DNA from: Geobacteraceae bacterium
GTDB taxonomy: Bacteria; Desulfobacterota; Desulfuromonadia; Geobacterales; Geobacteraceae
Assembly: GCA_025356035.1 (NCBI GenBank)
Contig: JANXYN010000187.1
Span: 1 to 33,074 of the forward strand
DNA: 33,074 nucleotides
Direction: 5' to 3'
The stretch's first letter is position 1; every line of letters begins with the position of its first letter. A program made the translations under genes and the position numbers. Positions 1 to 33,074 of this stretch are shown one piece after another. Below the pieces are notes generated by a model. It saw only the letters and a list, made by a program, of their open reading frames with translations, did not search any database and was not told the DNA's origin.

Positions 1-2
1 TG

Positions 3-101
3 GACGTCGATGGCGCCTACGGTCTGGAGAAAGGGAGATACAATGATCAGGATTTCCCGAAAGAGTCGCGCGCGCAGGTAAATTTGAATATCCAGTTCTA
101 G
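3..101 (+). CDS. C-terminal end of an outer-membrane beta-barrel protein (partial)
   Basis: Only the last 32 codons are inside the window, read in frame from base 3 to a TAG at 99-101. The peptide ends in VNLNIQF, an alternating hydrophobic/polar strand with a terminal phenylalanine. That is the usual signature of an outer-membrane beta-barrel recognised by the Bam machinery. The open frame runs off the left edge and a strong intrinsic terminator follows at once, which supports a real gene end. The specific family (porin or another barrel) cannot be told from this fragment. Confidence 0.6.
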   Translation, partial: DVDGAYGLEKGRYNDQDFPKESRAQVNLNIQF

Positions 102-111
102 TCCGAAGCGG

Positions 112-156
112 AACGGGGGCCATTGCTGAGTTTCTCAACAATGGCCCCCGTTATTT
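112..156 (+). terminator. Rho-independent terminator after the barrel gene
   Basis: A perfect 14-bp GC-rich stem (112-125 with 139-152) is extended by TGAG/CTCA around a TTT loop and followed by ATTTTG. It lies 10 bp after the stop codon of the upstream gene. Confidence 0.85.
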
Positions 157-260
157 TGCCGACGCATTCCCAGACACCCCAGTCAATTGGCTGATGACCA
201 ACCAGCACAATGTGTATTCCAAGCCCCTCGGAACCTCATTTCCCCCATGAAATTACTTCG

Positions 261-659
261 TCAGGCACGCTGTTCCAAACCGCTTGCATTGACGTGGACG
301 ACAAGCCTTTCGAACATATGATCTATCTGTTCGAAATTGTTGTACATCGCGTGGGTAGAAATCCTGAAACCGACCCTGTTATCAGCGGTATCGGTCTTTT
401 TGTCTCTCCAGGTGACGCTTCTGAGGTACATTTTCGGGGTCTCTGCCGCAAGCCCCGCGAGTATGGCGTTGATTGCGCCATTCATGACTCCAAACTGCGA
501 ACCGTCATCCTTCCCCTTAAATGGGTTGAAGCTGGTGAGCGCGGTTGCGAAGGCCGGATCATTGTTGCGCTGCACCCAGAGTGCGCCGGTGTTTGATGCT
601 GTTCGAGCTGTTAGATGCGTGGGGAAAAATTGCTGGGCGGAAGTTCTGTCTGGCTTCAA
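261..659 (-). pseudogene. Remnant of a PLP-dependent class V aminotransferase (C-terminal end only)
   Basis: The minus-strand frame encodes about 130 residues. They contain TSFNPFKGKDDG, YLRSVTWRDKKTDTADNR and VGFRISTHAMYNNFEQID, which resemble the C-terminal domain of class V aminotransferases, whose RxSTH(x)nNxxxEID pattern is typical. The N-terminal two thirds, including the PLP-binding lysine region, are absent. The frame is closed upstream by a stop at 687-689, and the only start is a TTG at 657-659 without a ribosome-binding site. It is therefore read as a decayed gene end rather than a working enzyme. Plus-strand frames over the same bases look like shadows. The aminotransferase call is by pattern only. 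Confidence 0.6.
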
Positions 660-801
660 GCCGAACGCCGACAGACTCCTAGCCAGTTAGCTGGGAGACG
701 GAGTCGCGCCAAAGGGCGCCCCTATTCGTGGCCGAACGCCGAAACTTCGACCAAAACTACTCGGACCACTTCTTTTTAATTTCCGACACCCCCTTTGTTA
801 A

Positions 802-829
802 TTGTAATTTCTTAATAACCCGCTAGAAT
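802..829 (+). promoter_or_regulatory. Candidate sigma-70 promoter of the signalling island
   Basis: A -35 box TTGTAA (802-807) and a -10 box TAGAAT (824-829) are separated by 16 bp in an AT-rich patch. Transcription would start near 836 and leave a leader of about 170 nt before the first kinase gene. That leader holds an inverted repeat (892-899 with 922-930). No recognisable riboswitch consensus was seen. Confidence 0.45.
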
Positions 830-1003
830 TAGACCATAAATCTCGCAGATTCCGACAAGTTAGCGACCGGCAACTCACCGTCCCTGGTAAACGCGCATTG
901 GAGACTGAACGCAGCATCCTGAATTGCGCGAGGAAGCGTTTGTTTTTCGGCTGGCGCCGTATGCCGTAAGGTTGTGACCCAAGGTGGAATAAAGGAAACA
1001 ACA

Positions 1004-3571
1004 ATGTTTAAGAAGCCGAATGAAATTGAGGCGCAGCTGGAACAGTGTAATCGGAAATTACAAGCGTGTAATGCGCGTATCCAGGATCTCATGACGAAGG
1101 GTCCGGACGGCAACCTGATAGTGGATATGAACAGAAAAATACTTTTTGCCAACCCCGCGGCCGCCACCATTTTTGGCTGCAAAACGAATGAGCTCCTGGA
1201 CAAACAGTTTGACTTCCTTTTCGAGCCGGACAAAACAACCGAGCTGAAGCTGAGGTCTCGGGACGGTAAAGCCATTGTAGTGGAGGCATGGGCGATAGAA
1301 ACAGGGAGAAATGCAAATAAAGCATTCTTTATAGCCCTGCACGACATCAGCGAACGCAAAAAAAACGAGCAGGAGCTGCAAAAGCTCTACAGGGCGGTGC
1401 TGCAGAGTCCAAGCCTTGTCATAATTACCGATGCCAGCGGCAACTTTGAATTCGTCAACCCAAAATTCACGGAGGTGACCGGCTACACCCTGGCGGAGAT
1501 TGCCGGGAAAAATCCGCGGATTCTGAGGTCCGGCAAGACGCCGCCGGAAGTGTACAAGGAGCTATGGGAGACTATCCTCGCCGGCAGGGAATGGCATGGG
1601 GAAATGGTCAACAGAAAGAAGAACGGTGAGCTCTACTGGGAGTATGCCGCCATTTCGCCGATCAAGGATATTGACGGTGAGATCACCAGCTTCATCGCGG
1701 TAACGGAGGAGATCACCGCCCGCAAGGAGGCGGAGGAAGCGCTCCGGGAATCGGAGAACAAGTTCTCCAAGGCTTTCCAAGCGACGCCGAGCGGCCTCGT
1801 CATCTCCTCCCTGGCAAACGGGGTATACAAAGAGGCCAACGAGGCCTTCGAACGGTCGATGGGCTACAGGCGAGACGAGTTGATCGGCCATTCTTCTCTG
1901 GAGCTCAACATTTGGCAGAACCAGGAAGACCGAACCTATGTGATCCGGATGTTGGCGGAAGGAAAGAAGGTGCGTGATCTGGAAATCGGCTTCAGGAGCA
2001 AATCGGGGAGCATTCTCATCTGCAGCTATTCGGCGGAGATTATTGAAATCGGCGCGGAACAATGTCTGTTGAGCCTGTTGAACGATATCACCGCCCGCAA
2101 AAAGGCGGAAGAAGCGCTCCGCAAATCCGAGAAGAAGTTTTTAACTATATTCCATGCTGTTCCCGCCATACTTGGGATTACTACCCTGGCGGAAGGGAGA
2201 TTCGTTGATGTCAATGAAAGATGTGTGCGGGGCCTGGGGTATCAACGTAATGAAGTGATCGGCCGTACCACGCTGGAACTTGGAATATGGGAAAGTCAGG
2301 CGGACCGTGACAGGGCAATGCGGGTGCTAAGAGAGCGAGGAACGGTATGTGACATTGAAATTTACCTAAAAGGCAAAACCGGCGAGGCCTTCATAGGTTT
2401 GCTGTCGGCGGAATTTATTGAAATTGATGGTGAACAGCACATACTCAGCATGATTAACGACATCACCGAGCGCAAGCGGGCGGAAGAAGCGCTGCGCTGG
2501 CGCACTTCCGAGCTTGAAGCGGTTTTCAGAGCCTTTCCCGATAGTTACTTCTGGGTCGACGCCGAGGAGAGGATTATCGACTACAAGGCAGGAGCCATAG
2601 CGGACCTGTATGCACCACCGGAGGTATTCTTGGGGAAACGGATGCAGGAAGTGCTGCCGCCCGATGTGGGTGTGCAAATGCACGCGGCCGTTCAACAAGT
2701 CCTCACGACGGGCGTCCCGGCCGCCTTGGAATACTGGCTGCCGATAAGTGAGGTAAAACAGGTCTTTGAGGCGCGATTGCTGCTTCTCCCCGGAGACCAG
2801 GTATTCTGTGTCGTACGCAATATCACCCCCCGCAAACAGGCCGAGGATGAGATCGAGCGGCTGAACACCGACCTAGCGACGCGGGCAGCCGAACTTGAGG
2901 CCGCCAACGCGGAGCTGGAGGCATTCAATTACACGGTAGCCCACGATCTACGACAGCCATTGAACGTTATCAGCAGCTACTGCCAGATAATCAAGGAACT
3001 ATGCAGTAATAATCTTGATGAGCAGTGCAAGGGTTATCTCCAAGAGACCTACGACGCCACACTGGGTATGAACCGGCTGATTGAGGCCCTACTCAATTTC
3101 TCACGCATGGGCCACGTCGAGCCGCGCCTGGATATGGTCGATCTCTGCGCACTGGCGCATGAGGTGGCAGCGGAGCTGAAACTGACCGAGCCTGAGCGGC
3201 AGGTAGATTTTCGGATCGACGCCGGAATTGCGGCCAATGCCGATGCAAACCTGATGCGGGTGGTCCTGGACAACCTCCTCGGCAATGCCTGGAAGTACAC
3301 CGGCATACGGAAGGAGGCTGTCATCGAGTTCGGCGCGACAGAGATCGACGGGAAGCCAGTATATTTCGTCCGGGATAACGGAGCCGGATTCGACATGGCG
3401 GACGCGGACAAGCTCTTTGTTCCATTCCAACGCCTCCCAGGCGCCGAAGCATTCAGAGGTTTCGGCATCGGCCTGGCCACGGTGGAGCGGATCGTCCGGC
3501 GCCACGGCGGGCGGGCATGGGCCGAGGGAGCGCCGGGGAAGGGAGCGACTGTATATTTCACGTTAACGTGA
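1004..3571 (+). CDS. Multi-PAS sensor histidine kinase (soluble, five PAS domains)
   Basis: An 855-residue sensor kinase with no membrane segment, so probably a cytoplasmic sensor. The ATG at 1004 is preferred over the in-frame GTG at 974 because AAAGGAA lies 6 bases before it. There is a short coiled coil, then five PAS units (about residues 30-115, 120-245, 250-375, 378-500 and 505-625), each ending in a DIT/DIS-(A/E)RK linker. The transmitter follows. The H-box AHDLRQPL places the phospho-acceptor at His647, the N-box NLLGNAWKYT starts at 757, the G1 box DNGAGFD starts at 791, and the G2 box GIGLATVERI is present. All catalytic motifs look intact. The third and fourth PAS domains are close copies. 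The ligand is unknown. It heads a tightly packed signalling operon and has no receiver of its own, so its target is probably encoded downstream. Confidence 0.9.
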   Translation: MFKKPNEIEAQLEQCNRKLQACNARIQDLMTKGPDGNLIVDMNRKILFANPAAATIFGCKTNELLDKQFDFLFEPDKTTELKLRSRDGKAIVVEAWAIETGRNANKAFFIALHDISERKKNEQELQKLYRAVLQSPSLVIITDASGNFEFVNPKFTEVTGYTLAEIAGKNPRILRSGKTPPEVYKELWETILAGREWHGEMVNRKKNGELYWEYAAISPIKDIDGEITSFIAVTEEITARKEAEEALRESENKFSKAFQATPSGLVISSLANGVYKEANEAFERSMGYRRDELIGHSSLELNIWQNQEDRTYVIRMLAEGKKVRDLEIGFRSKSGSILICSYSAEIIEIGAEQCLLSLLNDITARKKAEEALRKSEKKFLTIFHAVPAILGITTLAEGRFVDVNERCVRGLGYQRNEVIGRTTLELGIWESQADRDRAMRVLRERGTVCDIEIYLKGKTGEAFIGLLSAEFIEIDGEQHILSMINDITERKRAEEALRWRTSELEAVFRAFPDSYFWVDAEERIIDYKAGAIADLYAPPEVFLGKRMQEVLPPDVGVQMHAAVQQVLTTGVPAALEYWLPISEVKQVFEARLLLLPGDQVFCVVRNITPRKQAEDEIERLNTDLATRAAELEAANAELEAFNYTVAHDLRQPLNVISSYCQIIKELCSNNLDEQCKGYLQETYDATLGMNRLIEALLNFSRMGHVEPRLDMVDLCALAHEVAAELKLTEPERQVDFRIDAGIAANADANLMRVVLDNLLGNAWKYTGIRKEAVIEFGATEIDGKPVYFVRDNGAGFDMADADKLFVPFQRLPGAEAFRGFGIGLATVERIVRRHGGRAWAEGAPGKGATVYFTLT

Positions 3572-3611
3572 CGGTCTTCGCCGGCGGCAGCAATGAAAGG
3601 AGTATTTAACC

Positions 3612-4226
3612 ATGGTACACCCTCTTCCAACAATCTCTCTCGGGTTCACTGCGCAGCAGTTCCCGCCAGGAGTTCATATCTGCCAGATCTTTGGTGATGA
3701 TGACGAGCGCCAGGAAGCCGTGCTGAAGTTCCTTCTGAGCGGGCTTCAATCGGGAGAGCGCACCAGTTGTTTTTCCGAGCGGATTGACGAAAAAATCCTC
3801 GCGGAATTCCTTGGTAGACATGGCATTTCATACATTGAGGTCAGAGATACCGGGGCACTCACGCTGGCTGGAACAGTGGAGATCTACTTTCAAAACAATC
3901 GGTTCGATCCTGAACGGATGCTTGCCTTTCTCCGCAAATTTCATGAAGATTCTGTGATCCAGGGATATCCTGCGGCCAGAGTCATCGGTGAGATGACACA
4001 AGACATTCAATATATGCCGGGAGGAGGCCGTTTACTCGAATATGAAGCGAAAGTCAGCATGCTCCTGCGAGAACACCCGGTTACCACGGTTTGTCAGTAT
4101 GATGCGCGCTTGTTTGACGGGGCCATGATTATGGATATCCTGAAAGTTCATCCGTATATGGTGGTTAGAGGCTCGGTGGTTAATAACCCATTTTTCATTA
4201 CTCCGGAAGAATTTCTGGCCAGCTGA
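3612..4226 (+). CDS. Stand-alone MEDS-domain (DcmR-type) sensor protein
   Basis: A 204-residue soluble protein matching the MEDS domain (methanogen/methylotroph DcmR sensory domain) along its length. Family-like features are the opening GVHICQIFGDDDERQEAVLKF, the SGLQSGERTSCF segment, the R-V-IGEM turn in the middle and the VCQYDARLFDG stretch near the end. MEDS domains are thought to sense small molecules and usually sit beside kinase or transcription-output domains. Here the domain is alone, 40 bp after one PAS kinase and 28 bp before another, so it probably supplies a signal to the next kinase. GAAAGGAG (3595-3602) precedes the ATG by 9 bases. No membrane segment or catalytic motif is visible. 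The ligand is unknown. Confidence 0.75.
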   Translation: MVHPLPTISLGFTAQQFPPGVHICQIFGDDDERQEAVLKFLLSGLQSGERTSCFSERIDEKILAEFLGRHGISYIEVRDTGALTLAGTVEIYFQNNRFDPERMLAFLRKFHEDSVIQGYPAARVIGEMTQDIQYMPGGGRLLEYEAKVSMLLREHPVTTVCQYDARLFDGAMIMDILKVHPYMVVRGSVVNNPFFITPEEFLAS

Positions 4227-4254
4227 AATCAGAAACCTTATAAGGTAGACGTCT

Positions 4255-5892
4255 ATGCAAGCGTTAAGCGCTCCAGTACTCGGGCAGCTATTGATCATGC
4301 AAGGGATTTTGGGCACCCTGCCCGACGAGCAGTCGATATTCAGCTTCGTTTGTCGGGGGCTGACCAATATGCCGGGTGTCGCTGCGGTGGATTTTTCAGA
4401 TCAACCTGAGGAAACCACGGATGACTCGATTGTTCGGTTCCTAATGGTGATCGGCAATTCCCGGCGACTGGTGCTGTCGATAAAGGTTTATGACCCATCG
4501 GCTTTCGCGCCGTATAAAGATTTCCTGACAAACTTTTGTTTTATATTGACGGTTATTTTGGAGGAACGCAATCAACGTCGCCTGATCGAATTAGATCAGG
4601 CTCGACTTGAGCAGCGGGTCGAGGAACGGACCAAGGAGCTGCAAGACAGCGAGGCACGGCTGAAAAAAGCTCAGGAAATCGCTCATCTCGGCAGTTGGGA
4701 GTTTGACGTTGTCAACAACGTTCTCTTCTGGTCTGATGAAGTATTCAGGATTCTCGGCATGCAACCCCAGGAATTCGCCGCAACCTATGACGCATTTCAT
4801 CAAGTTGTGCACCCTGACGATCGCATGGCGGTTGATACTGCGTATTCAGACTCGCTGCTCTATGGCAGGGATACCTACGAGATCGAACACAGGGTCGTGC
4901 GGAAAGCTACCGGAGAAATACGGTACGTCCATGAGCGATGTGAGCATATCAGGGACGAAACCGGCAGGATCATCCGATCTGTAGGGATGATACATGACAT
5001 CACGGAGCGCAAGCGTGCGGAAGATACGCTGCAAAAATTGAATGACGAGCTGGAAAAACGAGTTGCGGAGCGGACGGAGGAACTGGAAGAGAGCCGCGTC
5101 CAGCTGGAGACGCAGAATAAGGAATTGCGTGATACTTATCGGGAACTGGAACTGGCAGCCGCTGCGCGCATCTGGACGATTGAACAACTCCGGGAAAAGG
5201 ACCATATAATGATTCAGCAGGGCCGCATGGCGGCCATGGGAGAGATGCTTGGCAACATCGCCCACCAGTGGCGCCAGCCATTGAACATCCTGGGGTTAAT
5301 GGTTCAGGACTTGGGGTTTTCTCGAGAATGCGGGGAGTTAAGCAAGGAATTCCTGGACGGCAAGATCGACAAGATGATGGAAATCATCCTACACCTGTCG
5401 CAGACGATCGACGATTTCCGAAATTTAGCCACTCCGGACAAGGAAATGAGCCGGTTCGGGGTGGATCAGGTCATCGTGAAAACGATATCCATGGTCGAGG
5501 AGAGTTTCCGGAGCCTGCACATTTCCATCGACATCAGCACCAGCGACGATCCGCAGATCAACGGCTACCCTCACGAATACGCTCAGGTGCTCCTCAACAT
5601 TCTGATGAATGCACGGGACGCATTCTCTGAGCGGGGCGTGGCCGATGCACGGATAATGGTGCGTTCATGGGTGGACAGCGGCAGGGCTGTGGTCACCATA
5701 ACCGATAATGCCGGCGGCGTTGATGCCGAGATTCTGGACAAAATTTTTGAGCCCTACTTCACCACCAAGGAGCAGGGGAAAGGGACCGGTGTCGGCCTGT
5801 TCATGTCAAAAAACATCATTGAGAAAAACATGGGGGGGCATCTCACCATCCGCAATACCGGCGACGGCGCCGAATTCAGGATAGAGGTCTGA
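4255..5892 (+). CDS. PAS sensor histidine kinase with GAF-like N-terminus
   Basis: A 545-residue soluble kinase. Residues 1-110 are weakly GAF-like. A coiled coil (RLEQRVEERTKELQDSEARL) leads to one PAS domain (about 125-245) of the GSWEFD / VHPDDR type with a DITERKRAED exit. A second long coiled coil (250-310) precedes the transmitter. The H-box IAHQWRQPLN gives His337. The N-box NILMNARDAF, the G1 box DNAGGVD and the G2 box GTGVGLFMSKNIIE are present, with FEPYFTTK between them. The HQWRQPL type differs from the HDLRQPL type of the first kinase, so the two are not recent duplicates. The next gene, a single-domain receiver, starts one base after its stop, which makes that receiver its likely partner. 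The start is ATG with AAGG (4241-4244) upstream. Confidence 0.88.
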   Translation: MQALSAPVLGQLLIMQGILGTLPDEQSIFSFVCRGLTNMPGVAAVDFSDQPEETTDDSIVRFLMVIGNSRRLVLSIKVYDPSAFAPYKDFLTNFCFILTVILEERNQRRLIELDQARLEQRVEERTKELQDSEARLKKAQEIAHLGSWEFDVVNNVLFWSDEVFRILGMQPQEFAATYDAFHQVVHPDDRMAVDTAYSDSLLYGRDTYEIEHRVVRKATGEIRYVHERCEHIRDETGRIIRSVGMIHDITERKRAEDTLQKLNDELEKRVAERTEELEESRVQLETQNKELRDTYRELELAAAARIWTIEQLREKDHIMIQQGRMAAMGEMLGNIAHQWRQPLNILGLMVQDLGFSRECGELSKEFLDGKIDKMMEIILHLSQTIDDFRNLATPDKEMSRFGVDQVIVKTISMVEESFRSLHISIDISTSDDPQINGYPHEYAQVLLNILMNARDAFSERGVADARIMVRSWVDSGRAVVTITDNAGGVDAEILDKIFEPYFTTKEQGKGTGVGLFMSKNIIEKNMGGHLTIRNTGDGAEFRIEV

Positions 5893-5893
5893 G

Positions 5894-6334
5894 ATGGAAC
5901 TAATGCCGAGCTTGAGAAGCGCGCCTTCGATATTGATAGTAGAAGATGACGGGGCGACTTGCAAGATGCTCTGTGTTGTAATCCAGAGAAAATTCCCGGA
6001 TTTAACTATCTACTGCGCCGAGAACGGTAGTATGGGCGTGGATCTCTTCAAAGAGCATATGCCGGAGATCATCATCACCGACATCAACATGCCGGTGATG
6101 AACGGCATTGAGATGGCCGGCCAGATCAAATCGATAAACTCCGGTGCCATGTTCATCGTGATGACCGCTTACAGCAACAAAGACTATTTACAAGCGTTCA
6201 GCGAAATCGGTTTCTGTGAATACTTGCTGAAACCGATCCAATTAACGAAACTGTTCGCTGCCATTGAAAAGTGTAGCGCCGAAATACCGACGAATGGCAA
6301 TAATTTCAGTGTGAGGCATGAAGGGTCAGAGTAG
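5894..6334 (+). CDS. Single-domain response regulator (CheY-like receiver)
   Basis: A 146-residue protein that is essentially one receiver domain. The acidic pair is in ILIVEDDG, the phospho-acceptor Asp63 is in IIITDINMPVMNG, the conserved Thr is in FIVMTAYS, and the lysine is in YLLKPI. There is no output domain, only a polar tail of about 20 residues. The ATG comes one base after the TGA of the preceding kinase, indicating translational coupling and a cognate pair. Such stand-alone receivers act by binding partner proteins or as phosphate shuttles, so it may connect the PAS kinases to the downstream receiver fusions. This role is inferred. Confidence 0.88.
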   Translation: MELMPSLRSAPSILIVEDDGATCKMLCVVIQRKFPDLTIYCAENGSMGVDLFKEHMPEIIITDINMPVMNGIEMAGQIKSINSGAMFIVMTAYSNKDYLQAFSEIGFCEYLLKPIQLTKLFAAIEKCSAEIPTNGNNFSVRHEGSE

Positions 6335-6379
6335 CGGACGGAGCTTCAACCTGAGCTTGAGGTAGCGGAGGTATACACC

Positions 6380-7474
6380 ATGAAGATCCTGATAGCGGAA
6401 GATGAACCTGCTTTTCGCCAGCTCCTGGAAGAGATTCTTCCCCGATGGGGGTACGAGGTGGTCGTCACCAATGACGGCAACGAAGCCTGGCAGGTCCTCC
6501 GTTCCGACGACGCCCCGCGGCTGACCATTCTCGACTGGCTGATGCCGGGCATGGACGGTCTGGAATTATGCCGGAAGATCAGGGAAGAGGCGACGAAGTC
6601 TTACACCTACATCATTCTCCTGACTTCACAACAGAAGGACGAAGACCTGGTCGCCGGCATGGCTGCCGGAGCGGACGACTATATAACCAAACCGCTAAAG
6701 ACTAACGAACTGAGGGTTCGACTCAACGCCGGAAGGCGGATAGTCGAGCTGCAGAACGAGCTCGCGGCTCACGCCGCCGAACTGGAGGCAGTCAACAGGG
6801 ACCTTGAGTCGTTCAGCTACACCGTATCCAACAACCTGCTCAACTCCCTGTTGGCAATCGGCCGTAACGCCAGAAATATAGAGGATTTTATGTGTAGTAA
6901 AGAGAACGAGCAGTGCCAAAAATATGCTTTAGGGATATATGACAAAACCAAACAGATGGCAGAGCTCATCGGCATCATGCATGAATTCTTCAGGCCCATG
7001 AGGATTGATCTTCATCGGGAAACCTTAGACCTGAGCAAAATGGCTGATAAAACGGCAGAGAAACTCCGGAAATCGAACCCCGATCGCCGAGTAACGTTCC
7101 GAATCGCCGAGGGGATCAAGGTTTATGGGGACAGGAGCTTGCTGCAATTGGCTCTGGAAAACCTCCTGGGCAACGCCTGGAAGCATACCGACAAGCGCGA
7201 AGAGGCGGTCATCGAATTCGGCGTGACTGAAGTCGGGGGGCAGCCGGCTTGTTACGTTCGGGATAACGGAGTTGGGTTCGATATGGCGCATGCTGACAAA
7301 CTTTTTAAGCCATTCCGACCACTGCCCGGTACGGAGGAATTCGCAACGGATGGCATCGGCCTGGCTACGGTGGAGAGGATCATTCGGCGCCATGGCAGTA
7401 AGGTCTGGGCGGAGGGGGAACCGGGCAAGGGGGCAACCTTCTATTTTACGTTGAGCGGGGACAGAACCAGCTGA
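6380..7474 (+). CDS. Receiver fused to a histidine-kinase-like module lacking the phospho-acceptor His
   Basis: A 364-residue protein. Residues 1-120 form a complete receiver (ILIAEDEP, Asp52 in TILDWLMPGMDG, LLTSQQ, DDYITKPL). A short helical linker leads to a transmitter-like half that aligns along its length with the C-terminus of the five-PAS kinase at 1004-3571. The ATP-binding motifs are kept: NLLGNAWKHT, DNGVGFD and GIGLATVERI. The H-box is not. Where the other kinase has YTVAHDLRQPL, this one has YTVSNNLLNSL, so the histidine is Asn151 and the DLRQP residues are changed too. It therefore should not autophosphorylate on histidine in the usual way. It could be a receiver-gated ATPase, a scaffold or a phosphatase-like partner. 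GGAGG before ATG 6380 supports the start. It is expressed with its neighbours in one run of genes. Confidence 0.85.
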   Translation: MKILIAEDEPAFRQLLEEILPRWGYEVVVTNDGNEAWQVLRSDDAPRLTILDWLMPGMDGLELCRKIREEATKSYTYIILLTSQQKDEDLVAGMAAGADDYITKPLKTNELRVRLNAGRRIVELQNELAAHAAELEAVNRDLESFSYTVSNNLLNSLLAIGRNARNIEDFMCSKENEQCQKYALGIYDKTKQMAELIGIMHEFFRPMRIDLHRETLDLSKMADKTAEKLRKSNPDRRVTFRIAEGIKVYGDRSLLQLALENLLGNAWKHTDKREEAVIEFGVTEVGGQPACYVRDNGVGFDMAHADKLFKPFRPLPGTEEFATDGIGLATVERIIRRHGSKVWAEGEPGKGATFYFTLSGDRTS

Positions 7475-7511
7475 CGTAACTGCCCAGAATGCTGCTGACT
7501 GCAGGTTGACA

Positions 7512-7623
7512 GACTGAAGGCTGAAGACTGTCAGTAAAAACTCCTGCACGATCACCCCGACTAAATGTATTTGAACAGGGCGAGGAAGTAGCACGAATAT
7601 TTCGAATAACCCTCAGTCTTCAG
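7512..7623. repeat. Heptamer-type repeats and inverted repeat upstream of the DAC-like gene
   Basis: Three degenerate 7-mers lie in tandem at 7512-7532 (GACTGAA, GGCTGAA, GACTGTC). The core CTGAAGACTG (7521-7530) is repeated inverted as CAGTCTTCAG at 7614-7623. This is the largest gap inside the signalling island (182 bp) and could hold a second promoter or an mRNA structure. No clear -35/-10 pair was found. Confidence 0.5.
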
Positions 7624-7656
7624 TTTCAACACCCGAGTAGTTACGGAGACGTTCCA

Positions 7657-8940
7657 ATGCCTATCAAGCACTTCGAATCAATAAGAAAGATGGTGGAAGA
7701 CTTTTTTGGCGGGGCAACCTTTACTCTTGTCGGGGAAGAAATAACTCCCTGCGAGGTTGAACAAAGCGGCAACTACCTGGTAAAGAGAATAACGACAGAA
7801 CTGGGCACCCATCACTTTGTTCTGCAGAGAAACGGCCTGCCGTTCACCGATACTGAAAGAAAGATCGCTGATGAGGTAGCGGAAGCCATGCACATCTTTA
7901 TTGCAAATCGAAAAATAGGTGGCGACATCATCTACTATCGCACGGCTCTGCTCACCTCGCTCCTGGATGTTTCCGTATCCCGCTATCTACGGTTTAACCG
8001 GCATCGTGCCTTCTGGTCAATACAAAAACTGTTGCAGATACTGAAAAATCTTTCGTACCAGAGGTATGAAGGGACACCCGCTACGAGTGGGTTCATCGTG
8101 TACCGCAATAAGATCGAGGAGTTCAATGTGGCATGCAGTACGTCAGACTGCCTCAGACATGATTTCAATCCCGGCATCAATATCTCCGCCAATTTCTTCA
8201 AAAGCCCCTTGACATATCGGCTCGTGAGCGGTCAGGGAACGTATTACGCGTGTAACATCAACCTGCAGACAACCGGAATGGTAAAATTCATGAACTATGG
8301 GAACCGGGACGCCGTAGATCGTCTCAGCCTCCGCGATAACCTGACCCTCGTCAACAAAGCCGGAGAAGGGGCATTTGCCGTAAGTATTACACCTTCCTCC
8401 GAATTGGAAGTGATGACCTGCCCGGATAGCATTTTCGTCTGGAGAAAAGGAACCTGGAGCCTATTCGATCCGAATATTTTCCGAAATTTTCTGTCGGGAC
8501 AGCTGGATGCAAAAGAAACGGAAGCGTTAATATTGACCGTATATTCACTGTCAAAGCTCAGGCTCGGGACGATTGTCCTCATAGCCGACGAGAACATATT
8601 GGTTTCAGGAGATTTGCAAAAAGGGACGGCTGGCGGAAAGGGTATCATCAGCCAATTGATCATCAGCTTTTTCAAGGGAAAAACGATCTCCAGCCTGAAA
8701 CATTCGGGAGAACTGATCAGTATCCTGTCTTCGGACGGGATGACGTTGTTCAACAAAGACGGTGAGCTTGTTGATACGGGCATCATCATCAACACCTGCA
8801 CGACTCTCGGGCTGGTGACGGGGGGAGGACGGACAACGGCGGCAACAGCGGTATCATTGTTCGGCAAGGTTATAAAGGTATCCGAAGACGGGCCGATAGA
8901 GCTATATGAAGGTGGGAAGTGCGTTTACAGATTTGGCTGA
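7657..8940 (+). CDS. Protein with divergent DAC (diadenylate cyclase-like) C-terminal domain
   Basis: A 427-residue soluble protein. The last 140 residues resemble the DAC/DisA_N nucleotidyltransferase fold. LSKLRLGTIVLIADE matches its early strand. SSDGMTLF (Asp360-Gly361) stands where DACs have DGA. TGGGRTTAATAV (Arg392) stands where they have (G)xRHR/TAA, followed by the usual KVIKVSEDGPIELYEGGK end. The catalytic motifs are thus partly altered: DGA reads DGM, and the His after the conserved Arg is Thr. It may make c-di-AMP, make another nucleotide, or only bind one. The first 290 residues look like a sensor region. Residues 45-85 are faintly GAF-like and the rest is not recognised. The ATG has a weak CGGAGA upstream. 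The next gene follows at once. The DAC call rests on motif reading only. Confidence 0.65.
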   Translation: MPIKHFESIRKMVEDFFGGATFTLVGEEITPCEVEQSGNYLVKRITTELGTHHFVLQRNGLPFTDTERKIADEVAEAMHIFIANRKIGGDIIYYRTALLTSLLDVSVSRYLRFNRHRAFWSIQKLLQILKNLSYQRYEGTPATSGFIVYRNKIEEFNVACSTSDCLRHDFNPGINISANFFKSPLTYRLVSGQGTYYACNINLQTTGMVKFMNYGNRDAVDRLSLRDNLTLVNKAGEGAFAVSITPSSELEVMTCPDSIFVWRKGTWSLFDPNIFRNFLSGQLDAKETEALILTVYSLSKLRLGTIVLIADENILVSGDLQKGTAGGKGIISQLIISFFKGKTISSLKHSGELISILSSDGMTLFNKDGELVDTGIIINTCTTLGLVTGGGRTTAATAVSLFGKVIKVSEDGPIELYEGGKCVYRFG

Positions 8941-8968
8941 TGACCAAATAGGAATGAAGGGGAAAGCC

Positions 8969-9883
8969 ATGAGGATACTTATAGCGGAAGATGACCCGAG
9001 TTTTCGGCGGCTCCTGGCAGAAACGCTGGCTATATGGGGATACGATGTCGTTGTCGCCGACAATGGCTATTCAGCATTGCAGATTCTGCAATCTGAGGAC
9101 CCTCCGAGACTTGCCATGCTTGACTGGATGATGCCGGGGATGGAGGGGGTGGAAGTTTGCCGGAAAGTCAGGCAAAAGATGGTTGAACCATACACGTACA
9201 TGGTTCTCCTGACTTCCCAGCAGCGTGACGAAGATCTCGTTATCGGCATGGAAGCCGGCGCGGATGACTACATTACCAAACCATTCAAGCATAATGAGTT
9301 GCGGCTGCGGCTGCGGGCGGGAAGGCGCATTATCGAGCTGCAGAATGAACTGATTGAGGCCCGAGATACCTTTCGGACAAAAGCCTCCCACGATTCCCTC
9401 ACCGGCCTCTGGAACCATGAGGAAATCCTCCGAATCCTGGCGCAGGAACTTTCCAGGGCCGAGCGGGAAGAAAAAAGCGCGGGGGTGATCATGGCGGACA
9501 TCGACTTCTTCAAGAAGATTAATGATACGTATGGCCATTTGGCGGGTGATGTGGTGCTCCGTTCGGCAGCCGGCAAGATGCGCTCCTTGATGCGTACCTA
9601 CGATTGTATCGGCCGCTATGGCGGTGAGGAGTTTCTGGTTGTCCTTCCCGAATGCAACCTGGAGTGCGCTGCCGCTTTTGCCGAACGACTGCGGCTCTGC
9701 GTGAGCAGCGACAGTATCGACACCCCGGAAGGGATGATACCGGTCACCATCAGTCTCGGGGTAGCGGCGAGCAGCAAGGATAAGAAGAAAGACGTTAATT
9801 CTCTCATCAAGACAGCGGACGAAGCCCTTTACCGGGCAAAAGAAAGCGGCCGCAATCGCGTGGCAGTTGCGCTAGCCAGTTAG
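8969..9883 (+). CDS. Response regulator diguanylate cyclase (receiver-GGDEF, PleD-like output)
   Basis: A 304-residue receiver-GGDEF fusion predicted to make c-di-GMP when phosphorylated. The receiver has Asp52 in AMLDWMMPGMEG and Lys in YITKPF, and is a close paralogue of the receiver at 6380. In the GGDEF domain, DIDFFKKINDTYGHLAGD carries the metal-binding and guanine-recognition residues. The signature is GGEEF (218-222) and the inhibitory I-site is RTYD (209-212), so product feedback is expected. The Asp in GHLAGD marks a canonical diguanylate cyclase rather than a cGAMP-making Hypr enzyme, which has Ser there. The ATG at 8969 is chosen over upstream in-frame codons at 8906 and 8954: AAGGGGAA sits 4 bases before it and it aligns with the start of the paralogue. 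It closes the signalling island and is its clearest output. Confidence 0.9.
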   Translation: MRILIAEDDPSFRRLLAETLAIWGYDVVVADNGYSALQILQSEDPPRLAMLDWMMPGMEGVEVCRKVRQKMVEPYTYMVLLTSQQRDEDLVIGMEAGADDYITKPFKHNELRLRLRAGRRIIELQNELIEARDTFRTKASHDSLTGLWNHEEILRILAQELSRAEREEKSAGVIMADIDFFKKINDTYGHLAGDVVLRSAAGKMRSLMRTYDCIGRYGGEEFLVVLPECNLECAAAFAERLRLCVSSDSIDTPEGMIPVTISLGVAASSKDKKKDVNSLIKTADEALYRAKESGRNRVAVALAS

Positions 9884-9906
9884 GGTCCCGACAGTCTCCT
9901 GGGCTG

Positions 9907-10830
9907 CTAGCCGGTGGTCGTGCTGCGGGAAGAGATGGCGGAGGTGCGTTCCCGGTAGTACCGGAGCGACATTGGCAGGGCAACGGCGCTGAAAATCAGC
10001 AGGCAGCCGGCCCACTCCAAGGCACCGAGCCGCTCGCCCAGCAGGATAAAGCCGCCAAGCATGCTCCAGATTGGATCCAGCGTATAGATCAGCCCGGCCT
10101 TAGATGGGGTGGTGTAGCGCTGATAGGTATTCTGCAGGGTAAAACAGATCACCGTGGGAAAGATGGCGCAGTAGAGGAGCGCGCCGACCGAAGTCGGGCC
10201 GAGCTGGAAGCTTTGCTGGCCGAAGCAGAGAGTGAGGAGCCCGCCGAGCAGGGCGACGGTGGCGAACTGTACCAGGGTGACGAGATAGACATCCTCTTCA
10301 CCCAACAGCCGCGAGACGGCTATGATATGCAGCGAGATGAATAGCGCACAGACCGTGGACAAGAGGTCGCCGCGGTTAAAGCCATCAGCCCCTCCCCTGG
10401 CAAGCAGTGCCAGGCCAAGGAATGCCAGCACAATCCCCGCCAAAGTCCAGCGGTCAACCCGGCTGCGCCAGAACAGATAGCAGAGGAGCGGCACGACCAG
10501 GACGAACAGGTTGTTAAGAAATCCTGCCCGGGACACACTGGTGCCGTTCACCCCGAGCACGAAGGAAAAATTGGCTGCGCAGAGGGCCAGACCGACAATC
10601 CCTCCCCGTTTGATGATCTGCAGCGTTATTTGCGGCAGCCGACGCAGGCAGACCACCCCCATGATCACCGTTGCCAGGGTAAACCGGAGAAACAGGAAAG
10701 TGACTGGCGGAATCTGGCGAAACCCGATCTTGTTGAAGACAAAACTCCCCCCCCAGAGGAGGGTGATCACGATCAGCCAGAAAGTCACCTTAGCGGGGGT
10801 GCGCGGCGCTGCTTGTTTGGTGTGGGACAT
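9907..10830 (-). CDS. DMT-superfamily (EamA) inner-membrane transporter
   Basis: A 307-residue, highly hydrophobic protein with about ten predicted membrane helices in two homologous halves, the EamA layout. Typical segments are LLWGGSFVFNKIGFRQIPP at the start of repeat one and YTLDPIWSMLGGFILLGERLGALEWAGCLLIFSAV near the end of repeat two. These carriers export or import small metabolites, and the substrate cannot be read from sequence. ATG 10830 is preferred over the TTG one codon upstream. No Shine-Dalgarno is present, and a good promoter at 10837-10865 would start transcription almost at the ATG, so the mRNA may be leaderless. It converges with the GGDEF gene across a 23-bp gap without a U-tract terminator. 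Confidence 0.85.
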   Translation of the reverse strand: MSHTKQAAPRTPAKVTFWLIVITLLWGGSFVFNKIGFRQIPPVTFLFLRFTLATVIMGVVCLRRLPQITLQIIKRGGIVGLALCAANFSFVLGVNGTSVSRAGFLNNLFVLVVPLLCYLFWRSRVDRWTLAGIVLAFLGLALLARGGADGFNRGDLLSTVCALFISLHIIAVSRLLGEEDVYLVTLVQFATVALLGGLLTLCFGQQSFQLGPTSVGALLYCAIFPTVICFTLQNTYQRYTTPSKAGLIYTLDPIWSMLGGFILLGERLGALEWAGCLLIFSAVALPMSLRYYRERTSAISSRSTTTG

Positions 10831-10836
10831 CAAACC

Positions 10837-10865
10837 ATTAAAGACTGCCGCAGAATTTTAGTCAA
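10837..10865 (-). promoter_or_regulatory. Sigma-70 promoter of the DMT transporter gene
   Basis: On the minus strand TTGACT (10865-10860) and TTTAAT (10842-10837) are spaced by 17 bp, each one mismatch from consensus. The predicted start is near 10830, the A of the start codon. Confidence 0.6.
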
Positions 10866-10890
10866 CGGCAAATTTCGTGCAACGCCCCCC

Positions 10891-10919
10891 TTGTGTTTCA
10901 GCGCAAGACAACCTATAAT
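10891..10919 (+). promoter_or_regulatory. Sigma-70 promoter of the FAD/rhodanese reductase gene
   Basis: A perfect TATAAT (10914-10919) lies 17 bp after TTGTGT (10891-10896). The start would be near 10926, about 43 nt before the ATG. The promoter diverges from the transporter promoter, with the two -35 boxes about 25 bp apart. A second weaker -10-like TATACT is at 10934-10939. Confidence 0.55.
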
Positions 10920-10968
10920 ATTCAAAATTTAGTATATACTGCTTTTGATATGCACGGGGGAGTACGGG

Positions 10969-12645
10969 ATGGAGCTGAAGATTGTGGTGATCGGGGCCAA
11001 TGCGGCCGGTGCCAAGGCGGCGGCCAAGGCGAAAAGGATAAACCCGAAGGCCCGAATCACGGTCATCGACCGGGGTAATTTCATTTCCTACGGTGCGTGC
11101 GGCATCCCCTACTATGTCGCCGATACGGTGGGGGAGATCAAGGAGCTGATGAGCACCGCCACAGGGGTGATGCGGGATGCGGACTTTTTCCGGCGGGTGA
11201 AGGGGGTCGAGGTCTTTACCGGCACCGAGGCGGTCGGCATCGACCGGCAGGCACAAACGGTATCCCTCTATGAAAAAGCAAGCGGCCGCGCCTACAAGCT
11301 CCCCTATGACCGGCTGATCCTGGCAACCGGGAGTTCTGCGGCCATCCCTCCCCTGGAGAACATGGGGTGCCCAAACATCCTCACCCTGAAGACCATCGAA
11401 GATGCCGAGTTGGTTAAAGCAAAGGCCATCGCTGGCCGAGCGGCCTGCGTGGTGGGCGGAGGGCTGATCGGGCTGGAAACCGCCGAGGCGCTAAAAATCA
11501 GGGGGATGCGGGTGACGGTTGTGGAGATGTGCAACCAGCTCCTTCCCGGGCTGCTCGACCCGGAAATGGCCATGCTTCTGGAAAAACATCTGCAGGATCA
11601 GGGTGTTGAAGTCCTGACCGCCTGCAAGGTGGTCGGTTTTGACGGCACCAGTCGGGTGGAAAAGGCGATTACCACCCGGGGCGAGGTGGCAGCGGATCTG
11701 GTAATTCTGGCGCCAGGGGTGGTACCAAACGTGACCCTGGCGGAAGAGTCCGGTCTCAAGCGCGGTGTTACCGGCGCAATAGCGGTGGACAGCCACCAGT
11801 GCACTTCTGATCCGAATATCTACGCCTGTGGCGATTGCTGTGAGACAACCCACCTCGTTACCGGCAAAAAAGTCTACACCCCCCTTGGCAGCACTGCCAA
11901 CAAACAGGGGCGGGTGGCAGGCATGAACGCAGCGGGTGGGGACGCAACCTTTGCCGGGATACTGGGGACCTCGATCATCAGGGTCCTGGAGTTCAATGCC
12001 GGCAAGACTGGCCTGCTTGAGGCCGAAGCAAGAGAGTTGGGCTACGACGTGGTAACCGTTCTGTCGCCAGCTTCTGACCGTGCCCATTTCTTTCCTGGGG
12101 CCAAGCCGATTGCGCTGAAGCTGGTGGCCGACCGGAGCAGTGGCAGAATTCTCGGCGTGCAAGCAGTGGGGGCCGGCGTGGTAGACAAGCGGATTGACAC
12201 TGCAGTTGCAGCCATTACCTTTGGTGCCACTGCGGAACAGCTGGCACAGTTAGATCTTGCCTATGCTCCACCCTATGCCACTGCCATGGATAACCTGATT
12301 GTCGCGGCCGATATTCTGAAAAACAAGATTGCCGGCCATGCTGAGGGGATCACCCCCATGGAAGTAAGGCAAATGCAGGAGAGTGAGGAGGACTTCATCC
12401 TGCTCGACGTTCGATCACCGGCGGAACACCAGGAAATGAGGATCAAGGGCGCCAGGCATATCCCGCTTGGGATGCTGCGGGAAAAGCTGGAGAGTCTCCC
12501 CAGGGATAAGGAGATCATCACCTACTGCAAGCTCAGCGCGCGCGGCTACGAGGCGCAGAAAATCCTGCAGGCTGCTGGTTTCAAGGGGGTCAAATTCATG
12601 GATGGCGGGGTGCTGAGTTGGCCCTATGAGTTGGAGCGCACCTAG
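10969..12645 (+). CDS. FAD-dependent CoA-disulfide/persulfide reductase with C-terminal rhodanese domain
   Basis: A 558-residue fusion of a class III pyridine-nucleotide disulfide oxidoreductase and a rhodanese. IVVIGANAAGAKAA at the N-terminus is the FAD dinucleotide fold. SYGACGIPYYVAD carries the single redox cysteine (Cys44) of the CoA-disulfide reductase family. VVGGGLIGLETAEAL is the NAD(P)H fold and YACGDCCE binds FAD. A dimerisation domain follows, then a rhodanese domain from about 465 (FILLDVRSPAEHQ) with the active Cys520 in YCKLSARGY. Fusions of this type reduce CoA- or glutathione-linked persulfides and polysulfide with NADH. That role in sulfur or redox-stress metabolism is inferred from the family. 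ATG 10969 has GGGGGAG upstream and is favoured over an in-frame ATA at 10945. It is probably monocistronic. Confidence 0.88.
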   Translation: MELKIVVIGANAAGAKAAAKAKRINPKARITVIDRGNFISYGACGIPYYVADTVGEIKELMSTATGVMRDADFFRRVKGVEVFTGTEAVGIDRQAQTVSLYEKASGRAYKLPYDRLILATGSSAAIPPLENMGCPNILTLKTIEDAELVKAKAIAGRAACVVGGGLIGLETAEALKIRGMRVTVVEMCNQLLPGLLDPEMAMLLEKHLQDQGVEVLTACKVVGFDGTSRVEKAITTRGEVAADLVILAPGVVPNVTLAEESGLKRGVTGAIAVDSHQCTSDPNIYACGDCCETTHLVTGKKVYTPLGSTANKQGRVAGMNAAGGDATFAGILGTSIIRVLEFNAGKTGLLEAEARELGYDVVTVLSPASDRAHFFPGAKPIALKLVADRSSGRILGVQAVGAGVVDKRIDTAVAAITFGATAEQLAQLDLAYAPPYATAMDNLIVAADILKNKIAGHAEGITPMEVRQMQESEEDFILLDVRSPAEHQEMRIKGARHIPLGMLREKLESLPRDKEIITYCKLSARGYEAQKILQAAGFKGVKFMDGGVLSWPYELERT

Positions 12646-12679
12646 ATCTGCGGCCGGCAAGGAACTGAGTCGCGACTCC

Positions 12680-12958
12680 TTAGCGGTGTTGCCGGCGGGT
12701 CAGCAGGTTCAGCAGCGCTACAAACAGCACGGCGCCAATAATGGACCATATGACCGGCAAAGAGTGGTTGCCAAAGTTGAGGGTAAACAGGTCGGGGAGG
12801 CCAAGCAGCCGGGAAAGCCAGCGCCCAAGCAGGGCGCCGATAAACCCGAGCACGATCGAGAGCAGGCAGCCGCCCCGGGAATAACCGGCCAGTGCCTGGC
12901 CGATGCTGCCGCAGATACCCGCCACAATGAGAAACATCAGGAATTCAACCACCGACAT
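12680..12958 (-). CDS. GlsB/YeaQ/YmgE-type small stress-response membrane protein
   Basis: A 92-residue membrane protein with three hydrophobic segments and glycine-rich turns (IVAGICGSIGQALAGYSRGG, LLSIVLGFIGALLGRWLSRLLGL), as in the transglycosylase-associated / GlsB-YeaQ family. The molecular function of the family is unclear, and members are often induced by stress. The ATG at 12958 is chosen because GGAGGTG lies 5 bases before it. Longer upstream starts have no such site. It is a single gene facing the reductase gene and diverging from the radical SAM gene. Confidence 0.8.
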   Translation of the reverse strand: MSVVEFLMFLIVAGICGSIGQALAGYSRGGCLLSIVLGFIGALLGRWLSRLLGLPDLFTLNFGNHSLPVIWSIIGAVLFVALLNLLTRRQHR

Positions 12959-13033
12959 ACCACACCTCCATGGAATCGTCAAGTTAGATACACAGCAGAT
13001 TCGCCCACCCAACCAAACTCTGAACACACCCGG

Positions 13034-13064
13034 GAAAAAGGTCGGCCTTGTGCTGACCTTTTTC
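13034..13064. terminator. Terminator-like hairpin in a divergent intergenic region
   Basis: A perfect 10-bp stem GAAAAAGGTC / GACCTTTTTC with an 11-nt loop gives A- and T-tracts on both sides, so it could stop transcription in either direction. It lies between two divergent genes, where no terminator is needed to end either of them. Confidence 0.5.
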
Positions 13065-13132
13065 TGTATTTGCTGCCAGCTTTTCTGCTAGAGTGGTGGC
13101 AGGAGTAAACTATTGAGCTGGCAGGATTATTG

Positions 13133-14056
13133 ATGACCCAGAAACGCTATCATGCCTTCTCCGAGGAACTGAAACGCCGGTTTGGCTGCCGTGTGCACCG
13201 GATCTCAGTGGATGCTGGCTTTACCTGCCCCAACCGGGACGGGACGGTGGGGAGCAGCGGCTGTATCTACTGTGGTGGCCGGGGGTCCGGATCGTTTGGC
13301 ATTCGCCCTGAGCTTTCGGTTGCTGAGCAGCTGGGCCACGGCAAGGGAATAATGGCGCGAAAATACAAGGCGCAAAAATTTATCGCCTATTTCCAGCCAT
13401 ACTCCAATACCTATGCGCCGGTGGCAAGGCTGCGTACCATATATGAAGAGGCGTTGGCGGTCAAGGACGTGGTTGGCTTGATTGTCGGTACTCGGCCAGA
13501 CTGCCTGCCGCCGGAAACCATGGAGCTCTTGGCGGAGTATGCGGCAAAGAGCTATTTCTGGCTTGAGCTGGGGCTGCAGTCGCCGCTGAATCGTACCCTG
13601 AGCCTTATCCGGCGTGGCCACGAGTTTGCTGTCTTTGTCGATGCAGTCCGCCGCAGTCAGGAGCGGGGGATCCTGATTTGTGCCCATATCATCCTCGGCC
13701 TCCCTGGTGAGTCGCGCCAGGAGATGCTGGCCACGGCCGCCATCCTCAACGACCTGGGGGTGAACGGGGTGAAACTCCATCTGCTCCATGTTATGCGGGA
13801 TACGCCACTGGCAGATCTCTACCAAAGGGGCGAAGTGCGGGTTATGGAGCGGGATGAGTACGCCGGCCTGGTCTGTGACTTTCTGGAGCGGCTCGATCCA
13901 CGGATTTGCGTCCAGCGCCTGACAGGCGATGGGGCCAGGGAACACCTGTTGGCGCCGCTCTGGTCCCTGAAAAAATTCGAGGTGCTCAATCTGATCGATG
14001 GTGAACTGGAGCGGCGCGGCAGCCTTCAGGGGTGCGCCATCAACGGTGACCATTGA
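13133..14056 (+). CDS. TIGR01212-family radical SAM protein (YhcC-like)
   Basis: A 307-residue radical SAM protein of the TIGR01212/YhcC family. The cluster-binding cysteines are Cys32, Cys44 and Cys47 in TCPNRDGTVGSSGCIYCGG, a spaced form (CX11CX2C) characteristic of this group rather than the classical CX3CX2C. YFQPYSNTYAP, VGLIVGTRPDCLP, WLELGLQS and HIILGLPGES follow in the expected order for an Elp3-like barrel. The reaction is not established for the family, so only a radical SAM role can be claimed. The ATG at 13133 has GCAGGA upstream, and an adjacent TTG at 13130 is less likely. It converges with the Omp85-like gene with a 6-bp gap. Confidence 0.88.
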   Translation: MTQKRYHAFSEELKRRFGCRVHRISVDAGFTCPNRDGTVGSSGCIYCGGRGSGSFGIRPELSVAEQLGHGKGIMARKYKAQKFIAYFQPYSNTYAPVARLRTIYEEALAVKDVVGLIVGTRPDCLPPETMELLAEYAAKSYFWLELGLQSPLNRTLSLIRRGHEFAVFVDAVRRSQERGILICAHIILGLPGESRQEMLATAAILNDLGVNGVKLHLLHVMRDTPLADLYQRGEVRVMERDEYAGLVCDFLERLDPRICVQRLTGDGAREHLLAPLWSLKKFEVLNLIDGELERRGSLQGCAINGDH

Positions 14057-14062
14057 CAGGTT

Positions 14063-15307
14063 TTAAAACGGGTAGCCCAAGCCGACAAACACCTTCAGTC
14101 CTTCTTTGCCAAAGCCAAGATCAATCCGGCCGATGATATTTGGCCGGACAACGGCACGGAAACCGATGCCGGGATTGAATTCGAAGTTATTCCCTTCGGA
14201 CTGGTTGAGCGATTCCATGACGGCGCCAAGGTCTATAAATGGAGCCAGCTCCCAGTCGGCTTTGACATCGAAAACTTCCCAGCGGAACAGCATGATCCGC
14301 TCTTCCAGATTGCAGAGAAAGAAGCTGTTGTCGATGAAGCGATTGCGGCCGTAGCCGCGGAGGGTGTTTTCCCCCCCCAGGATACTCTGTTCCAGAAACG
14401 GCACATCTCCACCCAGGGTCTGGTTGTACATGAGACGGAACACACTGATGAAACGGGCCTCGGCCAGCGGGATGAACCCCTTTATTTCTCCTTCGTAGTG
14501 CTGGTAGTTGGCGGCGCTTCCCAGCAGTTTGGAACTAGACTCGATGGTTGCCCGCGCATAGCCGCCGAAGGTCGGCATATCCCGGGAATCGAGGGTGCTG
14601 TAAATGATGGAAAGCCTCTGGGCATGGGCATTAAAGCCGTTGATCCCGGGGATTTCCGCTTGCGCGAACTTGTCCCGAATGAATGGCACCTTTGTGACCG
14701 CCCCCTCACCGATGCCGACATTTTTGAAACGTTCCCCCACGACAATCTGGAAATGTTTGCCGATGTCATAGCCGGCAGACAGATTGAAGCCGATCTCCTC
14801 ATCCGCATAGTTGGTCTCCTGCTGCTCGGGGCTTTTGGCCTCGAAGCCGAAAAAACGCGCCGACCCGTCTGTGTAATCAAAGATGAAAAGGTTTAGTTCC
14901 AGCTTCGAGTCCAGCAAGGTTTTGTCGCGGAGTTTCAGCTCGTAGTCCTCATTGACCTTGGTCGATTTGGAGACGTTGAACTCCCCGTAGCGATCGGCAG
15001 CGGGGTAAAAGGTGCCGAAGACGCTAGTAGTTACGCCGAAGTTCGGGTTGTAGTTCATCTGGGGCGCCAGCAGGGTGCTGACCTCATCCTTGCCATTGTG
15101 CAGGAGAAAGGCGCTCAATGCCCCGACGGTAAGCCCCTCATTGGGGCTGGTTGCGATGGCCGGCAGCGGAATGGTCACCACCTTGACCGGATCGCTGAAC
15201 GTGTCGTTGGTAAGCGGGTAGGGGAGGACCCCACGGGGGACCATGCTGGTACAGGCGTTGAGCTGGATGGTCAGGAGCAGCAGCGGTAGAAAATGACGCA
15301 GGCGCAT
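14063..15307 (-). CDS. Omp85/BamA-like outer-membrane barrel protein without POTRA domains
   Basis: A 414-residue exported protein. The first 19 residues are a signal sequence ending in LNACTS, close to a lipoprotein box, so the mature N-terminus may be a lipidated Cys19. The rest is rich in alternating beta strands. It ends in GLGYPF with a terminal Phe and contains QSILGGENTLRGYGRNRFIDNSFF, the LRGY-type motif conserved in the last strands of Omp85 / surface-antigen barrels. There is no room for POTRA repeats, so it is unlikely to be BamA or TamA. Related stand-alone barrels have no settled function. A strong promoter lies just upstream. It converges with the radical SAM gene. Confidence 0.75.
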   Translation of the reverse strand: MRLRHFLPLLLLTIQLNACTSMVPRGVLPYPLTNDTFSDPVKVVTIPLPAIATSPNEGLTVGALSAFLLHNGKDEVSTLLAPQMNYNPNFGVTTSVFGTFYPAADRYGEFNVSKSTKVNEDYELKLRDKTLLDSKLELNLFIFDYTDGSARFFGFEAKSPEQQETNYADEEIGFNLSAGYDIGKHFQIVVGERFKNVGIGEGAVTKVPFIRDKFAQAEIPGINGFNAHAQRLSIIYSTLDSRDMPTFGGYARATIESSSKLLGSAANYQHYEGEIKGFIPLAEARFISVFRLMYNQTLGGDVPFLEQSILGGENTLRGYGRNRFIDNSFFLCNLEERIMLFRWEVFDVKADWELAPFIDLGAVMESLNQSEGNNFEFNPGIGFRAVVRPNIIGRIDLGFGKEGLKVFVGLGYPF

Positions 15308-15345
15308 AGGGACTTTTCTTTGCTAGGAAATTTGCAAACCGCCGC

Positions 15346-15374
15346 ACTATAGAGCTTTTTGCCGGTTGTTTCAA
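15346..15374 (-). promoter_or_regulatory. Sigma-70 promoter of the Omp85-like gene
   Basis: Minus strand TTGAAA (15374-15369) and TATAGT (15351-15346) with a 17-bp spacer, one mismatch each from consensus. The -35 box touches the terminator of the preceding phosphorylase gene. Confidence 0.65.
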
Positions 15375-15406
15375 GCAAAAAGGGGGGCAACTCCCCCCTT
15401 TTTGCT
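15374..15406 (-). terminator. Rho-independent terminator of the glucan phosphorylase operon
   Basis: A perfect 14-bp stem AGCAAAAAGGGGGG / CCCCCCTTTTTGCT with a 5-nt loop lies 20 bp past the phosphorylase stop. A- and T-tracts flank the GC core. Confidence 0.85.
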
Positions 15407-15425
15407 GGCGCCAGTTGGAGCAGCA

Positions 15426-17990
15426 CTATCCCCAAAGGAGCAAGCCTGGTTCGTAAACGGGCCCGAACTGGTGATGGCGGGGCATCACCCTGACCATGAA
15501 ACCGTGGCGGCCGCAGAAACGGCACTCGATCTCGCCGCTATAGAGATGCACCCCCTTGCCAAGTTCCGTGGTTATTTCCAGGGGGAGGAGCTCGCCACCG
15601 ACGATGTTCCCCCGTGAATCGAGGACGCCAAAATAGGCATCAACGGCGAGATCCGTCAAGGGGATGTCGCCAATGAACACTTTTGCGGTAATCGGGATCT
15701 TGGTCCCCAACACCACCTCCGCGACCTCCTTGGCCTCCACCGCGTCGATCCGAACCTGGGGCCAGAGTTTCTGCATCGTTTCCTTCCAGTGGGCGAGGTC
15801 CATCGCCGGCGCCAGTTCCGCTTGCGCCAGCTGCTGCCAATGCTGATAAGAGGGGAGGTAGCAGTGCTCAGTGTATTCCTGCACCATGCGATCGGTGCTG
15901 AATACTGGGCAGAGACTCTGCAGCGAAGCTTTCATGGTGGCTATCCAACCGCGCGGGATGCCATCCAGTCCCCGATCATAGAACAGCGGCACAATCTCCT
16001 TTTCCAGCAGGTCATACACAGCCCGCCCCTCCACTTCGTTCTGGTACTCAATGTCGTCGTAGACCTCTCCTTTGCCGATGGCCCAGCCGTTGTTGCCGCG
16101 GTATCCCTCACACCACCAGCCGTCCAGGACGCTCATGTTCAGGCCGCCGTTGAAGGCGACTTTCATGCCGCTGGTGCCACTTGCCTCCATCGGCCGGCGT
16201 GGAGTATTGAGCCAGACATCCACCCCCTGGACCAGGTACCTGGCGACGGCCATGTCGTAGTCTTCGATAAACACCAGCTTGTGCCGGAAAGATTCCTCGT
16301 AGGAAAGCTGGACGATCTGCCGGATCAGTTCCTTCCCTTCAAGGTCAGCCGGGTGGGCCTTGCCGGCAAAGACGATCTGTACGGGCCTGGTTTGATTATT
16401 GAGGATTCGCGCCAGTCGTTCCCGGTCTCTCAGGAGCAGGGTGCCGCGTTTATAGGTGGCAAACCGTCGGGCAAAACCGATGGTGAGGGTTTCCGGGTCT
16501 AATACCTCGTCCGCAACCGCAATCTCCTTGGCCGTGGCTCCAACCTTGTGCAGCTGGTCCTTGAGTCGCCTTCTGGCGAAGTCGACCAACCGTTCTCTCC
16601 CACGCTCGTGGGTGCGCCAGAGTTCCGCATCCGGGATCCGCGAACAGCGCCGCCAAAGATTGTGGTCGGTTGGGTCGTCAAGCCAGCGGGTCCCCAGGTA
16701 GCGAATCAGCAGCCCACCCATTTCGTTGGACAACCAGGTCTTCATATGCACGCCGTTGGTAATGGAGGTGAGCGGCAGGTGCTCTTCGGGGAGCTCCGGC
16801 CAGACATTTTTCCACATCTTCCGGGAGACCTCACCATGCAGTTCACTCACGCCATTGGCATGGGTGGCCAACTTCAGGGCCAGCACCGCCATGCAGAAGG
16901 TTTCGTGCGGGTTTTTCGGGTTCTGGCGCCCCAGCCCCAGAAACTCGTCACGGGACAATCCAAGGTTGCGGTAGTAGCGGGCCAGGTATTTATCCAGTAG
17001 GTCGGCATGAAAATGATCAATCCCCGCCTCGACCGGCGTGTGGGTGGTAAAGACATTGCCGGCCCGGACCGCTTCCATGGCCTCGTGAAACCGCACCCCA
17101 TGTTCAGTCATCAATATCCGGATCCGTTCCAGGGCGAGAAAGGCAGCATGTCCCTCGTTCATATGGCAGACATTCGGTTCGATCTTGAGCAGTTTGAGCG
17201 CCCGGATTCCGCCAATGCCGAGCAGGATCTCCTGGCGGATCCGCATCTCCTGATCGCCACCGTAGAGCTGTGCGGTCATCTCCCGATCTTCCGGGAGGTT
17301 CTCTTCAAGGTTGGTGTCGAGCAGGTAGAGGGGGATGCGACCGACCTGCAGCCGCCAGATATGCACTTTGACTTTGCGGCCGGGGAAATCAAGCTCGACG
17401 GTGAGCGGAACCCCTTTGTCATCTCGTTCCAGGCGAAGCGGCAGGTTGTAGAAGTCATTTTCCGGATAGAACTCCAGCTGCCATCCCTCGATGTTCAGAT
17501 ACTGGCGGAAGTAACCCTGACGGTAGAGCAATCCGACTCCCACCAGCGGCAAGCCGAGGTCGCTGGCTGACTTCAGGTGGTCTCCGGCAAGAACCCCGAG
17601 GCCGCCGGAATAGACCGGCACCGATTCGTGAAGGCCGAATTCCATGGAGAAATAGGCGACTTTCAGCTCTTTGTTACCATCATGGACCTTGCTATACCAG
17701 CTCTTCCCCTGCATATATTCCTGCAGCTTTTCATCAACTCTCGCCAGATGGGACATGAAGCCATCATCTCCCTTGAGGGCGTCAAGGCTTGCCTGCTGCA
17801 GAATCCCCAGCATCTCGACGGGATTGTGGTGGGTTTCTGTCCAGAGATCTGGATCAAGACGGCGGAACAGTTCCCTCGCCTCCGGTTCCCAGCTCCACCA
17901 GAGGTTGTAGGCGATTCTCTGTAGTCCGGCAAGCTCTTCGGTGAGGGAGGGGACGACAATAAAGCGATGGAGCAGTTTGCTGAAATCCAT
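15426..17990 (-). CDS. glgP: Alpha-glucan (glycogen/maltodextrin) phosphorylase
   Basis: An 854-residue PLP enzyme that releases glucose-1-phosphate from alpha-1,4-glucans in the cytoplasm. The N-terminus (IAYNLWWSWEPEARELFRRL) is the DUF3417 cap of the TIGR02094 branch, distinct from the classical GlgP/MalP lineage. YFSMEFGLHESVPVYSGGLGVLAGDHLKSASDLG is the family signature region. MEASGTSGMKVAFNGG carries the PLP lysine, Lys610, and LNMSVLDGWWCEGY follows. Length and motifs are complete. AGGAGGAG precedes the ATG. The gene starts 28 bp after the sigma-54 response regulator on the same strand and ends in its own terminator, so it looks like the last gene of a kinase-regulator-phosphorylase operon. 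Confidence 0.92.
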   Translation of the reverse strand: MDFSKLLHRFIVVPSLTEELAGLQRIAYNLWWSWEPEARELFRRLDPDLWTETHHNPVEMLGILQQASLDALKGDDGFMSHLARVDEKLQEYMQGKSWYSKVHDGNKELKVAYFSMEFGLHESVPVYSGGLGVLAGDHLKSASDLGLPLVGVGLLYRQGYFRQYLNIEGWQLEFYPENDFYNLPLRLERDDKGVPLTVELDFPGRKVKVHIWRLQVGRIPLYLLDTNLEENLPEDREMTAQLYGGDQEMRIRQEILLGIGGIRALKLLKIEPNVCHMNEGHAAFLALERIRILMTEHGVRFHEAMEAVRAGNVFTTHTPVEAGIDHFHADLLDKYLARYYRNLGLSRDEFLGLGRQNPKNPHETFCMAVLALKLATHANGVSELHGEVSRKMWKNVWPELPEEHLPLTSITNGVHMKTWLSNEMGGLLIRYLGTRWLDDPTDHNLWRRCSRIPDAELWRTHERGRERLVDFARRRLKDQLHKVGATAKEIAVADEVLDPETLTIGFARRFATYKRGTLLLRDRERLARILNNQTRPVQIVFAGKAHPADLEGKELIRQIVQLSYEESFRHKLVFIEDYDMAVARYLVQGVDVWLNTPRRPMEASGTSGMKVAFNGGLNMSVLDGWWCEGYRGNNGWAIGKGEVYDDIEYQNEVEGRAVYDLLEKEIVPLFYDRGLDGIPRGWIATMKASLQSLCPVFSTDRMVQEYTEHCYLPSYQHWQQLAQAELAPAMDLAHWKETMQKLWPQVRIDAVEAKEVAEVVLGTKIPITAKVFIGDIPLTDLAVDAYFGVLDSRGNIVGGELLPLEITTELGKGVHLYSGEIECRFCGRHGFMVRVMPRHHQFGPVYEPGLLLWG

Positions 17991-18018
17991 AAGGTTCTCC
18001 TCCTGAAGAAACAGCCTG

Positions 18019-19404
18019 CTAGAGATTCAGCAGCTTCTTGTCCGGGCGCTCGATGCCGAATTTTTCCAGCCGGTATTGTAGAGTCTTGTAGGACATTCCC
18101 AAAAGTGGTGCGGCTCGGCCGATGACCCAGCTTGCCCGTTCCATTGCCTTGAGGATGAGTTCCCGCTCCAATTCGTCGATGGAGATCCCGCCAGGCGGGA
18201 GTTCGAACGCAAGCATGCCGCCCGTTGCGGAAGTGCCACGGATCTCGGAAGGGAAATCCTCGGGCTGAATGAGCTCCCCCTCTGCCATCAGGACCCCCCG
18301 CTCGATCACCGATTCCAGCTGCCGAACATTGCCGGGCCAGGAGTAGTTCATGATCAGTTTCAGGCCAGCCTTGGAGATCCCCTTCAACGGCACGCCTGAC
18401 AAGGTACTGTACTTTTTCAGGAAAAAATTGGCCAGTGCGGCAATGTCACTCCCCCGCTCGCGCAGAGGCGGGAGAGTGATCCTGATGACATTCAACCGGT
18501 AAAAGAGGTCTTCGCGGAACAGCCCCTTTTTGATTTCCTGTTCCAGGTCCTTGTTGGTGGCGGAGATGAGCCGCACGTCAACCGGAATATTCGCCTTGCC
18601 GCCAACCCGGCGGATTTCCTTCTCCTGGATGGCACGGAGCAACTTGGCCTGCATGGCAACGTTCATTTCGCCGATTTCATCGAGGAACACGGTTCCACCA
18701 TCAGCAGCCTCGAAGAGGCCGAGCTCCCGGCTGCTGGCGCCGGTAAAGGCGCCTTTTTCATGGCCGAACAGTTCACTTTCGATCAGGGTGTCAGGGATCG
18801 CGGCACAGTTGATGGCAAAGAACGGCTTGTCCTTGCGCGGACTGCCGTCGTGGATGGCACGGGCCACGAGCTCCTTGCCGGTGCCCGACTCCCCGTAGAT
18901 CAGCGCCGTGGAGGTTTTTGGCGCAATTTTACCGATGATGCGGAAGACCTCCTTGATCTTCGGATGCTCGCCAATGATGTTGGGGATGGTGTAGGTTTCT
19001 TCCAGCTTCTTGTGCAGGACCTGGTTTTCGTGGAGAAGCTGAAAATGCTCAACGGCCCGGCGTAAGGTAAGGAGCAGGTCGTCACGTTCCAGCGGCTTTT
19101 CCAGGTAGTCAAACGCCCCTTTTTTCATGGCTTCGACCGCAGAATCCACGGTACCATGAGCGGTCATGATGACGATACACTGCTGCGGATTATCGGTGAG
19201 GACCTTTTCCAGCAGATCCATTCCGGACATCCCCTGCATTTTCAGGTCGGTCAGGATGATGTCGAATTCTTCGGTTGCGAGGCGCGCCAGGGCTTCGCGG
19301 GCTCCCCCAACATCGACGATCCGGTACCCCTCCTTGGTCAAAATTGCGAAGAGAATCTCCCGCTGGGCCCTTTCGTCGTCCACCACCAGGATGCTTCCGG
19401 TCAT
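18019..19404 (-). CDS. Sigma-54-dependent response regulator (NtrC family)
   Basis: A 461-residue activator of sigma-54 RNA polymerase. The receiver (1-120) has Asp53 in IILTDLKMQGMSG and Lys in YLEKPL. The AAA+ domain has Walker A GESGTGKE, the sigma-54 contact loop GAFTGA, and Walker B GGTVFLDEIGEM. The C-terminus is a Fis-type helix-turn-helix (ELILKAMERASWVIGRAAPLLGMSYKTLQYRLEKFGI). All functional motifs are intact. It overlaps the upstream kinase gene by 4 bases (ATGA), so the pair is translationally coupled. No TGGCAC-N5-TTGC promoter was found near this operon, so its targets are probably elsewhere. Confidence 0.93.
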   Translation of the reverse strand: MTGSILVVDDERAQREILFAILTKEGYRIVDVGGAREALARLATEEFDIILTDLKMQGMSGMDLLEKVLTDNPQQCIVIMTAHGTVDSAVEAMKKGAFDYLEKPLERDDLLLTLRRAVEHFQLLHENQVLHKKLEETYTIPNIIGEHPKIKEVFRIIGKIAPKTSTALIYGESGTGKELVARAIHDGSPRKDKPFFAINCAAIPDTLIESELFGHEKGAFTGASSRELGLFEAADGGTVFLDEIGEMNVAMQAKLLRAIQEKEIRRVGGKANIPVDVRLISATNKDLEQEIKKGLFREDLFYRLNVIRITLPPLRERGSDIAALANFFLKKYSTLSGVPLKGISKAGLKLIMNYSWPGNVRQLESVIERGVLMAEGELIQPEDFPSEIRGTSATGGMLAFELPPGGISIDELERELILKAMERASWVIGRAAPLLGMSYKTLQYRLEKFGIERPDKKLLNL

Positions 19405-20825
19405 AGGGGGCGCTCCTCACGTCTGGTCGGCAGAATAACCGTAAAGGTGGTGCCATGTCCCGGCCTGCTCTCCACCTGGATCGCCCCGCCGTGTTCCTTG
19501 ACGATCCGCTCAGTGATGGCGAGGCCGAGGCCGATCCCCGCTTCCTTTGTGGTAAAGTAGGGTTGGAAGATCTTCGGCAGCTCTTCGTCCGTTATGCCGA
19601 TCCCCTGATCGACAAAGGTGAGGAGACAGCACTCCTGCTCCTTATCGAACCGGGCTCCTGCTATGATCTTGCCACCGTCGGGCATGGACTGGGCTGCATT
19701 GGTGATGAAATTGACCAGGCAGTTGCGCATCAACTCCTTGTCAATAAGCAACAGCGGCAAATCAGGTGCGATGTCGCAGACCAGTTCAATCCGCTGTTCC
19801 TTGAGCTTGTCGCGCAGGAGTGGCAGAATCGCCGCCAGCAGCTCCGGATAAGAAACCTGGTTGATCCTTAACTTCAAGGGTCTGCCGTAGTTCATGAAAT
19901 TCAGCACCATGTAGTTGGCGCGGCGCACCTCATCCTTGATCTTGTCGGCGAGTTCGGTCAGCTCTTGCTGTTGCGGCACGGAGCAGCTATGTAACTCGCT
20001 CTTGATGTGGTCGATGGCCAGGCTGATGTAGTTGAGGGGATTTCTGATTTCATGGGCAATGCCGGAGGCAAGCTGGCCGACCTTGGAGAGATGCTCCGCC
20101 TCGTACAGTCGCTTTTCCAGACGTTCCTTTTCTCGAAGTTTTTCCACCATCTCATTGAAACTCTCCGCCAGTTCGCCGATCTCATCTCTGCTCCCCACCG
20201 GCAGGGTTACCGAAAGGTCGCCTGCCGACACGGTCTTGACCCCGGCCACCAGCCGGTGGATCGGTTCCACATATCTTCTGGCCAGATAGATGGTGAGGAA
20301 AATGGCGACCATGAAAACCGTGGAGTTCGCCAGTAGCCGTTTGACAAAATTGTCGTGCTGGATGGTGTGGATGTTGTCGAGCAGGAGATTGATATGCACG
20401 TAGCCGAGCTGCTCGTCGCCGACGATGACCGGAACCACCAGGTCGTAGGGGTGCAGGGAGGCGTGGGGGGAAGTTCCGGGGGACGATTTGAGGCCTTTCT
20501 CCGACTTCCGTATTTCCCGTCGCTTCCCGACCTTGGCCGGATCCGACGAATCGATGATCTCTCCCTCATTGCTGATGATGTTGATCTCGTTAATCCCCTT
20601 GGTCCGAGCCGCCTTCAGGTAATCCTTGAGGCGGGAAGGATCGACCTTCGACTCGGAGGTAAGATCTTCCACGCTGATCTGGATTGCCTTGGAAACCTCG
20701 GTGGAACTTTCCTGAATCTCGTTTACCAGGTCATTCTGGCTGAACTGGTTCATGATAAACAGGACGAGAATGGCGATGACCAACAGGGAGAGCATCATGG
20801 CCACCAGTTTTGTGTGTAATTTCAT
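19401..20825 (-). CDS. Membrane sensor histidine kinase (HAMP), partner of the sigma-54 regulator
   Basis: A 474-residue kinase with two membrane helices (about 7-26 and 166-183). They enclose a sensor region of 140 residues, rich in charged and beta segments, that looks like a periplasmic double-Cache/PAS-like domain. A HAMP linker (184-237) is followed by the H-box SGIAHEIRNPLNY (His258), N-box NFITNAAQSMP, G1 DQGIGI and G2 GIGLGLAITERIVKEHGG. The layout matches ZraS/AtoS-type kinases that pair with NtrC regulators, and the regulator overlaps its 3' end. GGAGAGG precedes the ATG. The signal is unknown. Confidence 0.92.
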   Translation of the reverse strand: MKLHTKLVAMMLSLLVIAILVLFIMNQFSQNDLVNEIQESSTEVSKAIQISVEDLTSESKVDPSRLKDYLKAARTKGINEINIISNEGEIIDSSDPAKVGKRREIRKSEKGLKSSPGTSPHASLHPYDLVVPVIVGDEQLGYVHINLLLDNIHTIQHDNFVKRLLANSTVFMVAIFLTIYLARRYVEPIHRLVAGVKTVSAGDLSVTLPVGSRDEIGELAESFNEMVEKLREKERLEKRLYEAEHLSKVGQLASGIAHEIRNPLNYISLAIDHIKSELHSCSVPQQQELTELADKIKDEVRRANYMVLNFMNYGRPLKLRINQVSYPELLAAILPLLRDKLKEQRIELVCDIAPDLPLLLIDKELMRNCLVNFITNAAQSMPDGGKIIAGARFDKEQECCLLTFVDQGIGITDEELPKIFQPYFTTKEAGIGLGLAITERIVKEHGGAIQVESRPGHGTTFTVILPTRREERPL

Positions 20826-20874
20826 GAGCAGCAGGCCTCTCCGGATGATGCGGATTATCAGCAGACAATGTCAA

Positions 20875-20903
20875 AGTATACAACAGAGGGGAAAGGCAGA
20901 CAA
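20875..20903 (-). promoter_or_regulatory. Candidate sigma-70 promoter of the kinase-regulator-phosphorylase operon
   Basis: Minus strand TTGTCT (20903-20898) and TATACT (20880-20875) with a 17-bp spacer, about 50 bp before the kinase ATG. Confidence 0.5.
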
Positions 20904-20991
20904 GGAGTATATCCAAACAGCACGGAACCTCCAGGCGTAGTGGTTCCGCGCTAACCTGCAGGAAATTGTCAAAAAGTGCTGTGGATAACGC

Positions 20992-21019
20992 TTTAATTAT
21001 GCCGCAGATTTGTTATGAT
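20992..21019 (+). promoter_or_regulatory. Weak candidate promoter for the hyp operon
   Basis: TATGAT (21014-21019) is a plausible -10 box, and TTTAAT (20992-20997) is a poor -35 box 16 bp upstream. The 253-bp gap between the kinase and hypA must hold the hyp promoter, but no better pair and no sigma-54 site was seen. Confidence 0.3.
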
Positions 21020-21078
21020 TAAAAACACGACAATCATTCGGTGGCGCCGTCCAGGGGGATGGTCGCTGGAGGCAGTGG

Positions 21079-21411
21079 ATGCACGAGATGTCCATAACTC
21101 AAGGCGTGGTGGAAATCTGTGAACAGCACGCGGCAGGACAGCGGGTGAAGTCGGTCCTGCTGGAGATCGGCGAACTGGCCGGCGTGCTGGTTGAGGCCAT
21201 CGAGTTCTGCTTTGCTGCATGCTCCAGTGGAACCTTGCTGGAAGGAGCGCAACTCCAGATCGAGGTAGTGCCGGCCAGGGGACGCTGCCAGGGATGTCAG
21301 GCTGAATTTGCCGTAGCTGCCCTGTATGAGCCCTGTCCTGCCTGTGGTGGCTACCAGGTTGAACTCATGGCCGGCGACGAACTGAGGGTCAAAGAACTGG
21401 AGGTCGAATAG
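21079..21411 (+). CDS. hypA: Hydrogenase nickel-insertion protein HypA
   Basis: A 110-residue HypA. With HypB it delivers nickel to the active site of [NiFe]-hydrogenase. MHEMSI carries the N-terminal His2 nickel ligand. LEIGELAGV is the family core, and the zinc site is formed by RCQGCQ and CPACGG. TGGAGG lies about 8 bases before the ATG. It is the first gene of the hyp cluster, and hypB starts one base after its stop. Confidence 0.95.
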
Positions 21412-21412
21412 C

Positions 21413-22153
21413 ATGTGTATCACCTGTGGCTGCAATCCGGAAGATACCCACCATCACCACGGCCACCACCAGCATCGGGAGGAGGTGGCCAATCCGAGAA
21501 GAATCAAGGTCGAAGAGGATATTCTGGCCAGAAATAACTTGCTGGCTGGGGCGAACCGAGCGCTGTTCGAGGCGCACGGGGTGTTTGCCCTGAATCTGGT
21601 CAGCTCTCCCGGCTCTGGCAAGACCACCCTTCTGGAGCGGACCCTCCGTGAGCTCCGTGACCGGTTCAGCATTGCTGTCATCGAAGGGGACCAGCAGACC
21701 GACCACGATGCGCAACGGATCGCCGCCACCGGCGTGCCGGTCAGGCAGATCAACACCGGTGCCGGCTGTCACCTGGACGCCCACATGGTCGGTCATGCGC
21801 TGGAGCATTTTGACCTTCACCGTCTGGAGTTCCTCTTTGTCGAGAATGTCGGCAACCTGGTCTGCCCGGCAGCCTTCGATCTTGGGGAGGCGTACAAGGT
21901 GGTGGTCCTCTCCGTCACCGAAGGAGAAGATAAGCCCCTCAAGTACCCCCAGATGTTCCACGCCGCCGAGGTGATGCTTCTCAACAAGGTGGATCTGCTG
22001 CCACACCTGGAATTTGACGTGGGCCGCTGCATCGAGCTGGCCCGGCACGTCAATCCTCAGCTCACCATCCTTGAAGTCTCGAGCAAGACCGGTGCGGGGA
22101 TGACCGCATGGTACGATTGGCTGGCAGCAGAGGCAGGGAAGCGGAAGCGGTAA
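21413..22153 (+). CDS. hypB: Hydrogenase nickel-incorporation GTPase HypB
   Basis: A 246-residue SIMIBI GTPase that powers nickel insertion. MCITCGC at the N-terminus is the CXXCGC high-affinity nickel motif, followed by a His-rich nickel-storage stretch ([10 protein letters not shown]). The GTPase motifs are SSPGSGKTT (P-loop), [10 protein letters not shown], and NKVDLLPHL for guanine specificity. [10 protein letters not shown] is the metal-binding switch region. It is coupled to hypA. Confidence 0.96.
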
Positions 22154-22197
22154 GGGCGGATGGCAATGCGCCGCCAGGGACATAGGGAGAGGCTATC

Positions 22198-24468
22198 ATA
22201 AAGCGGGTTAGGGTTGAAATTGCAGGGATCGTCCAGGGGGTCGGCTTTCGCCCCTTTGTCTATCGGCTAGCCAGGAGCTGCCGGCTAACCGGCTGGGTGC
22301 AAAACAACCCTGCAGGGGTGCTCCTGGAGGCGGAGGGTGAGCACGGGGCGGTCGACGAATTCATCTGCCGGCTCGCAGAGGAAGCGCCACCCCTGGCGGT
22401 GATTACCGGCTTGACCATCAGCGATATCCCGCCAACTGCTGGGGAAGGATTTGCCATCCTCGCCAGCGGTGTCGGCGCAAGTCAGGTGCAGATCGCGCCG
22501 GACAGTGACGTCTGCCCCGATTGCCTTAGGGAACTGTTCGATCCCGCAGACCGCCGTTACCGCTACCCGTTCATAACATGCACCAACTGCGGTCCCCGCT
22601 ATTCGATCATCACCGGCATCCCCTATGACCGGCAGAATACCACCATGGCTCGGTTTCCTCTCTGCTCCGCCTGCCGCGCCGAATACGAGGAGCCAGCGAA
22701 CCGCCGTTTCCATGCCCAGCCCAATGCCTGCCCGGAGTGCGGCCCCCAGCTAAGGCTGCTCGATGGCGGCGGCAGGGCGCTGCCAGGCGACCCCCTGGCA
22801 ACGGCGATCAGACTGCTGCAGGACGGGCGGATTGTGGCAGTGAAGGGAATCGGCGGCTTCCATCTGGCGGTTAATGCCAGTAATGATGTAGCGGTTGTCG
22901 AGTTGCGCCGGCGCAAACGGCGCGACGAAAAGCCCTTTGCCCTGATGGTGGCCGACCTGGCCGCCGCAGCAAAAATTGCCCGGCTCGACCCGCTGGAAGA
23001 ACGGCTGCTGAGTGGGGTGGAGCGGCCCATTGTGCTCCTCGGGAAACGCCCTGGTCACCCGATTGCGCCGCTGGTTGCGCCGGGCAATGCTTACTTTGGC
23101 GTGATGCTCCCGGCTACGCCGCTGCAGCACCTGCTCCTGCGCGACAATTTTGCGGCGTTGGTGATGACGAGCGGTAACATTTCAGACGAGCCGATCGCCT
23201 ATGACGATAATGAGGCCCTGGCACGGCTGGCCGGCATTGCAGACGATTTCCTCACCCACAACCGGGAGATCAGGACCCGCAGTGACGACTCGGTGATCCG
23301 GGTGTTCCAGGGAAACCCCCTGTTCCTGCGCCGCTCCCGGGGCTACGTGCCGCGCGGAATTACGCTCCCTTCCCTGCAACCGTCCGTGCTGGCGGTCGGC
23401 GCCGAACTGAAGGGAGCCATCTGCCTTACCAGGGGGAATCAGGCATTTTTGAGCCAGCACCTCGGCGATCTGCAGAATGCCGCCACCATGCAAGCCTTTG
23501 CGGAGACCGTCAGCCATCTGCGGCAGACATTGGAGATCGCTCCGGAGCTGCTGGCGCACGACCTCCATCCTGACTACCTTTCCACCGGCTATGCCCTGGC
23601 CTACGGCGATTTGCCGAAGCTGGCGGTGCAGCACCACCATGCCCACATGGCTTCCTGCATGGCCGAACACTGCCTGGAGGGGGAGACCATCGGCGTGATC
23701 TTCGACGGCACCGGCTATGGGAGCGACGGCACCATCTGGGGGGGAGAATTTCTGCTCGGCGATTACCAGGGCTTTCAGCGCAAGGGCTTTCTCTGCCCGG
23801 TGCCGCAGCTGGGGGGTGATGCAGCTGTCCGGGAGCCGTTCCGGATTGCGCTTTCCCATCTTTACCTCCTCTATGGGGCGGCACTGTTCAAGCTGCCGCT
23901 CCCCTTCCTTGACGCGATCGCCGCTACGGAGCGGCCTATTTACCTTACAGCCCTGGAGCGGCAGATCAATGCGCCACTTACTTCCAGCTGCGGCCGGCTG
24001 TTTGACGCGGTGGCAGTCCTACTCGGCCTACGGAGCAGAATCGCTTACGAAGGTCAAGCGGCCATGGAGCTGGAAGCCCTGGCGGAGCGAGCGACAAGCG
24101 ACCGGGTCTATCCCTTCACCATAACAGAGGGGGAAGCGGGGGCGATTCTCGATTTTGGCCCGATGCTGCGAGAACTGGTGGCGGGGGTAACTGCCGGGGC
24201 CGAGCGGGAGCTCCTCGCCCGGGCCTTTCATAATACCGTGACGGCGGCTGTGGCAGAAATGTGCGAGATAATCCGTAGTGGCAGCCGGGTCAACCGGGTG
24301 GTTTTGTCCGGCGGGGTTTTTCAGAACAAGCTGCTAAGCGAGGGGGTCTGCACTGCCCTTGCTGGCAGGGAATTCCAGGTCTACAGCCAGCGGCTGGCCC
24401 CGCCGAACGACGGCGGGGTAGCTCTGGGCCAGGCGGTCATAGCAGGGAGGAGGCTGAAATGTGTGTAG
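22198..24468 (+). CDS. hypF: Carbamoyltransferase HypF (non-canonical start)
   Basis: HypF makes the carbamoyl group that becomes the CN ligand of the hydrogenase iron. The acylphosphatase domain begins KRVRVEIAGIVQGVGFRPFVYRLA. Zinc-finger cysteines follow (CPDC, CTNC, CSAC, CPEC), then a YrdC-like domain and a Kae1-like end with VQHHHAHMASC. The family reading frame begins right after an in-frame TAG at 22183-22185. The only codons before Lys-Arg-Val are GGA GAG GCT ATC ATA, and no ATG, GTG or TTG occurs until GTG 22297, which would delete the GVGFR catalytic motif. The ATA at 22198 (or the ATC at 22195) with AGGGAGAGG upstream is the best start, giving 756 residues, a normal HypF length. 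The start codon is either unusual, mutated or misread. Confidence 0.9.
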   Translation: MKRVRVEIAGIVQGVGFRPFVYRLARSCRLTGWVQNNPAGVLLEAEGEHGAVDEFICRLAEEAPPLAVITGLTISDIPPTAGEGFAILASGVGASQVQIAPDSDVCPDCLRELFDPADRRYRYPFITCTNCGPRYSIITGIPYDRQNTTMARFPLCSACRAEYEEPANRRFHAQPNACPECGPQLRLLDGGGRALPGDPLATAIRLLQDGRIVAVKGIGGFHLAVNASNDVAVVELRRRKRRDEKPFALMVADLAAAAKIARLDPLEERLLSGVERPIVLLGKRPGHPIAPLVAPGNAYFGVMLPATPLQHLLLRDNFAALVMTSGNISDEPIAYDDNEALARLAGIADDFLTHNREIRTRSDDSVIRVFQGNPLFLRRSRGYVPRGITLPSLQPSVLAVGAELKGAICLTRGNQAFLSQHLGDLQNAATMQAFAETVSHLRQTLEIAPELLAHDLHPDYLSTGYALAYGDLPKLAVQHHHAHMASCMAEHCLEGETIGVIFDGTGYGSDGTIWGGEFLLGDYQGFQRKGFLCPVPQLGGDAAVREPFRIALSHLYLLYGAALFKLPLPFLDAIAATERPIYLTALERQINAPLTSSCGRLFDAVAVLLGLRSRIAYEGQAAMELEALAERATSDRVYPFTITEGEAGAILDFGPMLRELVAGVTAGAERELLARAFHNTVTAAVAEMCEIIRSGSRVNRVVLSGGVFQNKLLSEGVCTALAGREFQVYSQRLAPPNDGGVALGQAVIAGRRLKCV

Positions 24469-24689
24469 GGGTGCCGATGCAGGTGGTGAGTGTCGCCGGG
24501 ACGGAGATCGTGGCTGAGATCGACGGGGTGAAGCGGGAGGCGAGTCTGATGCTCCTCGCCGACCAGGTGCAGATCGGGGATTTTGTCATCGTCCATGCCG
24601 GGTTTGCCATTGCCAAGCTGGACGAAGCGGATGCCCGCCAGACCATTGCACTGATGCGGGAGGTGTTTCGCCCGGAGGATCTGGCATGA
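24459..24689 (+). CDS. hypC: Hydrogenase maturation chaperone HypC
   Basis: A 76-residue HypC/HupF chaperone. MCVGVPMQVV carries the essential N-terminal Cys2. GDFVIVHAGFAIAKLDEADA is the family C-terminal pattern. It carries the Fe(CN)2CO group with HypD and docks on the hydrogenase large subunit. It overlaps the end of hypF by 10 bases, so the two are coupled. Confidence 0.95.
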   Translation: MCVGVPMQVVSVAGTEIVAEIDGVKREASLMLLADQVQIGDFVIVHAGFAIAKLDEADARQTIALMREVFRPEDLA

Positions 24690-24691
24690 TC

Positions 24692-24817
24692 CGGAAAACG
24701 GACGATTTTCCGCAATATCTGCGTAAGTCTTCGGGATTCCTTGTGCGGCGTACCATTCTGTACGCCTCCGCGGACTCCCTCGACAGCCTTGATCTTGCGA
24801 AAACTTGTCCGTTTCCG
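24692..24817. repeat. Imperfect palindrome (about 126 bp) between hypC and hypD
   Basis: Outer arms CGGAAAACGGAC...CGCAATATC and GATCTTGCG...GTCCGTTTCCG pair at the two ends. The centre is GCGGCGTAC-CATTCT-GTACGCC, and the symmetry point is at 24754. The middle arms pair only loosely. It is followed by a short AT-rich spacer and the hypD start. Confidence 0.75.
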
Positions 24818-24852
24818 ATAGCGAATAGTTAGTTTGAAAAGATGAGGATACC

Positions 24853-25944
24853 ATGAACTACCTGGATGAATTCCGTGACCGGACGGCGGTGCTTGGCCTG
24901 GCCGAGCGGATCAAGGGGCTGACCGCAGGCCGCAGCGAGCCGCTGAGTTTCATGGAGGTGTGCGGCACCCATACCATGGCCATTTACCAGTATGGGTTGC
25001 GGAGCCTGTTACCGGCAGAGGTGCGCCTCGTCTCCGGTCCCGGCTGTCCCGTCTGTGTCACCCCCAATGGCTACGTGGACCGAGCCCTCGCCTATAGCCG
25101 GCTTCCCGACGTCATTATCGCGACGTTCGGCGACATGGTGCGGGTACCCGGCTCCTCCTCGTTCCTGATGGCAGAACGGGCCCGGGGTGCGGACGTCCGG
25201 ATCGTCTATTCCCCCCTCGATGCGGTGGCGCTCGCCGCCAAGTATCCGGAGCGGCGGGTGATCTTTCTCGGGGTCGGTTTCGAGACCACCGCCCCGACCA
25301 TTGCCGGCAGCATCATTGCCGCCAGGAGCCAGGGGCTGGCCAATTACTTCGTCCTTACCGCCCACAAAACCATTCCGATCCCGATGCAGGTGCTGGCGGC
25401 GGACCCGGAGCTGAAGATCGACGGTTATCTCTGCCCCGCCCATGTCAGCGCCATTATCGGCGCCGATGCCTACCGCCCCCTGGCTGAGGAGCTGGGGGTG
25501 CCCTGTGTGATTACCGGTTTCGAGCCGACCGACGTCATGCAGGGGGTGTTGATGCTCGCCCGCCAGGTGCTGGAAGGGAAGAGCTTCGTGGAGATCCAGT
25601 ACAGCAGGGTGGTGAAGTGGGGGGGGAACCCAAGGGCGCAGGAGGTCCTGCGGGAGGTGTTTGACCCTTGCGACGCAGATTGGCGGGGAATCGGCACCAT
25701 CCCCGGCAGCGGCCTGCGGATCAACGAGAAGTATGCGGCATTCGATGCGGAGCGGGTCATCCCGGTGGCGGTCGAAGAGCTTCGGGAACCTCAGGGGTGC
25801 CGCTGTGGCGAGGTTCTGAAGGGGAAGGTGACCCCCTACGATTGCCCGCTCTTCGCCAAGGCCTGCACCCCGGAAGCGCCGGTGGGGGCGTGTATGGTGT
25901 CGTCAGAGGGGACCTGCGCGGCAGCGTTTAAATATGGACAGTAG
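24853..25944 (+). CDS. hypD: Fe-S scaffold HypD of hydrogenase maturation
   Basis: A 363-residue HypD with all family motifs: MEVCGTHTMAIYQYGLRSLLP, VSGPGCPVCVTP, GFETTAPT, TAHKTIPIPM, ITGFEPTDVMQG, and a C-terminal cysteine-rich region (CRCGEVLKG, DCPLFAKACTP) that binds a [4Fe-4S] cluster. With HypC and HypE it assembles Fe(CN)2CO in the cytoplasm. The gene is set off from hypC and from hypE by palindromic spacers of 163 bp and about 206 bp, unlike the tight packing of the first four genes. Confidence 0.96.
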   Translation: MNYLDEFRDRTAVLGLAERIKGLTAGRSEPLSFMEVCGTHTMAIYQYGLRSLLPAEVRLVSGPGCPVCVTPNGYVDRALAYSRLPDVIIATFGDMVRVPGSSSFLMAERARGADVRIVYSPLDAVALAAKYPERRVIFLGVGFETTAPTIAGSIIAARSQGLANYFVLTAHKTIPIPMQVLAADPELKIDGYLCPAHVSAIIGADAYRPLAEELGVPCVITGFEPTDVMQGVLMLARQVLEGKSFVEIQYSRVVKWGGNPRAQEVLREVFDPCDADWRGIGTIPGSGLRINEKYAAFDAERVIPVAVEELREPQGCRCGEVLKGKVTPYDCPLFAKACTPEAPVGACMVSSEGTCAAAFKYGQ

Positions 25945-25945
25945 A

Positions 25946-26065
25946 CGGCTTCGTCAAAAGTCCATCTGCGGCGTTGCGCTGCGCCTTCGTCACTGCGGCG
26001 TACTAGTCGTACGCCTCATTCCTCAGGACTTGCGCGCCTTGCATATGGAGCTTTTTACTGTGCCG
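25946..26065. repeat. Imperfect palindrome (about 120 bp) between hypD and hypE
   Basis: Left arm CGGCTTCGTCAAAAGTCCAT and right arm ATGGAGCTTTTTACTGTGCCG pair imperfectly. The centre is GCGGCGTAC-TAGTC-GTACGCC at 26006. The core (GCGGCGTAC ... GTACGCC) and overall build match the element at 24692-24817, so both are likely copies of one intergenic repeat family. Confidence 0.75.
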
Positions 26066-26101
26066 TTTGGGTTATAACCCTCGCAAGTTTTCTTAGCGGC
26101 C

Positions 26102-26135
26102 TTTGCGCCTTTGCGCGCAAAGATTTTATTTTTTC
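26102..26135 (+). terminator. Terminator-like hairpin just before hypE
   Basis: TTTGCGC (26102-26108) pairs with GCGCAAA (26115-26121) around a 6-nt loop and is followed by ATTTTATTTTTTC. It lies about 16 bp before the hypE start, so it could attenuate hypE rather than end the operon. Confidence 0.5.
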
Positions 26136-26150
26136 AGAGTGGAGCACAAA

Positions 26151-27161
26151 TTGGACAAAGACCTCATCCTCCTCGGCCATGGCAGTGGCGGCAAGCTTTC
26201 CCACCAGCTACTGGACGAGCTGATCATCCCGACCCTTTCCGGCGTGCCGCTGGCTGGTCAGAATGACGCTGCCGTGCTGAGTCGCGACGGCCGGCGTTTT
26301 GCCTTTACCACCGACTCCTACGTGGTGGACCCGGTATTTTTCCCCGGCGGCAATATCGGCAGCCTGGCGGTGAACGGCACGGACAACGACCTGGCGATGG
26401 TCGGCGCTAAACCGCTCTGGATCAGTGCTGCCCTCATCCTTGAGGAGGGGTTCAGCCGCCGGGAACTTGCCGAGATCCTGCGCGCCATGCGGCAGGCAGC
26501 TGACCTGGCCGGGGTGGCAATCGTCACCGGCGACACCAAGGTGGTGCCGCGCGGCAAGGCCGACCGGATCTTCATCAATACTTCCGGGGTCGGCGTCTTC
26601 GACCATGACCTGGAGATCTCCGGCAACGGTGCCCAACCGGGGGATAAGGTCCTGATCAACGGCACCATCGGCGACCATGGCATTGCGGTGCTGGCAAAGC
26701 GGGAAGGGCTGGCGCTGGAATCAGACATTCAAAGCGACTGTGCGGCGCTGAACGGGCTGGTGACCGAGCTCCTCGAGGTGGGCACCGCACTCCATGTGCT
26801 GCGTGATCCGACCCGTGGCGGGGTAGCCACCACCCTCAAGGAAATTGCCCTCCAGTCCCAGGTGACCATCACCCTCCGGGAGGCGACCTTCCCGCTCAAG
26901 GCCTCGGTTAGGGGGGTCTGTGCCATCCTTGGCCTCGATCCCCTCTATGTGGCTAACGAAGGAAAACTGCTGGCGATCGTCGCACCGGAGGCGGCGCCAC
27001 AACTGCTGGAACTGATGCGCCGCCATCCCCTTGGCCGCGAGGCAGCGATCATCGGCGAGGTGACGACAGCCAGCCCAGGGAAGGTTGAGCTGGAGACCGT
27101 GGTCGGCGGCCGGCGCGGTGTGGAGATGCTGGCCGGCGAGCAGCTGCCAAGGATCTGCTGA
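26151..27161 (+). CDS. hypE: Carbamoyl dehydratase HypE
   Basis: A 336-residue HypE of the PurM/ThiL ATP-binding fold. It dehydrates the carbamoyl group placed on its C-terminal cysteine to a thiocyanate that supplies CN ligands. ILLGHGSGGKLSHQLLDELI, FTTDSYVVDPVFFPGGNIG, VNGTDNDLAMVGAKP and DPTRGGVATTLKEI are present, and it ends in LPRIC with the essential terminal Cys. The start is probably the TTG at 26151 with GTGGAG 6 bases upstream. An in-frame GTG at 26139 would add four residues but has no ribosome-binding site. No hydrogenase structural genes follow in this window. Confidence 0.93.
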   Translation: MDKDLILLGHGSGGKLSHQLLDELIIPTLSGVPLAGQNDAAVLSRDGRRFAFTTDSYVVDPVFFPGGNIGSLAVNGTDNDLAMVGAKPLWISAALILEEGFSRRELAEILRAMRQAADLAGVAIVTGDTKVVPRGKADRIFINTSGVGVFDHDLEISGNGAQPGDKVLINGTIGDHGIAVLAKREGLALESDIQSDCAALNGLVTELLEVGTALHVLRDPTRGGVATTLKEIALQSQVTITLREATFPLKASVRGVCAILGLDPLYVANEGKLLAIVAPEAAPQLLELMRRHPLGREAAIIGEVTTASPGKVELETVVGGRRGVEMLAGEQLPRIC

Positions 27162-27208
27162 GAACAGTTTCCCGTCTCAAGAACAACGTCGCACACTGAA
27201 CTGTTTGA

Positions 27209-27370
27209 ATCAACTTGCACAGCGCACAGAATATAATCGAATTGTGGCGGCAGGATTACAACTCAGAAAGGCCGCACAGTTCTTTAAACGATCTGACCCC
27301 TGAAGAATTTGCAAGAACCTTCAATCCACAACAAAAGGCTAAAAACACTTACCAAAACATGGCACGATAA
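27209..27370 (+). pseudogene. IS3-family transposase remnant (C-terminal tail)
   Basis: An open frame of 53 codons encodes NIIELWRQDYNSERPHSS, then LNDLTPEEFARTF, the last part of the OrfB/DDE transposase of IS3-like elements (W-R-x-DYN-x-x-RPHSSL). The DDE core is gone, with an in-frame TGA at 27206-27208 and only 50 bp to hypE. No terminal inverted repeats were seen. It is a scar of an insertion next to the hyp operon. Confidence 0.8.
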
Positions 27371-27433
27371 ACGGGGGAAGGTCAAAGTTATCTGCACAAA
27401 AGGGACATGCATCGTTTTAGATCACTAAATTGA

Positions 27434-27491
27434 GCCCAACAAGGTGCTCCAGCCGTTTGCCTGTGGCCGCGGCTGAGCTTAGTCGTTAGCG
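27434..27491 (+). repeat. Integron attC-like recombination site
   Basis: A 58-bp site with R''-like GCCCAAC (27434-27440, fits RYYYAAC), arm GCTCCAGCCG (27446-27455), arm CGGCTGAGC (27470-27478), and R'-like GTTAGCG (27485-27491, close to GTTRRRY). The two arms pair except for one extra base on the left arm, the extrahelical-base feature typical of attC. No integrase gene is in the window. Confidence 0.55.
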
Positions 27492-27537
27492 GAATAAATT
27501 GAAGGGAAATAGATGTCCTGAAGTGGTCTAGCATAAC

Positions 27538-27903
27538 CTACCATTTGCCTACTAGCCTTATCTGCTTGCCGGAAGCTGAAATCCATAACTGACCGTTTAT
27601 CAATTCAGCTGCGATAGCCCCGGAAAGAGCACCCAAGGCATCAGCCGCTATGTCATCCCAACCGAAATGGTTATTAATTACCCATTCATCCACCATCTCA
27701 TTGATAACTCCAGGGACCAAGCCTAACCCGGTAGAGACCACCGTACGTTCAGCAGGACCCATGTGCTCTGCGTAGTGATACACGATGGTATCAGCTGCCA
27801 TTCCACAAGCTGAACCTGTCCAGAAATGGGGGTACAGTGAAGGGTCAGTAGCAAACGCTGGGGTGGGAAGCAACAGCAACACCAAGATAATCACATTTCG
27901 CAT
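27538..27903 (-). CDS. Small exported protein, YfiM/DUF2279-like pattern
   Basis: A 121-residue protein with a clear signal peptide (MRNVIILVLLLLPTPAFA, cleavage after Ala18). The mature part has HFWTGSACGMAAD, then INEMVDEWVINNHFGWDDIAADALGALSGA. This HFxxG / E-x-x-D / W-D-x-x-AD-x-x-G arrangement recalls YfiM-type (DUF2279) periplasmic or lipoprotein families, though no lipobox is present. The ATG at 27903 has AAGGAG 6 bases upstream. Longer in-frame starts up to 28047 lack one. Function is unknown. It lies alone between an attC-like site at its 3' side and the endonuclease V pseudogene, so it may have come in with that scarred region. Confidence 0.7.
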   Translation of the reverse strand: MRNVIILVLLLLPTPAFATDPSLYPHFWTGSACGMAADTIVYHYAEHMGPAERTVVSTGLGLVPGVINEMVDEWVINNHFGWDDIAADALGALSGAIAAELINGQLWISASGKQIRLVGKW

Positions 27904-28149
27904 GCAAGCTCCTTTTTGCCAGTAAAAATACTGTTCCCACGCTACTGTGAATAGACTATCATTGGAAAATAAAACGGCAATAGAAAAACTGGCAAATCTT
28001 CGTGTATTTCCCAAAATGGAGGTAATGTTCAGGTACTGGGATTTCATCGTGAAGTAAGATGAAGCAAGAAGCCCAGCCAGGCCGGGGGAACGGAGAAACC
28101 CATTCCTCTCTTTTGTAACTAAGACGCCCGCTCTTCCTGAAAGCGTTGC

Positions 28150-28838
28150 TCAGCCCGCTTCCCTTTTCACCCTCCCTGCCAGCCGGTCCGCCGCACGCTG
28201 CGGTTCGGGGAGGCGGTAGCGCCGCGCAGTGCAGGACCGTCTCGACTGCCTCCGCCAGGGTAATCAGGTGACCGGGAGAGACAAACAGTGGCTTGACCCG
28301 GTCACTGGTGCGCAGCACAGCCCCACAGTATCGTTGTGGTCGACCAGCGGAGTCCACGCCCCGCGGGCCGGTGCCGGCTCCTCGTTTCTCCCACCAGCCT
28401 CGACTTGGCAGAGCCGATCGTCGGGCACTGTAGCAGTACTCCCAGGAACGAGGCGATCCCGACCCCACGTGGATGAGCGATCCCCTGGCCGTCGACGATA
28501 AAGAGATCGGGGCGGCAAGACAGCCTCTCGATCGCGGCGATGAATGCCGGTCCCTCCCGAAATGACAGGTAGCCCGGCACGTAAGGGAAGGGGATCGCCA
28601 GTCGGGCATGGCTCTCCTCGATCAGTGTCAGCGACGCGTAATCGAAGACCGCTACCGCAGCGATGATCTCCTGGCCGACGAAGGCAGCATCAATCCCGGC
28701 AATGGTTTTGACCTGCCGCTCGAGGGGGATAATCAGCACTTGTCGCGCCAGGCTTTCCTGGAGCGGCTTGGCTTCGGCTACGATGGTGGGCCAGTCCTGT
28801 ATCATGGCCATGGCCGAAGACTTGGAGACCTTTAGCAT
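28150..28838 (-). pseudogene. nfi: Endonuclease V (nfi) pseudogene with three frameshifts
   Basis: Endonuclease V cuts DNA next to deoxyinosine. The N-terminal half is well kept: IAGIDAAF with the metal-binding Asp, IPFPYVPGYLSFREGPA, LFIVDGQGIAHPRGVGIASFLGVL and PTIGSAKSRLVGE. The frame then shifts near 28385 (one base missing) into EEPAPARGAWTPLVDHNDTVG. It shifts again near 28321 (one base missing) into AVLRTSDRVKPLFVSPGHLITLAEAVETVL, and a third time near 28222 into RYRLPEPQRAADRLAGRVKREAG and a normal family end at 28150. Each piece matches the family, but no single frame does. ATG 28838 has GGAG upstream. If the sequence is correct the enzyme is not made. Confidence 0.85.
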
Positions 28839-29007
28839 CCGCTTCTCCACGTTGTCAACACCTTCCAGGATAGCCCTTGCCAGCTCATAAGCAAGGGAGG
28901 TAAAATGCGCGATAATCGTTGACACCGGTGCGTTGAGGGTGTAGTAACTTGTCCTAATTAAATAGTTTAATGGTTGTCTGTTTCAAAGCAAGGGAGGGAT
29001 TAACATC

Positions 29008-30336
29008 ATGATGCCAGATCAAATGCAGTGTGGCTATGCAGCGCCTGAACAGCAGGCGTATGATCGGCAAGCGGCCGAGGTGGAAGAGACCTTGAAAAAG
29101 GGATTTCCGGCACTGCGGTTCCCGGCGTGGCTCGAATCCGCCTTCGACGATTACTATTACAGCAATACCCTGAAGCGGGTGAGAGTTGCGATTCTGACCG
29201 GGGTTATACTCTATGGGATATTTGGCATTGTAGATCTGCTGCTTGCGCCGGTCGTCAAGGAAAAGTTCTGGTTGATCCGCTATGCGGTGGTCTGCCCGGT
29301 TGGGTTTCTGGTGCTCATTTGCAGCGGGTTCAGCGGCTTTAAACGCCTGCTGCAGCCGGCTATCTGGCTGGCCATGCAGGTTGGCGGGTTAGGGTTGATT
29401 GCCATGATCGCCATCTCGCCGGTTCTCGGCCATAGCTATTACTATACGGGACTGATCCTGGTAATCATGTACACCTTCACCCTGGTGGGGATGCGTTTCT
29501 GGTATGGTGTCTCCTGGGCAGTGATCACGCTAAGCTGTTATGCGTTCGTGACGAGCATGAGCAGTAACGTTCCTCTTCCGGTGTTGGTCCACAACAGTTT
29601 CTCGGTGTTTTCTGCCGCCTGTATCGGCGCCATTTCCAACTATCTGATGGAGCACTACAGCCGCCGGGATTTCCTGCAGAATATCCTGCTTGAAGCGGAA
29701 AAACAGCAATTGCAGGAAACCGGCCGCAAATTGGAGCGGCTGTCGTCCCTCGATGAGCTGACAGGCATCGCCAACCGCCGCCATTTTGAAAGATTTTTCG
29801 AGCAGGAATGGCTGCGGGCCCTGCGCTCGCGTACGTCACTGGCGATGATCCTAATCGACATCGATTCCTTCAAGGCCTACAATGACAATTACGGGCACCA
29901 GGCGGGGGATAGTTGCCTCAAACTGGTGGCGAAGAGATTGGCAAGGTCGGCCAGAAGGCCAGGTGACCTGGTGGCACGCTATGGCGGAGAAGAGTTCGTG
30001 ATGGTCCTGGCGGGAACCGAACTTGCCGATGCGGGCAAAATCGCGGAGGCGTTTCGTGCGGATGTGGAGGCGCTGGGGGTTAGCCACACCCACGCCGATG
30101 CAGGGGTGGTTACCATCAGCGCGGGGGTTGCGGCACTGCTCCCTGCACCAGGGCTCTCCCGCAGAGGGCTTCTGGAGGCCGCCGATAAAGCCCTCTACCA
30201 GGCAAAACGGAGCGGCCGCAACCGGATTATCTTAAGTGAAGCCGCTACACCCCTGCACGATCAGGCTCAAGCCGCGGGCTTTGCCGTTGTTCACGGCAAC
30301 AAGGTCGCGGTAGCCAAGTTTATTCCGCGCCCCTGA
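29008..30336 (+). CDS. Membrane-anchored diguanylate cyclase (GGDEF)
   Basis: A 442-residue protein. Residues 50-215 form about six membrane helices, a MASE-like integral sensor. A short coiled coil (LLEAEKQQLQETGRKLERLSS) leads to the GGDEF domain from 245. DELTGIANRRHFERF, DIDSFKAYNDNYGHQAGD and the active motif GGEEF (starting at Gly326) are present, and the I-site RPGD lies 9 residues before it. The enzyme should make c-di-GMP with product inhibition, and the Asp in GHQAGD argues against the cGAMP-making Hypr group. AGGGAGGG precedes the ATG. The next gene, 112 bp on, is a PilZ receptor, suggesting a local c-di-GMP module. Confidence 0.92.
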   Translation: MMPDQMQCGYAAPEQQAYDRQAAEVEETLKKGFPALRFPAWLESAFDDYYYSNTLKRVRVAILTGVILYGIFGIVDLLLAPVVKEKFWLIRYAVVCPVGFLVLICSGFSGFKRLLQPAIWLAMQVGGLGLIAMIAISPVLGHSYYYTGLILVIMYTFTLVGMRFWYGVSWAVITLSCYAFVTSMSSNVPLPVLVHNSFSVFSAACIGAISNYLMEHYSRRDFLQNILLEAEKQQLQETGRKLERLSSLDELTGIANRRHFERFFEQEWLRALRSRTSLAMILIDIDSFKAYNDNYGHQAGDSCLKLVAKRLARSARRPGDLVARYGGEEFVMVLAGTELADAGKIAEAFRADVEALGVSHTHADAGVVTISAGVAALLPAPGLSRRGLLEAADKALYQAKRSGRNRIILSEAATPLHDQAQAAGFAVVHGNKVAVAKFIPRP

Positions 30337-30397
30337 CCAGGCGATGCGAATAGCAGCCTGCACTTGCCTGACAGAAGGAGCCCTGGCTAAAGTTTTA

Positions 30398-30445
30398 TCC
30401 CCCCTGGCCGATAAGGGAGCAGGTGCCAAAATTAATCAGGGGGGA
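30398..30445 (+). promoter_or_regulatory. Hairpin that would mask the PilZ gene ribosome-binding site
   Basis: TCCCCCCTG (30398-30406) is fully complementary to CAGGGGGGA (30437-30445), which is the Shine-Dalgarno region 3 bases before the GTG start at 30448. The 9-bp stem closes a 30-nt loop. Confidence 0.5.
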
Positions 30446-30447
30446 AC

Positions 30448-30825
30448 GTGCCGGTGGAAAAGCGCAGGTTTGAGCGGGTAGGATTCCATGCTGACGTCAT
30501 CATCAAGCAGGAACGGTTGACCTTTAATGGTGTGGCAGAAAATATCAGTTTGAAAGGACTGTTTGTCAGGACCAGTAAATCTCTTCCGGTTGACGAGCCA
30601 GTCGAAATATCCATCCTCTTCTATGGCTCCACAACCCAGCTTTGCTTATGTGTTCCCGCAACCGTAGCAAGGGTGACCGAGGAGGGAATCGGCTTCAAGT
30701 TTGATAAAATCGACCTAAGCTCGGTATTGCTGGCCAAAAATACCGCTGTTTTCGGCGTTAGCCATCCAGACCAGGTACTGTCGGAATTTTACGCCTTTCT
30801 CGGCCAGCCGGTAAATGGCCAGTAA
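30448..30825 (+). CDS. PilZ-domain c-di-GMP receptor
   Basis: A 125-residue single-domain PilZ protein. Both ligand motifs are intact: RRFER (R6xxxR10) and NISLKG (N32xSxxG37). The barrel strands VEISILFYGS and VARVTEEGIGFKF follow. It should bind c-di-GMP and act on a partner protein. The start is GTG with an AGGGGGG ribosome-binding site that may be masked by a hairpin. It lies downstream of a diguanylate cyclase on the same strand, and the two could be co-transcribed. The C-terminal 30 residues lie outside the usual domain and are not recognised. Confidence 0.88.
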   Translation: MPVEKRRFERVGFHADVIIKQERLTFNGVAENISLKGLFVRTSKSLPVDEPVEISILFYGSTTQLCLCVPATVARVTEEGIGFKFDKIDLSSVLLAKNTAVFGVSHPDQVLSEFYAFLGQPVNGQ

Positions 30826-30922
30826 CTAATCGCAACCCCTCCATACCAGATGCAGGCCTGTCAGTTGACATTTCCGTTCTGCTGTATCCTTACCCTATGC
30901 GAAAATTAGATTAACAGCCAGT

Positions 30923-33074
30923 TCAGTTTGGCGGTGCTGCGGCAGCCTCATGCAGTTGGTCAGTTTTCAGGGAAAGGGCGATCCTTTTCCGCTGCAGATC
31001 AACTTCCAGCACCGTGACCAGTACCTGTTGCTGGAGCCTGACCACTTCGGCCGGGTTTTTCACAAAGCGGTCCGCCAGCTGGCTGATGTGGACCAGTCCG
31101 TCCTGATGAACCCCGATATCGACGAAGGCGCCGAAGGCGGTAATGTTGGTCACCACCCCTGGAAGCTTCATGCCGGTCCGGAGGTCCTCGAGTTTTTCCA
31201 CCCCTTCGGCAAAGCTGAAGGCCTCGAATTGCCGACGCGGATCGCGTCCCGGCTTGGCGAGTTCGGCCAAAATGTCCTGCAGGGTTGGCAGTCCGACCGT
31301 TGCGGTGACGTAGTTCTGCAGTACCAGCCGTTTCCGAACCTCTTCATCCTGAATCAGCTTCTGCACGGAACAGCCGAGGTCGGTGGCCATCCGGTCAACC
31401 AGCGGATAGCTTTCCGGGTGGACTGCACTGCTGTCGAGTGGATTGTCGCCGTCTCTTAAGCGGAGAAAGCCGGCCGCCTGCTCAAACGCCTTCGGCCCGA
31501 GTCGCGGCACCTTGTGCAGCTCCTGGCGGGAGCGAAATTGACCGTGTTCATTGCGGTAGGCAACGATCGCCTTTGCCAGTTGCGGGCCAAGGCCGGAGAC
31601 ATAGCTGAGAAGCTCCTTGCTGGCGGTATTGACCTCAACCCCGACCGCATTTACGCAGCTGATGACCACGTCATCGAGGCACCCCTTCAGGGCGCCCTGT
31701 TCCACGTCGTGCTGGTACTGGCCGACGCCGATGGATTTAGGGTCGATCTTCACCAGTTCCGCCAGGGGGTCCATCAGCCGCCTGCCGATGGAGACTGCCC
31801 CGCGGACCGTCAGATCCTGGTCGGGGAATTCCTCCCGGGCCACTTCCGAGGCGGAGTAGATGGAGGCGCCGCTCTCATTGACCATTACCGTCTGGATCGA
31901 CGGCGGCAGCTGGAGTGCCCGGACAAACGTCTCGGTCTCCCGGCCTGCGGTGCCGTTGCCGATAGCAATGGCCTCAACCTGGAAGCGCTTGCAGAGCTCG
32001 GTCACTTTTGCCATAGCTTCGGCATGGTTCTTCTGGGACAGGTGCGGGTAAATGGTGTCATTGTGCAGCAGCTTCCCCTGTCGATCGAGGCAGACCGCCT
32101 TGCAGCCGGTGCGGAAGCCAGGATCCAGGGCAAGTACCGTTTTCTGGCCCAGGGCGGGCGCCATTAAAAGCTGGCGGAGATTTTCGGCAAACACCCGGAT
32201 GGCCTCGGCGTCGGCCCGTTTCTTGGTGGCCAGCCGTAGTTCTGTTTCCATGGAAAGCGACAGGAGCCGCTTGTAGGAGTCATGGACCGCCTGCCTAACC
32301 TGCTGGGCGGCGGCGCTCTTTCCGACGACAAAGATCGCCTCGACCAGGGCAAGCGCCTCCTCTTCGGGGGGAAAGGCGCGCATGCTCAAAAACTCTTCCT
32401 TCTCGCCGCGGCGCATGGCCAGCACCCGGTGGGAAGGTGCTTTGGCCACCGGCTCCTCCCAGTCAAAATAATCCCGGTATTTGCTCCCCGCCTCTTCCTT
32501 GCCGCTAAGGACCCTGGTTTTGAATACTCCTTTGCTCGTGTATAGTTCCCGCAACCGGGCGCGGGCCCGCGGGTCCTCGCTTATCCACTCGGCCATGATG
32601 TCGCGCGCACCGGCCAGTGCGTCTTCAACGCTGGCCACCTGCTTAGATGCATCGACAAAACCGGCCGCAGCCTGGTACGGGTCCATGTCGCCCTGGCTAA
32701 ACAACAGCTGGGCGAGGGGCTCCAGCCCCCGTTCCCGGGCGATGGTGGCACGGGTCCGCCTTTTGGGGCGATAGGGGAGGTAGATGTCCTCGAGAATAGT
32801 CAGTGTTTCGGCGCGAACGATTTGCTCCTGCAGCTCAGGTGTCAGCTGGCCCCGCTCCTCCAAGGATTTGAGGATCGCTTCCCGGCGCTTGTCAAGTTCC
32901 ACCAGCTGATCAAGCCGGTCGCGAATATCGGTGATTGCCACTTCATCGAGGGCACCGGTCGCTTCTTTCCGGTAGCGGGCAATAAAGGGGACCGTTCCCC
33001 CCTCTTGAAGGAGCTGAGCGGTTGCCTCAACCTGTCGCAAGTTAATCTGGAGTTCTTTGCCGATGGTGGCTAGG
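30923..33074 (-). CDS. tex: Tex-family RNA-binding protein, 5' end cut by the window
   Basis: About 717 residues are visible and the frame stays open to the right edge. The visible start LATIGKELQINLRQVEATAQLLQEGGTVPFIARYRKEATG suggests only a few residues are missing. Domains in order are Tex N-terminal helices (IYLPYRPKRRTRATIARERGLEPLA), the YqgF/RNase H-like fold (VLALDPGFRTGCKAVCLD; AIAIGNGTAGRETE), helix-hairpin-helix motifs (GLGPQLAKAIVAYRNEHGQFRSRQELHKVPRLGPKAFEQAAGFLRL) and a C-terminal S1 domain (GVVTNITAFGAFVDIGVHQDGLVHISQL). Tex proteins bind nucleic acid and contact the transcription/translation machinery. The gene converges with the PilZ gene across 97 bp with no obvious terminator. 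Confidence 0.93.
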   Translation of the reverse strand, partial: LATIGKELQINLRQVEATAQLLQEGGTVPFIARYRKEATGALDEVAITDIRDRLDQLVELDKRREAILKSLEERGQLTPELQEQIVRAETLTILEDIYLPYRPKRRTRATIARERGLEPLAQLLFSQGDMDPYQAAAGFVDASKQVASVEDALAGARDIMAEWISEDPRARARLRELYTSKGVFKTRVLSGKEEAGSKYRDYFDWEEPVAKAPSHRVLAMRRGEKEEFLSMRAFPPEEEALALVEAIFVVGKSAAAQQVRQAVHDSYKRLLSLSMETELRLATKKRADAEAIRVFAENLRQLLMAPALGQKTVLALDPGFRTGCKAVCLDRQGKLLHNDTIYPHLSQKNHAEAMAKVTELCKRFQVEAIAIGNGTAGRETETFVRALQLPPSIQTVMVNESGASIYSASEVAREEFPDQDLTVRGAVSIGRRLMDPLAELVKIDPKSIGVGQYQHDVEQGALKGCLDDVVISCVNAVGVEVNTASKELLSYVSGLGPQLAKAIVAYRNEHGQFRSRQELHKVPRLGPKAFEQAAGFLRLRDGDNPLDSSAVHPESYPLVDRMATDLGCSVQKLIQDEEVRKRLVLQNYVTATVGLPTLQDILAELAKPGRDPRRQFEAFSFAEGVEKLEDLRTGMKLPGVVTNITAFGAFVDIGVHQDGLVHISQLADRFVKNPAEVVRLQQQVLVTVLEVDLQRKRIALSLKTDQLHEAAAAPPN

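Follow-up and report, generated by a model that had tools for sequence, protein, structure and literature searches.

The gene at positions 7657..8940 on the forward strand of the window (the whole stretch of 33,074 nucleotides analysed) encodes a protein of 427 amino acids with an ATG start, which we read as a non-canonical nucleotide sensor built from tandem diadenylate cyclase (DAC) domains rather than as a canonical diadenylate cyclase, with a probability of about one half. The protein is likely to consist of a GAF-like cap (residues 1-85), a degenerate DAC-like domain (DAC1, residues 112-270) and a conserved DAC-like domain (DAC2, residues 283-427). Both motifs of functional cyclases are altered in the window protein, DGA being replaced by DGM and (T)RHR by GGRTT. 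The preliminary description had suggested that such changes could alter the product of the domain or turn it into a nucleotide receptor, and both readings are reasonable. DACs are thought to act as symmetric pairs of identical RHR-bearing domains that make c-di-AMP. Two fused and unequal DAC-like domains with a different, strictly conserved phosphate site, occurring in a widespread group of proteins, would offer a natural test of whether DAC folds can serve as receptors or as makers of other nucleotides.

Fold and conserved motifs of DAC2

The C-terminal domain DAC2 (residues 283-427; 8503..8937, forward strand) was delimited by structure match, profile and invariant columns, and the assignment of a DAC fold to this domain is firm. 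As proposed in the preliminary description, the predicted fold was compared with known DAC structures. The AlphaFold model, built from 29 aligned homologues (mean pLDDT 81, pTM 0.85), found CdaA/DacA, DisA and DacM-type chains as its sole matches in Foldseek, with a probability of 1.00, and VIA-align gave Z 10.8-13.8 to CdaA, DacM, DisA and CdaS over residues about 280-427. Two loops in this model, residues 324-328 and residues 384-389, the latter lying just N-terminal of GGGR, have pLDDT below 50. A merged profile of DAC2 and its relatives matched the canonical DACs at E=2.7e-8. By both structure and profile, the order of DAC elements that had been read in the C-terminus is thus that of a real DAC homologue.

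Single-sequence profiles barely detect this kinship, and it is the structure that settles the DAC fold. The window protein has no Pfam DAC (PF02457) match at E<1 and no CdaA_N match, and a PDB sequence search with the single protein gave no match. A single-sequence HMM comparison with the TIGR00159 CdaA model gave E=0.0048 over residues 283-344, with 16.2 bits against a cut-off of 188.8 bits. Pfam DAC matches 20 of the 29 family members (best E=0.002) and one member locus reaches E=2e-5; the curated cut-off of 27 bits is not reached, the best family member seen (G040) scoring 25.3 bits.

Twenty-nine of the 145 columns of DAC2 are invariant. Among 77 distinct full-length homologues the invariant positions include D360, G361, G389, G390, G391, R392, T393, S409, D411 and G412, and motifs invariant in so many distinct homologues are not due to chance. 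The DGM motif (residues 360-362; 8734..8742, forward strand), present in the ORF translation as described earlier, replaces DGA. Its Asp and Gly occur in 77 of 77 homologues and position 362 is occupied by Met (43), Leu (26) or Ile (8), never by Ala. The GGGRTT motif (residues 389-394; 8821..8838, forward strand) replaces G-T-R-H-R in the register of CdaA and DacZ, and was likewise found in the translation within GGGRTTAATA at residues 389-398, with R392-T-T at the described place; T394 is present in 74/77 homologues. The retention of DG and of the first Arg, which the same description had noted in the one protein, was found to extend to all 77 homologues.

Alignment with canonical sequences places G-G-R-T-T-A-A of DAC2 over G-T-R-H-R-A-A, so that Thr is changed to Gly, the first Arg is kept, and both the His and the second Arg are changed to Thr. 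In S. aureus DacA, D176 and G177 touch the ribose and T207 touches the phosphate (PMC6368335); the position of this phosphate-contacting Thr is taken by Gly391 in DAC2. In the DacZ-like cyclases compared, the second Arg may be replaced by Ala, Ile or His, but the His of RHR is kept, as it is in the canonical sets compared; what stands out in DAC2 is therefore the loss of Thr and His. In the distant relatives described below, the His position is variable (T,R,R,L,Q,K,K).

A further conserved feature is the K407-V-S409 stretch (8875..8883, forward strand), which carries a new invariant Lys two residues N-terminal of the conserved Ser and, from this spacing, probably on the same strand face. Lys407 was found in all 77 family members, in 7/7 relatives of the GGGR set and in 2/2 of the GARS set (86/86 in total), and its equivalent in 0/38 CdaA, DacZ-like, DACNV and DACNH sequences. 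From the sequence pattern we infer that the Gly-rich turn and Lys407 may form a re-built phosphate site.

The N-terminal part of the protein

The region before DAC2 has no Pfam match. Its first part, residues 1-85 (7657..7911, forward strand), was assigned by VIA-align as a GAF-like half domain with moderate confidence, residues 1-90 matching many GAF domains at Z 5-7.8. With three invariant columns out of 85, this cap has the fewest of the three domains.

The following part, residues about 112-270 (7990..8466, forward strand), was identified as DAC1 from profiles and from a model of the N-terminal part only. For this model residues 1-282 were folded alone with 21 homologues including distant relatives; the mean pLDDT is 83 and the five models are alike. 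Residues 112-269 of this model were found by VIA-align to match DAC chains exclusively, the top 13 entries, which align over 120-136 residues at Z 8.1-10.7, being DacM, DisA, CdaM and CdaA/DacA. The remaining rows (Z <=7.8) concern residues 1-91 and are mostly GAF domains. Foldseek returned no match below E=0.001 for the N-terminal model, and independent support for DAC1 was therefore needed. The DAC1 profile, made from the distant relatives or merged with the family, matched the DacZ-like profile at E 0.0029-0.0052 over 136-147 columns in full-domain register, and none of 60 column-shuffled controls was as good; against a CdaA plus DacZ profile the values were E 0.0044-0.011. As a negative control for the profile comparison, the profile of the GAF-like part did not rise above the null level. 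The family's own DAC1 alone gave no significant match to DAC2 (9/60 shuffles as good), so the sequence signal of DAC1 comes mainly from the distant relatives. The assignment of DAC1 as a DAC-like domain is well supported, and because residues about 112-270 match only DAC structures, with weak support from profiles, the protein is probably tandem. This second, upstream DAC-like domain had been overlooked in the preliminary description, which was drawn from sequence only.

Most family members keep DG and an Arg in DAC1, with D191 in 71/77, G192 in 75/77 and R226, in the register of RHR, in 70/77. The window protein has S191 and its near relatives in the subclade have Asn. The loss of this Asp (residues 190-193, nucleotides 8224-8235) is restricted to the receiver-GGDEF subclade described below, with the exception of one Ala elsewhere.

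Distribution, neighbourhood and relatives

The family gene is present in 79 of the 195 genomes of the class, and the 77 distinct homologues all belong to Desulfuromonadia where they could be placed. When 345 genomes sampled from the phylum were searched, the full-length family did not turn up outside the class, three distant relatives excepted. In genus g13 of the same family (L149-L166, L169-L178), the tandem-DAC gene was absent from every genome seen, and one or two DACNV-DAC genes were present.

In the window, seven signalling genes run on one strand from 974 to 9883 in the order PAS histidine kinase, MEDS protein, PAS histidine kinase, receiver, receiver-HATPase, DAC-like and receiver-GGDEF. 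The receiver-HATPase gene (6380..7474, forward strand) has Response_reg and HATPase_c domains and no recognisable HisKA domain. The downstream receiver-GGDEF gene (8906..9883, forward strand; Response_reg and GGDEF) has its likely true start at ATG 8969, 28 bases 3' of the stop of the DAC-like gene. Its product retains both the GGEEF signature and the Asp within the GH-x-x-GD stretch, and by comparison with PleD we expect it to be an ordinary diguanylate cyclase.

This arrangement recurs in the subclade defined by an identity of 69% or more (the window, L072, L073, L074 and L054). An HATPase_c gene, with either a receiver or HisKA, lies upstream of the DAC-like gene in 5/5 of these loci, and a same-strand receiver gene follows in 5/5. 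It is a receiver-GGDEF gene in four of the five; in L072 the contig ends within the downstream gene, past its receiver part. The adjacency to a receiver-GGDEF gene, which had been called unusual, is therefore real and is a trait of the subclade, the other family loci having no conserved neighbour: across 76 loci the neighbours are not conserved, the window's subclade excepted. A GGDEF link for the family as a whole was considered and rejected, because a receiver-GGDEF gene is found directly 3' only in the subclade; at one further locus a GGDEF gene lies at a distance of two genes. A location of the window's family in defence islands was also rejected, since a blastp comparison of a dozen defence proteins with the neighbours at 76 loci gave matches at two only (L125, L132). 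No match was found to PADLOC models, and none to Rfam riboswitches in the window or in the four other subclade loci. Elsewhere in the same genome two canonical DACs are found, and the CdaA proteins of this genome match CdaA_N.

A wider group of relatives, which we define in this analysis as the GGGR/GARS tandem-DAC group, was found by profile searches. A profile of four distant relatives (the GGGR set, with no family member included) finds the window protein at E=3.3e-12, and one of two further relatives (the GARS set) finds it at E=1.1e-7. Compared by profile, the family and the GGGR set align over 381 columns (E=6.4e-22), which indicates that the whole architecture is held in common. The window protein carries the features of the group, namely the GG/GA-R motif, IKVSxDG and an upstream DAC1 with the YEG turn. 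The DAC-domain tree contains a branch (support 99/97) that separates the family, GGGR and GARS sequences from the CdaA, DacZ-like, DACNV and DACNH sequences; as the tool warns of long branches, the grouping leans equally on the shared motif and on the full-length profile match. The GGGR/GARS proteins resemble the window protein in length class, domain order, the GGR or GAR motif and IKVSxDG with its Lys. They differ in that DGA is kept (DGA or DGT in GARS) and in that they are often mobile or found in defence contexts.

The GGGR proteins were found on plasmids of Alphaproteobacteria and of one Clostridia species, annotated as 'hypothetical protein'; plasmid searches with the window protein and with a GARS protein gave nothing. 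The defence contexts amount to a handful of loci and are those of the relatives, not of the window's family. One relative follows a patatin and a SMODS nucleotidyltransferase of CBASS (L189, 8965-12378), one is on an Agrobacterium vitis plasmid, where it adjoins a complete type II CBASS (L230, 6971-12771), two lie within type I restriction operons (L190, 5369-15246; L233, 1202-9644) and one, on a viral contig, adjoins a KAP NTPase gene (L221). In L188 (3240-6911) the genes for a TIR protein and an unknown protein come first and that of the relative third. The relatives in CBASS, TIR and type I restriction surroundings are uncharacterised or 'hypothetical' genes. In a single lineage (L234-L237) a GGGR-type gene is flanked by STAS/SpoIIE-HATPase signalling genes and apparent RNA polymerase subunit genes.

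The unknown protein of L188 (4216-5430) is 404 residues long and without a Pfam match; its gene lies between that of the TIR protein and the GARS-type DAC-like gene, which it overlaps by four bases. These three genes are possibly a new defence operon.

Comparison with described DACs sets the family apart from each of them. Canonical CdaA, DisA, DacM and CdaS (PF02457) share with the window protein the fold of residues 283-427, the motif order, DG, the first Arg and the conserved Ser. The window protein differs from them in DGM for DGA, GGRTT for TRHR, the extra Lys407, SEDG for SEETG and the second DAC-like domain in tandem, and in having no membrane or DNA-binding part. The DacZ-like cyclases of Desulfobacterota (L208-L218), which the distant-relative profile reaches at E 4e-6 to 1e-3, have a similar strand, DG and RH register and share a YEGxP / REGxP turn with DAC1; unlike the window protein they retain DGA and G(S/A)RH, and each contains only one DAC domain. 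DACNV-DAC (PF21751) and DACNH-DAC (PF21750) proteins also have an N-terminal sensor-like region followed by a divergent DAC and an SQDG or SEDG turn, and DACNH lacks RHR as well (RYN). However, DACNV keeps GTRHRAA, Lys407 occurs in neither, and both fall on separate tree branches. The window protein has no match to PF21751 or PF21750 at E<1. Membership in DACNV, suggested by the SQDG turn that both have and by an N-terminal stretch of similar appearance, was rejected as the profile match reached E=0.034 only and the tree separates the two.

The DS-2 model NF053872 (an equivalog, 630 bits) identifies a DS-2 DAC in E. coli (L191:7858-9603, NZ_OZ547155.1) that has DGT for DGA and GSRYNS for GTRHR, so that the canonical RHR is absent. 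The window protein has no match to this model at E<5, and CBASS neighbours are expected for DS-2, whereas those of the window gene are signalling genes. The predicted catalytic residues of the DS-2 anti-phage DAC are needed for defence (PMC13092281).

Candidate functions of the probable tandem protein

The contacts to the ribose and that of the first Arg are kept in DAC2, the rest of the triphosphate site is lost and a second, degenerate DAC is present; an asymmetric nucleotide-binding pseudo-dimer fits this combination best. In known DACs two domains are placed head to head with one ATP each (PMC8573169), and DAC1 and DAC2 are probably the two halves of such a pair fused into one chain. DAC2 would still bind a nucleotide, most likely ATP or the c-di-AMP that the two canonical DACs of the cell would make available as a ligand, and would not itself make c-di-AMP by the usual route. 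Its nucleotide occupancy may be reported via the other domains. In the window's subclade the partners would be the adjoining histidine-kinase-type protein and the receiver-GGDEF diguanylate cyclase, through which an adenine-nucleotide signal could be turned into a c-di-GMP output. Such coupling would point to adenine-nucleotide and c-di-GMP signalling being directly connected.

Some features speak against this sensor reading. Asp360, which canonical cyclases need, is kept in every homologue and would not obviously be required in a pure receptor; the triphosphate contacts that were lost could be made good by Lys407 and Arg392, allowing catalysis; and the sequence evidence for DAC1 is weak, with E about 0.003-0.01. 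A second reading, possible and held with less confidence, is that the protein is an active enzyme, a nucleotidyl cyclase of a non-canonical type. The triphosphate would be held in a new manner by Arg392, Lys407 and the Gly-rich turn, and the product of the asymmetric pair would be c-di-AMP, a dinucleotide that is mixed or linear, or some other compound. The invariance of Asp360-Gly361, Arg392 and Ser409, the possible compensation by Lys407 and the DG and Arg kept in DAC1 of most family members agree with such an enzyme, as do the position of relatives beside CBASS operons and the need of the RHR-less DS-2 DAC for its predicted catalytic residues. However, the phosphate site no longer has its Thr, His and second Arg, and changes of this kind are severe in known DACs. 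Mutation of RHR to AAA in M. tuberculosis DisA abolished both ATP binding and activity (PMC3328451), and both DGA and RHR are essential in CdaS (PMC4568413). The variable His position among the distant relatives and the loss of the DAC1 Asp in the window's subclade also argue against catalysis. Since Asp360 is never lost, Lys407 may compensate and DS-2 needs its predicted catalytic residues, the enzyme keeps a substantial share of our expectation beside the preferred receptor reading.

For the GGGR/GARS proteins as a whole we tentatively propose, at less than even odds, an undescribed class of tandem DACs. Each would be a fused, asymmetric pseudo-dimer whose re-built phosphate site contains the Gly-rich turn, Arg392 and Lys407, and it would either produce or sense a nucleotide signal distinct from canonical c-di-AMP. 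Some may serve CBASS, restriction or TIR defence and others, as here, two-component and c-di-GMP signalling, with the window's family as the Desulfuromonadia branch. Such a class would bear on why DAC genes occur beside anti-phage systems, given that an RHR-less DS-2 DAC is needed for defence.

An improbable alternative is that the protein is a structural or allosteric scaffold, a pseudo-enzyme that binds no ligand and regulates its partners, for example canonical CdaA or the receiver-GGDEF protein, purely through protein contacts. The loss of catalytic residues would suit such a role, and canonical DAC domains are regulated by protein contacts, as CdaA is with GlmM (PMC8573169, PMC6368335). 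However, the most conserved positions of DAC2 are the pocket motifs (DG, GGGRT and KVS), which would be needless without a ligand.

Of the 58 near genomes 37 carry the gene, most of them as a single copy, and its frame is nearly always open, with no internal stops. Its whole-gene dN/dS is 0.19-0.24. Between the window and three near relatives, dN/dS is 0.09-0.19 for residues 283-427 and 0.20-0.26 for residues 1-282, purifying selection being strongest in DAC2 in all three pairs measured. Judged by conservation across the homologues, DGM and GGGRTT are fixed traits of the family rather than signs of decay. A decaying or mis-annotated gene with drifted motifs, for which the Ser in place of the DAC1 Asp and a frame-disrupted stretch in the Geotalea toluenoxydans copy might be cited, is rejected in view of the invariant motifs and the low dN/dS, together with the open frames of the near genomes.

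The Geotalea toluenoxydans copy (L088:6001-7278) has seven TGA codons in the frame-disrupted stretch of its DAC2. Recoding of TGA was rejected, as the in-frame TGAs all fall within one out-of-frame stretch with frameshifts on both sides; the disruption is a draft error or a pseudogene.
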